From assembly GCA_001592805.2 (NCBI GenBank), contig CP051141.1, positions 310,001-374,000 of the forward strand: a stretch of 64,000 bases of DNA, read 5' to 3'. Every line of letters starts with the position of its first letter. Position 1 is the stretch's first letter. Shown piece after piece: positions 1 through 64,000 of this stretch. Below the pieces are notes generated by a model. It saw only the letters and a program-made list of their open reading frames with translations. It was not told where the DNA came from and ran no database searches. The DNA is from Peltaster fructicola. Lineage: Eukaryota; Ascomycota; Dothideomycetes. A program made the position numbers and the translations under genes.

Positions 1-1
1 G

Positions 2-676
2 TCAATGGGGGCATCAAGATCATCACGGATACTACTTCGAAATCGGCTCAAGATCGGCATATACTCGTCCGATGGGAAGCAGCTGCCTTACGAGACTGTC
101 AAGACCTCAGATACTGGTGTGCGAGACATCTACGCACTCAATGAAGTACTGCTACATCGTGGAGCAGCACCACATCTTGCACACATAACCATCATGATAG
201 GCTCGCCACCTAATCAGCGAATCTTGACCACAGCAATTGCCGACGGATTCTTGATATCGACACCAACCGGCAGTACAGCATACTCACTCTCTAGCGGCGG
301 CTCCATTGTGCACCCTCTGGTGTCTTCACTGCTTCTCACGCCGATCTGTCCTCGATCATTGTCATTTCGTCCGTTGGTGCTGCCAGCCAACACGCCGGTC
401 ACTCTTCGTATTGAGGAGGAAAATAGAGGCAAGGAGATAGAGGTCTCTATTGATGGTGTCAGACGACGTCAAGGTCTTCGAGCAGGAATGGAAGTTCGTG
501 TGCTGGGTGAAGAAGTGTCCACCTATGGCCAGCACGGCAAGAAAGATTGGCGTGGTGGTGTGCCAAGCATAGTTCGTGGAGCTTCTGGTACAGGAGGTGA
601 TCCAGGAGCTGACCATTGGGTGGGCGGCTTGAATCGCCTGCTGAAGTTTAATTATCCATTCGGCGAAGATGGATGA
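2..676 (+). CDS. POS5: NADH/NAD kinase, 3' part (POS5-like), cut by the window edge
   Basis: This is the C-terminal part of an ATP-NAD(H) kinase, which phosphorylates NADH or NAD to NADP(H). The fungal Pos5 branch works in mitochondria. The visible 223 residues carry the family signature: an ALNE motif with a following H-R-G, then DGFLISTPTGSTAYS and a glycine-rich GGSIVHP, the NAD-binding core, followed by LTPICPRSLSFRPLVLP, typical of fungal Pos5 and Utr1 enzymes. The frame is open to the left edge, so the true start and any targeting peptide lie outside the window. Choosing Pos5 over Utr1 is an inference from the short C-terminus. It converges with the amidase at 793. Confidence 0.85.
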   Translation, partial: SMGASRSSRILLRNRLKIGIYSSDGKQLPYETVKTSDTGVRDIYALNEVLLHRGAAPHLAHITIMIGSPPNQRILTTAIADGFLISTPTGSTAYSLSSGGSIVHPLVSSLLLTPICPRSLSFRPLVLPANTPVTLRIEEENRGKEIEVSIDGVRRRQGLRAGMEVRVLGEEVSTYGQHGKKDWRGGVPSIVRGASGTGGDPGADHWVGGLNRLLKFNYPFGEDG

Positions 677-792
677 TGAGCATTTTGGCAGCTTACTATA
701 GCCTTTGCAGCACAGATAGGTATGCGCAAGTCCTCATCTGCAGAACTTCTCCAACAGTGCTGAGATCGCTATCCTTCGACCAGCTATTTTGA

Positions 793-2723
793 TCAAGTTG
801 TCTTCGGCGCAACGCCCCGAGCAAGACCAAGGACATCGACGAAGTTTGGTGGTAGACGCCTACCATACTCAACAGCTTCGTGAAGATATCTCTCGCAATC
901 ATAGCCAAACGCAAGTAGCTCCTCGTCGGTGCACCATTCTCCCATCTGAAATGTGCAGTCAGTATGTGCTAGTCAGAGCAGCGAAGTATACTTACACCCA
1001 TAAGTCCGATTGGTAAAGCTCCACCCTTCTCTTCGACATAGCCAGCTGGCACATTGATCGCTGGTACACCTGCGAAGTTCGCCACTCCCACATATGTCAT
1101 GGTCTTGACACTCATGTTGCCATTACTGGCACCGTACAATAGCTCTCCGGGTGTGATCTTCCAGCCTGCATTGGGAGTGGTGGGAGTTACAATGATCAGA
1201 CCAGGGAATCTTGTGAATAGATGAGCAAGGTGCTCCATCAAGACGGTCCTCACTTTCATTGATTGCATTAGATCAACGGCCGACGCCTGCCCAAATAATG
1301 CGGTAAGGATCTTGTTGGGCATAGTCCATTGACTGTGGTCTGGCAGGTGAGACATCACCTCGATCATGATCGATATCGCATGTGCCAATTGTGCCTCGTG
1401 TAGCATTGAAAGGTCGATCTCGACCACTGTGTAGCCTGCGTTGCTGACTAGCCAGTCAACAGCCCTCTGACATGTGTCTCGGACGTCTGGATCTGCTCGG
1501 TTGAACCATGCTCGATCGATTCCAAGAGTCTTTGTCCTGTCCTTCAATTTCATGACTGAACTTGGAGGCATGAACTGACTGTTGATGGGATCTTCAGCAT
1601 CCGGATGTGCCATCAGTCGATAAGCGATCTCGAGATCGACCATATTCGCTGCCATTGGTCCATGTACACCTACACTTGTGGCTAGGTTGGGTGAAGGCCG
1701 GGTACCAACACGAGCATGTGTCGGCTTGAGTCCATAAACACCACAGAAGCCAGAAGGAATTCTGATCGATCCTCCTCCATCGGCTCCATGGGCTACAGGG
1801 ACAAGACCAGAGGCGAGCACATAGCCCGAACCGCCTGAAGAGCCACCAGTATAGTAGCTGTCGTTGTAAGGATTCAATGGAGTTCCCCAGTTAGGATTGA
1901 GGTTGGTAGTGTCCATGCCAAGCTGTGAGATAGTCAGTGGAGAAATCGGATCATTACTCTCTGTCAGACCTCATGCATGTTAAGCTTGCCAACGACGATT
2001 GCGCCGGCTTGTTGCCACGGCAGTGCACAGTATGTGGTCACATCATCTTTGTGTGTGAGGTCAAGCTTGGTTCCAGTACGCTGCTTGTAGCCTGTGAGAT
2101 CGAGCTGATCTTTGTATGCTACCGGCACACCGTCGAGGGGCGACAAGGGTTTGCCAGCCTTGTATCTTGCTGTGCTCTCTGCAGCAGTTCGGCGCACAAG
2201 GTCTACGCGCGTCTCCATGAAGGCCACAGAGTGCTTGTTTGGCTTCTCGACATCTCTCTGAATCAATGGCAGAAGCGCCTCGGCAACGTCTGTTGGCGTT
2301 AGTCGGCCGGACTTGTACGCTTCATGATAGTCAAGGACTGATGGGTATGTCTTCGTGTGAGGAAGTCTGGAGGTGAAGTCTTCCTTGAGAAGCTGCTTGA
2401 GCACTGCTTCGATGGTGCTGGATCGCCCTTCGTTACACTTGATCACGGTTGGGTCTAATCGTGGATGAATGTCGCGGAGAGCTGGATGGTTTCGTAGCTT
2501 TGTAAAGCCTGCATTGGTGAAGAACAGGTTCTGAAGATAAGGAGAGCTCAACAGGCTCAAGAGCATCAGCGCAGCTCAATCGGTGCTTCTCCACATACGC
2601 CTTTGAGAGATAGTACAGAACATTGCCTCTGAGTGCTGGATTTTGAGGTTGTGCTGGAGTGTCGCTGACAAAGGAGTGGAAGACTGGCGCAGGACGTCCT
2701 ACCCACAAACCTGAGGAAGCCAT
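793..2723 (-). CDS. Amidase (amidase-signature family), four exons
   Basis: Amidase-signature hydrolase that releases ammonia from amides; the natural substrate is unknown. The Ser-cisSer-Lys triad is visible: Lys in VAYKDQLD, the cis-Ser in GADGGGSIRIP, and the nucleophile in the glycine/serine loop GGSSGGSGYV. I read four exons: 2723-2599, about 2546-1970, 1922-996 and 945-793. Introns are 1923-1969 (ends TCTCACAG), 946-995 (GTAAGT...TTTCAG) and a 5' one starting GTATGT at 2598 whose acceptor is at 2547 or 2556; both acceptors keep the frame. The last exon encodes MGEWCTDEELLAFGYDCE, the usual amidase tail. The product is about 593 aa, a normal length for fungal acetamidase-like enzymes. 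Start is the ATG at 2723. Confidence 0.85.
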
Positions 2724-3282
2724 TGTCTACTGATGGATTGTAAGAAGCACAATTACAGAACACGCGAGCTTCGAGTGCCTAGTGTGATGTTGCAGTGCCC
2801 GGCACACATTTTGTGGTAGCATTGCAATTGACAGCAACCTCGGAAGACAACAAACAATTGCGGAGTTATGTTATGCCGGATACGAATTAGGAGTACGACG
2901 TCGCGCTTGAGGTTGGTTTCTTCTTCCTCATCACCTATAGCTATCTTCTGATGCTGAACCACGCATCCTGTATCAGAAGTGCAGGTGATTATCATGCCCC
3001 GTGAGGATATGGCTTTCCTTCCTCAGTCCAGAGGACCTACGATCGAGCAAATACCAGTAACAGGGAGAACAAGCTTTACCACTGCGATGAGCTTCAAGAT
3101 TTGCGCATTTCATACTGACAGCCGCGAATGACCATCTCTTGGCCTCATGACTGCTCGTCGCTCATATATACCATACACTTGTCGACCTCGCTCCACCGCC
3201 ATGACAAAGACACTCCATGATTCGACCTTCACATGCTTCATGCTCCGCCGGCTCGTAGGCTCCTGGCAACCATCAATGCCAT
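2724..3282. other. Intergenic, amidase promoter side
   Basis: This 560-base gap lies upstream of the amidase and downstream of the kinase frame, both on the minus strand. I see no conserved reading frame or repeat in it. Confidence 0.5.
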
Positions 3283-4353
3283 TCAACTCAAACAGCACCT
3301 GTGTGGCTCCTGCAACATCACTTCATACTGGCTGAAGCTGGCGGTCAACCATGGGACACCCAGATTCTGCGGCCACGGGAGATCTCGACGTTTCTCGAGC
3401 TCAAGGGTTGCTGCAGATCCCATGTCGGCCAGCCTCTTCTCAGCGTGGTTGATCACACTTCCCAGCTCTTTCGAAGGCAATCGCACTTGTACGTCGACCA
3501 CCATTTGGTGCACAATCGTCCACAGATCGGCGGAGTACTTGATGGCTTCACCATTGTTCCACATGAACAGGTTATCGGCATTGTGCTTATACCACGTACC
3601 GTCCTGCTGACGCTCAGTCAGTGTCATCAGCCTATACAGGGTCGCCCCAAGCGCATATACGTCACATGCTGGAGTGACAACGCGTTGGCCTCGATCGGCG
3701 ATTCTTGGCGAGACATCGTCGAGGAAGGGTTGCAACTCTGGTGCATCATAGCCAGGCGTACCCATTGCGCCGTCGCTACCAATCTCCCATGTGGCGAATC
3801 CAAGGTCCCCAAAGACAACGTCTGGCATCAACCCTGCGGATGCCGATCGACGGAGGAAGATGTTGCCAGGCTTGATGTCGCGATGGAGTACAGAAGATCC
3901 CTCAGCTCGACGCCATGCGTTGTCTCCTGGACGTTGGTGCCAACCATGCATCTTGAAGAGCCCACGAGCCAATGTCATGAGGAAGTGCCAGAGTACCTTC
4001 TCGTGGAGTTGCAGGTGATGCGTGCGCAAGTCATCAATCAGATGTTCCAGATCACCGCCATCGCAAAACTCGAAGAACATCCGCGCTGTACATGGCGCAC
4101 CCTCCCGAGGTGATGGATATATCTTATATCCGTGGAGCTGCACCAAGTCATCGTGGCCCTTAAGCGCGACATTGCGCATGAAAGCCTCCCTCGGAATGTC
4201 CTTGCTGTTGGCCCACAAGCAGATATCAGCGAGGCACTGCTCCTTCACGACATACCGCTTGCCATCGACGCGTGAACGGTATAGGATGACTTTGCCTTGT
4301 GCTCCATGCTGAAGGGCGCTTTCAAAGGCGAGGTTTGCAGCTTTAAACACTTC
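3283..4353 (-). CDS. Protein kinase domain, probably the 3' part of the coiled-coil gene
   Basis: A complete Ser/Thr-type kinase domain of about 355 residues: glycine-rich loop HGAQGKV, ATP-binding lysine in YVVKE (residue ~36), catalytic loop HRDIKPGN (~156), DLG in place of DFG (~182), and a DAPEL APE motif (~204). No ATG lies upstream of the glycine loop. The frame opens at a GTG codon, and the first in-frame ATG would remove the lysine. The kinase therefore almost certainly receives its N-terminus by splicing from the coiled-coil frame just upstream (see 4343-6013). A phase-0 join exists from 4411 or 4408 to 4353, giving a 58- or 55-nt intron, but the donors (GTCGTC, GTCGAA) are weak. The kinase family is not clear; it resembles NEK-like fungal kinases only loosely. 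Confidence 0.75.
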   Translation of the reverse strand, partial: EVFKAANLAFESALQHGAQGKVILYRSRVDGKRYVVKEQCLADICLWANSKDIPREAFMRNVALKGHDDLVQLHGYKIYPSPREGAPCTARMFFEFCDGGDLEHLIDDLRTHHLQLHEKVLWHFLMTLARGLFKMHGWHQRPGDNAWRRAEGSSVLHRDIKPGNIFLRRSASAGLMPDVVFGDLGFATWEIGSDGAMGTPGYDAPELQPFLDDVSPRIADRGQRVVTPACDVYALGATLYRLMTLTERQQDGTWYKHNADNLFMWNNGEAIKYSADLWTIVHQMVVDVQVRLPSKELGSVINHAEKRLADMGSAATLELEKRRDLPWPQNLGVPWLTASFSQYEVMLQEPHRCCLS

Positions 4354-6013
4354 CTGGCAATTTGGTGAAGCAGGGTGAAAGGTTCCACGAGCAGTGGGGA
4401 TCTTCGACGACCGACTTCAGCGGTATGTCGTATTTCGCCAGTCGAGCTTCCAACTCCCGCGTCCTGTGTTGCGCTTTATTGAGCTGGACTTTATGGATCT
4501 CGAATGCCTTCTTGCGTCGCTCGTGCACTTCGTCAAGCTCGACCCTTGCTCGTGCCAAAGATTGGCCAGTCTGGAGTGCATCCGCCTCGATGACCTCCTT
4601 GGCATTCACCTCAATCCTGAGCTTCGCCTGAACAGTCTTCAAACCGTTCTCGACCTCCTGTATCTTCTCCAGATGATTGGTTCTCTGTTGAGCCAGTGTG
4701 CGGTTGAGTTTGCGAGCCCTTTCCAGGCTTTTCTTCGTGGCTTCGAGATGTTTTGCAGTGTTCTCACACGCTTTCTGGAGACCTTGAATCACGATATGCC
4801 CGTTGCGAATGGTCTTGTCCTGGCCGTCGACTGTCAGCTTAAGCGTAGCGACTGTTTCGTCACGCTCAGCGAGCTGCTTGCGGAGTTCAACAAGCTCGGC
4901 CTCTTGTGCAGCTCCCTCATCGACATGCTGGTCGAGCTGTCTTCGAAGCACATTGAGCTCAGCCTCCTGTGCGGCTTCTTTGTTGTCTCGACGCTTGAGC
5001 TCTTGGACTGTAGCAAGGCATTGTAATCTGGAGCTGGCTTCCAAAGAGAAACGCTGGTTACTTAGCTCAAGCGCGTGCTTGTTGCGTTGATCAGTGACCT
5101 GCATCTTGAGAGTCTCGATTGTGTCGTCTCGAGCGGTAATGGCTTGAGCTTGCTGTGCTCTGAGGGCATTGACCTTCTCGTTGCATTCGACAAGAGCTGT
5201 GTTAGCGACGTTGATCAGGACGCTTGCCTTCAGGCCCAGTGTACGGCACCAAGTACGAGCAAAGTCGATGTCAGCCTGCTTCTCTTTGACGACGGCTGCG
5301 TGCTGTTCTTCTGATCTCTGCAGTCTCTGCGCAAAGTTGGTGGAAAGCAGCTCAGCATTGTTCAGTTGCGACCTTATTGCAGCCAGGGTCTGCTGTTCAG
5401 ACTTCAATTTGGCCTGAAGCTCGCAAATGCTCATAGCGCGGCTCAAAGCATCTGTCTTCGACGCCAGCAAATCCAGACGAGACTGATCAAGCTTATGCGT
5501 CAGCTGGACGATAGTGCCATTGGCAGCAGCGAGAGCAGCATTGGGGATATCATACACTGAATCATGCGGCGATGTTCCAGTCATGGCGAGGTATACTGCG
5601 CGAGTGCTTGCAGGTAGAATATCGTCAGACTCGATACTGGCTTGCTCGATGTATGCTGCCTGTGGTGGCTGTCCATGTCGCTCCCGGTCCGGACTGAGAT
5701 TCGACTCGAGTTCCTCAGGTGCTCCACCAACGACCTGATCATCATCATCAGCTTGTCCCAAGACGAGCTCTTCAGCCTCTGCTGGCACATCTCGTGCGCC
5801 GGCCAGACTTCCCTCCTCTTCTAGTGGCTTGACTGCACTCGAGGTGTGCTCAATGCAGGGAGGCTGCTCTCTTGTTATATATGGCGTCTGCTTGGAACGG
5901 TCGACGGCTTTGGTGAAGGCGACTATCTTCAGATCATCTCTGATCTCTCGAAGAATATTCTTTGCTCGGCGGCCACAGCCGGCAAGATTGCGCAAGAACG
6001 TTCGACCGACCAT
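4343..6013 (-). CDS. Coiled-coil protein, likely N-terminal part of a coiled-coil kinase
   Basis: The open frame encodes 556 residues from the ATG at 6013. Residues ~1-150 are basic, then acidic and low in complexity. From about residue 150 to 530 the sequence is a long heptad-rich coiled coil full of K, E, Q, L and A, with near repeats such as AAQEAEL...LRRQLDQHVDEG followed by AAQEAEL...LRKQLAERDE. The frame ends eight bases inside the neighbouring kinase frame on the same strand. Because that kinase has no start codon, I infer one protein with a coiled-coil oligomerisation region and a C-terminal kinase. I do not recognise a named family. If they are separate genes, this one would end with the unconserved tail after LAKYDIPLKS. 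Confidence 0.65.
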   Translation of the reverse strand: MVGRTFLRNLAGCGRRAKNILREIRDDLKIVAFTKAVDRSKQTPYITREQPPCIEHTSSAVKPLEEEGSLAGARDVPAEAEELVLGQADDDDQVVGGAPEELESNLSPDRERHGQPPQAAYIEQASIESDDILPASTRAVYLAMTGTSPHDSVYDIPNAALAAANGTIVQLTHKLDQSRLDLLASKTDALSRAMSICELQAKLKSEQQTLAAIRSQLNNAELLSTNFAQRLQRSEEQHAAVVKEKQADIDFARTWCRTLGLKASVLINVANTALVECNEKVNALRAQQAQAITARDDTIETLKMQVTDQRNKHALELSNQRFSLEASSRLQCLATVQELKRRDNKEAAQEAELNVLRRQLDQHVDEGAAQEAELVELRKQLAERDETVATLKLTVDGQDKTIRNGHIVIQGLQKACENTAKHLEATKKSLERARKLNRTLAQQRTNHLEKIQEVENGLKTVQAKLRIEVNAKEVIEADALQTGQSLARARVELDEVHERRKKAFEIHKVQLNKAQHRTRELEARLAKYDIPLKSVVEDPHCSWNLSPCFTKLPGSV

Positions 6014-6697
6014 GGTGACTGGTTATGAAGTCGTGGAGGAGGAATAAGACCTTGGATGGATCGGATGATCTGATTGCTGCGATTCGCTGGTTATGAAGTT
6101 GTTTGCGAGGATCGCAGAGATGTGTCTTGCAAGTACAAGCAAGATCTGGTCCGACAATATGTCTTGAAGAAGGAGGAGGAGGGAATCAGGACAGCGAGCT
6201 GCTGGACGACAAACATACGCAAAGCAGCCTGGGCTGGCGATTGAAGCGGCCAGAAGAGCAGCGGCATTGTCTTTGTCGATTGACGTCTGCGCTGTTCAAA
6301 ACATTCAATGGGAACAAAGACTCGGTACAAAGCAAGTCAATCTTACATTGTTATTCTATACCTGCTCTGACTTGACTTCGTTTGCTAGCAGTAGACCACT
6401 CTTGGCACAATTCCTGATGGGGAAAGTTTGAGACTTCTGTGAATGAAAATTGTAGATTTGTTTCAGTGTGGCATCCACGTCCTTGAGCGCCTCTCGCAAT
6501 GCAATAGCTAGCACCAACCACAAAACACTAAGTGTACACGCTCTGCAGATGCTGTAAGCCTCCGAGCACAACTAAGGTCGCTGTGATATAGGCGCACCAA
6601 GCAGATGAGAGCTATCAAGCAAAGAGACAGAATCCGATCATCAATGTCGTGCAGACGCAATCGTTATGAGAACACTCCGTAAAGCTGTGCAAAGATC
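6014..6697. other. Intergenic
   Basis: This 684-base gap lies between the KNR4 stop and the coiled-coil start (both minus strand). Only short, unconvincing reading frames are present. Confidence 0.5.
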
Positions 6698-8319
6698 TCA
6701 GATCTCCACGGTCTTCATCTCGCCTTCTTCTGACTTTCCACCATTGGCATTGAGCGGTGCTTGTTCGTCGGGCTCGTTGGTCAGAACGGTGCTCAATCTA
6801 CTGCGAGGAAAGCTAGGGCGCCTGCCACCAGCTTCATCCTCTGCGATCGGCGACTCGAGACCGATCAGCCTCTCGGATCGTGGGGTTTCAAGACCAATTA
6901 GTCCCTCTGTCGATGTGTCGACAGCAGTTGAGATCTTCAGTCCAGAAGTCTGTAGTGGACTTTCTTCGGCGACTCGAGCCAGAGGACTGCTCAAATGACC
7001 TCTAGGACTGCTTGCAGCTGGAGCTTTGCCATTGGCAAGGCGGTGTGGGCTACGACCACGGTCCTCAGTTGTAGGACTTTGATATGGTGAGAAGTTGCCC
7101 CCTGGGACCTGACTGTTGATCTTAAGTGGTCCACCAGATCGTCGTCTTTGTGGTTTTCGACCGTACTTCTGATCTGCACGCCAGCGTAGAATGTCAATGT
7201 AGGCGGGTTCTACACCTGGTTGTTTGAACTCGCGCAACTTGAGCTCTTTGCTCTCCTCGTCAATCCACCAGCGACCGCTCTCCATGTCGTCTGCTAGTGT
7301 GGCCAAGAAGTGTGCCCAAGAGCGAGCGACCACGTACTTGCAATCGTAGTCACGTCCAGTGAGGATAATTTGACCCCATTTGCCTGTTGCGCCTGGAGCG
7401 AGGTCGACACAGATGTTGTTTCCACCCCAGTCGCGAGCGAGAGGAATCCACGCGGGATGTGCGTAGACCTTCTGCACAGCGCCAGAGGGCTGGGAATCTT
7501 GCTTGTCAAGTAATTCCTGCTTCCACTGCGAGCTTTGTGTGGTTGGCTGTGCAACTGGAATGGCAGAGGAGCTGCCAGCAAATGCCTTGATCGGTGCTTG
7601 CGGGACTTCGTATCGCTGCTCTGTTGAGAAGTATGCCTCGTTCACAGTCCGCCAGTTCTGCCACTCCTCAATGATCTCCTCGCAATCTAGCAACATGCAT
7701 CCAAAGACGACACCAGTCGGCCGACCTCCGCGCTCTTGACCGTCGTGAATCTGTAGCGAGTCTCGAACGTCCTGTGGCAGTGTGCAATCCAGCTCATGCT
7801 CCAACTCATTAACGTCATTGAACGTGGCCAGCTCGCCCAGTTGCTCGAACAGCTCTTCGTAATTGTCCTCTAGAAACCTGTCGATACGCTTCCAGGAGTG
7901 TTTGACGGGCGGTGGTGGTGGCTGGCCATCACTAAAATTTTGCATCTGTATCTCTCCGATACTGACACTATCCATCTTGGAGTCGATTGTGGGCTGCCGG
8001 GACGCCGAGGAGAAGGATGCCTTTGGTGTGCCGCCATTGCTGTTCGTGTTGAAACCTCTTCCTGCTTCGACATCATGGTCAAAAGCATCTAGATCTACTC
8101 TCGAACCTGAAGCACTCGGTACACCACTGTTGAGAGGGGCATGTTTGTTCTGTGAGAGAGGCTGGTGCTGCCCTGTGCGGTAAGGAGAGTCGTGAGAGGC
8201 GTGCCGGTCGTTGGAGGTCAGGGTGTGCCAAAAGGCTCGCCACTGTGAAGACAGTCTACAGACTGTGGTCAGCGTTGTCCTTGCTATCGTATGGACAGTA
8301 CTTACGCATTTTGAGGCAT
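6698..8319 (-). CDS. KNR4: KNR4/SMI1 family cell-wall regulator
   Basis: Homologue of yeast Knr4/Smi1, an intrinsically disordered hub protein that coordinates glucan and chitin synthesis with the cell-integrity MAP kinase pathway. A short first exon starts at ATG 8319 and encodes MPQNA; the intron 8256-8305 begins GTAAGT, contains GCTGAC and ends CTGTAG; the second exon continues LSSQWRAFWHTLTSNDRH. The SMI1/KNR4 domain starts around KHSWKRIDRFLEDN and includes WIPLARDWGGNNICVDLAP and WGQIILTGRDYDCKYVV. The C-terminal ~150 residues are low complexity and Ser/Pro rich, as in the family. The predicted 523 aa fits the yeast protein (505 aa). The ATG at 7975 is internal: the upstream residues are conserved in style with other filamentous fungi. 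Confidence 0.9.
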
Positions 8320-9676
8320 GATGGCAACGAGAAATTGAAATTAGGCTACACCGACGTAATGGCCAGGTGCAGGATTGAAGTTGACGCGAGCAATGTTGCG
8401 GTGAGGTTGTGCAAGAACGCGTTGGCAGCCAGGCACAACGCAGTCAATGCTCGTATGCAACAATCAGCGCCAATGCAGGTTCTTTGTTGTAGAGAGTGTC
8501 GTGTAGATGACCAGAGCACGTCGTGCTGGGCCACTGAGTCGAGGTCGAAAAGGGAGATAAGCCAGGGTCTGTGTAAACAGCCTTATTTGGTGATGATGAG
8601 GCTCCTTAGGAAGCTTCTTCTGACGACAAGTGCTCGATCTTGCAGTCGGTGTCGAGAAGTTGACCCTCTTGGCTTTGGAGCGTGCTGTGTTTGCGGGTCT
8701 TTGTTTTATAAGGCTTGCAAATTTGATGTTGGCACTGTCAACAAGCTCTCCAGGCCAGGGTGATCGATCAACTGCGCTAGAGTGGTTCGCGCCTTGTTTT
8801 CGTCCTAGAAGATCTTGTTTGTGACGCTGCTCATTGGTCCTGAAAATGCTGCACGCGCGGTAGCTGGATATATTTCGTTCGATTAAACACTGAGTGCTAT
8901 GATGGCAAGATTGCAGTCTTTCCGGGAGGTTGTTATGGATCAAGGAGATGAAATATGCCCACCTAAGTGGAGCTCACCAATGGGAGAGATCGAAGATGAA
9001 GCTACAACCCTGCATACGTAGTGTCACCTAGACGAGCGGCTCTTCGATGGGCTATACGTGTGATCTATTTTGATATCGTATGTTGTGGCGGCCGCTATCT
9101 GATACTACGTAGTGCAGAGCATCGCAGATTGCAGACAAGATCTACGAGGACGGTTGTGGCGAGTCAAGGAGGATAGCATCGTGCAACTAGAGCTTATCTT
9201 GCATGTACCAGCAGGACCATGTAGTCTTGGGGTGTGATGGTGGGCCGGGACTCCTCAATCGTCCTGCTCCCAAGAGATCGACATGGATTGTCCGCCACGC
9301 TGTCTAGTGCTGGCAAAGATGTGCTTTCACCGGTGTAGTGTATTTCTTGCACAGTATCGTCTCATCGTATTCCTCACCGAGTTTAGGTAGCAAGTGCTCT
9401 TCCCGACATGCACTCACTAGGTGTTGAAGGCTGTTGGACCACACGGCTCGGCCAGAAAGAGTGCGGAAAGGCCTTGGTGTGATTTTCCGGACTCTCATCA
9501 TCGGCCTGACAATACCGAAGGTGGTGAAACGACGAGTGATATCTGTTTCAGACGACACAGTTGTCGTCAATGCCGAAGCTGTGCTCTTCTTTGCTGGCAG
9601 GGCGGTCAACAATAAGAGACTCTTGCCGGCATACACATGCAAGAAGTGTGTGGTTGTTTAGATCTCCCCACAACAC
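8320..9676. other. Long intergenic stretch, KNR4 promoter side
   Basis: About 1.36 kb between two minus-strand genes. Frames up to ~112 codons exist (for example 9304-9642 minus), but they start at TTG or GTG, show no family features and have no supporting splice signals. I call no gene here. Confidence 0.45.
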
Positions 9677-10030
9677 TCACTTCTTGCCTGTCTTGCCCTT
9701 CATCCTGTGTGACTTGAATGCGATCTTGTTCCTCTCTTTCCGGACCTTCTTTTTCTCAATGCGATTCTTCTTGGCCTCCTTCGCCTTCTTCACGGCAGTA
9801 TTGCTGAGCAGACGGACTTGACTGTCGGCAGCCACCTCGACTTCTTCAGCACCAGGCGTAGTGCTCTCGACGTCCATTTTGAGAGCGTCGCTGGGTTTTG
9901 CTGCTTGCACGAGCTCTTGTAACTTTGCGTTCAGTCGCTCCGCTCTGGCGTGCTCGGCGGGACCAAAGACTGTCTTCGCCAATTTTTGGTTGTTCTTCTT
10001 GAACGCGCTCGATCTCGCGCTTCTAGCCAT
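9677..10030 (-). CDS. Small basic nucleolar-type protein (DUF2423, YBL028C-like)
   Basis: A 117-residue basic protein. The N-terminus MARSARSSAFKKNNQKLA matches the DUF2423 domain of yeast Ybl028c, whose proteins are nucleolar and associated with pre-60S particles in yeast. The middle includes LNAKLQELV, and the C-terminus is a lysine/arginine-rich tail with KKAKEAKKNRIEKKKVRKER, a likely nucleolar localisation signal. I chose the ATG at 10030 rather than the upstream in-frame codon at 10081 because the domain begins exactly at MARSARS. The role in ribosome assembly is inferred from the family. Confidence 0.8.
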   Translation of the reverse strand: MARSARSSAFKKNNQKLAKTVFGPAEHARAERLNAKLQELVQAAKPSDALKMDVESTTPGAEEVEVAADSQVRLLSNTAVKKAKEAKKNRIEKKKVRKERNKIAFKSHRMKGKTGKK

Positions 10031-10288
10031 TGTGCTGACTGTGGGCTGTGAAAGGAGCAAGAATACGGTGTTGTTCGTCATTTCGAAAAAAGTTGTGAGG
10101 GAGAATGGAGCGGTCTGTGCTCACAGCCACTATCAAACTCTATCTGCCATTCGAATACAGCACCTGACCATTGACATCGATGTGTGCCAACATACTCTCA
10201 TCCAGAGCTGAGTTCAGTACAGCTTGTTGCAATCCTCGAGCAGTAAGGTCATGAGTTCGTGAGGATTGGACCGGAAGGTTCAGGCGCA

Positions 10289-10714
10289 TCACAAACTCAG
10301 CAAGCATACCAGGTCTGTTGGAAGTCCCTTCTGCAGCAAAACATGAGCTACTCTCACAACCCCGTCAACGATACTGTTTGACGACAAGACCTGACGACGC
10401 TGATGCATTGAGACTACCTGCACGAACGTTAGCACCGCAGAGTAAAGCTGTCCTAGTGGCCAGCTAGCATGAGTCAATGCAAGCATCAACGGCATGGCCC
10501 TATGCACAATCTATGCACTTCTAGATCGAGGAGTATAAGCTGTCGAACTCACAGCGTTGTAGTGCTGGAGTAGATGGCATCAATCGCTTGTGTCCAGGCG
10601 TGCATGACTTCGACTTGATGCCAAACGCCGAGCTGCTGTAGTTTGTCAAGCATATCCTGCCATGCGTTAGACCTCGCACAGTACAATGCGAATAATATCT
10701 ACTTCATCGACCAT
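10289..10714 (-). CDS. Short spliced gene of unknown function (~96 aa model)
   Basis: I do not recognise this product, but the splice signals are good. Exon 1 is ATG GTC GAT GAA at 10714-10703. Intron 10657-10702 starts GTAGAT and has a perfect GTCTAAC branch point before GCAG. Exon 2, 10656-10553, encodes MLDKLQQLGVWHQVEVMHAW. Intron 10464-10552 starts GTGAGT and ends TTGACTCATGCTAG. Exon 3 runs to a stop at 10289. Lengths sum to 97 codons including the stop, in frame. The 3' end is uncertain: another minus-strand frame just downstream (about 10325-10160, with PGMLAEFVMRLNLP and LQQAVLNSALDES) also looks coding, so the true gene may continue through another join. The predicted protein appears helical and soluble. 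Confidence 0.4.
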
Positions 10715-11147
10715 GAAGTGTCGGTATGTACATGTGTTGTTGTGAAGATTTCGAGGTTGTTGCCTCAGGCTTCAAAGTTGCAGCCTTAGCGCATGATGTG
10801 AGCAACATGAGGTGATGTCCTTCAACCAAGCCCTGCGAGCTTTTGACTCAACGCACGACCTCAATCACCTGTACCATACCAGCTCTCACGTATCCGCAAA
10901 CGCAGTCAGCAAGATCCTCACACAGAACAAAGCCAACAGACTTTATCGCGCCACTCGTACCTACTACTATCGGCCGGCAGTTGTAGCCTCAGTGAGCCTT
11001 GTCCTCGACCGTCTGTCTACGCCGTAGAACCACCCACCTACGCCGCTTGAGAGACTGTGACAACGACACGACTTCACAGACCACAATACAAGGATGTCGG
11101 CACTACACATTGATACGAGTTGCACATAAAGAGCAGGGGCGTGAACA
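10715..11147. other. Divergent promoter region
   Basis: This 433-base region lies between the short minus-strand gene and the PIAS/SIZ gene on the plus strand. No conserved element was recognised. Confidence 0.4.
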
Positions 11148-13085
11148 ATGGCGTCCTCGGGACATCTGCTCGTTCAGCAGAGCCCGATGGTATCGGCACG
11201 AATCAAATTACTAGTCAACAACGACCTGAAGACGATATGTAGAGCATACGGACAGGCCGTATCAGGCACCAAGGTCAATTTGCAAGCGCGGTGTATCACG
11301 ATTCTTGAGAGTTTGGTAGCTGGAGGCGATGTCACACGTTTCAACGAGTTCTCCGCAAGAGTTAACAACCACGGTTTGCTTCCACTCAAGACATCTCCTG
11401 CTGCCACAGCACGTCCCGGCTATAATATGCCCGCGGGCTCGCCTGTGGCACCACGACCAGGATATCCTTCAGCTACGAGACTTGAGTTCAAGAGTAGTCC
11501 TTTCTACGAAAGACTGGAGGTCGTGCTGCGTGCACAAGATCTGCCAGAAATGCCACAGAACAGACACACAGTCAAAGCCAATCTGATACTGACGGACGAG
11601 CAAGCTCGACGATTATCTGCCGACCCACAGCAGTACCGGCTTATGGTGTACTGTGCGCAGCCGAATCTATACGACTCGTGTGACATTGCGTTCCCACCTC
11701 AAATAGAGATCAAGGTGAACGACGACGATGTGAAGGCCAACTTCAAAGGCTTGAAGAACAAGCCGGGCTCGACCAAGCCAGCTGATATAACTCGAATGGT
11801 ACGACTGAGAGCCGGTTACCCTAACAAGCTCTCTGTATGCTATGCGCTTACGACCAAACGATACTTGTACACGATATGGCTAGTGCGTTACGTCGCTCCT
11901 GAAGCACTTGTCCAGAAGATTCGTGCCAATCGAGTCTTTCCCAAGCACAAGGTGATCGAGGAGATACAACGCCTCAACAACGACCCAGACATTTCTGCAA
12001 TGTCGTCGAAGATGTCTCTCAAGGACCCCATCTCGACCAGTCGCATTACTGTACCAGTCAGATCCACGATCTGCAGTCACAACCAGTGCTTTGATGCATC
12101 CTACTTCTTGCAGCTTCAAGAACAAGCTCCTACATGGCAGTGTCCTTTGTGTAACAAGACCGTCAGCTTCGAAAGTCTCAGCGTTGATAAGTACTTCGAC
12201 GAGATCTTGCAGAACACACCACGGTCGACAGAGCAGGTCACAATCGAGCCAAACGGTGAATGGCGAGTCATCACTGACGAAGAGAAGGCGCCAGGGAGTG
12301 CAGCAAAGAATGCACCGCGAGCATCATATGATGATGACTTCGATGATGACGACGACCTCGTCGAACTCGATGGAGACAAGCAAGCTGTGAAGAAAGAGTC
12401 GACACAAGCTGCTCTCAACGCTTTCAGCACGCCTCCACTGTCGTCCCGCGAGCCTAGTGTTGCACAATCTCACCCACAAGCCGGCAACAAAAGGAGTGCT
12501 GCGATTATTGACCTCACACTTTCGGACGACGACGACGACGACGAGCCTATCCGCCCCAGCAAACGCACGAGACCCGACGACTCATCGAGATCCCATCCCT
12601 ACGTCCATACTCCCACCTCAGTACTTGATGCGTCGTCCAAACCTACAGATGCCTTGCATCGACCTCCAAGTGTCAATCCTTCAGGCAACTATACCCCAAA
12701 CATGATGGCACCACTGAAGTCGCCTATCAGTCTTTCACCATTCAACACCACCACAGCACCTGCAGCTGCTTTTGGCGCACCTTCAGATCTCAATACTCGC
12801 CCATCATCACACATGAGCACATCAGCTGGCGGCTTTCCCAACTCGTGGTCCTCTTTCAGATCACCATCATTGCCGTTCGCTGATGTTAGAGATGCTGCTA
12901 GACGTTCGTCAGCATCGAAGAGCCCGCTAATGTCCTGGCAAACAGCACCTAGCAACGCGAGTATTCCTGACACACAGCAAGCGAGATCGCATACATATCG
13001 AGGGTTTTCACAAGACCAATCAAACTTGCAGCTGCCAAACAACTTCTTGCCAAATGGTTGGGGCGACTCAGCTTCTCCTGGTTGA
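11148..13085 (+). CDS. SIZ1: PIAS/SIZ-type SUMO E3 ligase
   Basis: Nuclear SUMO E3 ligase of the Siz/PIAS family, single exon, 645 aa. In order: a SAP-like N-terminal segment (~residues 19-60, KLLVNNDLKTICRAYG), a PINIT domain (~110-265), and an SP-RING/MIZ finger (~305-345) with the Cys/His pattern ICSHNQCFDASYFLQ...WQCPLCNKTV. A SUMO-interacting motif, IDLTLSDDDDDDEP, follows near residue 453, and a long Ser/Pro-rich disordered tail completes the protein. The finger and PINIT together place it in the Siz branch rather than the Mms21/Nse2 branch. The start ATG has no better upstream alternative. The gene symbol is by homology; fungi often have only one such gene. Confidence 0.9.
   Translation: MASSGHLLVQQSPMVSARIKLLVNNDLKTICRAYGQAVSGTKVNLQARCITILESLVAGGDVTRFNEFSARVNNHGLLPLKTSPAATARPGYNMPAGSPVAPRPGYPSATRLEFKSSPFYERLEVVLRAQDLPEMPQNRHTVKANLILTDEQARRLSADPQQYRLMVYCAQPNLYDSCDIAFPPQIEIKVNDDDVKANFKGLKNKPGSTKPADITRMVRLRAGYPNKLSVCYALTTKRYLYTIWLVRYVAPEALVQKIRANRVFPKHKVIEEIQRLNNDPDISAMSSKMSLKDPISTSRITVPVRSTICSHNQCFDASYFLQLQEQAPTWQCPLCNKTVSFESLSVDKYFDEILQNTPRSTEQVTIEPNGEWRVITDEEKAPGSAAKNAPRASYDDDFDDDDDLVELDGDKQAVKKESTQAALNAFSTPPLSSREPSVAQSHPQAGNKRSAAIIDLTLSDDDDDDEPIRPSKRTRPDDSSRSHPYVHTPTSVLDASSKPTDALHRPPSVNPSGNYTPNMMAPLKSPISLSPFNTTTAPAAAFGAPSDLNTRPSSHMSTSAGGFPNSWSSFRSPSLPFADVRDAARRSSASKSPLMSWQTAPSNASIPDTQQARSHTYRGFSQDQSNLQLPNNFLPNGWGDSASPG
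12300..12545 (+). repeat. GAT/GAC trinucleotide-rich tracts inside the SUMO ligase gene
   Basis: Two short runs of GAT/GAC codons (about 12328-12360 and 12524-12543) encode acidic Asp stretches next to the SP-RING and in the SUMO-interacting motif. They are simple-sequence tracts within a coding region and may vary in length between strains. Confidence 0.6.
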
Positions 13086-13271
13086 AGCGACGTCGAGCAG
13101 TCACATCAACGACAGGCTTGGTTGCATGAGAGACATTCACGATCATGGGACATGATGACAGGTTATGAGCAAGGCGTCCGAGTAAGTATTGAAGCATACA
13201 CTACTGTAAACAATACAAATGAAAGGTTGTCCATATCACCATCCCAGCGCCTCTGTTTTCTGTTATTTGCT

Positions 13272-14792
13272 TTACAAATTTCGTCGTGCCTGAGCTTGCA
13301 TGCGACCTAGCACTGTAGCTCTTGCATGGTCCAAGCGACCTGATCGCATCCAGGCTGCGTGTTCCCTCTCGAGCTGCTCGCGGCGTTGTTGCTGGCGTGA
13401 GCGTGCGAGCTGTGCCTGACGGTGAGCGAGGATCATTTCCTCTCGAGCAGCATTCTCACTCCGTGGCTGTGCACGAGTGGAGTCTACACCGTCAAGAACT
13501 TCGTCCCAGCGTGTGCGACGTTGCGCCGTCTGCTGAGGGTCGTAGCTGTCACTTCTGTGCCAATCTCTGCTATTGACAAGTCGGGGTCCCGTGCCGTGAA
13601 CAGCAACATTGCTGGCGCTATACGAGTGATATCGCATAGGATAGTCGTGATAGGAGGAATGCACGGATGGAGCATACCGGCTCATCGCTGTGTTGTCAAC
13701 AGGGTCAGCAGTACGAGTGCTTGGAAGAGCGAGAGTATTGGTTTGAGGACGCATTCGTGAAGCCATATAGGGTCGCTCTTGGATGGATTGTGTCTGATCT
13801 CGAACACTAGTAGCACGATTTGTTGGCAGAGCGGGAGTGCTAGATTGAGGTTGGAGCCGTGGAGGACTATCATGTCGCTGTTGAGAAGGTTGTGTCTGGT
13901 CTCGAAGGCTGGGTCCGTGTTCGGATCGTAGACCGCTAGGTATCGTCATGGGAGTTGTCTTCGGTGCTGTGGTAGGAACTCCAGTGTCGCCTGATAGAGC
14001 TCTGTTTTGAGCCCTGAGTGCAGCTGACTGGTCTGTGGGTTGGGTATCATAAGAGGGTCGTGAATTAACATTAGATGATTGTGTATTACGTGCTCCTGTG
14101 TTTATTGCTCCAGTGTTGGATGGATGTGAAGCAGTGGGTTGTGACGTCTCGAGAGCATTGTGATGCATGCTTACATCTGCTGGCGGAAGGTTATCAGCCT
14201 GTTGAGGAGGTCCCGAGGCGATAGAGGTTCTTTGTGCTCTTGTTTGTGCCGTGGTTGCCTGTGCTTGTGTCGTGGCCGCCTGCTCAGGCTGTGCGTGCGG
14301 TACAGCAAGCTGAACCTCGGCAAGCCGCACATCGTCGTCCATTGAAGGCACGGGTCCATCGATTTGCTGACGCCGACGAAATGACAGACCATTGAGAAAG
14401 GGGTGTGTCGATGTATCTTGTGTCAGGCTCGCTGGTACAGGTGGAGGGTTTGGTGTGCTTAGAGGTCCTAACGAGAGCTGTCGAAGCAGGTTCTCACGGT
14501 CAGTCTTGGTGAGCTGTAAAGTCCAAACCCAAGTGCGAACTTCTTCGAAGCCTGGCGTGTTGTGTGCCTCAGAAGCCTTGATCAAGCAAGCGGCGATGCG
14601 CTGCACCAGTTCTGACTGAGTAGGACCAGCCTCCTCAGCGATAGCGATCTCAGCTTCGTCAACAGTAGTAGTCTCAGCGATTTCCACTGTAGCAGTCTTC
14701 CCTTCCTCTTCTGTTGCGCTCTCCTCCTCGTCCTCTGCGCTGCTCCTCCCTTCCGAAGCTGTGTAGTAGGTAGAATCACCTGAATCAGACAT
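13272..14792 (-). CDS. Orphan Q/R/T-rich protein with internal tandem repeat
   Basis: Single-exon frame of 506 codons from ATG 14792; I recognise no family. Residues 1-60 are very acidic (S/E/D/T). Residues ~60-115 look like a small helical domain (VQRIAACLIKASEAHNTPGF, then VWTLQLTKTDRENLLRQL). The middle is rich in Q, T, S and P and contains two adjacent ~34-residue units beginning LRDQTQPSQQRH and VRDQTQSIQERP. The C-terminal ~100 residues are rich in R, Q, H and A (AHRQAQLARSRQQQRREQL) and could bind nucleic acid or form a helix. It converges with the SUMO ligase gene, ~190 bases apart. Function unknown. Confidence 0.65.
   Translation of the reverse strand: MSDSGDSTYYTASEGRSSAEDEEESATEEEGKTATVEIAETTTVDEAEIAIAEEAGPTQSELVQRIAACLIKASEAHNTPGFEEVRTWVWTLQLTKTDRENLLRQLSLGPLSTPNPPPVPASLTQDTSTHPFLNGLSFRRRQQIDGPVPSMDDDVRLAEVQLAVPHAQPEQAATTQAQATTAQTRAQRTSIASGPPQQADNLPPADVSMHHNALETSQPTASHPSNTGAINTGARNTQSSNVNSRPSYDTQPTDQSAALRAQNRALSGDTGVPTTAPKTTPMTIPSGLRSEHGPSLRDQTQPSQQRHDSPPRLQPQSSTPALPTNRATSVRDQTQSIQERPYMASRMRPQTNTLALPSTRTADPVDNTAMSRYAPSVHSSYHDYPMRYHSYSASNVAVHGTGPRLVNSRDWHRSDSYDPQQTAQRRTRWDEVLDGVDSTRAQPRSENAAREEMILAHRQAQLARSRQQQRREQLEREHAAWMRSGRLDHARATVLGRMQAQARRNL
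13704..13908 (-). repeat. Two-unit ~102-bp tandem repeat within the orphan gene
   Basis: Two successive units of about 102 bp on the minus strand each begin with codons for RDQTQ and continue through a P/Q-rich segment ending in LPTNRAT or LPSTRTA. The units have diverged but keep the same length and phase. Confidence 0.55.
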
Positions 14793-16102
14793 TTTATCGT
14801 AATGCTAGACGCAGGCGTCTGCAGAATAATCGCAGGTCAAAGACATGTAAGAAAACGAGAAGAGGGGAAGTATGTAGTGCTATGTGTGCATGCTGACCTG
14901 CTGCCAAGACCACTTCTCAGTGTCGTGCAAGGCAAGCAGTAGCATAGGAATGGTGAGACTCACAAGAAGAGTTTGCACACGACACGTATACCGTAAGAGG
15001 GTATTTCAGATCATGACCACAGCCGTCAAGGAGATTGTGCTTACCATGTCGTGAAGAGGAGTGTGACCCATACTGCAGGTGGAGAAGCAGAACGCATCCG
15101 GCATTGACGAGCTCATCTCGTGGAGAGGACGAGACTGATGCGCTGCAAGACTGTGGCAGAAGAAGCTACAAGCAGATGAGCGACCACAGAGAAACCATGT
15201 TGTAGTGCAGCGAGTCGAGATGAAATGTGATGGCGGTCAAGAAGGAAGTTGGAGAGCTGAGGTCTGTCGATAAAAGTCTTGGCTGACATTAAAAAAGTGG
15301 GGCATCTCAATGCAGCTCACTTCTGCTCTGCCACTACCATTGTGATTTCGTCTCTGATGACCTTTGTTGTACACCGATCACAGGATGTGTCCCACTTGTC
15401 GTTCTCGCTCACTGATCGAAGAGCTTCCTCCGAGACTGCACATGCCGTATGCTGCACATATCTAGCTTCTCGACTGCTAGAAATCTCGCAGACTCGAATG
15501 TGAGAGCTGAACATCCCAGCAGTGACCACTCCGATTGAGATCTAGTTCGTGATGGGACAGTGAGGTCGAAGGTCGAAGATGTGGTGTGTAATGGCTCCGT
15601 TCCATCTCAACTATCTCCTTCACCTCATACAGTCGAGTTTCACAACAGGACATCCTTTCTTATTCAATCATTCTAGAGTGTTACATTCACGGGCGGTCTT
15701 ATAAGAACCGCACCAAGGCGACCTCTTCTTCGCTGCGAGAATATCCACTGCTAGACCTAACCTATAACACAGAGGAGTGATACACATATCTTGCACAGCG
15801 TGCAAGTCCATTTGCACAAGCGATGACTTCGTGCATTCCTCGTCTGATGCTTGCGAAGGATCATATCCCTAACGATTATCGATTCAGACTCGAGTATAAC
15901 AGCAATACAAGTGGGAACAGATCAAGAGCATGGTGCGAAGCAAAGACAATGAGCAGGCAAGGTTCATGCACTACTGTTGTTGTGTGATCGTGAGTCCATT
16001 GATCGAGTCCAACGCCTCAGCCAGTGACTGTCCTGGCTTTCCTATGCACCTCATCGAGGAACTCGACGAGTGGCTCTCTATTGCAAGGATCGATGTTGTC
16101 TG
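14793..16102. other. Long divergent intergenic region
   Basis: About 1.3 kb between the orphan minus-strand gene and the plus-strand kinase. It holds only short frames (at most ~65 codons from an ATG). I see no repeat, RNA gene or family match. Confidence 0.45.
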
Positions 16103-17212
16103 ATGAACTCCCCGTTCGGCACAACCTTGTCACATCAAGTCCAGAGTGACCAACGTAGCGCGATGGCGTTCTGGTTCTTCGTCAAGCGAACGACTCGCAA
16201 TCACCGACGACGGGAAAGCACCGTTTTCCGAGATAATGACTGGACTGTCGAGAGACGACTCACTCAAGGATCTGGAGGGACCTGCTATGTCGTCAGGAAC
16301 AAGAAGACAGGCATTGTAATGGTGCAAAAAGTGATCGCAGAGCAACATCGTCGCCAGACTCACGAGTTAAGTCGGATTTCCTATATCAAGACTTTACTGA
16401 TGCTCGATCAGATTCTTGCCTTGACTCAGTGGTTGACGCCGCATCAGAACATCGTTCGAGTCTTTAGCAGCGACAGCGCGACGGGCGTCCTCAACATGGA
16501 GTACTGCAGAGGCGGTGACCTCGACCGCCAGTGTGACCACTTCCTTAACTTGCGACGCCGTGGCCACTTGACCCCAGAATCGTTTCAGATACATGTCTTC
16601 ATTTGCATGATCTACGCACTGGCATATGTGCACCACGGTCTGCGTGTGCATGAGACCGCAGCCAGTTTCAGATTGGAACATCAGCCAAGACATGTATCCA
16701 TTGTTCATGCCGATATCAAACCAGGCAACATACTGTTGAGATGGCCAGGACGGATACAGGGACTGCCTGATGTGGTCCTCACAGACTTCGGTCTTTGTCA
16801 CCCGGCAAGGCACTACGGAGGGCAGCCAGGGGACCCAAGATTCGTGGCACCCGAGATCGCAGCATACAGCTGGCTCCAACGAGATCCAGCACAGCATTTC
16901 CAAGTCGTGGCTAGGGAAGATTTGGTCTCTACAGCCGCAGATGTGTACAGCCTTGGTCTCACCATGGTCAAAGTGCTAGGTTGGTCATTCGCAATTGGCC
17001 ACGACCCAGCGTACTTCCTTCCACATGTCAAGAGTCGTGCACTGGTGCGTGGAATACAGGCCTGTCTGCAGGTCGATCGAGCATGTCGCATCCGAATAGA
17101 CAACGGCGCTGAAGGCATGCTGAGAAGGTACCTGAATGAACTTATATCGGCAAGGGACTACTTGCTTGAGGTGGATGGAGCACCGGAGCAGTACTTTTGG
17201 GCAACGCGATAA
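16103..17212 (+). CDS. Divergent Ser/Thr protein kinase (HAD instead of HRD)
   Basis: A compact, essentially stand-alone kinase domain. The open frame begins at a GTG, so I use the ATG at 16103 (369 aa); ATG 16163 is possible. Visible motifs are a glycine-rich loop GSGGTCYV, the ATP-site lysine in MVQKV (~76), catalytic loop HADIKPGN (~202, Arg of HRD replaced by Ala), DFG (~228), and VAPEIAAY for APE. Losing the HRD arginine usually means activity without activation-loop phosphorylation (non-RD kinase); this is a family-level inference. The sub-domain XI region is short. It is only distantly similar to the kinase at 3283-4353 and shows no clear orthologue to me. Confidence 0.75.
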   Translation: MNSPFGTTLSHQVQSDQRSAMAFWFFVKRTTRNHRRRESTVFRDNDWTVERRLTQGSGGTCYVVRNKKTGIVMVQKVIAEQHRRQTHELSRISYIKTLLMLDQILALTQWLTPHQNIVRVFSSDSATGVLNMEYCRGGDLDRQCDHFLNLRRRGHLTPESFQIHVFICMIYALAYVHHGLRVHETAASFRLEHQPRHVSIVHADIKPGNILLRWPGRIQGLPDVVLTDFGLCHPARHYGGQPGDPRFVAPEIAAYSWLQRDPAQHFQVVAREDLVSTAADVYSLGLTMVKVLGWSFAIGHDPAYFLPHVKSRALVRGIQACLQVDRACRIRIDNGAEGMLRRYLNELISARDYLLEVDGAPEQYFWATR

Positions 17213-17330
17213 CCTGTCATTCGTCCCAGGCTCGTCAATCGTTGAAAATGTATCGACAGTCGGAAATATTGTGTATGGCAAAGGTCAGTTGACATCACGT
17301 TGGAGGTTTAACAGGTATGAACAACGTCAA

Positions 17331-18325
17331 TCATGCTGACTCGGTGCGTGTTGATCTCACTTCGAGTTTCCGTGGCTTGTTCTTGCGATTTTGCTGTGGA
17401 GGGCCCTGCTTCCTTGCTTGAGCTGAATCACCATATGCGATTCGTCGACTTGATTCCCCAGAACCAGTCTGTAATGATGCATCATTCTTGTATTGAGCAG
17501 CGTCTCCGCTACCAGCCATATCGGATTGCTGCTCTCCAGAACTCTCCGTGAGCTTCTGTAAGTCTTCACTGCTTGGCTGGTCCTGTTCCTTGATCTGGCC
17601 AAGCGACTTCTCGAGAGCATACTTCTGCTGATCTGTTGCCTCCCAACCAGGGATAGTCGGCAGGCACTTATTGAGCGCTCCGCCAACCACATCGCCAAGT
17701 TTGATGAACGGTCCATGGATTGCTCCGACTCCAGCGCCAATGGCACCTCCCAGACCTCCAGTGACAAGTGTCGTAACTCCACCGACGAGTGTCCCGGTAA
17801 GTGCTCCGAGCGTCATACCAGGCACGCTGCCAATCCCTGAGCCTGCAAGGAAACCCTGAAATGAGCCAGATGAGAGCCACTTCGCTGTCTTGCCGAAAGA
17901 CTCAGCCTCGATCTCCGCCTGTAGAGCTTGATTGAGCAACTTCTGCCTTGTGAACGTCAGCATGTAGCATGAAGCACGAGCAAAGATATACACCTTTCCT
18001 GTGGATCACCTGCAGCTATAGCGGCTCGCATGAGCTGTGCTGCCTTGTCTTGTGCAGCGAGTGCCTTCTGAGCAATCTTGGACGATTCTTGCCGTACCTT
18101 GTCGTTGTCCGCCAAGCTGGACGCTTGGTTCTGTAGTGAATCTTGTTGAGCAGATTGATCTTTGGCATGACGGGCGCTTTGAGGTGCATTCCGACGTGAA
18201 GCTGATTGCGACATGGCTTCAATCAATGCAAAGACTTGAGTGATGATAGATATAAGGTCTATCGATGAATTTCGGTGTCTACATGTGTCAGTACAGCGAG
18301 ATGACGCCTGTCCTACCTCATCCAT
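17331..18325 (-). CDS. Glycine-zipper protein, two exons
   Basis: Exon 1 runs from about ATG 18325 to ~17998. A 47-nt intron starts GTGTAT, has ATGCTGAC and ends ACAAG, and exon 2 joins in phase as QERQKLLNQALQAEIEAE. The first part is polar and helical (AQKALAAQDKAAQLMRAAIA). The centre is a long Gly/Ala/Val run (FLAGSGIGSVPGMTLGALTG, then GGVTTLVTGGLGGAIGAGVG), typical of glycine-zipper transmembrane helices. The C-terminus is polar and ends in a basic RKNKPRK stretch. Similar proteins are common in filamentous fungi, but their function is unknown to me; insertion into a membrane is inferred. The exact start is uncertain because a further GTAGGA...GTAG intron near 18300 is conceivable. Confidence 0.6.
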
Positions 18326-18992
18326 GGCTACAAGAAAAGCTGCCGCCAATCATGATTGCTGAGCATGGTACTGTCACTGCTGACACTCCTTGATCGACAA
18401 CCATTGTTGCAGCACGGTGGTTGTGCCTGACCCAGCAACTCCCGGCATTAGATAATTGTCTAGTCTTTGTAGCATCGAGACCAGCGAAGTCGTGATTGGG
18501 CCTGATTCAGAGCAGAGCATGCAGCCTTGTGACTGGATCTTGGTTTCAGACAGGGATGCTGGCGTTGAAGAGCTGTCGCCACTGACACAATCCAAGCCTA
18601 ATCAGATAAGATGAGAAGCTCGCCACAGCCACCAGCATGTTGTAGACGGATCTTGCCGTATGTCAAAACAGGGGCAAGCTCGCCTGCAGGGTCGGCGTAG
18701 CGCGGGCACGCCTTCGCCCGATAGGTTTGTAGATCTCACCTAGGACGCCAGAGTGGTACGACAATTTCACGAACCCTCTCACAAATCCTTCCGCAATGCT
18801 ACAGCTATAGCCGTATTTGTGGTCCTTCAAGGCGTATTTTGATCTTGCTCTTCACACTCGTTTCTGCACTCTTCATTGGCATACCATTCGGCTCAGACAG
18901 CGTTTAAGTCTGCATTGTCAGACATCTCTCAACATCCCGCATATCAGCCTCGTGCTCCTATTTCGAGCTCGATAAAGAGCTATCCCACCGCC
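18326..18992. other. Divergent promoter region upstream of ERG3
   Basis: This 667-base gap lies between the glycine-zipper gene and the sterol desaturase. I could not identify a convincing sterol-response or other regulatory element by eye. Confidence 0.4.
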
Positions 18993-20174
18993 ATGGACGT
19001 TGTCCTGGAGTTCTTCGACACTTATGTCTTCGACAGAGCTTTCGCCACGTTTGCACCGATTGGCCATGCATACTCAGTGTTCGAGCCGATTAGCACTCTC
19101 GCCGCTGGACTGAAACAATATGGAGCTGAAAATGAAAGCTGGGCTCACGCCGGGCAGACAATCGCTGGAGACGTAGCACAAAATGGATGGACGTGGACAC
19201 CTGCCAGCCAGTTTGTCAGCTTTCCTCCCAGTCAGTACGCGTACCAGAGCTCTATGGACAGAGACAACATTTGGAGGCAGGCCATTAGTCTGTACTTCTT
19301 GACATGGTAAGAACGAAGAACGACACGCTGGAGACAGAATACTAACATGTTGGAAGGTTCTCTGCCACAGCAATTTACTTCCTCTGTGCTACACTCAGCT
19401 ATGTCTTCGTCTTTGACAAGACGACCTTCAATCACCCAAAGTACCTCAAGAACCAAATACGAATGGAAATTCGACAGACATTGGAGTCTATTCCAATCAT
19501 GACAATCTTTACGGTGCCATTCTTCGTTGCAGAAGTTCGTGGACACGGTTTCATGTACGACACCATCTCAACGGCTCCATTCAACCACTTCCTGTTCAAC
19601 ATCTTCGGCAGTGCCTACAACTGGATCCAATTCCCATTCTTCCTCATGTTCACCGACTTCTTCATCTACTGGATTCACCGAGGTCTGCATCACCCACTCG
19701 TCTACAAGAGACTACACAAGCCTCATCACAAGTGGATCATGCCTACACCATACGCCTCGCATGCGTTCCACCCACTCGACGGCTACTCACAGAGTGTGCC
19801 GTACCATGTCTTCCCTTCCTGTTCCTCTCAACAAGTACGCGTACCTGGCGCTATTCATCTTCGTGCAGATCTGGACAGTCATGATCCACGACGGTGAATA
19901 TGTTGCCAACAGCCCGGTCATCAACGGAGCCGCGTGCCACACAATGCATCACCTGTACTTCAACTACAACTACGGTCAATTCACCACACTCTGGGACCGC
20001 ATTGGTGGAAGTTACAGACAGCCAAACGAAGAGCTTTTCAAGAAAGAGTCGAAGATGGCAGCAGCTGAGTGGAATAGACAGGTAGTCGAGATGGAAAAGA
20101 TGGTTAAGGAGGTTGAGGGCAAGGATGATCGAACATATGGTCCACCTGATGCTGTAGCCAAGAAGGTGCAGTGA
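18993..20174 (+). CDS. ERG3: Sterol C-5 desaturase (ERG3-like), apparent frame break
   Basis: ER membrane di-iron enzyme that introduces the C-5 double bond in ergosterol synthesis. It starts at ATG 18993 (good context CCGCCATGG) with [18 protein letters not shown]. Intron 19307-19356 (GTAAGA, TACTAAC, ends GAAG) joins TW to FSATAIYFL. The first two histidine clusters are in HRGLHHP and RLHKPHHKW, and the third in [13 protein letters not shown]. Between 19814 and 19832 the frame moves by one base: YHVFP is in one frame and [11 protein letters not shown] in another, with no plausible intron between. Read as given, the protein would stop near 19897 and lack the last histidine box. Either an assembly error or a real loss is possible. 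It converges with glutathione synthetase. Confidence 0.88.
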
Positions 20175-20228
20175 TTGTGGTACCTTTCTATACACACTAT
20201 AGACTTCTGCATTAGCGTTTCATGAAAC

Positions 20229-21894
20229 TCAAACTTCTACAAGACAGAGGCTGTCCACACTGCCAAATCCTGCCGCAACGCCTCCTTCAGAACTGTCTGC
20301 GCCTTTGGTGCGAAGCAGGTAGCCAGCCTCACCGTTGTGAGTTACCTGCCTGCGGCCTTTCCCAACGCCATCAACTTCCTCCCACAGGCAGGTCCCGTAT
20401 ATGCCAAGCTCGCAGATGATGTTCCCACTGGCCATCACTCCGTTACGGAAGATAGTGTTACGCTGGGGAGGTGGCTCAATCATTTCCATGAGAATGTATG
20501 CAGGCCATTGCTGCTCCGGCAGAGTCTTGAGGAATTCAGGAATCGTCTCACGATAGATGTTGTTACCGCCACCTTCCCGTTGAGGCTTGAGCACATACTT
20601 GTGTGCAGTCTGTGGGTTTGTAGCCAGCTTTCGTGCTTCGAGCCCAGCTTCTGACTTGTCGAGCGGGTAGATTGGTGCAAATGTGCTACGAACGATATCT
20701 GCGTCGGCTTTGTTCGGCAGGAAGCGATCTAGGTGCGGCGAGTGTGGTGTTGCAAGCACTTGTTGCACTTTCTTAGTGCCGGCGAGTTGTAGAAGCACGC
20801 TGGGACACTTCACAGCTCGACTTCGCTCGAGGTGATGCCTTGCAGTCCACGATTCCGCTGTCTCGTACTCACTAGGAGCATAGCCGGCACGGAAGTAGAC
20901 GGTGGCAACTTCGTATGATGTTCCTGGGGACCGTGGTGGGTTGTACAAGAGTGTGCGATCGCCATCGAGGCTTGTTTCTTCGAGCACTAGGTCCCATGGA
21001 AGACGAAATGTGGGAACGCCGCTCTCTCGTAGTTTATATTCGATGTGGCGCTGGTCGAACACGTTCCGCTCAGGGTTCTGTACCACGAAGATCACGCACG
21101 AACTGTGAGTGCTTGTTTTCTGATATGCGTGGAACGACTCTGCTAATCCTGCAGCGAGTCCGGCGATCGAGTTACTGAGCGGCATCGTTTTGCTGTTGAC
21201 CGTCGATAACAAGGACGACGGATATGCTTGACTGTTGTGTAGATGGTGGTGCAATTCTCCCACACGAGAAGATAGTCCTCCGAATGACGATGCAATAGTG
21301 TTGAATTCAACTTGCTTGACGGTAGCTGAAGCGTCGAGGGAGCCACTCTCCATGTGTATCATATAGTCTGATCGGAACAGACCAAGCTGAAGTTTCTGCG
21401 TGAAGCGTCAGACACGCAATGAGATCGCTTGCATAACACACCTGAGCATAACCTTCTTCAGCTACTTTCAGATGTATCTCCCAGAGTCCCTTCATGAAGT
21501 CATCCACGTCGATCAGCCTGAACACACTGATCAGTATAGTCCCAAACAGCCAAGGAAAACAAAGAAAACAACAGCAACAACTCGGTAGTACTCACTCCTC
21601 CACGATAGGCGTGAGCCAAGCGACATCACTTGCGATAGCTGAGTAGAGCTCATTGTATGCCTTGCAAGCTGCCTTCGCCTGCTCATAGCACTGTCGCGGG
21701 AAGAGGCTGGGAAACAGGGTTACGGGTGCTGTAACAGCAGTAACATGAGCTGGATCGACATCCTCAGAGACGAATGAAGGTGCTGGTCGAACGGCGAGAC
21801 CGTGTGAAATTGACCAATCCTTCAACTCTGTCAGCAGATACTCCTCTTGCACTGCTGACAGCTCAGGAGGATACTCCGAGAATGTGCTTGCCAT
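20229..21894 (-). CDS. GSH2: Glutathione synthetase, three exons
   Basis: Cytosolic ATP-grasp enzyme that joins gamma-glutamylcysteine and glycine in the last step of glutathione synthesis. Exons are 21894-21596, 21517-21442 and 21395-20229, with introns 21518-21595 (GTGAGT...TTCAG) and 21396-21441 (GTGTGT...CGCAG); the joins give PIVEELIDVDDF and GYAQKLQLGLFRSDY. Signature segments are HMESGSLDASATVKQVEFNT (substrate and Mg site), LKPQREGGGNNIY (glycine-rich ATP loop) and the LMEMIEPP motif of eukaryotic enzymes. The C-terminus contains the Ser/Gly-rich lid AAGFGSVDSL. ATG 21894 is the first true start; the upstream codon is TTG. Predicted length, about 513 aa, fits the family. Confidence 0.92.
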
Positions 21895-22922
21895 GTTATT
21901 TGACAAAGATCGTTATGCTGAAAGAGGAAGTTATAGCTCGGTGGTGGCTTGTGCTCAGTCGACGACTTTTTCCGGCTGCTGAGGAATCACGTCAACGTCA
22001 ACGTCGGCTTCATTTCATCTCCTAATTTACAGATACTGCGCATCGCGCTATCTCACCGCGTCTCGTGGTTGTGGCACAGTATTGTGTTTCGCTGGGCAGT
22101 GAACAATGCCACGATCAGGCACCACCCACAACTGAACCGCCTAATCTTCAGCGCACCAATCTGTGCGCTCTTCACGTCCGCAGCACGCCCACGATCGACT
22201 TGGCATTCGGAGCGACGGTGCTTTGAAGGTTTTGTGGCCAACCCAAGCATTATGGATTGGCGGGCGCAAGCTTTGCCGCTGCAAGATCTCGAGACAGTCG
22301 ATCTTGTAGGAAGAGGACAACGGAAAGGAAGTTGTGTGAAATCGAAAAGGAGGTTGACAAACACTTGAGGCACATGATCCAGGCGGGAGACGACAGAGGC
22401 GCGACTGCATGCTGATCTTGATGTCAAGTCAAGCTTCTAGCAGGTTAATATCGTAGTCTTGTCTAGTCTTCGTGTCTGTTTGACCTCAAGTTTGACGCTC
22501 GTTGTGCATACATTAAATGGTCGCGATTTGCCGCAAGCATCTCGACCTGCGCGGTTCACTGCAATCCACTTGACATACGCGCGAGTAAGTGATCCAACTA
22601 CAGACTTTTACCTTTCATCTGCTACCACGATAATCACACTTGCCTTTGCTCGCGTTCAAACACAGATACAGCAGCCTAAGGTGGAGCAAACAACAGTCGC
22701 ACCTCCCGCCTTCCTTTCATCAGCACAACTACACACGGCGGTTTGGTGAACAGCAAGCGGATCACCTAAACAAAGACCGAGTCCCTCAGCACGTATGTGG
22801 CAGCGTTCGAAAGCAGACACGTGAAAATATCAGTTTACGAAGCTGCCACCTTCTGCTCACCACAACAACAGCCACCTAAAGTCCATCAGCGCCACCGCAA
22901 AGAACCGACACACATCGCTGCC
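21895..22922. other. Divergent promoter region, GSH2 / SNF2 gene
   Basis: About 1 kb. It contains a small CGTCAA-type direct repeat near 21988 and a CACGTG hexamer near 22819. Frames on either strand lack ATG starts or family features. I call no gene. Confidence 0.4.
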
Positions 22923-25900
22923 ATGCATGCAGATCCTTCGAAGTGGTCGATCACAGAAGTGATCGACTTCTTCAAGAACGATGCACCTTCCTTTCTGCCT
23001 GACTATGAGAAGGACCTACGAGATGTTGCAGAGTCATGGTGTGCCGCTGTTCACGAACACAAACTCAACGGCAAGAGACTTCTGAAATACGTTGATCGCG
23101 AGTTCATTCGCAGTCAGCATCTAGGCAGCACGGTCCAAAACATTGCTATCGAAGAGTGTGTCGATCTCCTTCGCGATCGACATGATGAACCGACATCGCA
23201 AACATATTCTCTCGCAACTCCACCACACAAGGATCGTTCAACAGCTACTAGTCTTCCACAGCAGGCCACTAAATCGCCACCTAGCACAACACAATGCTTG
23301 ACAAACAACGAGGCCATAGTGTCAGAGGAGCACGACGACAACCCTAAAAGCAAGAAGAAGCGTAGACTCGTCGTTCTCGAGACAGTGGCACCACCCATCG
23401 CGAAGCCAGTCGCCGCCTTGCCAGTCAACAATTACATGCCATCAGAGCCATGCACACTCAACAGTATCTTCTACGGCAATACTCAACTCGGTGCAGAGGT
23501 CGAGTACGATACACTCTCTGCCAGATCTCAGCTCACAATGTTGGATGATTGCAACGACAAGACCTTCAAGTTCATCGCTGGTGGCATCTCACAAGCTCGA
23601 TCGCAATTCGTCTACAAGCACGTAAAGCGCTTCATGTTACGACAGAAGCTCGTGAGGATTACACGGAATCAAGAGAAGGCCGCATATCTCCTGCCATACG
23701 CACCGCCGATGTCATCTCAGCCATCAGCTACAGTCTTTCGCAAAGACGCTCAGGAAAGGTACATTGCTGTGCGCGAGAATGTACAAGACTCTGGGGACGG
23801 CGTCCGTGTCTCAGCAACATATCAGCACGTCCCAGAAGATGAGTACACTCACCTACTGCTCAAGTATCCCGAAAGAGAAAGTGAGGAGCCTTTGTCACTG
23901 CTCACAGCTGAAGACGATGCAACGTCGACCATATCTGGTGGTTTCGAAGACTCCAGTTCACTAAACGACGAGGAAATGGCCGAAGAAGGCGAAGACGAAG
24001 TCGAACTTCAGCTGGACAAGAAGAAGGCTCTACTCGACGATTTGGAGCGGTCAATCCGCTCAAACTGGAAACTCGAAAAGCTTCCCAGGTTGGAGAGCAC
24101 AGAGGCTCGCCGGACATGGAACCTGATGAAAAGAGACAAAGTCTACCGACAAGTGTTCATTGATGCTTCGAAGAACCGCATCGCCAGTCTAGAGGCAAGA
24201 CTCACGAATATGCGAGAGCAGTTCCTTACCAGCCAGGTCCTCGACGAGCGAGAGATAAATGCTATTGCTGGTTCATTCGAGCCAACGATCGAGGACATAA
24301 TGCTTGAGAGTTGGAAAATCGATGTCTATGGTAGACGAGTGCAGCCTGAAGGCATCATTAGCGCTCGGCGGAAGCAGCACAATCGAAGGTCGAAGTCTGT
24401 GATATCACAAACTGGTCTACCACTCGATCCTCGGAATCGCTTTACACCATCACCACAATCCAACACTGATGCCACGGACCTCGACGACTATGCTGATACT
24501 CCTGTCCCAGCTACACCGATTGATCTCCCCATTGAAGACATGGATATCGTGACCCATGAAACACAACACGGTCAGCAAGAAACTTATGTTGATGAAGATG
24601 ACGACTTCGAAGAGATGGACATCGACACTCGCGTCACCTCAGATCACCGCTTGGCGGTCCCCGTGGGCGAAGCAGACATGAACACTGATGCTCGTAATCT
24701 CCCAAATGCTGTCCGACAGGCTTACGTCGACGAAGATGACGAGTATTTCCCGGGAGTGGAATCGTTTATTCCAGCCCGGAAGGCAAGTCCTGTGGCCATA
24801 TCGTCGGACTCATCTGCATCACGTGCAGTTGTGAAGCGTAAGAACAAGCGCAAAAACAGGACGAAGGAGACCGCCAAAGTCGACCCTTATGTCGGCGAAC
24901 CATGGGACTTGACTGCAAATCTTATCGCACAGCTCGACCTCGATAGCTTGTCACGGAAGGAGGATCGTCTCAGGTTGCTCATCAAGCTGATACATGATGA
25001 GGGTGCCGAGTTCCTCGCTGCGCTCCGCAGATCGCAGACGTGTCACATCACTGAGGCCCAAGAGATTCTAGCCTGCTGCTTGAACGCTTTATCGCAAGGT
25101 GTCCTCATCGATCAGTCCATGTGCGACAAACCAGAGTTCATTACGCAGTTGGCGAATCTCTTCTTGGCATTCTATTTTTCCCAGCACCAATATTTCAAGG
25201 AATTGCCAACGGCAGAAGAGCTCAGAGAGGCCGCAAGTGACCGTGACCAGAGCGATGTGTTCGTTCTCCGCATCCGTAGCATACTTGAACGCAGCTCTTC
25301 GATGTTCCGCCAAGATCCTCGTAGGGAAGAGATCGTCCAGATCTCATCAGATGAGGAGACAACTAAGCACGAGAAGGGCAAGCGTAAGGCAAAATCTACA
25401 GTCAGAGATGCTTCTGCTACGAAGACTCGTCAAGCTGCACATGCGAGAGTCGAGCAGTATTCTCAGCGAAAGCTTTCACAGAACGACAGTCCCTCTCAGT
25501 CCAAGGATAGAAGGTTTATTGAGATCAACCCAGCACGTACAGACGATCAGCCTGCTATTCACATCGATCGGCACATCGCGCAGACCATCAAGGACTATCA
25601 AGTCACCGGAGTGCAATTCATGTGGCGTGAGCTGACAGCTGACAATGATGAAAGTATCAAGGGCTGTCTACTGGCGCATGACATGGGTCTGGGTAAGACT
25701 ATGCAGACAATCACAGTCTTGGTCGCCCTGTTCGATGCAGCAGCATCTGGGAATGAAGCTGTCCGCAAGCAATTGCCTGATAACTTGCAGCTTAGCGACG
25801 ATGTTGACACATACGCTCGCAGGCTTCGAGCTCTGATAGTGTGTCCAGCGGCTCTCCTCAATAACTGGACCACAGAGCTCAATCGTTGGGACAAGAAGAA

Positions 25901-27626
25901 CAGTCTAGGTGATATCTTCAGGCTTGAGTCTGGTCAGAAGACGGCAGAGCGGCTTCAAGCACTCACTGAATGGCACGACGTCGGTGGCGTGATGCTAATC
26001 GGATACTCATTGTATCGCACTATGGCAAAGCGCAAGGACGGGCCCAAACAACCCTTGGCCAACGCTGCCGAGCTGCTGTCCAATGAGCTCTTGACTGAGC
26101 AGAAGGTCGAAGAGCTCGCCTTGAACACAGCGAATATCGCCGTACTGGACGAGGCACAATGCATCAAGGACCACACCACGCAGACAAGCCAAGCAATTGC
26201 GCAAATCTCAGCGCGGTCTCGCATAGCACTCTCAGGGACACCTCTAAGCAATAAAGTCGACGAGATCTACGAACTCATCTCATGGGTTGCTCCCGGATAT
26301 CTCGGTTCACGGTCTGAATTCAACCGATACACTGCCATTCCCATCAAAGAAGGCTCCTATAAAGACGCCGATCCACCAGCCAAGAGAAAAGCGAAGAAGC
26401 GACTTGCAGTGTTGCGAGCAGACATCGACCCAAAGTATCTTCGAGCTGACATCACCGTGCTACAGGGTGACCTCAAACCCAAGGTTGAGTATATACTGAC
26501 AGTCGGCTTGAGTGAAGCACAGAAAGCAGCATATCGTCGCCTCATTGTTGCCTTCAATGCGGATGGAGTGACGCAAGAACTAACCACAATTTCTATCTTC
26601 ACCTGGCTCAACACATTGTCCTTGCTGATGGCGCATCCAAGCCTTTTCAGGGCGAAGTTGCTTTCGCTCAGGAAGCCCAAAGCACCACAGCCAAAACCTT
26701 CAAGACAAGCAAGTGTGGCACTGTCTGACGCAGTTACTTCCAATGCGACTGAAGCAGAGGAAGAAGCGCCTGTTCACGAGTTATACGCACATGGCTTCAC
26801 AGAAGCGATCGCCAAAGCCGTCGTTGGCGATCTCTCTGATGACATCGATCCATCACTTTCTGCGAAGACCAGTCTCTTCGTTGAGATTCTGCGCAATTCA
26901 CTACGTGTCAAGGACAAAATGCTGGTGTTCTCGAGCAACTTAGTGACACTCGACTACCTTCAGAATCTCATCAACCGCATGAGAGTCTCCTGCCGCCGCA
27001 TCGATGGGAACGTCAATGCTGATCTCCGAACTCGTCTCATTCGAGAATTCGAAGACGACGAGCCTGGCGTTCTACTTGTATCCACCAAGGCTGGTGCAGA
27101 AGGTTTCAACATCCAGTGCGCCAATCGTCTTGTCATCTTCGATTCTGAGTTCAACCCTTCCCACGAGCGCCAGGCGGTTGGACGCATGTATCGGATCGGT
27201 CAGCAGAAGCCAGTGTTTGTATATCGCTTCGTCGCTGGCGGCACGTTCGAGACCAACCTTCAGAATCTGCAGTTGCTGAAGATCAGCCTGTCTGACCAAG
27301 TCGTGGATAAGAAGGACTATAACAAGCATGCGAGCAGAAATGTCATGAAATGGCTGTACAATCCCCAGGAGGTTCAACAGCACGAATTGAGTCAATGGGT
27401 CGGCAAGGACCCTGAAGGTCTGGATCCGATTCTCAAAGCCCAGCTCCAAGAGGATGGACAGCCGGGTATCGATCGGATCTATGCTATCAAGACAACGGAA
27501 ACCCTGCAAGTCGACGCAGTCGATGAAGCGCTCAATGAGCATGAGCAGCGAGAGGTCGATCTCGAGATCAACCACGCCAGAGAGCGACGTCGACGAGACC
27601 GTATGCCGGCGTTGACTATGCGCTGA
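22923..27626 (+). CDS. SNF2-family DNA translocase with N-terminal SAM-like region (Rad54/ATRX/ARIP4-like)
   Basis: Nuclear ATP-dependent chromatin or DNA translocase, single exon, 1,567 aa from ATG 22923 (the open frame starts earlier at a non-ATG codon). Residues 1-90 (WSITEVIDFFKNDAP through VDLLRDRH) resemble a SAM/DAG-type helical domain. A long acidic, disordered region follows. The ATPase begins near residue 888 (IKDYQVTGVQFMW), with Walker A DMGLGKT (~919), DEAQ box (~1076) and SGTPLSN (~1103). The C-terminal helicase lobe (~1318-1455) includes VLLVSTKAGAEGFNIQ and the QAVGRMYRIGQ arginine-finger motif. The tail is acidic then basic. The insert between lobes and the VSTKAGAEGFN motif point to the Rad54/ATRX/ARIP4 group; the exact subfamily is not settled. 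Confidence 0.9.
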   Translation: MHADPSKWSITEVIDFFKNDAPSFLPDYEKDLRDVAESWCAAVHEHKLNGKRLLKYVDREFIRSQHLGSTVQNIAIEECVDLLRDRHDEPTSQTYSLATPPHKDRSTATSLPQQATKSPPSTTQCLTNNEAIVSEEHDDNPKSKKKRRLVVLETVAPPIAKPVAALPVNNYMPSEPCTLNSIFYGNTQLGAEVEYDTLSARSQLTMLDDCNDKTFKFIAGGISQARSQFVYKHVKRFMLRQKLVRITRNQEKAAYLLPYAPPMSSQPSATVFRKDAQERYIAVRENVQDSGDGVRVSATYQHVPEDEYTHLLLKYPERESEEPLSLLTAEDDATSTISGGFEDSSSLNDEEMAEEGEDEVELQLDKKKALLDDLERSIRSNWKLEKLPRLESTEARRTWNLMKRDKVYRQVFIDASKNRIASLEARLTNMREQFLTSQVLDEREINAIAGSFEPTIEDIMLESWKIDVYGRRVQPEGIISARRKQHNRRSKSVISQTGLPLDPRNRFTPSPQSNTDATDLDDYADTPVPATPIDLPIEDMDIVTHETQHGQQETYVDEDDDFEEMDIDTRVTSDHRLAVPVGEADMNTDARNLPNAVRQAYVDEDDEYFPGVESFIPARKASPVAISSDSSASRAVVKRKNKRKNRTKETAKVDPYVGEPWDLTANLIAQLDLDSLSRKEDRLRLLIKLIHDEGAEFLAALRRSQTCHITEAQEILACCLNALSQGVLIDQSMCDKPEFITQLANLFLAFYFSQHQYFKELPTAEELREAASDRDQSDVFVLRIRSILERSSSMFRQDPRREEIVQISSDEETTKHEKGKRKAKSTVRDASATKTRQAAHARVEQYSQRKLSQNDSPSQSKDRRFIEINPARTDDQPAIHIDRHIAQTIKDYQVTGVQFMWRELTADNDESIKGCLLAHDMGLGKTMQTITVLVALFDAAASGNEAVRKQLPDNLQLSDDVDTYARRLRALIVCPAALLNNWTTELNRWDKKNSLGDIFRLESGQKTAERLQALTEWHDVGGVMLIGYSLYRTMAKRKDGPKQPLANAAELLSNELLTEQKVEELALNTANIAVLDEAQCIKDHTTQTSQAIAQISARSRIALSGTPLSNKVDEIYELISWVAPGYLGSRSEFNRYTAIPIKEGSYKDADPPAKRKAKKRLAVLRADIDPKYLRADITVLQGDLKPKVEYILTVGLSEAQKAAYRRLIVAFNADGVTQELTTISIFTWLNTLSLLMAHPSLFRAKLLSLRKPKAPQPKPSRQASVALSDAVTSNATEAEEEAPVHELYAHGFTEAIAKAVVGDLSDDIDPSLSAKTSLFVEILRNSLRVKDKMLVFSSNLVTLDYLQNLINRMRVSCRRIDGNVNADLRTRLIREFEDDEPGVLLVSTKAGAEGFNIQCANRLVIFDSEFNPSHERQAVGRMYRIGQQKPVFVYRFVAGGTFETNLQNLQLLKISLSDQVVDKKDYNKHASRNVMKWLYNPQEVQQHELSQWVGKDPEGLDPILKAQLQEDGQPGIDRIYAIKTTETLQVDAVDEALNEHEQREVDLEINHARERRRRDRMPALTMR

Positions 27627-27741
27627 GCAGCGGTGAAGCATGTACAACAAGTCAAGCAATGCCATCTCATAACGAGCTTTCGAATGCCTGGCTAGGGCGT
27701 CTCGGTGAAGATACATGTATGTCAATCTGGGCCATGTCTAC

Positions 27742-28842
27742 TCAATTAATCATCCTGCTGCTTCCTGTCGCTTTCACTGATGTCTCCGGCGCCTGGTTCT
27801 TGGCAAAGCCTTGCACATTGGCCCCGATTGCTTGCATATCTGGATCAATTTCTCCCTCGTGTGTCTCTCCTTCAGGCTTGGCCACATATTTCTTGACGAT
27901 ATTGGTAAGCTCGACGTCATTTTCTCGGTCATGAAGCCAGGCATTGTACTGATCCCACCACCATTGGTGTGTCACACCATCATTGCCTCGATAGCCAGCA
28001 GTTCCATCCTCGTGGATCCTAGCTGCCCATGGCTTGTCGACGATGTAGTGTAGGCATATGACTTCGTTGTCACGCCACATGTTCTCGTGCCAGTAGCGCA
28101 TCGTCTTCAGGGCATTGAATTGCCAGCCGACTGTCCTCCATTTGTTCCTGAAGAACTCTGCGAGGAAGTCCTGGTCAGGAAACTTGAACTTCGAAAGCAG
28201 CGGTGTTGTGTTGAAAAAGTGCAGCATCTTCGACCATAGCTCAGGTGTTGGGTGGTATAAGAACTGGCCAGAGTTCAATAGATGGTATGTCGGCCTCGAA
28301 TCTGGCTGGACAGGCGTAGGCTTCGTGAGAGCACCGGGATGTGACACAGGTGTGAAGCCACAATTCTCTTCTGTCCAGTCCTCTGGTGCCCAAGCATCGT
28401 TCTCCTTGTTGCAGACACAAGCATGACTTGCGGCTATCCAGTCTCCAGGGAGGTCTTCTCCAAGCTCGAAGACACAGTCCATGTTCTTGTTGAAGATAGC
28501 CATGTCAGCATCAAGATAACAGACAGTATCATAGCCAAAGATCTCGAAGACTCTCAGCTTCGTCCAGGTATCGGTGAAGCGTTCTGCAATTAACCAGGTC
28601 TTGACGTTCTCTGGTGGCAGAAGCATCTCGCATTGGTGTAATATGAGATTGACCTTGGGTGCCTCGAGCTCAAGCGCACGCACTGCCTCTGCCTTGAGAC
28701 TCGGAGGATACAGAACGATAAGAGGATATTGTGAGCCATGTTTCTTGAGCGTGTATGCCAGGACAATGACTCCAGCAAGGTAGTTGGCTCTTGTGATGAG
28801 GGTTGTGTATGCATACTTTTTGACCTGCCCTGCTGTACTCAT
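27742..28842 (-). CDS. Glycosyltransferase family 8 (glycogenin / galactinol-synthase-like)
   Basis: Single-exon 366-residue retaining glycosyltransferase. The fold begins YAYTTLITRANYLAGVIVLA, and the metal-binding DxD is in YLDADMAIF (~residue 115). LNSGQFLYHP and FPDQDFLAEFF are family motifs, and HYIVDKPW is the conserved C-terminal His/Lys segment. No signal peptide or membrane anchor is seen, so it is probably cytosolic. Sequence style is closer to fungal galactinol-synthase-like GT8 proteins than to canonical glycogenin, which carries a long glucosylated tail; donor and acceptor cannot be decided here. It converges with the SNF2 gene, ~115 bases apart. Start is ATG 28842. Confidence 0.85.
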   Translation of the reverse strand: MSTAGQVKKYAYTTLITRANYLAGVIVLAYTLKKHGSQYPLIVLYPPSLKAEAVRALELEAPKVNLILHQCEMLLPPENVKTWLIAERFTDTWTKLRVFEIFGYDTVCYLDADMAIFNKNMDCVFELGEDLPGDWIAASHACVCNKENDAWAPEDWTEENCGFTPVSHPGALTKPTPVQPDSRPTYHLLNSGQFLYHPTPELWSKMLHFFNTTPLLSKFKFPDQDFLAEFFRNKWRTVGWQFNALKTMRYWHENMWRDNEVICLHYIVDKPWAARIHEDGTAGYRGNDGVTHQWWWDQYNAWLHDRENDVELTNIVKKYVAKPEGETHEGEIDPDMQAIGANVQGFAKNQAPETSVKATGSSRMIN

Positions 28843-29156
28843 CTTGACGACAGTCTACTGCGAGTAATGCAAGGAAAAGCAAGGAACAATACAGACCGAA
28901 GGCTGTCAATTGTACAGTGTGTTTGGAATGTGCGTAGATGATGGTCCATGGCGTTCCTTGGGACACTTCATGACGTACAACATCACGATCATTTTAGCAC
29001 AATGAAGGATATCGACAGTTGAAGCCTTCTCGATGACACATGATGCTGTTGATACAATGCTAGATGTACATCGTGCCTCCACTGGACAGGAATGCTTCCA
29101 AGTTGTAAAGCACCCAAATGGACAAGTACACGCTAGAATATGCTACATAAGGACCA
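28843..29156. other. Intergenic, GT8 promoter side
   Basis: This 314-base gap lies between the CTR9 stop and the GT8 start (both minus strand). Nothing recognised. Confidence 0.4.
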
Positions 29157-32100
29157 CTACTCATCACCATCCTCGTCCTCATCATCTAGGACTCTGGCAG
29201 GACGTCGAACCTTTGGTCGTGATACCTCATCATCCTCCATGACTTGGTCACCATTGGCCTCAGCGTCAACTTCGTCCTTGAGCTCCCCGACCAGTTGTGC
29301 TGCATCAGCATCGTCCTCACTGGAATCCTCGACCATCTCTGAAGACTTGTACTTGCTAGGCTTGGCTGCGCTCTTTTTCTCGAGCCTTCTCTTCTTCGTC
29401 TTGCGTTTTGGAGCACTCTGTTCGTCTTCGGAGCCAGAGGCAGCTGCTGTAGACGAGCGATCGGCTTTGCCTCCTGCATCCTCGTCACTATCGTTGATGA
29501 GATCGTCTTCGCTGTCGTCGGACTTCTTCTTGCGCTTCTTTCGCTTCTCTGGATCTGCAGCAGGACGACGCTTCTTCTCACGCTTCTTGCGTTCGCCGGT
29601 CGCTTCGTCTGTGGTCAGCTCTGCTTCCTCACGCGCCTTCTCCTCTTCGATGCGCTGCTGGATGAGCACCTGCTCTTCCTCCATCATGCGCTCACGCTCT
29701 TCACGGATCTTGCGACGCCTGGCTTCGACTTCTTCCTCAGCCTTGCGCTTCTCCTCCTCACGCCTGCGAATCTCTTCTTCTCGTCTGCGGCGTGCTTCTT
29801 CAAGACGGGTCTGATTCTTACGTTCGTACTCCTCTTGCTTCTCGAGAGCGGTGCCGAGTTGTCGCTTCATTGTGTTACGACCCATGTTGGCACGCTGTTC
29901 GATGATCTCTCGAGGAAATGGTGGGTTTGGTGCTTGAGCAATCTCGCCGAATGTCTCAATAGCTTCGTCGAGTCCCTGCGATGCCGCTTGTACATCTGCT
30001 ACAGTTCGCTGCACTTCACCAGTGTTGATAACGAGTTGTGCGATCTGCATCTGAATGAATGCGACGTTGAAGCGGTAGTTGACTTCATCCTTGGCGCCCT
30101 TGGCTGCCTCAATGGCACGCTGAGAGTGACCGAGACTAGTCTTGTATGACTCGAGTCGTGATTCAGTTCGTTCTGCCTTACCTCTCGTGTACCATACTCG
30201 ACCAAGACAGGCTAGTAGAACAGCCTGTTGTGGATCGGTACTTCTGAGCTTGGAGAGTGCAGCCTCATAGTTCTCGATGCTGCGCGCAAATTGTCCAGAG
30301 TCTGCAAAGACGTGTCCAAGGTTGATGAAAACACTTGCGTCCTTGACAGTCTCCCGCACTTTCGAGAAGATCTGCATGGCATTCGATCTGTCCTTTTTGT
30401 CTTCGACGAGAGCAATACCCATGCCTTGGGCAGCGTATGCATTTCGAGGATCGAGAGTGAGAACTTTGTCAAAGAACTCAACAGCGCGCATGTACACTTT
30501 GCTGCGTCGCTCCTTGTCCTGGTCTGTCTGTCGTGGCATCTCTCGTGCGACTGCCAAGTGCACATTGCCCATACCTGTAAGGGCATATAGATCGTGCTTG
30601 TCGTACGTTTGGAGAGTTTGCTTGTAATGCCTTTGTTCTTGGTCCTCGTTGAGGGCAAGAGTCTTCTTCTTTGATTTGTTGACGTACCAGCCATACATCG
30701 TGCGCACCTCAAGATTGCCAGGATCTGCATCGAGCAGTGCTTTGATCGCTGTGACTCCAGTTGCAGGGTCATCATTGAGTGCGATGTAAGCTAGACGGAG
30801 GCTTGCATCTGTGTAATCCGGATGTCGTTGCAGCAGAGAGGTATACACATTCTTTGCTTCGTCGTTCATGTACTCGGCTTCATAGACACGAGCCAAGTTG
30901 AAACTGATGGTCGTTACGAGTGCATCGGTCTCGCTGGGCTCGTCTTCTCGCTTGACACATGCGCTTAGGGCTGTCTGGAAGTATTCTCTGGCAATTGCAT
31001 ACTTCTCAGCCTGAAATTGGAAGCAGGCAATGTTGTTGAGCAGTTGAGGACTGATCAGCTCTCTCATTGCCTTGCGTTGTTCCTCGACGTCGTCAATGCC
31101 TTCAGGTTTGTCTTCCTCGTCAATGCCGTCGAGCTCGATCTGTTCGACCTGTAGTAGACATCCTAACGACTTCTCTGGAGCCTCGCCTTCGTAGAGACGC
31201 GCGAGTGTGAGTAGGACCGATGTGTCTGGTTCGAGATTGCGCTTGGTGTCACGCCACGCTGTGCGAACTTGCTCGAGCAATGCGATGGCCTTTCGTCGCT
31301 CTGCAATCTGCTCTTCTCGTGTTGCAGCTGTGTTTGAGAAGACGTCTTCAGCATACAGCATGCCTAGCAGCGTTTGTACTTCCACACTCTTGCCCTGGGC
31401 CAGCATCTTTTCAAGCCTAAATTTCGCTCCATCGTAGTCCTTCTGCAGCGTTCGTAGTTGTGCAGCACCAAACTTCGCAGGCGCATATCCTTTCTCATCA
31501 CCACCTCTTGCTTGATCTGACTTGGCATAGCAATCTGCAGCCATGGTGGTGTCGTTCTGGTAATGTGCCTGTCGCGCGCGAAGGTACCAGCCGTCACTGG
31601 CAATTGTGGCTGTGTCTGTGAGCTCAACGGCGCGCTTGGCGAGTTTGTCGACGTTCTGCCATTGCTTGCGCAGGAGAAAGTAGCTGCCAAAGGTCGCGCA
31701 TGTAAGTGGTTGCATGTCGTTTATCTTAAAAGACGACTGCGTGTGTACCGTCATGGCTTTCTTGTACAGGGTGCCAAATGTCTCACTGGAGGTCGAGTGG
31801 TGGCTGCATTGATCGAGATAGTGGAGTGCGACGAGCTGATGTGCGATTGCAGAGTCCTGGTTGAGTTCCAAAGCACGCTCCCAAGCGGCATTTGCATGCT
31901 CTTTGTGTCCTAGCTGCCACAGACAGCAACCAATACCAATGCGCGGATCTGGTTCGAGAAGGTCGGGTGCGCTCTCGAGGGCCTTTTGGTAGAGCTGTAG
32001 AGATTCCGCATACTTTCCGAGAGAATATAGTGTCCTAGCTCTTCCTAACAAAGCCATGATGTTGCTGCCCTGGGTATGACGAAGTGCATCATCGAAGCCT

Positions 32101-32678
32101 TTCATAGCTTGTGTAAGTGCCTCTTGCGAAGATCCTACGCCCGTCTTGCCAGTCAGAAGAGGAGCTCGTAGCAGCGAGAGAACTCCGCGCGCAAGGAAGA
32201 GTGGTGGATATGATGGATTGATCCTCGAAGCCTCGTTGAGTGTGCCTGTGGCCGCCTGGAGCCATGTGTCCTTGGTGCTGTATGAATCCGCAGCGCCCTC
32301 TGGCGCAACACGCGCGACATGTCGGGCTTGCCAGAGCTGTAGCCAGCACAGGACTGTGAGCAGAGCGAGCTTATCCTCTGCTTTTCCTCTTGACTGCGCT
32401 GCGAGACCTTTTCTTATGATGTCTATCGCTGTATCGATCTTCCTTTGTTTCGCGTATGCCAGCGCGATTGTGATCCAGTATGCCTTTGCAGCATTCTCGG
32501 CCTCGAGCAAGCCACAGAGCTCGTCAACCTCGTCGGCGAGTTCGAGAAGATCCAGGTTGACAGCCTCATCTTCCTCGCCGCGCACTGGAATATCGATTAC
32601 ATTAGGGATGTCCTGAAATCTCTTGAATGAGGTTGCGGGTGTGCCGTTGGTGTGACCATTCTGCTGAGCTGGTGCCAT
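29157..32678 (-). CDS. CTR9: Paf1 complex subunit CTR9 (TPR protein)
   Basis: Scaffold of the Paf1 complex, which travels with RNA polymerase II and supports histone H2B ubiquitination and H3 methylation. Single exon, 1,173 aa. The N-terminus RFQDIPNVIDIPVRGEEDEA is the typical Ctr9 opening. TPR repeats extend from about residue 60 to 870 (for example LLGRARTLYSLGKYAESLQL and ARVYEAEYMNDEAKNVYTSL). They are followed by a highly charged coiled coil (~930-1000, EARRRREEEIRRREEEKRK) and a K/R then D/E-rich tail ending DDEDEDGDE, as in other Ctr9 proteins. Nothing is missing. Start is ATG 32678. Confidence 0.95.
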   Translation of the reverse strand: MAPAQQNGHTNGTPATSFKRFQDIPNVIDIPVRGEEDEAVNLDLLELADEVDELCGLLEAENAAKAYWITIALAYAKQRKIDTAIDIIRKGLAAQSRGKAEDKLALLTVLCWLQLWQARHVARVAPEGAADSYSTKDTWLQAATGTLNEASRINPSYPPLFLARGVLSLLRAPLLTGKTGVGSSQEALTQAMKGFDDALRHTQGSNIMALLGRARTLYSLGKYAESLQLYQKALESAPDLLEPDPRIGIGCCLWQLGHKEHANAAWERALELNQDSAIAHQLVALHYLDQCSHHSTSSETFGTLYKKAMTVHTQSSFKINDMQPLTCATFGSYFLLRKQWQNVDKLAKRAVELTDTATIASDGWYLRARQAHYQNDTTMAADCYAKSDQARGGDEKGYAPAKFGAAQLRTLQKDYDGAKFRLEKMLAQGKSVEVQTLLGMLYAEDVFSNTAATREEQIAERRKAIALLEQVRTAWRDTKRNLEPDTSVLLTLARLYEGEAPEKSLGCLLQVEQIELDGIDEEDKPEGIDDVEEQRKAMRELISPQLLNNIACFQFQAEKYAIAREYFQTALSACVKREDEPSETDALVTTISFNLARVYEAEYMNDEAKNVYTSLLQRHPDYTDASLRLAYIALNDDPATGVTAIKALLDADPGNLEVRTMYGWYVNKSKKKTLALNEDQEQRHYKQTLQTYDKHDLYALTGMGNVHLAVAREMPRQTDQDKERRSKVYMRAVEFFDKVLTLDPRNAYAAQGMGIALVEDKKDRSNAMQIFSKVRETVKDASVFINLGHVFADSGQFARSIENYEAALSKLRSTDPQQAVLLACLGRVWYTRGKAERTESRLESYKTSLGHSQRAIEAAKGAKDEVNYRFNVAFIQMQIAQLVINTGEVQRTVADVQAASQGLDEAIETFGEIAQAPNPPFPREIIEQRANMGRNTMKRQLGTALEKQEEYERKNQTRLEEARRRREEEIRRREEEKRKAEEEVEARRRKIREERERMMEEEQVLIQQRIEEEKAREEAELTTDEATGERKKREKKRRPAADPEKRKKRKKKSDDSEDDLINDSDEDAGGKADRSSTAAASGSEDEQSAPKRKTKKRRLEKKSAAKPSKYKSSEMVEDSSEDDADAAQLVGELKDEVDAEANGDQVMEDDEVSRPKVRRPARVLDDEDEDGDE

Positions 32679-33099
32679 GGTCGATGGTGCGCAAGCTGTA
32701 TGGAAACCGAGTTGTGCTTCATCAACCTTTCATGATGAAGGAGATTGTAGTCCACGCGCAAGAGAAGTGAAGGAGATGTGATTAGAGTGACTTTCGTCGA
32801 TGTGATATTTATTGGATTTCACCTGCAGACTCCAGTTGAAAGCTGTCTGTGTCCGTGCGTTCATGTGACATTTGCTCTGACAATGCACTTCCTTTCCTTC
32901 CATGCATCACAACACTGCGCGAACATTGCGTGCTGCACTGATCATCCTCACCTTGAGCCTGTCGTTGGGTTCTGTCGATGTGAGGTCCGAAGATGATGAC
33001 CGCGAGATGTCGCTACCCATCCTACGCTCTTCAACTCCCGCCGTCTTCTGCCAGCACTCCTAGAGCAGAAACCCTACCACAGCTGCTGGTATCGCGATA
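32679..33099. other. Intergenic, CTR9 promoter side
   Basis: This 421-base gap lies upstream of CTR9. A short frame on the plus strand (32778-32996) has no family features. Confidence 0.4.
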
Positions 33100-33560
33100 T
33101 TATAACGCTTTATCCACGCCTGTCTCCTCATCAATCGCAGTACCTCGCCTGTGTTTCAACGACGTATTGATGATACCGGCATCGAATTCTGGATCTCCTT
33201 GAAGGCCCATAAAACGCTCGTCCTTGTACAATACTTGAACATCACATCGAGATGTGCTGCCTAGAATCTCAACATTGAGTGGAACGGAAGGCACAACGTC
33301 GAGGTGCATCTGGCAGATCGCCTGCGAGGGATCAGTGCTATGGATAGCATGCAACCTGAAGCATATCAAAGTGTCCTGCATAAAGACCTTCCTTCCTGCT
33401 TCTGCCGGGGGGACTCCTGTGACGGAACCCTCTAAGCCACGATCGCAACTCGCTGGTGTCGACCAAAGGCACGATCGGCCACCGAGCGTCTGAAGAATAC
33501 TCCAATCACTTGCACTACACTCAGTCGGCTGTGGTGCCTTCTGAACGAGATCAACAAGTC
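33100..33560 (-). pseudogene. Decayed class I glutamine-amidotransferase remnant
   Basis: The minus-strand frame at 33381-33100 reads QMHLDVVPSVPLNVEILG, then DVQVLYKDERFMGLQGDPEF. This matches the C-terminal half of fungal GMP-synthase-like glutamine amidotransferases (usual form QMHRD...P...LG...GVQGHPEF). Further upstream, near 33490-33545, VIGVFFRRSVADRAFG resembles the nucleophile elbow (usual GVCFGHQ...ARALG) but is not in the same continuous frame. The catalytic Cys is absent and the His of GHPEF is Asp. In-frame stops separate the pieces and the N-terminal third is not found. I read this as a dead gene copy, not a spliced gene. Confidence 0.6.
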
Positions 33561-33731
33561 TAATGATTCAGTTGTTCTCTCCGCTCGAGTAGGCGTCATG
33601 CCCTAGCAATGTTACCAGGTGAGGTGGCTCATTGACGATGTGCAGTACGGCCATGCTGCTGACAAAACGTTGACGATCTCTACTCTCAATCAGATACCAC
33701 ACTAAAGTGCGTAAGCTACTGATCCGACGAC

Positions 33732-34243
33732 TTCGATTTCGAGGTGATTAACAGCACTCGCGAGGTCGCGACCTTCTATGACCATCTTACGGCTTTCAGT
33801 CACGTAAGAGCTCCGGTGAACGTCCTGATCAACACGCACATCGAAGCCTACGAGGACGTCGTTGAGGAGCCTTCGCACCCCATATTCTGTAAGTGAACTC
33901 ACTGCTGAACACCTCATATGATGGCTGTATCGGACTACCATGAGGAAGATAACACTGGCAACTGAACTCATCAACGTGTCTCGTATTCAAGGCTACAGAT
34001 ATGCCGGTCGAGCCATGGTTGTCTCAAGCCGAAACGTCTCTACGAGCAGCCGAGATGCTGTGCACAAGCATAGATTTCACAGGTGACCTAGCACAAGCTT
34101 CTGCGGCGGTAGATCAGTTACAGCCTCCAATGGTACTGCTGATGGAAGCCGGTGCAGTATGCGTCTCATGGCAGCCGAACGAACTTTATGGTTTTCGAGT
34201 GCGGGTGCCCGATGCAGGGTCTTGCGGCGCAGCACTCAATCTT
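33732..34243 (+). CDS. Unassigned exon pair upstream of the serine hydrolase
   Basis: Two coding-looking pieces join across a good intron. The first, about 33732-33891, encodes DFEVINSTREVATFYDHL and ends EEPSHPIF. The donor is GTAAGT and the acceptor is the CAG before ATATGCCGG near 33999. The second encodes MPVEPWLSQAETSLRAAEML and PPMVLLMEAGAVCVSWQPNE, ending near GSCGAALNL with a GTATGC donor-like site at ~34244. I do not recognise the family and cannot find the first or last exon. The second piece happens to be in frame with the hydrolase downstream, but its sequence does not look like part of that domain. It may be a remnant or a short independent gene. Confidence 0.3.
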
Positions 34244-34285
34244 GTATGCCACCTCACGTTCTTACATATCAACAACATCAACAGA

Positions 34286-35710
34286 ATGTCTGTGCTCGAC
34301 GATCTTGCAGACTACATCGCCACACCGGACTTCATACGTGACAATGGCTCGCCCACTGTGTCGATGGCGCTCATTGACAGCAATGGTCGCTTCAGCGCCC
34401 AAGTGATTACCAGCGGCGAGGAGGATACTGCTACAGTGTACCAAGCTTGCAGCATCTCCAAAGCCATCACGGCACTCGCTTTGGCAAAGCTCGTGGATCT
34501 GAACAAGCTGTCTTATGATGACAAGGTCATTGATATCATTCCCACACAACGATTGGAGGATCTGGGAAAGATGGAGGCTGATATGGAATCTGTGACGCTT
34601 GGGGCTTTGGTTTCGCATAGGTCTGGCCTTTCACAGCATGGGTTTCCCGGATATGCTGCAGAAATACCAACCGTTGAGGATATCTTTAACGGTCGGCCTT
34701 TTTCGAACACTCCTCGAATTCGCTTCTCTTCCTTCCCTTTTGCGCAATTCAGCTACTCAGGAGGTGGGTTCTTACTGTTGCAACTGTGTCTTGAGCATGC
34801 TCTCGACATGCCTTTCGCACAGATCATGCATGACACTGTGCTTGCTCCATTACAGATGACACGCAGTTGGTACACTGATCTGCCAGATGGCGAGCGTAAC
34901 TATGCCAAAGCATACTTGACAGGCGAACAAGTTGTAGTTCATCCACCACGCGGCTATCACATGCTGGTCGAATCTGCAGCTGCTGGTCTCTGGACTACGC
35001 CAACCGACCTGCTCAAAGCGGTCTCGGCCATCCAGCGTTCGCTGCGACATGACAATGGCTTCTTGTCGACAGAGATAGCGCGCAAGATGCTCACCAAAGT
35101 CACGCCAAACCATGAGGAGTACAGCATGGCCATGGGATGGTCCTCTAATGGTTCCTGTTTCGCACATCGAGGAGACAACGCGCCGGGTTATAACACCTAT
35201 GTTTTTGGCACTCACGAAGGTATCGTCAACACAACTGATGATTCCGCAAGGTTCAAAGGTGCATTGGCTATCATGGCCAATTCAGTCTTGGGCTTCCCAA
35301 TCATACAGAAGATCATGGCTGCAATCTTCTACCTGAATCGCTGGCCTCGAGACCGTAGCCTTCCTCGGGGTTTCGGCTTCATGACTGACTTCGTACCATA
35401 CGCAGCGCCTCCTCATGCGCATCTCGACGACAGCTGGAAGGCGTGGGTGGGTAAGTGGAAAGGTGGGTGGATGATCATTGACGACAACGGCGTGCCGAAG
35501 CTTGAGTCCACGAGTCTGGTTCGTCCAGTGTTGCTGAGGCCAGCTGCTGTGCCGGCGGCATTCAACGAACAAGTCTTGGTCGCCAAAGGCTACGAAATTG
35601 CCTTGAGACTTCGTGAATACAGCGGACGAAGGCACTTGCATATCATACAGAGCGAAGGAGTTCAGCATGTCGAGCGCGAAAGCAATGAGCCACCTGCACA
35701 AGCGATGTGA
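34286..35710 (+). CDS. Beta-lactamase / penicillin-binding-protein-like serine hydrolase
   Basis: Serine hydrolase of the class C beta-lactamase fold (Pfam Beta-lactamase type), about 474 aa from ATG 34286, where the domain begins MSVLDDLADYIATPDFIRDN. The catalytic SxxK motif is SISK in YQACSISKAITAL, the Tyr motif is YSGGG in FAQFSYSGGGFLL, and the third motif appears as HRGD in CFAHRGDNAPGY. Fungal members act as esterases or peptidases and rarely hydrolyse antibiotics; substrate unknown here. The frame is open back to 34001, but that extension does not resemble the domain. The C-terminal ~100 residues form a small beta-rich extension. No signal peptide, so probably intracellular. Confidence 0.85.
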   Translation: MSVLDDLADYIATPDFIRDNGSPTVSMALIDSNGRFSAQVITSGEEDTATVYQACSISKAITALALAKLVDLNKLSYDDKVIDIIPTQRLEDLGKMEADMESVTLGALVSHRSGLSQHGFPGYAAEIPTVEDIFNGRPFSNTPRIRFSSFPFAQFSYSGGGFLLLQLCLEHALDMPFAQIMHDTVLAPLQMTRSWYTDLPDGERNYAKAYLTGEQVVVHPPRGYHMLVESAAAGLWTTPTDLLKAVSAIQRSLRHDNGFLSTEIARKMLTKVTPNHEEYSMAMGWSSNGSCFAHRGDNAPGYNTYVFGTHEGIVNTTDDSARFKGALAIMANSVLGFPIIQKIMAAIFYLNRWPRDRSLPRGFGFMTDFVPYAAPPHAHLDDSWKAWVGKWKGGWMIIDDNGVPKLESTSLVRPVLLRPAAVPAAFNEQVLVAKGYEIALRLREYSGRRHLHIIQSEGVQHVERESNEPPAQAM

Positions 35711-37089
35711 TCAGGTATCTGTCACAGATGTCATGCACCTGCAATGCATATCCTGCCAAGCACGGCAAGAATGGTACGAGCTGGAGTACTCAAAGCATAT
35801 ACCGAGCAAGAACAGGCAATGACTAACCACATCATCTTGCGAGAAGTTGTTCGCACATTTGCTCTGGTCTTGCTCGCTACGTGCTGTAGTTGAGAAAGTG
35901 GATCGCTATGGCTGCTGCTACAAATTGCCATTGATTGCGATTGTGATCTACATTCTGAGGAGATATGAGTTCGCACCTCTGTTCAACTACGAGTCCTGGA
36001 GATGAAGCAAAGGCGCCTCCATACATATAAGGATGATAGACGGTGATCACAGCCACAGCCTATCGTTGGGAAAGACGCTCTATGCGGCAGATGCTGGAGG
36101 TTCATGATTCATGGACTCAGAGACCCTGCTACCTGCTGTCTGATACGCAAACCTCGCTCGTTACGATTCGCAAGCAAACGGCAGACAAGCATTACCGACA
36201 AGCTACAGTGGCGTGTCTTCAAATACTGATGGTTCCACACCTCACATCGACGCCGACAGCATCGACAGCGATGGCCGAGACGTCACATAACTACCTCTCA
36301 ACGAGCTTTGTGCAGATCTATATGTCATTACTCACGATCCCTTCCTAAGGAAGGCTACATTGCGCAATGTGCTAATACCTGGGCATACATTTGCTCCAAT
36401 GATCACTCGTTACACACAGAGGCCGTCAGAAAAGTCGGACGTTTGAGATGCGGATATCCCGCTGCCTCCTTGGCAGAAGGTCCGACGTTGAGTAGACTGT
36501 ACCACGCTCGAGACTGCAGCAGCCAATGCGCGAGACGGCGTTAGGGGTCTGAAACGGGATCCTTGCTCGAGCATGAGGACATCTTATCAATCGATAGCCA
36601 TTAGCAAGTGCTGAGGACGTCCCAACACAATGCCATTCCCGCACACGAGGATAGCAGACTTTCGCAACGCCGCCTTATCGCAGGAGAGATCTGCTGTGTC
36701 TCACGGTCCTGAGATGCAATTTGGCACGAAGTCATGCATTGGTCTCAGATAAGGCGTACTTGCTTCGGACGCAAAACCGTACATCGCGGTGATGTGAAAG
36801 ATCGACATGATTGACGATTGTGATGATCTAAAATGGGAACAGGCTACTGGTTGAAGGTCCGTGCTCGCTGCCGGATTTGCAGACTATACGGTATACATAC
36901 AAGTGTTGATCCTTCATCTACCAATGTGTCGCCTCCCACGACCTCGTTCAGCCTCAAGGTCTACCGTGTCGCACATTGAGGCATCAGCTGTACTGTAAGT
37001 CACGATGAGAATCGCCTTCTTCTCCTCGGCCCCTCCTTCTTCTGCTTATCTTTCTTCCTTTCTCAACTCCACCTCTCCATGTCCGCACG
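35711..37089. other. Long intergenic region, possible decayed coding traces
   Basis: About 1.4 kb between two plus-strand genes. Around 36258-36470 the plus strand reads LPLNELCADLYVITHDPFL and NVLIPGHTFAPMITRYTQ, interrupted by stops. It looks faintly coding but I cannot place it. The rest shows nothing. Confidence 0.35.
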
Positions 37090-38433
37090 ATGGCTGTGAT
37101 TCTACTAAGTGCGAGAGTGAAGTACGCTGCAGCGCTGCTTGGGATTCTTGTGGTAATATTCCTCCTGGTGCAATTTGGCGGCCAGCATAGCACAATACCG
37201 TTCAGAACCACAGGCCGCAAGACGATCGACAGGCTCATCGAGGACACACAAAATGCCACACTGGGCGTATGTCTCACCAACCCATACCATCTCGTCGCTA
37301 ACCAGACAAAGTTTCAGAAGATCTATGCCATCAACTTACCCGCTCGAACGGATCACAGAGACTCGCTGTCTCTCGCGGCAGCATTCACAGGTCTGCAGAT
37401 CTCGTACAGCGACGCCGTGGTAGACGTATTGGATAAAGCGTTGCCGCCCGGCAATGGCGGTACCATGAAGATGACAGAGAAAGGCAACTGGCGAGCGCAT
37501 ATGAACATCTTGAGAGAGTGAGTCTACTATGCGCTCCATCTGTTATTCACGGTCGCTGACCATGGCTTTCCGCACTACAGTATGGTCGAGAACAACATCT
37601 CTTCTGCGCTCATCCTAGAAGACGATGCCGACTGGGACATCCGCATCAAGGCGCAGATGCGTAGGTTCGCCCAGGCCACTCGCCGCCTGCTTCAGCCACT
37701 ACCTGGGACGAACGACACATTCCTCCGATCCACCATGCCACCACTATCACGGCAACTTGAGGATGAGCATGGGTACAATGCTATTGTCGATGACAAGGTT
37801 GTCGTGGAGACGCCTCGCGACTCGCCTTACGGCGATCTGAGTCGCTGGGACATACTGTGGATCGGCCACTGTGGCACACTATTCCCTGAAGAGTCGCGTC
37901 GTCACGATGTGCCTGTTGGAAGAGGCGTTATGCTTCTGGACGAGACCGTGCCTGCACCGCAGCACGTGAAAGAGCGATTCGGTAGCTTGGACATCCTCGA
38001 CCAATATCCACCGCACACGCGAGTGGTGCACCACGTGCGCGAGAACGTCTGCACACCAGGTTATGCTGTGTCGTTACCCGGGGCACGTCGTATCCTATAC
38101 GAACTGGGAGTCCATTACATGGATGCAATCACGGACCTGTCGCTGAACAAGTACTGCGAGGGAGATGGAAAGGAGGACAGCGAATTCAAGTCTCATGTGT
38201 GCTTGTCAGTACAGCCTGAGCTCATTCAGAGCCATCGTGCGGCAGGAAGCATGAATAAGTTCAGCGATATCGACGACTTCAACGACAAAGTCATCGAACA
38301 AGCGTACACGATCAATATTCGCTGGAGTGCACGAGTCAACTTGCCAAAACTGGTGGCTGGGTCGACCGACTACATTGACCTCTTCAAGGACGACGAGGGC
38401 TCTTTTGACTTAGCTTGGAGCGGTGATGGCTAA
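37090..38433 (+). CDS. Type II membrane glycosyltransferase family 25-like protein, two exons
   Basis: Golgi/ER-type membrane protein. A short cytoplasmic N-terminus is followed by one membrane anchor (~residues 13-29, AALLGILVVIFLLVQF) and a lumenal catalytic domain starting KIYAINLPARTDHRDSL, the usual GT25 opening. Intron 37518-37580 (GTGAGT, CGCTGAC, ends TACAG) joins NILRD to MVENNISSALILEDDADW; the EDDADW segment holds the family acidic motif. Downstream, WDILWIGHCG and the TPGYAVSLPGARRIL segment are conserved in fungal GT25 proteins. Predicted length is 426 aa. Fungal members are little studied, so donor and acceptor are unknown. Start is ATG 37090, directly before the anchor. Confidence 0.85.
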
Positions 38434-39058
38434 AACATAGGTCCAACATTGTCGTTGGCAGCTGTATCTACTATATACAGGAGATTGCTGTTGCAAGCTC
38501 TCCACCGACGGCTTGCAATCAACATAGTCGGTGACATGCGATTCCTGCTACAACTGTAGATCGATCGACACTCACTTCCCAGATGTGAAGGCCATATTGC
38601 CTGCCCTGGCTGGTTGCTGCGACTAAAGTCATATTGCCAGACCCAGTTGTTCACTGCGACCACTTATACACTCGCATATCTGATCAAGGGAGTTCCATCT
38701 AGGATGCACCTCGTTGGGGCTATATTGAGTGGACAACTTTCTTCGTCGAGTTTCGCGCATGCGTGATGGCAGGCGGAAGGCATTGAGATTGCCGCCACCC
38801 CTCCGACGACACAAGACCGGCTGGTGCACAGCCTTGACGGCAAACTCTATGACACCATCATCAGACTGAGCACGCCATTGCTGCTGTCGTCTACGGTCAT
38901 ACTCTGTGGCATCTACACTCTATGTGTATGCAGTGTTCGCACCTGACATCACCAGCCACACCAAGCGGAAAATTGTCTGCCAAGATGAAGATTACGACAA
39001 CTTGTATTCTGGATGGCTCAGACTCTGTACTCTCGATGACAGGTTTGCGGTACAGATC
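38434..39058. other. Intergenic, permease promoter side
   Basis: This 625-base gap lies between two plus-strand genes. The permease frame is open through part of it but without an ATG. No other feature seen. Confidence 0.4.
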
Positions 39059-40660
39059 ATGGCACAGTCTGACAGCAAACATGCAACAGAGCATGCATCA
39101 CCTTCAGCTGACCTTAGCAACAGCCATGCAGACTTCCACCATATCGACCCTGAGATGGGCGTCAGAAGAGGGCTCAAAACTCGCCACCTGAGCATGATGG
39201 CCCTTGCTGGTATCATAGGTCCTGGTATACTGGTCGGCACTGGAGGAGCTCTGTCGAATGGTGGTCCCGCTGCACTTCTTATCGGCTTCGGCATCATTGG
39301 TATCATTGCATGGAGCATCACACAGTCGTTGGGCGAGATGACGACCCTGTATCCGACTGGCGGAGCCTTCATCACACTCTCCGATCGCTTCGTCGACAAG
39401 GCCTTTGCCGTGGCAATGGGCTGGAACTACTGGCTGGTCTGGGCTTGTGTCTTGGCTAACGAGTACAATGTCATCTCATCTCTCCTGGTCTTCTGGAGTG
39501 ACAAGGTCCCTCTCTGGGGCTACTTTCTCATCTTCTGGTTTGCATTCCTTGGTTTCCAGATGCTCGGAGTTGCGAGCTTTGGCGAGGCCGAGTTCTGGCT
39601 CGCCTTGATCAAGCTCGCTGGTCTGATAGCATACTTCATCTTCTCCATCATCTATGCCTCTGGTGGTCTGGTCGGTCAAGCTACGCCCCTAGGCTTTCGA
39701 TATTGGCATGATCCTGGCGCATTTGCCAATGGCTTCCGAGGAGTAGCGCAGGTCTTTGTGTTTGCTTCGACCTTTTACGTCGGCGTTGAGGCCGTTGCTG
39801 TGGCTGCGACAGAAACGAGGAATCCCAGCAAGGCTGTCCCGCTGGCTATCAGGCAGGTCATCTGGCGGATCCTGTTTGTATACATGGGCGTGGCGTTCTT
39901 CTTCGGACTCACCTGTCCTTGGAATGCGGATGGCCTGATCAATGGCGAGTCTCGTTCGCTCCGAAGCCCAATGACGATCGCTATTCAGAATGCTGGATGG
40001 GAGGGTGGCGTCAATCTCATCAATGCTTTCATCTTCATCACAGTCATATCGGCAGCGAACAGCTCTATCTATATCGGTTCTCGTACCATACTCTTCATGG
40101 CAAGAGAGAGTGGTGCACCGAGGTTTCTTGGCTGGTCGAACAAGCATGGCGTACCCGTCTATGCTGTCGTCCTCACCAATCTCTTTGGAGCTCTGGCACT
40201 GCTCAATGTAAGCACAGGTGCCAGTACGGCTTACGGCTATATCATCAACTTGAGCGGCGTGTCCACGTTCCTGGTTTGGGCTGGCATATCCTTCACTCAT
40301 TTAAAGTTTCGACAAGCATGGTCTGCACAAGGTCGATCCTTTGCCGATCTGCCTTTCAAGTCGACTCTGCAACCTTGGAATGCCTACTTTGGTCTGTTTG
40401 CGAACATCTTTCTCGCCCTTATTCAAGGCTGGACCACACTATCGCCGTTCGATGCTGGCACATTCGTCGACGCGTACATACTGTTGCCCTTGTTTGGTGT
40501 TATATTCATCGTCTATAAGCTCTGGAAGAAGACAAGATGGTGGAGAAGTCACGAGATCGACCTTGATTCTGGAATGAGGAAGGATCTGGATACCAAGGAA
40601 GAGTCTATTGAGCCAGAAGATCAGCAGGGCTTCTTGCGGCGCTTATGGATCAATTTCTGA
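39059..40660 (+). CDS. Amino-acid permease (fungal AAT family)
   Basis: Plasma-membrane amino-acid/proton symporter of the APC superfamily, fungal AAT branch, 533 aa from ATG 39059. A polar cytosolic N-terminus leads to RRGLKTRHLSMMALAGIIGP, the family signature at TM1, with GPGILVGTGGALSNGGP. TM3 follows LGEMTTLYPTGGAFITL, then NYWLVWACVLANEYN. Twelve hydrophobic segments are recognisable. The C-terminal tail is charged (KEESIEPEDQQGFLRRLW). ATG 39059 is preferred over the earlier non-ATG open frame because the usual cytosolic head starts there. Substrate range cannot be told from sequence; it is not clearly Can1-, Dip5- or Gap1-type. Confidence 0.9.
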   Translation: MAQSDSKHATEHASPSADLSNSHADFHHIDPEMGVRRGLKTRHLSMMALAGIIGPGILVGTGGALSNGGPAALLIGFGIIGIIAWSITQSLGEMTTLYPTGGAFITLSDRFVDKAFAVAMGWNYWLVWACVLANEYNVISSLLVFWSDKVPLWGYFLIFWFAFLGFQMLGVASFGEAEFWLALIKLAGLIAYFIFSIIYASGGLVGQATPLGFRYWHDPGAFANGFRGVAQVFVFASTFYVGVEAVAVAATETRNPSKAVPLAIRQVIWRILFVYMGVAFFFGLTCPWNADGLINGESRSLRSPMTIAIQNAGWEGGVNLINAFIFITVISAANSSIYIGSRTILFMARESGAPRFLGWSNKHGVPVYAVVLTNLFGALALLNVSTGASTAYGYIINLSGVSTFLVWAGISFTHLKFRQAWSAQGRSFADLPFKSTLQPWNAYFGLFANIFLALIQGWTTLSPFDAGTFVDAYILLPLFGVIFIVYKLWKKTRWWRSHEIDLDSGMRKDLDTKEESIEPEDQQGFLRRLWINF

Positions 40661-41094
40661 TGGTGTACCCAGCGCCACCTATAACATATCGACCCAAGAA
40701 ACAGAATCATCTTCATAGAGCATATATGTGATAAACCTTCAGTTCAGCGCACGAAGAACATAGTAACAATCTTGGTCGAATGCTAGGAAGCAGCGTCAAT
40801 CTACGGTGAGGCACTACTAGGTTGATGGTATAGTACAGTCGCATTTGAAACGATGTTGAACTCCGTCACCACTTCTCTCGCAATGGTAAGGATGAATTGT
40901 ACGATGTAGAATGAAGCCAAAGTTCCATCTTCAACCCCACAGCCGCGCTCGCGTCTAACAAGCGGCGAATAAGCGCGTCCTCCCCAGAGACATCTCCAAT
41001 TGCGCACATGTACTAACAAAGGATACCAACAGCTTACGCAACGCTCCTTCACTGCTGAACATGCCGCCCAGCACCATTCTCCTTGCGCACCATC
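40661..41094. other. Intergenic, SEC8 promoter side
   Basis: This 434-base gap lies between the permease and SEC8 (both plus strand). Nothing recognised. Confidence 0.4.
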
Positions 41095-44000
41095 ATGACT
41101 GACTGGCGACCGTATACGAATGGCAATGGACGTGCCAACGGCAGCTCCGCCTACCTCAATCGATTCGACTTTCAGGATGGAGCGAGTAGTCGCGAGCAGA
41201 GTGACGAGAGACCGCACAGAGGTGGTGGCTACGGCAATCTAGGATCCTACGCAAGCTCGAACTCCTCGCGGTTTCAAGGTTCAGGACGACTAGAAAGAGC
41301 TTACGGGACTGATCGCAGTGGACATGGGCATTCGTCGAGTAACTCGAGGAGCAGGAGTAGGACAGGCTATGGCGGGCCAGCCAGTGATCAGGTCGAAGGT
41401 GAGTATCGAATGCGATTGCGAGGTAACGTCTGACCAGTCTGGAAGATGTTGTACGGTACATCGAGCAGCAGTGGAACTTCATGGCTTCTGAGGAATGCAT
41501 ACCGATTAAGATCGCATTACAATTGAACGACCCAAGCTCACTTGGTCTGATGGACCAATATGAGCAATTTCAAGAGACGCATAAGCAATTGCAGAACGCA
41601 CTCAAGGGCATCGTCAACGAACACCACCAAGGCTTCAACAGCAGTATAGGCACATTCCACAAGATACAAGCTGCCATACACTCTAGTCAACATCGGGTAC
41701 GAACACTGAAGGCAGGATTGATGGGAGCGAAAGGAAGTCTTGCAAGTGCCAAGCCAGAGCTCCGTGCCTTTGCTCAGTCCAGCCAGAATTACGATGCTAT
41801 GCTCACCACTCTCTCGACCATTGAGACCCTCCAACTCATTCCCGACCGACTAGAAGCGCAAATATCAGAAAAGAGATTCCTCGGCGCTGTCGACACTCTG
41901 CAAGAAGCTCTGAAGATGATTCGTAAACCCGAAATGGAAGAGATTGGTGCACTTGGAGATCTGAAAGTATATCTGAGCAACCAGGAGCATTCCTTGACCG
42001 ACATACTGATCGAGGAGCTGCATGCGCATCTCTATCTGAAGAGTCCGTATTGCGAAGAGCGGTGGAAGTCCAGGACCGCAACGGATGTAGCCAGCGCTGC
42101 GCTCATAGAGAGCGACCACAACATCGCCATCTTCCTCGAGACATTCGATGGTGCCAACCCCATGCAGGAGGATCCAACGAGGAATCCAGAGTCGGACACG
42201 TTCTACTACATTCATCTTCTCCTCGAAGCACTGCACAAGATGGCTCGCCTGAAGGATGCAATTGATGCTATAGAAGAGCGCCTACCAATCGAGCTCTTCC
42301 GAGTGGTCGAGCGATCACATACAGAGGTTGAACAGCGACATCCACAGATCTTGCGTTCCGCAAACATTCGGAACCAATCTCTGGCCGATGATGGTCTCAA
42401 TGAGGAAAACGGCGTTGTACTTAACGATCTACTCACCACCCTCTTTGCCAAGTTCGAAGCCATTGCAGAAGGTCACCGTGTCGTGTTTGATGTGACTGGG
42501 GCTCTCGTTAAGCGCGATAGTCTGGAAGATGGTCAGAACCTCAACCGCGGCTTCAGAGAGCTGTGGAAACTGCTGCAAAGTGAGATCAGGTCTCTGCTGC
42601 ATGATCACCTCACCTCCGACGGCGACCTTTCCAACCGATCACGAAACAACAACAACGCAATCGCCAATATCTTCAAACCTCATGCCCGAGACCGAAACAG
42701 GAAGCTGTTCACAATGTCAGAGACGGATGACAAGTCCTCTGATCTGGCCATTGAGCGTGAGGATCTTGAGTACATACTGAAGGCGTCAGTGCCTGGTCTT
42801 GTCAGCTCTAACACACTCTCGGGCGCACAGAAAGCGAGCACTGATAGCACGACATCTCAAGATCGATCTGCTACAGGACACAAGTTGTTGGTCACACCAA
42901 CCGTTTTCAACATGGGTATCCTGCTCAGTCCTTCGCTAGAGTTTCTGAATCGCCTGAAAGATGTCGTACCGGCGAACTCAGGCGTGGTGGCTTCTACCCT
43001 TCCCTCGTTTCTGGACGACTTCCTCATTAATGTCTTCTACCCTCAACTCGACGAGTCCTTATCAGAGCTCGTCAACCGCTGTTTCATGGATCTGGATGCC
43101 TTTCAAGTATTGCCCTCGTGGGCAGAGCACAGTGCTAAGCCACTCTTCAAGGGCACCGTCCGCTTCTTCGAGACGATCGAGAATGTATGCAAGATGCTGG
43201 ACACTCTTCCACACGATCAGAGCTTCTCGCAACTTGTGATCAGCCAGTTGAGATCATATTATGACCGCTGCTATACCTGGTCGAAATCTCTGCTGCAAAG
43301 AACGCAAGCTGGCCAGCCTAAGATGCGACTTGCTGCTGACCTTGCCACGAGTGGCGATGTCTCTAAGATCGTCATCGACATTCTCATGTCAGGAGCTGAC
43401 GATGCTGGCAAGGCCGCACTTGCAATGAAGGAATCAGACACTCTGATCGGCGTGACAAAGCAAACGCCAGTGGATGAGCTTGATCTCATTTCAGACATCA
43501 AATCGCTTGGCTTGCTCTGCGCTCTCCATACAAGCATGAAATGGCTTGCGGCGCGATGTCAGACTCTTCGATACGTGTCACCGCTTGCAGTCGATGTCAA
43601 CAATGGACCTCAGACCGCGCGACGATGGACGACACCTGCTGCTGCGTCCACTCCGAGTACACCATACCTGCCACTAGATTCGAACACGGCGCTCGAGTTT
43701 GATGGTGTAGTAGCATCTTTCGTTGAACTCAGCGTGCTCATTCTACGAACACTGCATCTCGATATCCGACTGCACATGCTGCAGTCGATCGAAAGCGCTC
43801 TTCGCACAACATATGCGCTGGAGCAGCCATATAATGACCCTGATCCGGCAATATTGAAGCTGTCCTCGGATCTTACAGCATATGATGCACAACTGACTAC
43901 ATATGTCCTACCTAACCAGTACACATTCCTGACGTCCAACCTTCACGTCCTGGCATCACAGTCACTCATCACGTTATCGTCATCTGTACCGGCGATGGAC

Positions 44001-44267
44001 GAGTTTGGTCTCGCCAGGATGCTACTCAATGTGACAGTGCTGCAGCAGAGTCTGAAGAATATTGAGCCTGGCGGCCAGCTCAGCGCAGCTGAGAGATTCT
44101 ACCGTCTTGGACTGCAGGGCTGCGATAATATCGTCGCTCAAGGCAAGAAGGAGGGCTTCAAGGCAGAAGATCTGAAAAGCCTGGTCAGGCTTGTGTGGAT
44201 CAAGGAAAGAGACGGTCAAGGTGGAAGTGTAGAGGACTACCAAAACCGTCTGGGTCTGTTCAAGTAA
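41095..44267 (+). CDS. SEC8: Exocyst subunit SEC8 (EXOC4), two exons
   Basis: Component of the octameric exocyst that tethers secretory vesicles at growth sites. Exon 1 (41095-41398) encodes a Ser/Gly/Arg-rich disordered head (MTDWRPYTNGNGRANGSSAY). Intron 41399-41445 starts GTGAGT, has GTCTGAC and ends GGAAG; it joins to EDVVRYIEQQWNFMASEECI, the conserved Sec8 start. The N-terminal coiled-coil region (YEQFQETHKQLQNALKGIV, and KIQAAIHSSQHRVRTLKAGL) matches Sec8 proteins. The remaining ~800 residues are helical rods. Predicted length is 1,041 aa, normal for the family. The gene is complete. Confidence 0.92.
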
Positions 44268-44569
44268 AGCAATGTAACGATGTCGTCCATTGAGCATAAG
44301 TCTATCGTAATTGGCGACTCAACAGTCCTTCCATCGAAACATGAATCGTAGGCTTCCGTCAGATATCTCGTGACCGTATCATCGTCTTCGCATTCCAGCG
44401 ACAGCCAAGGGCACGTCGAGTCATATCATCCACAACTATCTCTTCCCATTCGTTTGTACCAAGTATCCTGCCATCGGCCTTAATGAGTCATTGTCTTGCG
44501 TTCTCCGTTCTCATTTCTATGACAACAATCCACCAAGTCATCTGGCAGCACCAATCGTGCAGTCTGCAT
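44268..44569. other. Convergent intergenic gap
   Basis: This 302-base gap lies between the SEC8 and YOP1 stop codons and presumably holds both 3' UTRs. No further feature seen. Confidence 0.45.
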
Positions 44570-45298
44570 CTACTGGACCTTTCCAGTAGCCTTCTCAGCC
44601 TGAGTGCGGAGGCCAGCAGCAGTTGAGCTGTGGCTGTTCTCGAAGAAGCGGGAGAAGACGGGCTGGATGAAGGATCGGAAGAGAACTTGAGCACCACTGT
44701 ACATAATTAGCTGTGCCGCATATCCACTGAAGCTAGACATACGCAGTCTGAGGAAGAGCCATCCAGAGGACAAGGATGAACTTGAAGGTGTAGTAGAATG
44801 GGAACCAGTAGACAGCGTTAATAGCGCTCTCAATGACGGTCAGGAACGCGTATGTGACCCAGTACTATTTCCAATGTTAGTTTGAATTGATATCGAGGCG
44901 TAGTGAGACATACAGTGAGCCATTGAGTATCGTCAGTCTTGGAGGCGCTGAAGAGAGCATCGAGAGAGTAGTATGTTGGGAGGATGAAACCGACGAGGTT
45001 GACCAGGAATTCTCCGGCAATGTTGAAGAAGACCAGGAAGAAGTATAGTGCTCCGAGACCGAGGATAACGTAGACCTTTGGCACGCTGGTCTGCTTCTCG
45101 AAGTCGTTGAGCACCGGGTACTTGGAGAGCTCTATTACTTGATGTCAGTGATGCCGATGATGCCTCGAGGACGCGAACCTTTGTCGAGCTGTGACAGGTG
45201 GAACTGTGCCCTATTGATTTCCGTTAGAGACCATCTTCTGTACGTTTCCTCGATGTGTATGCATACCGGTCCTGAATGCTTTGTGCTTGTGCGCTCAT
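44570..45298 (-). CDS. YOP1: YOP1 (TB2/DP1/HVA22 family ER-shaping protein), five exons
   Basis: ER tubule-shaping reticulon-like membrane protein that partners with Sey1 and reticulons. Exons are 45298-45267, 45210-45179, 45131-44914, 44864-44743 and 44696-44570, with introns of 46-56 nt. The fourth exon follows a GTATGT...CTAACATTGG...TAG intron. Joined protein: MSAQAQSIQDRAQFHLSQLD, KELSKYPVLNDFEKQTSVPK, two hydrophobic hairpins around ALYFFLVFFNIAGEFLVNLV and FPFYYTFKFILVLWMALPQ, then FRSFIQPVFSRFFENSHS and a polar tail. The exon sum is 531 nt, 176 aa, as expected for Yop1. The many small exons near the start are typical of this gene in filamentous fungi. Confidence 0.92.
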
Positions 45299-46298
45299 GT
45301 TTGCGAGTGTGTATAGTCGAGGTGATCGGAGTGGTTGATATGGGTGTGTGTGACTAAAAGTGTCCAAACAGAAGATAGGAGCTCTCCTACGTTAATAGTG
45401 GGGCTGCCAAGTCTACCTTTACGTCAGTTACGTGATCGAAGCAACAATATCCTTCGATCGACGGCGGCTAGCATGTGTGATCCTCGAGCAGTTCATGATA
45501 CACATACCCATAGGCAATGGCGCTGATGGATGTGTGGTGCTGTGATAGGCGCTGAGTGGCTAGGACTTTGATGCGGCGTACACAACCTGCTGGGCTCGCG
45601 CACGCATGCCATATCGTCTCCTCGGACACTATCGTCAAGATTGTTGGGACAATGGTAATCTCTTGCTCTGCTTGAAGCTGCAGCCGACTGTCCTCCTACG
45701 AGAAGAGGCATCAAGACCTGGCATGTTGCTCATCCCGGTTCTTGCTCAGCTCACGGTAGCTAATATATACACTTGGAACCCATCGTGAGGTCTGTATGCT
45801 CGACCATATCTGACGTCGTCGTACAAGGACGATGAGCCTTCGGTGAATTGCCTACATTCAGACGAAGGAATGCTTGTATATTGCGAAAGTCACGTGACTG
45901 ATACATAGCGTTCTGATGAGCTAGCGCAATTGGCTCGTGGATACCAACTTGGCTTTGTTTTGGTATAAACATGCACATCGAGCCGCAGCACTACAACATC
46001 AAGCCTCTCTTGTCGCAATCATGGCCACCTTCATATGAGTTGCTGAAGATAGCACGACAGCCAACGACCGTTCAATAAGCCATTCGAGCATTTCCCTGCG
46101 CGCCAGCACCACATCCTCGACATTATTCACCTCACCCGGCAAGGATTTGCTAAGCTTGGCCGCAACGCAGTCCTTGGTGTACGAATGTCAGTCTAGATGC
46201 GCCTGCTCTTTTGTAGCAAAGTATCGTCTGCTTCTTCGTTGTGCTGACACGCCGATGCAGAGTGTTTACCTTTGCACAAACAAGCGTCTCCTCCTGCC
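45299..46298. other. Divergent promoter region, YOP1 / RFX gene
   Basis: Exactly 1 kb between two divergently transcribed genes, with no convincing reading frame. A CACGTG-centred palindrome lies at 45889-45898. A GTGCTGAC...GCAG segment at ~46242-46261 could be the 3' end of an intron in the 5' UTR of the RFX gene. Confidence 0.45.
45889..45898. promoter_or_regulatory. E-box palindrome GTCACGTGAC
   Basis: A perfect 10-bp palindrome containing CACGTG lies about 400 bases upstream of the RFX start and 590 bases upstream of YOP1. CACGTG is bound by fungal bHLH factors such as Cbf1/Pho4-type proteins. Whether it works here, and for which gene, is unknown. Confidence 0.3.
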
Positions 46299-48812
46299 AT
46301 GACTGGAAGACACCATTCGAACGGCAGCGCGTCAACACGCAGCATGCAACGACCAGACTCTCGAGCTTCAACGACGAGCGCAACATCTCAACTCGACTTC
46401 GACCACGATGTGAAGCAGAATCCTGCGCTGTACTTACAAGGAGGACCCGAAGCTGCATTACTCCAATACCACGTCAACTTGGATGCGAACGCACAATTCA
46501 TGACACACGACGACAACCATGCATTACAAGCACCACCAGGACACTTTCCAATGCAAGGATACGGCAGCCAAGATTCGTCCTATCTGCAAGAGATGCCTTA
46601 CACTCACAACATGCGCGTAGGTTCCGTGCCCATACAACCTGGACCAGATCTCCACGATGATAAAAGACGGAAAAGCTCTGCAGTCACCGCAACAAATGAC
46701 AAAGAATTACGCGAGATGCTGAACCGCAACGAGAACAGACCTCTTCGAGAAGTTGCACAAGAAGTCATACAAAAGGAGCGAACCCCTCAAGCAGAGAAGA
46801 CAAAGCAGCTCTTCGCAATGCTATGGTATGTTTTCATGCACGCATTGCAGACGTGACTGACAATCTACAGGCTCCGCGCGGTGTGCAAACCAGCAAAGAC
46901 TTCAGTACCTCGCAATCGCGTCTACTCACAGTATGCCGATCGATGTGGGACCGAGAGAGTTGTGCCTCTCAATCCAGCTTCCTTTGGTAAGCTGGTGCGA
47001 GTGATATTTCCCGGCATCCAAACTCGACGTCTTGGTGTTCGAGGAGAGAGCAAGTATCACTACGTTGATCTCGCATTAGAGGATGAAAACGCTCAAGCGA
47101 CGACCAACGGCACTACTACACAGGACAGCTCTCGCAGCCGGCGAGACACATCAGCAAGTGCACAGAACCTCGATTTCAACAATGTGCCTCGCCTCCAGGC
47201 AGATACCGCCGCGTTCCCTACCGCCGACACGTTCGATATACCGCCGCCAAAGATGGCAACACCTCGAGGCCCTGCTTCGTCTTCCCGCATCTTTGCATGG
47301 CCTGAACCTCGAGAGATGACTGCTGGAACTCTGGAGGCGGAGACCTACTCTCAAACACTACGCTTCCCATCGCGTAACGAACCAATCTTCACCGAAAATG
47401 AACCAGTTGTACTCCCTCCCATACATCCATACCTTCCGCCACGCACAGATCCAGACACAGTAGACGCCCTCTGTGCGCTGTACAGAACGCATTGCACCAG
47501 CCTGATCGACAGTATACGCTTTTGCAAGGAAAAGCAGTTCTTTCGCCTGTACGAATCATTCAACGGCACACTCACGGTGCCTGTACAAAAGCTCTTCACG
47601 AATTCTAATCTAGCTCCCTGGATCGAACAGTGCGACCTGGTGATGTACCGTACGATGGTGCGCTTTGTCAGTCGCCTCACACTTCAGGCAGCACCGGTCG
47701 TGGTCATCAACATCATGAACAACATCAGCAGAGGTCTGCACATACACATTGCGAAGACCTTTGCAGCACAACCTGCCCACGTGCTTGAGGCCAAGCTGCG
47801 TCCTGCCGCGATCTTTGCATCTCTTCTCTACCGCCTCATTCGTGTCAACCAGTCGGCGCACGCAGCTGCTAATCTCCTCACAATTGACCATAACCGGGAG
47901 ATCATGTGGAATGAATGGCAGAAGATGGTCAACCCGAAGCGAGTCATGGAAGCTGAACTGCCTGCAGATTGTCCTTACGAGGAGGTGCACCAGATCTTGA
48001 CGAAGGACATACGTGCTCTGCTCGAGCCACTCCCCATGGACTCGTTCTCTGACAGTCCATATGGATTCCCAGCATACAACATCGAAGAAAACGGCGGCTT
48101 CGCTAATTACATGCAAAGCCAGATGAACAGTCGTCCGACGACGGCCGGAGACATCGCTAGTGGCGTGTCCAGCGAGACAATCCTGGATCGCTGGTCCGAA
48201 TTCATATGCTCGTTACCTGCACGTTTCCCTAAAGCAGAAGCTCGAACACTGCTTCATTGTGTCTCTGCTATTGGCACTGCAAGCTTACGAGACATCACCA
48301 TCATGAACGGGCAGAGCTACGGCCACTGGTGGGTTCTCAAGATCTTCGTCGACGAGATGACACTATGGCTTGCCGAGATGGGTGGTTTCCTGGAGACTGA
48401 ACAGACCGCCAACACTGCGATGGTGCCAGAGGCGGAAGATGCACGAAACTACAACCAAAGCCCACCGTTAAGTCATGACGGACCACAATACGATCGAACG
48501 CAGAGCAGCAACAGCAGTGGTATTGGCAGCAGGATGAGCAGTACTGTGCCTGCCGAGCAATCAGCTTTTCAAGCGCCTGGCAACATGAACAACATGTTTC
48601 AGAACTCTATGCCGTATCAAAATGGGGTCACCATGAACGGCGCTGGTATGCACAATCTTCAGGACTTCTCTGACAGAAACATGAGCAACAAAAGCTTCAG
48701 ACCACAAGAGGCAGATCTGGACGACTCTGGCATCGTTATGGACGATGACATGTCTGTCAGCAAGTACGCCAATCTTGGAAGACATGCAAACGAGCTTGGC
48801 ATGATTGTGTGA
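46299..48812 (+). CDS. RFX1: RFX-type winged-helix transcription factor, two exons
   Basis: Nuclear RFX-family regulator, homologous to yeast Crt1/Rfx1 (repressor of DNA-damage genes) and the fungal cell-cycle RFX proteins. Exon 1 (46299-46825) ends inside the DNA-binding domain. Intron 46826-46870 (GTATGT, GTGACTGAC, ends CTACAG) joins KQLFAMLW to LRAVCKPAKTSVPRNRVYSQ. The RFX domain (~residues 167-245) continues with PASFGKLVRVIFPGIQTRRL and GVRGESKYHYV, the recognition helix and wing. A helical dimerisation/effector region follows (~350-650), then a Ser/Asn/Met-rich tail ending LGRHANELGMIV. Predicted 822 aa. ATG 46299 is the first in frame; upstream codons are not ATG. Confidence 0.92.
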
Positions 48813-49219
48813 GCATACTTCTTTCGTACTTGAGCTGAGCTAAGGGCTCTATTCATCTTAATATACGAGACCACGGTGGCATGACTTGTGTCGGGAGTAC
48901 ATTTGGTAGTCGGCGAGCTCACCTGATGAGTTGTGACGGAAAAGGTCCTTCTTGGGAGATACCATCGGATTGCTGGACTGCTGTGTGTATGGCTTGTCAG
49001 CCTTGTACCAACTTCAATCGTATGTGTCTTTCAGCATCGTGTTGGGTGGTGACCTCGACGATGTTTTTCTTTCAGTGGAGCATAGTGTTGGCCTACTCCA
49101 ACGGCATTCACTGTGTGATCTTGTTACCATAAAGTGCTTTCCTAGCTGTTGCGAGACGTGATCTTCTGTTCCGGTGGTGCATTAGCCAGAAGTTATCGCT
49201 GCTACACTGCTCTCCTGCC
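48813..49219. other. Convergent intergenic gap
   Basis: This 407-base gap lies between the RFX and MOSC stop codons; presumed 3' UTRs. No further feature seen. Confidence 0.4.
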
Positions 49220-50351
49220 TCAGCCTGGGGACACAGGTGTCGCACTCATGGGTGTGTTTGGAGTGCTGCTCCGCTCAGTGACCTCGACTTCGTCGCCTAC
49301 ACGCAGCACAGCGCCGCTGGGTCCTGCACAGGCGTACTGGCCGAACACAGGCTTGTCTGAAGCAGGGATCAGCATGAACTGTACAACTCCTTTCAAATCA
49401 GACTCACTTGGAAACTTGTCGTTAACACGACGATCTCGAGCCAGCAGGCCATACAGCTGACGAGGCGTCGCTACCATGGAACCTTTCTGCAAGTCTGCGT
49501 TCAGACTGAGACATCTGACAGTGCGAAACAGACAGCGAACGGACACCTCTTGCGCTCGATCGTTCTGGGAGCGAATGGCCAACATGCTCCAGGAGTCCTC
49601 GTCATAAGCTTGAGCCTCACTGTCGACATCGACGTGTATGTTGGGACGAAACCTGATGATGACATCTTCGCCCTGGTAGCTCTTGGGCAGTCTGTGTCGA
49701 GCATCCTCCTCAGAGGCGGTTGATGTGATGAGCAGAGGTGCAGCATCTGCAAATCGTAGTCTTTGTGGCTGCAACTTGTCGTTCACAGCAACGGATAGTG
49801 CACGATAGTGCTTCGGCATGTACGCTGCTCCCGGAATCTCTCGCTGGCCGTTGCCACCGATGTATAACAGACGGATTGGAAATCCAATATGGCGTGTGAA
49901 GAAAGCAGACGGCTCGTCACCCATGTCAATACCAGGAGCTCGTGTGCCAAATATCGAGACATTGTAGATAGGCGCGGACATGAGCGCCAGCGGCGACGGA
50001 GTCAGTGGTACAATCAGAGTACGGTCTTCCAGAGCTTGCGAGTTGACAATGGTCAGCTTCGACCACGAGGCATCGATGCTCGTCGTGAACAAGCCGAGCT
50101 GGAAGTACGACTTGATAGTGATGTGCTCGGCCAGTCCATGGGACGCTGCGGTCGGCGGCTTAACAAGCACATACTGACGATCGAAACGCAGTCCTTCGTT
50201 TGTGATCTCTGCAGCGCTGACCTCGACTGGTCGTAGTGACTTGACAGGGTAGATGAAGAGCTGATGTCGTCATGAGCACAGCAGAAGGTGGTGATGATGG
50301 GACGCAACTCACACGCTGTATCTTCATCTCCCGCCGTCTTTCCTTTGGCAT
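49220..50351 (-). CDS. MOSC-domain protein (MOSC beta-barrel plus MOSC), two exons
   Basis: Likely molybdenum-cofactor-related sulfur-carrier or reductase protein, similar in domain order to mARC and the C-terminus of Mo-cofactor sulfurase. Exon 1 (50351-50313) encodes MPKERRREMKIQR. Intron 50261-50312 (GTGAGT, ends CATCAG) joins it to LFIYPVKSLRPVEVSAAEIT, the standard opening of the MOSC N-terminal beta barrel. That barrel includes FDRQYVLVKPP. The MOSC domain (~residues 150-355) includes FRPNIHVDVDSEAQAYDEDS, a conserved block, but the single conserved Cys of active MOSC proteins is not obvious in it; C-R-C-L-F follows later in RCLFRTVRCLSL. Predicted 359 aa. No signal peptide. Divergent from the Zn2Cys6 gene, ~280 bases away. 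Confidence 0.85.
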
Positions 50352-50632
50352 CTTCGACAGTGATGATGCTGAGAAACAGCGTCACTGTGTATGCTGGTGT
50401 GTCGCATGCTTGATCGCCCTACAATGTGCTCTGACGCAAGAGTCTAGACCGGATGGGTGTGCGTTTGTTCCCGCTGTGATCTGCTCGCATACAATTCGTC
50501 TTGGACCTCACACCACCAATGCACGACTCAAAGAGAGGCATTAGCCATGCTGGTGCTCACTAGCATCCTTCACATCCCCTATTGTATGGACCTTTAACAG
50601 CAGTCGCTCCCGATCGATCTTTCTATCTGCAT

Positions 50633-52705
50633 ATGCCGAGCAGACATAATGATCCCACTACAATGAACGAGCCACCTAATCCGGACAGAGCCTGTGATAG
50701 GTGTCGAGAACGGCGCGTCAAGGTAAGCAGCATATCCATGATAGCTCGTATGAGCTGACAAGATATCTCAGTGCGATAAACGACATCCAAATTGCTTCAG
50801 ATGTGAGAAACTTGGCAAGCCATGTCCTGGCTACGCGAAGAAACGCAAGTTCGTTGACGAAGGAGTGACACTTCGCAAGAAGTTCGAGCAAAGCTTCAAG
50901 GACTCTACTTCGAATGCTCTTGCACAATTTATAGGTGAACAGACGATTAGCTTCGAGGATGAACCACGCAATGAGGTACTGCCTGAGACGAACACTGTAT
51001 CTGCGCTGCCACTATCTATCACAAGCAACTTTGACAGAGCTCTGCTCGCCGTACCAGACTTGGTCGACGACCATGATGAGCTGCATGCCGTTGACGAAGC
51101 AGCCTTCGATCCCGAGTGGTTTAACCTCGAGCCTGCAGCCTTCTACGATGACTTAGGCAATTCGTGCGGTTTTCTACCCAATGTACCCAATATCGTCGAC
51201 GAGGTCGATCAAGATCCAAACACATTCGACATCGCGAAGACGCTGATAGCCGACAAAGATGCCCTGGCGACACACGAAGACTTAGGCTTCTGGGGTAGCG
51301 AGAGTCAGCTACAGACCAGTCTGATCATCTCGGACGAGCGAGAGCATGAGATGGCCTACCTCATCCGCCATTTCTCCGAATCGATAGGCCCGTGGATGGA
51401 TCTTTTCGACAGCGAAAGACACTTCACACAGCTAGTGCCACTCAAGGCACTGCGAGATGTCCTGCTGAAGAATGCTATGGCTGCCGTGGCTGCGAAGCAG
51501 CTCGGCTGCATCAAAGGCAGCAGACCTTTCATGAGCCCGCAGAACCAGAAGCCGGCATCGATGGAGATGATTGAGTTCGAGGATAATGTTGACTGGTTCT
51601 ACAAGGCGGCAAACTATTACGACAAAGCGATCATGCATTCGAGAGTATACCTCCAACAGCTCTCTGGCACCATCTCTTCACCTACCACACCTACTGTCCC
51701 TGCAACGGTGTCAACAGTTGATTCAGACGACCTGTTGCTGGCAGTCTCCATTTTCTCCTTGTATGAGTACCTTGACAATGCCGACTTCGGATGGATACAG
51801 TGAGTCACAAGTAGCCTGCAAGTGGTTCCTTTGCTAACAGAACTAGACATCTCACAGGATTCAAGTCTATCTTGGCTGTCCTAAATCCTAGTACATCACC
51901 GTCACAGCACTACTCGACAGCGCTTGGCCGTCGAGCATCTTTCTGGAACTTTGCAAGAGCCGACTATCAAGCTGCATATATCAACAAGACGCCAACACTA
52001 CTCGACACAGACAACATGCTTGTCTGGCTCGACTCGGGTTTACAAGTGCAAGCAGATGGCACTCTTTACACAAACCCAGATTCTCTTACACAGGACAGAG
52101 GTGCACTGTCTTCGACGAACCAGCTGGTAGCACATACTCTTCTGTGGATACTATTACAGACGATGAACTATTTGTACGGTACTCATACACAATTCGCCGA
52201 TCGCCTCACTCAATGGCAGCGATTGATGGAGATGCTTGATGCATGGCAAGCAGCTCGACCGCGAGCCTTCCAACCTTGCGCAAGACTTCGACACACAGTG
52301 GCCAAAGGCCGATATCCTGATGGCTCGAGCATGCCGGTCATCACGGAGCTGTTCTTCTCAATCCCACTGTGCGCCGCGACGGTGCAGCTATACCATTTCA
52401 CTCGATTGCTGCTCCTACTGAATAAGCCAGATTCGACCATTTCTGCGCCAGTACAAGCAGAACTCCTGGCACACGCATACACCATTATCGGCATAGCACT
52501 GGGTCGTCCACATCCTGCTGTCAGGGTCGAGATGCTGCTTCCTTTAGACCTTGCTGGATCATGCTTAAAGGACGATGACGAGCGGCAGGTTGTAGTAGAC
52601 TTGTTGCAGGCCATTGGGAAGGACACAGGTTGTGAGGCTGGTGGTCGTGTCAAAGAATTGGCGAAAACTTGGGGCTGGACTTCCAAGCGAATAACGCAGG
52701 CTTGA
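50633..52705 (+). CDS. Zn2Cys6 transcription factor with fungal-specific domain, three exons
   Basis: DNA-binding regulator of the fungal binuclear zinc cluster class. Exon 1 (50633-50722) and exon 2 split the cluster: ACDRCRERRVK | CDKRHPNCFRCEKLGKPCPG, giving the six cysteines in C-x2-C-x6-C-x6-C-x2-C-x6-C spacing. Intron 50723-50771 starts GTAAGC and ends CTCAG. A second intron, 51800-51846 (GTGAGT, TGCTAAC, ends CTAG), joins WIQ to HLTGFKSILAVLN. The rest (~residues 200-640) is the helical middle/effector region of the Fungal_trans_2 type. Total 658 aa. Its targets are unknown. Sharing a promoter region with the MOSC gene gives a weak hint of common control. Confidence 0.9.
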
Positions 52706-52734
52706 TTTGCAAGCTCTGATATAATAATGTGCGA

Positions 52735-54201
52735 TCATGTAGCATGACCATTGAGCTTTCCTTTCGTCTGAGCATCCGCAGCTTCGTCGTCGCTCATGAG
52801 GCCCTCGAGCTCGAACTCTTCCGCATCGTGTGCGCGGCGATCGTCAACAGAAGGGATGCTGATATGTCCATTGCCTCGTGTATGTCTTTCATCATCGATC
52901 CTGATGGGCTTCTCCGTGGGCTTGGCATATGCTGAGTAGAGATGAATCATCATAAGCACAACTGGATCTGTCAGTAATGTATGTGTAAGACCTCGTGAAA
53001 ACTTACAGAGGAACAGCAAGAACGAGATCGAGTAAAGGATAAGAATGTAAGACACATGGGTGACGTTGTTCTGAGCCAGCAAGTGCATCTGCTCCTCTGT
53101 GGCGCCCATGAACAGAAAGCCAGATGCATAGAGCAGGAACGGCGGCAAGTATTGGAAGCTGTTGATTTCTTCATCCCCAGTACCATCAGCGTAGACATCA
53201 AGAGTAGGTTTGTCCTTTAGGATGAAGCTGATCTCAATGATACGGGTGAAGCCAGCGAGCATGAGTGTGTAGCCAAAGATAGCATGCACATGCGTGCTGA
53301 TCTCCAAGTCCTGAGGATGTCCACCAAAGGCCCACCCGGTGAGCATAATGACGATGCCAGGGATGAGGTTGCGACGTGGTCGGCCCTGACGGTCTCTTGA
53401 AAGCCAGACTCCAACAAGACCAGCAGCCCACCAGATTATGCCCATCGAGGTGTGTTGTAAATCATTGCGTACCCAAGGGCCTCCCCATCTGTGCTCGGTG
53501 AACGTGTTGATACATCCCCAGACTGATATAACGACTGAATCGAAGAACTCCTGGCTTCTGCCACTGTTCTTCAGTGCTTGTTGTCCGAGGTGCAGGAGGA
53601 TAGTCAAAACAATGCCGTATGCAATGAATGCCGATCCCATGATGAAGTGTGCTGCACACTGACCGACATGCTCGCCCTGACAGAAGCCCTGCGATGCGAT
53701 TCCACCAAACAGCATCTGTGCCCACGCTGCCACTGGAATGATCGCACCCAGGATCAGATGTGCTTTGACTTGGTATGGTCTGACTCTTCCCAGGAATCCC
53801 TTCTCCAGATGTAGTCTCAGGTATCCTCCCATGACCACTTGAATAATGAGCAAGAGCATCAGCCAATTCGCAAACTGAGCATGTGCATTTGCCCCGTACT
53901 CCCTGCCGCCGTGGAGATGTCCGAGGAAGTATCCCACTGTTGCGAGCGCTGTGCCCAGGACCTGCACTGGGACATGGAATCGGGAGCGTACGAGTCCTAA
54001 GACCATTCCGAGCGGGAATATCACACCCCATGCCGCGGACTGTATGAAGATGTGCGTCCACATCGTTGACCCCATGGGCTCGGCAGAGATGATCTCGCCT
54101 TCTGGAATGTCTTCGTGTCCGCCATGGGCGTGTACGGCAAGGAGGGAGCTGAGGAGGGTGATCAAAATGACCGTTGGTCTTGTCCGGAACGTAGCCATCA
54201 T
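52735..54201 (-). CDS. YTP1: YTP1-like multi-pass membrane protein
   Basis: Homologue of yeast Ytp1, a membrane protein of unclear function with similarity to mitochondrial electron-transport proteins. A cleavable signal peptide (ending LLAVHAHGGHEDIPEG) is followed by several membrane helices with conserved histidines (TMWTHIFIQSAAW, GYFLGHLHGGREYGANAHAQ), then the Ytp1 C-terminal domain (NTFTEHRWG, HTSMGIIWWAAGL, HVHAIFGYTLMLAGFTR). Its cytochrome-b561-like look suggests haem binding, but this is inference. ATG 54201 or 54198 is the start; upstream codons are not ATG. A 39-nt GTAAGT...GACAG segment near 52969-53007 keeps the frame whether or not it is spliced (FLLFL-YPVVLMM if spliced). Confidence 0.88.
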   Translation of the reverse strand: MMATFRTRPTVILITLLSSLLAVHAHGGHEDIPEGEIISAEPMGSTMWTHIFIQSAAWGVIFPLGMVLGLVRSRFHVPVQVLGTALATVGYFLGHLHGGREYGANAHAQFANWLMLLLIIQVVMGGYLRLHLEKGFLGRVRPYQVKAHLILGAIIPVAAWAQMLFGGIASQGFCQGEHVGQCAAHFIMGSAFIAYGIVLTILLHLGQQALKNSGRSQEFFDSVVISVWGCINTFTEHRWGGPWVRNDLQHTSMGIIWWAAGLVGVWLSRDRQGRPRRNLIPGIVIMLTGWAFGGHPQDLEISTHVHAIFGYTLMLAGFTRIIEISFILKDKPTLDVYADGTGDEEINSFQYLPPFLLYASGFLFMGATEEQMHLLAQNNVTHVSYILILYSISFLLFLCKFSRGLTHTLLTDPVVLMMIHLYSAYAKPTEKPIRIDDERHTRGNGHISIPSVDDRRAHDAEEFELEGLMSDDEAADAQTKGKLNGHAT

Positions 54202-54484
54202 GATGTTGATCAATGTGATGATCCTGTGATGATGAGGGAGTCCTTAGTTGATGGTCAGCGAATATGTAGGGCGTGGCGCAAGCTCGCGGAGTGTCTACGG
54301 CTATACTTGCGTGTGCAAAACCTCCCTCGCCTGCAGTTTCTGTCTTTGAGCATGGCAGCTATACTTCAGACTTACCTCTCGAAGACCAGCCTTGCCAAAA
54401 GCCATATACATTCAGCGACAATATCGTGCTGGTCAACGAAGCATTATACGTCTATCGACATCATGCTGAGTCGTGTCGCGCCTG

Positions 54485-54859
54485 ATGATAATGGCCGATC
54501 CTACTGTAGCAGCGGGCGAAGAGACAACAGCCTCGCAAACACTAGATTCAATGCAAACCCAGGCTGATGCAAAGTTGCAGCGACTGCATGACACACTGGC
54601 AGCTCTTAAAGATCAACGCGATGTCCTCGCTGAACGAGCATTAGCATCTGATCCTTCCAGTGGTCTCAAAATAGCAGATGACCCTGTGTCCGAAGCTCTG
54701 AGACTGGCAAAGAAGACCAACCAGGAGCACATTCGTTTGCTCAATCAATACAATGAGATCAAGGATGTAGCTACAAGTCTCATCGGCATGATAGCTGAGA
54801 ATCGTCAAAAGCGCATCATCGAGGTTATGCAAGACTTCGATGTTGATGAGAACGACTGA
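54485..54859 (+). CDS. SWI5: SWI5/SAE3 family recombination protein
   Basis: Small coiled-coil accessory factor for Rad51/Dmc1 strand exchange, acting with a Sfr1/Mei5-type partner in meiotic and repair recombination. 124 aa from ATG 54485 (ATG 54491 is also possible). The first ~80 residues form a coiled coil (LQRLHDTLAALKDQRDVLAE). The conserved Swi5 C-terminal motif is HIRLLNQYNEIKDVATSLIG, followed by IAENRQKRIIEVMQDFDV, as in other Swi5 proteins. Length fits the family (80-130 aa). Divergent from YTP1 and convergent with RPF1. Confidence 0.9.
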   Translation: MIMADPTVAAGEETTASQTLDSMQTQADAKLQRLHDTLAALKDQRDVLAERALASDPSSGLKIADDPVSEALRLAKKTNQEHIRLLNQYNEIKDVATSLIGMIAENRQKRIIEVMQDFDVDEND

Positions 54860-55041
54860 GCGGCTGGCGACATGGCCGTCATCAAACAACACAATGCAAT
54901 GAGGACCGACAGAGCTGTCACAGCCTCGAACAGAGCGTGCGATCTGAGGCAGAGCAAGACATCAAGACGAGAGCGGTCGTTGTGAAAGCTCCGACAACTG
55001 TGTTGCTACAGTGGGAGTAGTGCTGTCTGGTCCATACACTA

Positions 55042-56264
55042 CTAAAGACTGAATCTTGTACGCACCTTCTCATCATGGGCCTTCCATTCCCACTCTTGTC
55101 CGCTGAGGCGCTGAATGCCTTTGTCGATGCGTCTCAGCTTCAGCGTAAATCTAGGACCAAGCTCTTGTAGTCCTGCACGAACCTCTTCCACTCCCTCCAC
55201 CGGCTTGCCATCTGTACCTTGTATCGACTTCTCAGTACCACGCTTGTCTCGGAAGACGTAGCGATGCCTCCTCACAAAGATGTAGTCTCGTTGATTGTGC
55301 AAGGTCACAACCTGACGACCTTGGATCTCAGGGTGAGACGGAAACAGCGATTTGAACAGATGAGCTGCGAGAAGTCCAAGAGGCGTCTTGAAGCCATTCA
55401 GAATCATCTCGGGGAAGTGGTTTGTAGGATTACCGTGCCCAGGCAGTCGTGCTCCAGGTATCCAGTTGCTAATGCTGAAATGGAACATAGGTCCCACGGG
55501 GAGGAAGACGATATCCAGACCACTCGGGATCTTTTTATGCAAGTGCTGATTCAAGACAATGACATGTGTGTAGTCTCGCGCAGCAGCAAACTTCGCGATC
55601 TCTCGTATCGAAAACTTGTAGGAGTGGAAGTGCGCAGTGCGCTTGATGTACTTGGAATTTGGGAAGAGTGTGACCAGCAGTTCTGCTTCGGTGTGTAGTA
55701 CAGAGTTGATGCTGGTGGTGATAAGAACTTTCGGTGCGTAGTCCGGCGGAGGATCGAATAGTCTAGGAAATCGTAAGGACAACGACTCTGGCGTCAAAGC
55801 GAGATCGGTGGCTGTCGAAGTGGCTGTCGCTGTCGATGGTGCCTCACTAGGAGCACGATCGCCTGGCTCCGAAGACTCATTGTCCAATGCAGTCTCGTCC
55901 TCTCGTCTGTGTCCAGCATGCTGTCCACATCGTCTACATCATCGTCCTGCTCTTGCACGTGGTTATCCTCGTCCAGATCTGCTGGCTCTTCGCTTTGCGC
56001 CAGCTTCTGCCTCTTTGGATTGAGTACATCGACACTCCGTCCGAGAGCGCCATCGTCCTCTTCGTCAGCAACATCCCATGTGCGCTTCTTGTCAATCGTT
56101 GCTGGTACATTCCGCGCTCGTCTGTCAGTTCGCAGCTGTGGGTTCTTGTCTTCGTGTCTTCGGCGCTTGTGTCGCTCGTCTCGCTTGGTGTTCTCCTTTT
56201 CTTTCTTCTGCTTGAGATACAGCTCTCCTCGCTTGATCTTGTTGCCAATCTTGAAAGACGCCAT
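55042..56264 (-). CDS. RPF1: RPF1, Brix-domain ribosome production factor
   Basis: Nucleolar factor for 60S subunit maturation, a Brix-domain protein in the same group as Rpf2, Imp4 and Brx1. The N-terminus (MASFKIGNKIKRGELYLKQK) is basic and matches fungal Rpf1. An acidic linker follows. The Brix domain begins APKVLITTSINSVLHTEAEL and continues through FSIREIAKFAAARDYTHVIV, with GPMFHFSISNWIPG and FVRRHRYVFRDKRG; the C-terminus ends in WEWKAHDEKVRTRFSL. The N-terminal and Brix parts lie in different frames. The switch falls in the acidic linker around 55880-55960, through either a very short intron (a 38-nt GTAGAT...GAGAG option exists) or an indel in low-complexity sequence. Confidence 0.88.
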
Positions 56265-56701
56265 CGTTGTTGTTATGAAAGGAAGTGCAGTGATAGTATC
56301 AGATCAGCGACTTTTTTGTTAAGGTTTCGCTTCGCTTTGACTGGTGGACCAGACTTCGTCACAAATAGTCCCTCATGTCAACTTTGCACTTCGTCTATCA
56401 CAACAACATCTCACACGCGCATCATCAATAGGCAACTGTCTGCCATCCACTCGAGTACTGGAGCAATTGGTCACACTGAACCATACAGACAATAACTCGC
56501 GTCGTTGTGCATAACATCACCTCAGCCTTGCGACTCAGCCCCACTCGAGCTCACATCTTCCCTGCTTGATCGCAGCCTTATCACTATGTCGTCTCTTGGG
56601 CATTCCTCGCACCTCGCATCATGCTGGTCAGCTCTCAACACTGACTGCCACATCTCAAGCAGCGCCCATGACTGAAAGTCAATCTCAAGCACTGCGAAAC
56701 G
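56265..56701. other. Divergent promoter region, RPF1 / HET-NACHT gene
   Basis: This 437-base gap contains short frames only. No regulatory element is recognised. Confidence 0.4.
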
Positions 56702-59000
56702 ATGCGACTCCTGACCAGGACCAACGACGGGTACCTAAGTTTGATCAACCGACAGACAGAACCGTACGCTATTTTATCCCACACATGGGGCTCTATCAAC
56801 AACGAACTCATGTTCGATGACGTTCAGAATGGGATCACCATTGACGACGCTCAAGTCAAATCCCGTAAGATTGCTGGTTGCCTCGATCGGGCTGAAAGAG
56901 ATGGGTACAGTCATATATGGATCGACACTTGCTGCATTGACAGACGTGATGTATTGGAGCTGGGGAATTCCCTCAACAGTATGTTTCAGTGGTTTGCACA
57001 GGCTGCTGTCTGCTATGTGCACCTTGCGGACGTATCGACTCGTGACGAATTGGTCAGGAGCAGATGGTTCACTCGCAGCTGGACTCTGCAAGAGCTCGTT
57101 GCACCAAAGGACGTGCGATTCTTCTCAAGTGATTGGGAGTATCTTGGCGACAAGTTGACGCTACATGAGGAGGTCTTCGCTGCAGCCAGAATCGATGTCC
57201 TTACACCTTTACGGAACGTTCCAATTTGGGAACGCTTCTCGTGGTCTTTGAATCGGCTTTGTACACGTTCGGAAGATGAGGTTTATTCTCTGCTAGGTCT
57301 TCTGGAGGTAGACATGGTAGTCCTGTATGGCGAGGGCTCATATTGCGCACATGAGCGACTCTTCGAACGTGTGCAAGAGACGCACGGCGAGATAATCGGT
57401 ACTACCGTCCAATTCACTTGGTACGCCCACAACCTTGCCGATTCCTCGACTGCGCAGCACGATATACAAAAGACATCGGACATTTTCGAGCTACTACAAT
57501 CTTTATACAATCAAGGCAGAGGCCTCAGCAAGCTCGATAATGCTTCTCCTTTTCCTGGTACGTGTACCTGGTTGCTCTCGAACAAAGCCTTCCGAGCGTG
57601 GATCGAAATGGAGTCATCTCGACTGCTGTGGATTAAAGGCAAACCAGGATCTGGGAAGTCTACTCTGATGAGGTTCGCTGCTGAGAATCTGCCCAGTGAT
57701 TCACAAGTTGTACAGTGGTCTTTCAGCATGCACGGCCACGAACTGCAACGATCGGCCAGTGGGCTGTATCGTGTTCTATTGTTCGAGCTGCTAAGGGTTC
57801 CTGGTGCACTCCCGGGCAATGTCTTACAGCACATACTTGGGATCTACACAGACAGGAAGCATATCAATTCAACATGGACCGACGCAGTCCTCGAGACTGC
57901 ACTTCGAATGGCATGCGAAGCACTAAAGCGGCCTGTGCGCTGTTTCGTCGATGCACTTGATGAGTGCCATAACAAACAGATCATGGACATGATACATTTC
58001 TTCGAAGACATCAGGTTCAGCAACTTGTACATCTGCTTCTCCAGCCGCTACTATCCGCTCATCCACATCCGCCAAAGCGTAGAGATCCACCTCGAGCAGG
58101 AAGTGCAGCACTCCAAGGACATAGAAACCTACATTCGCAGGCGTCTTGCCAGACACTGGCCTAATACAACTGGTTATGGTCTGGATGCTAGGATCTCGAC
58201 CAAGGCTGGTGGCTTCTTCCTCTGGGCAGTACTGCTCGTTCGAGTGATAGACAGAGAGCTGTCCAAGAGCTCCATGCGCACCAGCGAGCGATTACTTGAT
58301 TTCGTGCCCGGACGTCTGTGCGATTTCTATGATTCATTTATAACTGTGCCGGATTCGGATTCCTTTCGACTGTGTATTATGTGGCTTCTATTCTCTACAC
58401 GCCCTTTGAGCTCGGTCGAGATCTTCTACGGAATACAAACAAAGCTGGCCCTTGGGGCAGTTCATCTCACTCTCCAATCGGACGTTCCAGCGCAATTTCT
58501 GGCGGATTTCCTTGTGAAGCAGTCGAAAGGTCTCGCGGAAATCAACATTGATGCGGCGCTCAACGCAAGAGCACAGTTCATTCACGAATCTGTCCGTAAC
58601 TATTTCCTGCGCCATGGTGGATTGAAGAGACTCATGCTAGGGCAAGCGGACACTCATCTCGAAAGTGTTGCCCATGACATTCTCAAAGGTATCTGCCATG
58701 ATTACGTTCATCAGCTACCAACGGCCCATGCGCAAAAGCAGACATTCCTGTCGTATGCACTGGCTGGCCTGTTCAAACATGCGGAGTCTGCTTCAGTGCA
58801 TATCCCACAAGACGACTATTTATCCTCCCTGGACCTCAAGCTCATTTTTACGCTGTGTACAACCTCTAAGGATCATCGCCTATTACCTCGAGAGCAGCAA
58901 CTCTCCGTAACACATCTCTTGGCCCTCTTCGACACACCAAGACTGATTAGTCGTGCTCACGAACTTGGCTATGATCTCACATGCTCCGCAAGCCCGAGAC
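56702..59000 (+). CDS. HET-NACHT NLR-like protein, N-terminal part
   Basis: Fungal NLR-type receptor. The HET domain (~residues 1-230) shows all three hallmark blocks: YAILSHTWGSI, the IWIDTCCIDR segment, and RSRWFTRSWTLQELVAP. The NACHT NTPase starts near residue 285 (GTCTWLLSNKAF), with Walker A IKGKPGSGKSTLM (~310-322) and a Walker B-like FVDALDECHNKQIMDMI (~412-428). HSKDIETYIRRRLARH follows, typical of this fungal NACHT class. A helical linker leads to HLLALFDTPRLISRAHELG, where ankyrin-like sequence begins. The domain order fits non-self recognition proteins such as HNWD-type NLRs, which trigger cell death after cell fusion. The C-terminus continues in the next entry, in a different frame. 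Start ATG 56702 gives the usual HET opening. Confidence 0.88.
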
Positions 59001-62000
59001 GCCACTCGTCGTGGCGATTCACAATCATAGTTGGAGGGCAGTCAAAGAGCTGGTCCAATGTGGTGTTGATGTTGACGAGGGTCTTGAGCCACCATTGATC
59101 ATACTGGCAGGAACAGACAATGCTGACGTCCCTACTTTTGAGTTACTGCTGTCTCGAGGTGCCAATGTCGATGCACAAACTTCCACGGGTGAGTCAGCAC
59201 TGCACAGGGCGGTCTCAAAGCCGCAACATCTTGATATCGTCCATGCTCTCTTGGCCTGTGGAGCCGACGTGAACCTATCAGACCGTACCGGAAAGACATC
59301 ATTAATGGTGGCCAGCGAGTCCGGATGTCTTGCCATCTCACAGGAACTGCTGAAGCATGGAGCTTATGTCAACAGCGTAGATCTTGATGGCTCAACGCCA
59401 TTGCTGTACGCCACTATGAAAGACCACGAAGACATTATCCAGCTTCTGTTGGACGCAGGTGCTGATCCCAATGCTATCAACAAGTATGGTCAGTCTGCGC
59501 TTTTGGTTGCCAGCCTGAATGGATATCGTTCGGTCTCACGATTGCAGGTAAGAGCAGGCGAACAACCCAAAGTTGAGTCGAATTCTTCCAGTATGAAATA
59601 TTACGAGAAGTCCCAGTCGATTCTACCAGACAGCTGGTCAGTGACCACCGACTCGACAGCTGTAACACTCGATGACTACCTTCGCCTTCGCGGTAGTATG
59701 ACTTTTGCATTGACGATGTACTCAGAGCTACCTGTGGATGAGCTTGACGAGGACGACATGGATTGCACAAAATCACATGACCCTATCAGAGGAGCGCTCG
59801 TCATGTTCGCATTCTCTATGCAACAACGTGCGACAAGTCAAGCTCAACGGTATGCCTCAAGGCTCGTACGGCAACAATCTGGGTAAGTATTGCCTCGGAA
59901 TAGTAATGCCGAGATGCTGATCAGGTCCAAGCACGATCGTAGAGAACTTCCTCAATAAAATTCTTCGCGCTCCAGCTCTTGCTTGCGGGGACGAACCAAG
60001 GCCAGATGCCGCTATCACTTCCAGCCACGATGCAGTTCAAGAATGGTTGAAAGATGAACATATAGAGGGAGATCCACCTCCAGATCTGCCACCAGATTCC
60101 AGCGAAGCTATACCGGAGCAAGAAGACATGATGGTTACTGCGCGGAACTTTCTTGTGGACAACGAAGTCTTCAGATGGCTACTTGCTCGCACCAGGCTCT
60201 TTATGACCAAGAGTCCCGGGCACAATATGCAGAAGATCTCGAGAACGTTGTATCGAGCGACAGCAGAGCAGCACCGCATGTCGACAGATATCACAACGGT
60301 CGATTTCATCATAGACTGGAACCCATCCCACTATCTGCACAAGAACTATCAGACACTTCCGGACATTGGAGACGTCATCGTTCTCACAAGTGACGATCGC
60401 CAGACGCAAGCGACGACCATCTCTGAATACATGTCGACGACTTGGCCATGTTCCGGCAGGCAAATGCTGCAGTACATAGGTCTTGTCATTAGTGCTATGG
60501 CTGGCCCTGCCACTCCTGGCTCTGGCGTGACCAAGAGCTTCGAATGTAATGACGCAATTGGCATCTGAAATTGTCGCTGACCTCAGGCAGGGCTCAAGTA
60601 CAAAGCCTCGATACAGATCTCGATTGAAATCGACGTACGCATCACGATCCGCGCACCTGCATTCCTCGTTGTTGAAGTCGGCGAGCAATTAGCATGGCTG
60701 GGTTCATCATGCCGAGAGGCAAGTCATCCTGACACTCAGAGTTGTTGCAGTCCCAAGATATCTGTTTCACGACCAGCCTTTGTGACCGGACATTGCGAAG
60801 TGCAGATCAGGTTCCCAGAGTCAGCGCAAACCCTCGATACTGACCAAGATGCCCAGTGCTGGCGATCACTGTTTCGTAACGTCTGCATTGGTGATGGTTT
60901 CCCGATTTCACTACGTCGTGAAGGAGAGCGAGGCCTTGAGATTCCATTTCGGATGATGGCCCAGCTTGGAGGTGCAGATCGTATCGCTGACTATGCTGGA
61001 CAGCGCCTGTTGAAAGGTTTCGAGACACTGTTCGTACCAGTCTGCAAGACTGCAACCTCGATCGTGTGGCATCTACTCACGGAGGTCCAAGGAAAAAGAG
61101 TGTCCCTGAACGCCTTCATAGACCGTCAGGTATTGGCAGAGCCTTCCGTTGATCTAGCATGCATCTGGAGAGCACGGCATTTCCTAGGCTGGGTTTCGAA
61201 GGCAACTCAGCACGCAGGCAAGTCGACTCAGCGCTTCGTCGTTGTGACAACTTAGCTGACTGCTGTATTAGGCACCAGAAACGCGCACTACAAAGGAAAT
61301 AGTGCTGTGTTCGTCCATGCAGCCAAACCAGGGCTCGTTCTTGAGAAGGCATCCATAAGCTTAAGTCATATTTTGGGCGGAGCTGTCACAGCTGCGCAAG
61401 GCCAAGTGCACCAAGGTATCAGGACATCTGACAGCAATTTGTCGTACTCAGAAAGGGTCGACCGCATGCGCGATATGCACATTCTGCTCTACGATGACCC
61501 AAAGCAACGGGGATGGTTGCTCGATGGTGCAAGTGCAGTACTCCACCTTCTGCGATTCCATCTTGACAGGGACCCATCGGTTCGGGAGGCCAAGCTGATC
61601 GATATGAAACAGTTTCCATACGCGCCAGATCAGATTGGCTGCGATGCGGCGATCGCGACTCTCAAGGCCGACCAGACCAGGAAGACGGAGCTGATTAGAG
61701 AAGTTGTCAAAGAGTCTGAGGTCACGGAAACGATCATCCAAGACGGAAAGACCACGACAAAGACCACAATCAGCGAAAAGACTGTCTCTCGCACGATCGC
61801 CGACAAAGTCATGGAGCTATGGGCTTGTCTTGAGGACATGTACGATGCTGCAAGCATGGCAAGACGCAGACCAGGCCTCAATACGAACGATCTTCTGGAT
61901 CATCTGGAAGGCTGGAGATTCGAAGACGTGGCCAGTATGAAAATGAGAATTGAGCCAAAGTTCTCTAAGATCGACGCAAAAGCTTCTGGCTGGCATCGAC

Positions 62001-62479
62001 TTGCTCAAAACGTCAATGCTGTTGTGCTTCTCGGCGGTGACTTTGGTCTGATGATAAGACCTACAGACCAGTGTTGCGCAAAATGGAAGCAGTTGCCTCC
62101 ACAACAGTACTGTCTTGCAGTCCCAGTCCAACTGCTCAAACGAATCTATGAGACGAACGGCGACAAAGGAGGATTCACTCTGGCGAAGGATGTCTGCTGG
62201 ACTCCTATCGAGCATACTTTCAGATGCAGTTGCGCAGAGCGACAGCGCAGACCTGGTCAGAAGTGTGACCCACGACAGATACTCTCTCGCTCCACCATAC
62301 TCATGGCCAACAAAGCCAAAATCACGCCTTTGCAGCTCTTTAGCAATGAGGAATATGCCCAAGGTGCCATCATGTTTGGACACCGCAAATTGCAGAAAGA
62401 CGAACAACCGGCTCTGGCCTCGAGCTTCAAGAAGAGTAGCCCATTTCGAAGACTCTTTACGCGCAGGACTCAAGGTTAG
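58975..62479 (+). CDS. Ankyrin repeats plus long C-terminal domain, probably the same NLR-like gene
   Basis: Starts with about five ankyrin repeats (ETPLVVAIHNHSWRAVKELV, GESALHRAVSKPQHLDIVHA, GSTPLLYATMKDHEDIIQLL). Introns: 59883-59931 (GTAAGT, GCTGATC, AAG acceptor); 60527-60586 (GTGACC...CTCAG, my best guess); 61218-61271, a GC-AG intron (GCAAGT...ATTAG) that joins ATQHAG to TRNAHYKGNSAVF. The ~800 residues after the repeats contain blocks I recall from many Pezizomycotina proteins of unknown function: LTSDDRQTQATTISEYMSTT, FVVEVGEQLAWLGSSCRE-like sequence, CIGDGFPISLRREGERGLEI, FVPVCKTATSIVWHLL, MHILLYDDPKQRGWLLDGAS, and WHRLAQNVNAVVLLGGDFG. A basic tail ends RRLFTRRTQG. No catalytic motif is evident. 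I infer one gene with 56702-59000; the frame differs at the boundary. Confidence 0.75.
61218..61271 (+). other. GC-AG intron
   Basis: This 54-nt intron starts GCAAGT and ends GTATTAG, with a TTAGCTGACTG branch-like site. Splicing restores a continuous protein (WVSKATQHAG-TRNAHYKGNS) across a frame change. Rare but accepted non-canonical donor type in fungi. Confidence 0.65.
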
Positions 62480-62667
62480 TGGGTCTGTCATTGACGAAGA
62501 GATGATAACTACGAGAGATACCCAAGATGCGTCTGTACACGCAAGTTTAGTTTGTTTCATTCCTGTATCTAGACAAGTCCAATATACTGCACATCCTCAG
62601 ACGTGGGTAAGTATCACAAACCCGCGGGCCCAATCGTGGATAGCATAGTCTCCTCTGCGAACGACTA

Positions 62668-63996
62668 TCATATAATGCCGAGCTCACTAAATGCCTTCAC
62701 AACTTCCTTGTCGACATTAACAACCCACTCATCCTGAAAGTGTGGCTGAGCGGCGATGACTTGCTGCAGATGATGCTTGATCCAAGCGATGGTGTGTATC
62801 GAGTGTACTGGATCGGTCAGGCTCATTTCTCGTCGTCGAAGATCCTCAGGTGCTTCAGGTCCGTCCGGTCTTTCAACATCAGCTTTAATCAAAGTGTCGC
62901 CCATCTGTTCTTGGCTGTCCTCGTACAGCTCCCGAACAACATCTGTCCACATGGTCATGAGGGATTGCAGGCTCACAAGTATCCATGGCTGGTTCGTGTC
63001 GAGAAGCTTCGTCAATGCTAGACACATCAGCTTTCGTCGCGAAGGATCGCCAATGTTCTCGAAGTGATTGAACCACTCCTCCAGCAGCCATTTCATCGAT
63101 TCATCGAGGCTCAGCGTGACATTATCGATCTCTGGAGCAGCAACTTGTACAGCCTCACAGAAGTTGTTGGTTGATCCAAGAATCAGCCTTGCAAGTACAG
63201 CGAAGTAGTCTGTCTCAACAATGCCGTCCACAGGCGGTGCTTCCGCTAGTGGACCAGTCGTGCAGTGTGCCTTCCAACTACCACGAAGACCGCTGAGTAG
63301 CTTCTGCAACACTCCGGTCGTATGTAGATCAAGGATCGTCTGCAGGATAGCGGCCTCACCAGCTAACTTTTCGGCTGCTCTGATCACTGTTTCCAGCACA
63401 ACGAACACCAGACCATTAGCATCCGGCTTTAGGGTACCGACTAGGTTGCTCATGCTTGCAAGGATCTGCCGACGCATGTCATCTGCCAGCATGTGCGAGG
63501 GAGCGAGCAGGACATATGACTCAGTGATCTCCAGTGCCTTCCGTAAGCTATCTGAACCAAGATCGAAGATATGGAAGAGATGCTGGCTTAAGCTTAGGAG
63601 CTGCTCAGATGCAGGCTGAGGTGTTTGTACGAGAATACTAGCCCACAGCTCCATTGCGTCTTCTAGAAGGTACACCTGAGTTTCCGAATCAGGTTTGACT
63701 GCATTCTCGATGATTGGTATGACCATAGCATGGAAAGGCACAGACTCAGCCTTCATTGAAGTGACAAGTCGTGTGAGGATCGTTAGGATTGCCTGCTTCA
63801 TCAGGTGTTCTTCACCGGACTGCTCCCACAGAGGTGGTAGTAGACTCATGATCTCTTCTGCGAATGGCGCGATATTATGCTCCAATCGTTCCACGATGAT
63901 CGAGATTGTGTTCAAGAGAGCCATCTTTGTCTCAATCAGCTCGACCTCACTGATGAGTTGCATGAGGCCCTGAAGTATGGCTTCGGCAAACGGCAT
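62668..63996 (-). CDS. Importin-beta family nuclear transport receptor (Kap120/importin-11-like), C-terminal part
   Basis: C-terminal ~440 residues of a karyopherin-beta, built of helical HEAT repeats; the frame runs off the right edge, so the N-terminal importin-beta domain is outside. Blocks such as TQVYLLEDAMELWASILVQT (the loop where importin-11 and Kap120 proteins are most alike), VVLETVIRAAEKLAGEAAIL and KWLLEEWFNHFENIGDPSRR support Kap120/importin-11 over Kap95 or Pse1. The end, WVVNVDKEVVKAFSELGII, is typical. Cargo in yeast includes ribosomal maturation factors. The gene converges with the NLR-like locus, ~190 bases apart. Confidence 0.85.
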   Translation of the reverse strand: MPFAEAILQGLMQLISEVELIETKMALLNTISIIVERLEHNIAPFAEEIMSLLPPLWEQSGEEHLMKQAILTILTRLVTSMKAESVPFHAMVIPIIENAVKPDSETQVYLLEDAMELWASILVQTPQPASEQLLSLSQHLFHIFDLGSDSLRKALEITESYVLLAPSHMLADDMRRQILASMSNLVGTLKPDANGLVFVVLETVIRAAEKLAGEAAILQTILDLHTTGVLQKLLSGLRGSWKAHCTTGPLAEAPPVDGIVETDYFAVLARLILGSTNNFCEAVQVAAPEIDNVTLSLDESMKWLLEEWFNHFENIGDPSRRKLMCLALTKLLDTNQPWILVSLQSLMTMWTDVVRELYEDSQEQMGDTLIKADVERPDGPEAPEDLRRREMSLTDPVHSIHTIAWIKHHLQQVIAAQPHFQDEWVVNVDKEVVKAFSELGII

Positions 63997-64000
63997 GAAC

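What the first reader, a model, noticed from the sequence alone, without database searches (positions are those of the whole stretch)
56702..62479. HET-NACHT-ankyrin NLR-like receptor with a ~800-residue C-terminal module of unknown function
HET, NACHT and ankyrin domains occur in that order, followed by a large region that is not a known repeat or effector domain. Fungal NLRs usually end in WD40, ankyrin or TPR repeats; here the repeats sit in the middle and a globular-looking module follows. I recall similar C-terminal sequence in other Pezizomycotina proteins, without a function. If one protein, it would be ~1,800 residues: a possible cell-death effector, switch, sensor and unknown module in a single chain.
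Basis: partly seen in the sequence, partly recalled or inferred. Interest (0 to 1): 0.75.

Follow-up and report, generated by a model that had tools for sequence, protein, structure and literature searches.

The report
Fungal immune receptor with extra domain
In the apple-surface fungus Peltaster fructicola, a cell-death-type immune receptor gene carries a large extra end piece that other fungi attach to kinases, proteases and nucleotide-cutting enzymes, but in the genome sequence examined its reading frame is broken in the middle.

Summary
The domains are real and in the stated order: HET (56,765-57,037), NACHT of NPHP3_N type (57,557-58,048), five ankyrin matches, then about 900 residues without a significant match in the local Pfam. 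The window is Peltaster fructicola, deposited protein AMS68_003968, 1,690 aa. That model starts 93 residues late, losing most of the HET match, and crosses a frame break with a 278-nt "intron" whose contents align with coding sequence in 8 of 11 paralogs. None of 7 paralogs tested shares the break. Ankyrins and module start lie in one exon.

Best reading: an NLR whose C-terminal module regulates or senses, with HET as executioner. The sequenced copy is split, spliced round the break, or misassembled; RNA and raw reads would decide. New variant of a known kind.

The parts
56702..58990 (+). HET-NACHT reading frame, residues 1 to about 763 (the frame stays open to the stop at 59,096-59,098, but after about 58,990 the ankyrin sequence is in the other frame)
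56765..57037 (+). HET domain, profile positions 1-90 of 146; HET-like sequence seems to continue to about 57,390 (by eye)
   Evidence: Pfam PF06985 48.7 bits; this place is one of 83 HET matches in the genome
57557..58048 (+). NACHT-type P-loop NTPase (NPHP3_N); GKPGSGKS at 57,638, FVDALDE at 57,944
   Evidence: PF24883 110.4 bits; motif positions (Walker A and B roles recalled)
58753..59030 (+). 278-nt intron implied by the deposited protein AMS68_003968; its first 240 or so bases align with coding sequence in paralogs
58972..59000 (+). interval in which the reading frame changes between NACHT part and ankyrin part
58975..59882 (+). exon with ankyrin repeats (to about 59,544) and the first helical part of the module
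   Evidence: PF00023 107.8 bits, 5 stretches; helical part
59883..59931 (+). intron, 49 nt, GT-AG
   Evidence: agrees with P0001
59617..62476 (+). C-terminal module (PF28131 family), interrupted by three introns; left end approximate
60170..62284 (+). conserved core of the module (deposited protein residues 955-1626)
60293..60712 (+). best-predicted alpha/beta part of the module (maps to P0059 residues 150-267, ten-residue means of pLDDT 93 or more)
60546..60590 (+). intron, 45 nt, GT-AG
   Evidence: agrees with P0001
61218..61271 (+). intron, 54 nt, GC-AG (CAG|GCAAGT)
   Evidence: agrees with P0001
62477..62479 (+). stop codon of the module frame

Best explanation
The locus is an NLR-type (STAND) immune or incompatibility receptor gene that evolved as one chain: HET executioner, NACHT switch, ankyrin repeats, and a C-terminal PF28131 module. 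SHOWN: the domains, their order, ankyrins and module start in one exon, and the family of the module. INFERRED: that the ancestor was one frame (from paralogs); that ankyrins and module hold the NACHT off until a cue binds one of them; that the NACHT then exchanges nucleotide and oligomerises, bringing HET domains together to start cell death. The module is most likely the regulatory or ligand-sensing part, because in some relatives it sits behind or between effector domains (kinase, caspase, phosphorylase) in chains where Pfam detects no NTPase or repeats, that is, where a sensor would be needed. In the sequenced strain the frame break between NACHT and ankyrins means that the full chain is made only if splicing goes round the break or the break is a sequence error; otherwise the copy is split or non-functional.
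For: Domains. Ankyrins and module start in one exon. Ancestral single frame: 7 of 7 paralogs tested keep one frame from NACHT into ankyrins, 6 of 7 without a stop (an eighth locus with both kinds of match, L029, was not tested). Module under constraint: 28 of 34 near-invariant positions kept, and 1,118 codons open after splicing. Module as partner of effector and NOD domains: among the 65 proteins, phosphorylase PF01048 in 21, NPHP3_N in 10, Zn cluster in 9, kinase in 3, caspase in 2 (my counts from the precomputed lists); in 4 of 16 proteins that I scanned (P0025, P0033, P0036, P0053) a caspase or kinase precedes the module and Pfam shows no NTPase or repeats. HET as a death domain and the NLR activation model: PMC9815663, PMC12258605, PMC12881547 (passages).
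Against: The frame is broken in the assembly, which was built from nanopore reads and polished three times, with about 256x Illumina reads among the data (PMC7181583, passages), so a simple sequencing error is not the easy answer. The module has strongly conserved motifs, unlike hypervariable NLR sensor repeats, and conserved polar residues (E, Q, C, E, K, H, R, H kept in the window copy; a ninth, T, is V here) could equally be an active site. No ligand, no fold match and no functional data bear on a sensing role. Tandem Repeats Finder sees no array in the ankyrin stretch, so the high internal similarity described for fast-evolving NLR repeats is absent.
Confidence: 0.45

Rival explanations
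1. Split or decayed allele: in this strain the locus makes a HET-NACHT protein that ends at 59,098 and, at most, a separate ankyrin-module protein; the full receptor is no longer made. (This and the next two rivals concern the break, not the role of the module, so they do not exclude the best explanation of what the gene was.)
For: Two frames overlap at 58,975-59,095; 7 of 7 paralogs tested keep one frame; the shortest GT-AG pair that keeps the frame open is 86 nt, against a genome median of 50 bp (PMC7181583, passages). One paralog (L024) has three in-frame stops, so decay in this family occurs.
Against: The ankyrin-module part is open over 1,118 codons with usable introns and keeps 28 of 34 near-invariant positions, so it is not old junk.
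Confidence: 0.3
2. The break is a leftover sequence error, and the living strain encodes one chain of about 1,875 residues.
For: Both sides are intact and conserved, and the paralogs tested are continuous; the disagreement is local (58,972-59,000).
Against: Three polishing steps with about 256x Illumina reads among the data; I see no long homopolymer at the site.
Confidence: 0.25
3. Splicing goes round the break, by the deposited 278-nt intron (58,753-59,030) or by an 86-nt one (58,907-58,992), so a slightly shortened single chain is made.
For: Both keep the frame open (33 such GT-AG pairs in the stretch scanned); the assembly was annotated by BRAKER with RNA-seq hints.
Against: Both would remove sequence that aligns with coding sequence in paralogs (8 of 11 align to or past residue 750); the 278-nt one also cuts into the first ankyrin repeat. 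Whether RNA reads support either is not known here.
Confidence: 0.2
4. The module is a second executioner or enzyme, not a sensor: the receptor carries a death domain at each end.
For: Nine polar positions are shared by 55 to 60 of the 59 to 61 rows with a letter there. Conserved surface or pocket chemistry of this kind is usual in enzymes.
Against: No enzyme match of the module in Pfam, NCBIfam or PDB sequences and no significant structural match; absence of a match is weak evidence. Many module proteins already carry a separate enzyme domain.
Confidence: 0.2

Closest known systems
Fungal HET-NACHT-ANK NLRs (for example P0098 of Lachnellula, named Vegetative incompatibility protein HET-E-1 by its source)
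   Same: HET, NPHP3_N/NACHT and ankyrins in one chain; 11 further loci in this genome match the HET-NACHT part, L029 only its NACHT half
   Different: None of the other 119 of the 120 listed relatives carries PF28131; 839 further matches were not listed
HNWD family, HET-E/HET-D/HET-R of Podospora anserina
   Same: N-terminal HET, central NACHT (PMC9815663, PMC12881547, PMC4986451, passages)
   Different: WD40 repeats instead of ankyrins, no module mentioned in the passages seen
PF28131 proteins of other Pezizomycotina, nearest Cladosporium sp. NU13 P0002
   Same: 36% identity over 98% of the module region
   Different: P0002 has an NB-ARC-like N part (FxSxx_TPR model, E 2.2e-9, far under that model's cut-off) and no Pfam match; others have kinase, caspase, NACHT, Zn cluster, or a C-terminal phosphorylase

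Membership tests
Fungal NLR (STAND receptor) | N-terminal effector domain | tested here: met
   HET PF06985 48.7 bits against cut-off 22.5, profile 1-90 of 146; the deposited model lacks most of this stretch
Fungal NLR (STAND receptor) | central NACHT or NB-ARC NTPase | tested here: met
   NPHP3_N PF24883 110.4 bits (cut-off 24.8); PF05729 itself 18.6 bits, under its cut-off 26.7; P-loop and Walker B letters present
Fungal NLR (STAND receptor) | superstructure-forming repeats behind the NTPase | tested here: met
   five ankyrin stretches
Fungal NLR (STAND receptor) | all parts in one polypeptide | tested here: inconclusive
   frame break at 58,972-59,000; paralogs tested are continuous; no transcript data held
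PF28131 (name not available here) | match to the family model | tested here: met
   precomputed assignment on the deposited protein P0001; the model is not in the local library and could not be run
HNWD (HET-NACHT-WD40) | WD40 repeats | tested here: not met
   no WD40 match in the five pieces at E up to 1
Nucleoside phosphorylase (PNP_UDP) NLRs | PF01048 domain | tested here: not met
   no PF01048 match in the window gene; listed for 21 of the 65 module proteins
SRPBCC / START-like helix-grip fold (for the best-predicted part of the module) | structural match to solved members | tested here: inconclusive
Known enzyme families | sequence or structure match of the module to a curated or solved enzyme | tested here: inconclusive
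   no hit in Pfam or NCBIfam, PDB sequences best E 0.38 to a plant TCP10 entry; no Foldseek E at or below 0.001

The most novel reading that the evidence does not exclude
PF28131 is an immune control module of new fold, widespread in filamentous fungi, that can take over the role of the NOD-plus-repeats unit: it gates kinases, caspases and nucleotide-cleaving enzymes directly, and in Peltaster it has been added to the end of a complete HET-NACHT-ankyrin receptor, giving a four-part receptor with two stacked sensing parts.
Probability: 0.25. Interest if true: 0.72.

Novelty: new variant of a known kind. Interest (0 to 1): 0.47.

Why it matters
Fungal NLRs are usually sorted by effector, switch and repeat type. 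A large conserved module that recurs with several immune-type effector domains, for which I found no solved look-alike and no published function, is a gap in that scheme. This gene ties the module to a HET-NACHT-ankyrin receptor and so suggests a test system. The public record also seems to mis-describe the gene: it lacks most of the HET match and implies a doubtful intron, so surveys that rely on it will miss the architecture.

Tried and rejected
Chance explanation: rejected; HET, NPHP3_N and ankyrin scores are above cut-offs and the module has 64 other relatives in two searches.

Fusion of two neighbours on the ankyrin/module side: rejected; the ankyrin exon contains the start of the module. 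Caveat: the profile came from alignment A3 with the window protein's row removed after aligning, so a slight lean towards the result remains.

Bacterial origin of the module: one scan of genome contigs with A2 found no relative (49 pattern stretches, none confirmed); it used a single peptide pattern and is weak evidence.

Second copy in the genome: exon 5 finds only itself; exon 4 also finds a 31-residue relic near the end of chromosome 1 with two stops.

PADLOC: only ankyrin-bearing and P-loop models match the deposited protein, none the module. The HET-NACHT part has no PDB sequence match at E 0.001.

Programmed frameshift: I saw no classical -1 slippery heptamer in 58,975-59,098 by eye; no formal test.

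Literature: PF28131 and AMS68_003968 give no paper. Searches by domain combinations gave fungal NLR surveys, of which I saw listings and, for four, passages; the module is not mentioned in those passages, but I read none of them whole.

Full report
WHERE IT IS. The best protein match is hypothetical protein AMS68_003968 of Peltaster fructicola, 100% identical over the module region. The genome held has 18,987,130 bases in 5 contigs, as in the published 18.99 Mb chromosome-scale assembly (PMC7181583, listing, passages). That paper gives a median intron of 50 bp, a nanopore assembly polished with Pilon, Nanopolish and Pilon again using about 256x Illumina reads, and BRAKER annotation with RNA-seq. 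The neighbours are a Brix-domain gene (55,042-55,938, minus strand) and an importin-11-like gene (62,668 to the window end, minus strand).

WHAT THE SEQUENCE SHOWS. The frame from ATG 56,702 carries HET (residues 22-112, profile 1-90 of 146) and an NPHP3_N-type NACHT (286-449, whole profile). A second frame, 58,975-59,882, carries five ankyrin stretches. Three introns, one of them GC-AG, then give an open frame to the stop at 62,479; the deposited protein implies the same three. The part behind the ankyrins has no hit in the local Pfam except a sub-threshold phage model at E 0.078.

THE DEPOSITED MODEL IS PROBABLY WRONG IN TWO PLACES. It starts at residue 94 of the HET-NACHT frame, so most of the HET match is missing and its domain list lacks PF06985, although the upstream frame is open and several paralogs match from residue 1. 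It also implies removal of 58,753-59,030 as an intron. The residues encoded there align with coding sequence in paralogs: of the 11 loci fetched (of 49 matches), 8 align to or past residue 750, two stop at residues 697 and 718, and one stops before the stretch. The 7 paralogs tested all keep the same frame from NACHT into ankyrins, 6 without any stop, while L024 has three stops upstream of the junction; an eighth with both kinds of match, L029, was not tested. A scan of donors 58,600-58,984 and acceptors 58,975-59,059 found 95 GT/GC-AG pairs that keep the frame open, 33 of them with a GT donor; the shortest of these is 86 nt (58,907-58,992), and it and the deposited one each match 2 of 4 donor positions that I scored. 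The simplest statement is that the ancestral gene was one frame and the sequenced copy has a break near 58,972-59,000, true or artificial. I do not propose how to close it.

ANKYRINS AND MODULE BELONG TOGETHER. A profile of the helical start of the module, built from 51 relatives with the window protein's row removed, matches the tail of the ankyrin exon at 13.3 bits; the best of 500 shuffles of that tail reached 8.4 bits and the ankyrin part alone -1.6. The match is modest, but it lies in the same open frame as the ankyrins and next to the much stronger rest of the module.

THE MODULE FAMILY. Two searches gave 65 proteins including this one (14; 53, of which P0006 and P0009 were known already). 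One search failed to list 12 of the 14 proteins, six of the eight rows of its own query alignment among them, because only the candidates sharing most words are scored; so all counts are lower bounds and the sample is uneven. Of the 65, 56 carry PF28131 in the precomputed list; that accession is not in the local Pfam, so its name and limits are unknown to me. By my count of the two lists: phosphorylase PF01048 in 21, NPHP3_N in 10, Zn cluster PF00172 in 9, kinase PF00069 in 3, caspase PF00656 in 2, ankyrins in 1 (this gene). I scanned 16 of the 65 with the local Pfam (P0029 twice) and compared the positions with the core spans: kinase (P0033, P0053), caspase (P0025, P0036) and NACHT (P0016, P0034) lie before the core; the phosphorylase lies behind it in 9 of 9; the Zn cluster of P0016 lies between NACHT and core; P0038 has DUF7082 in front; and P0002, P0020, P0026, P0029 and P0049 have no Pfam match at all. 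The nearest relative, P0002 of Cladosporium, matches an NB-ARC-like STAND model at E 2.2e-9, far under that model's own cut-off (that FxSxx_TPR is an NB-ARC-like protein is recalled). Core spans run from about 560 to 755 residues in proteins of 1,000 residues or more, with N flanks from 0 to 1,144 residues over the whole set.

HOW RARE IS THE COMBINATION. Searching with the HET-NACHT-ankyrin part of the deposited protein, 959 proteins passed E 0.001; of the 120 listed, only the query itself carries PF28131. The other 839 were not seen.

MECHANISM. Shown: domains, order, family, conservation (28 of 34 near-invariant positions kept here; the window protein was one of the 61 rows that defined them). 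From papers seen in passages: HET is a cell-death domain related to TIR, NACHT is the switch, C-terminal repeats sense (PMC9815663; PMC12258605; PMC12881547; PMC4986451). Inferred: the module regulates or senses. The argument is positional: in two caspase-module-phosphorylase chains, one kinase-module-phosphorylase chain and one kinase-module chain Pfam finds no NTPase or repeats, so something else should control the enzymes. An effector role is the main rival, since conserved E, Q, C, K, H and R residues could form an active site. I put the regulatory reading at about 0.45. The three rivals about the break are separate from this question and share odds among themselves.

VERDICT. A real and unusual four-part receptor architecture, with a module already known to Pfam by accession but for which I found no function, in a copy whose frame is broken in the assembly. 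New variant of a known kind; interest 0.47.

Noticed in passing
G000:C1:4863830-4863922 (L031; L032 around 4334-4420): A relic of about 30 residues of the conserved module motif with stop codons, about 26 kb from the end of chromosome 1: possible trace of a second module copy.
   Followed up: partly
G000, 83 HET matches and loci L019-L029: This very small Dothideomycete genome holds 83 HET matches (this gene included; pieces of one gene can count twice); one HET-NACHT-ANK paralog (L024) has three in-frame stops.
   Followed up: partly
P0015, P0016, P0018, P0019, P0021, P0047 (Xylaria and relatives): NPHP3_N, Zn(2)-Cys(6) cluster and the module are listed together in six proteins; in P0016 the Zn cluster lies between NACHT and module. 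A DNA-binding type domain inside an NLR-like chain deserves a look.
   Followed up: no
P0013, P0014 (C-terminal ends): Two divergent module relatives, one from Aureobasidium, end in a hydrophobic segment that looks like a membrane anchor (alignment, by eye).
   Followed up: no
window 61218-61271: GC-AG intron (CAG|GCAAGT) in the module, also implied by the deposited protein.
   Followed up: no
G000:C3:379258-379755: A further HET match about 5 kb beyond the window end on the minus strand.
   Followed up: no
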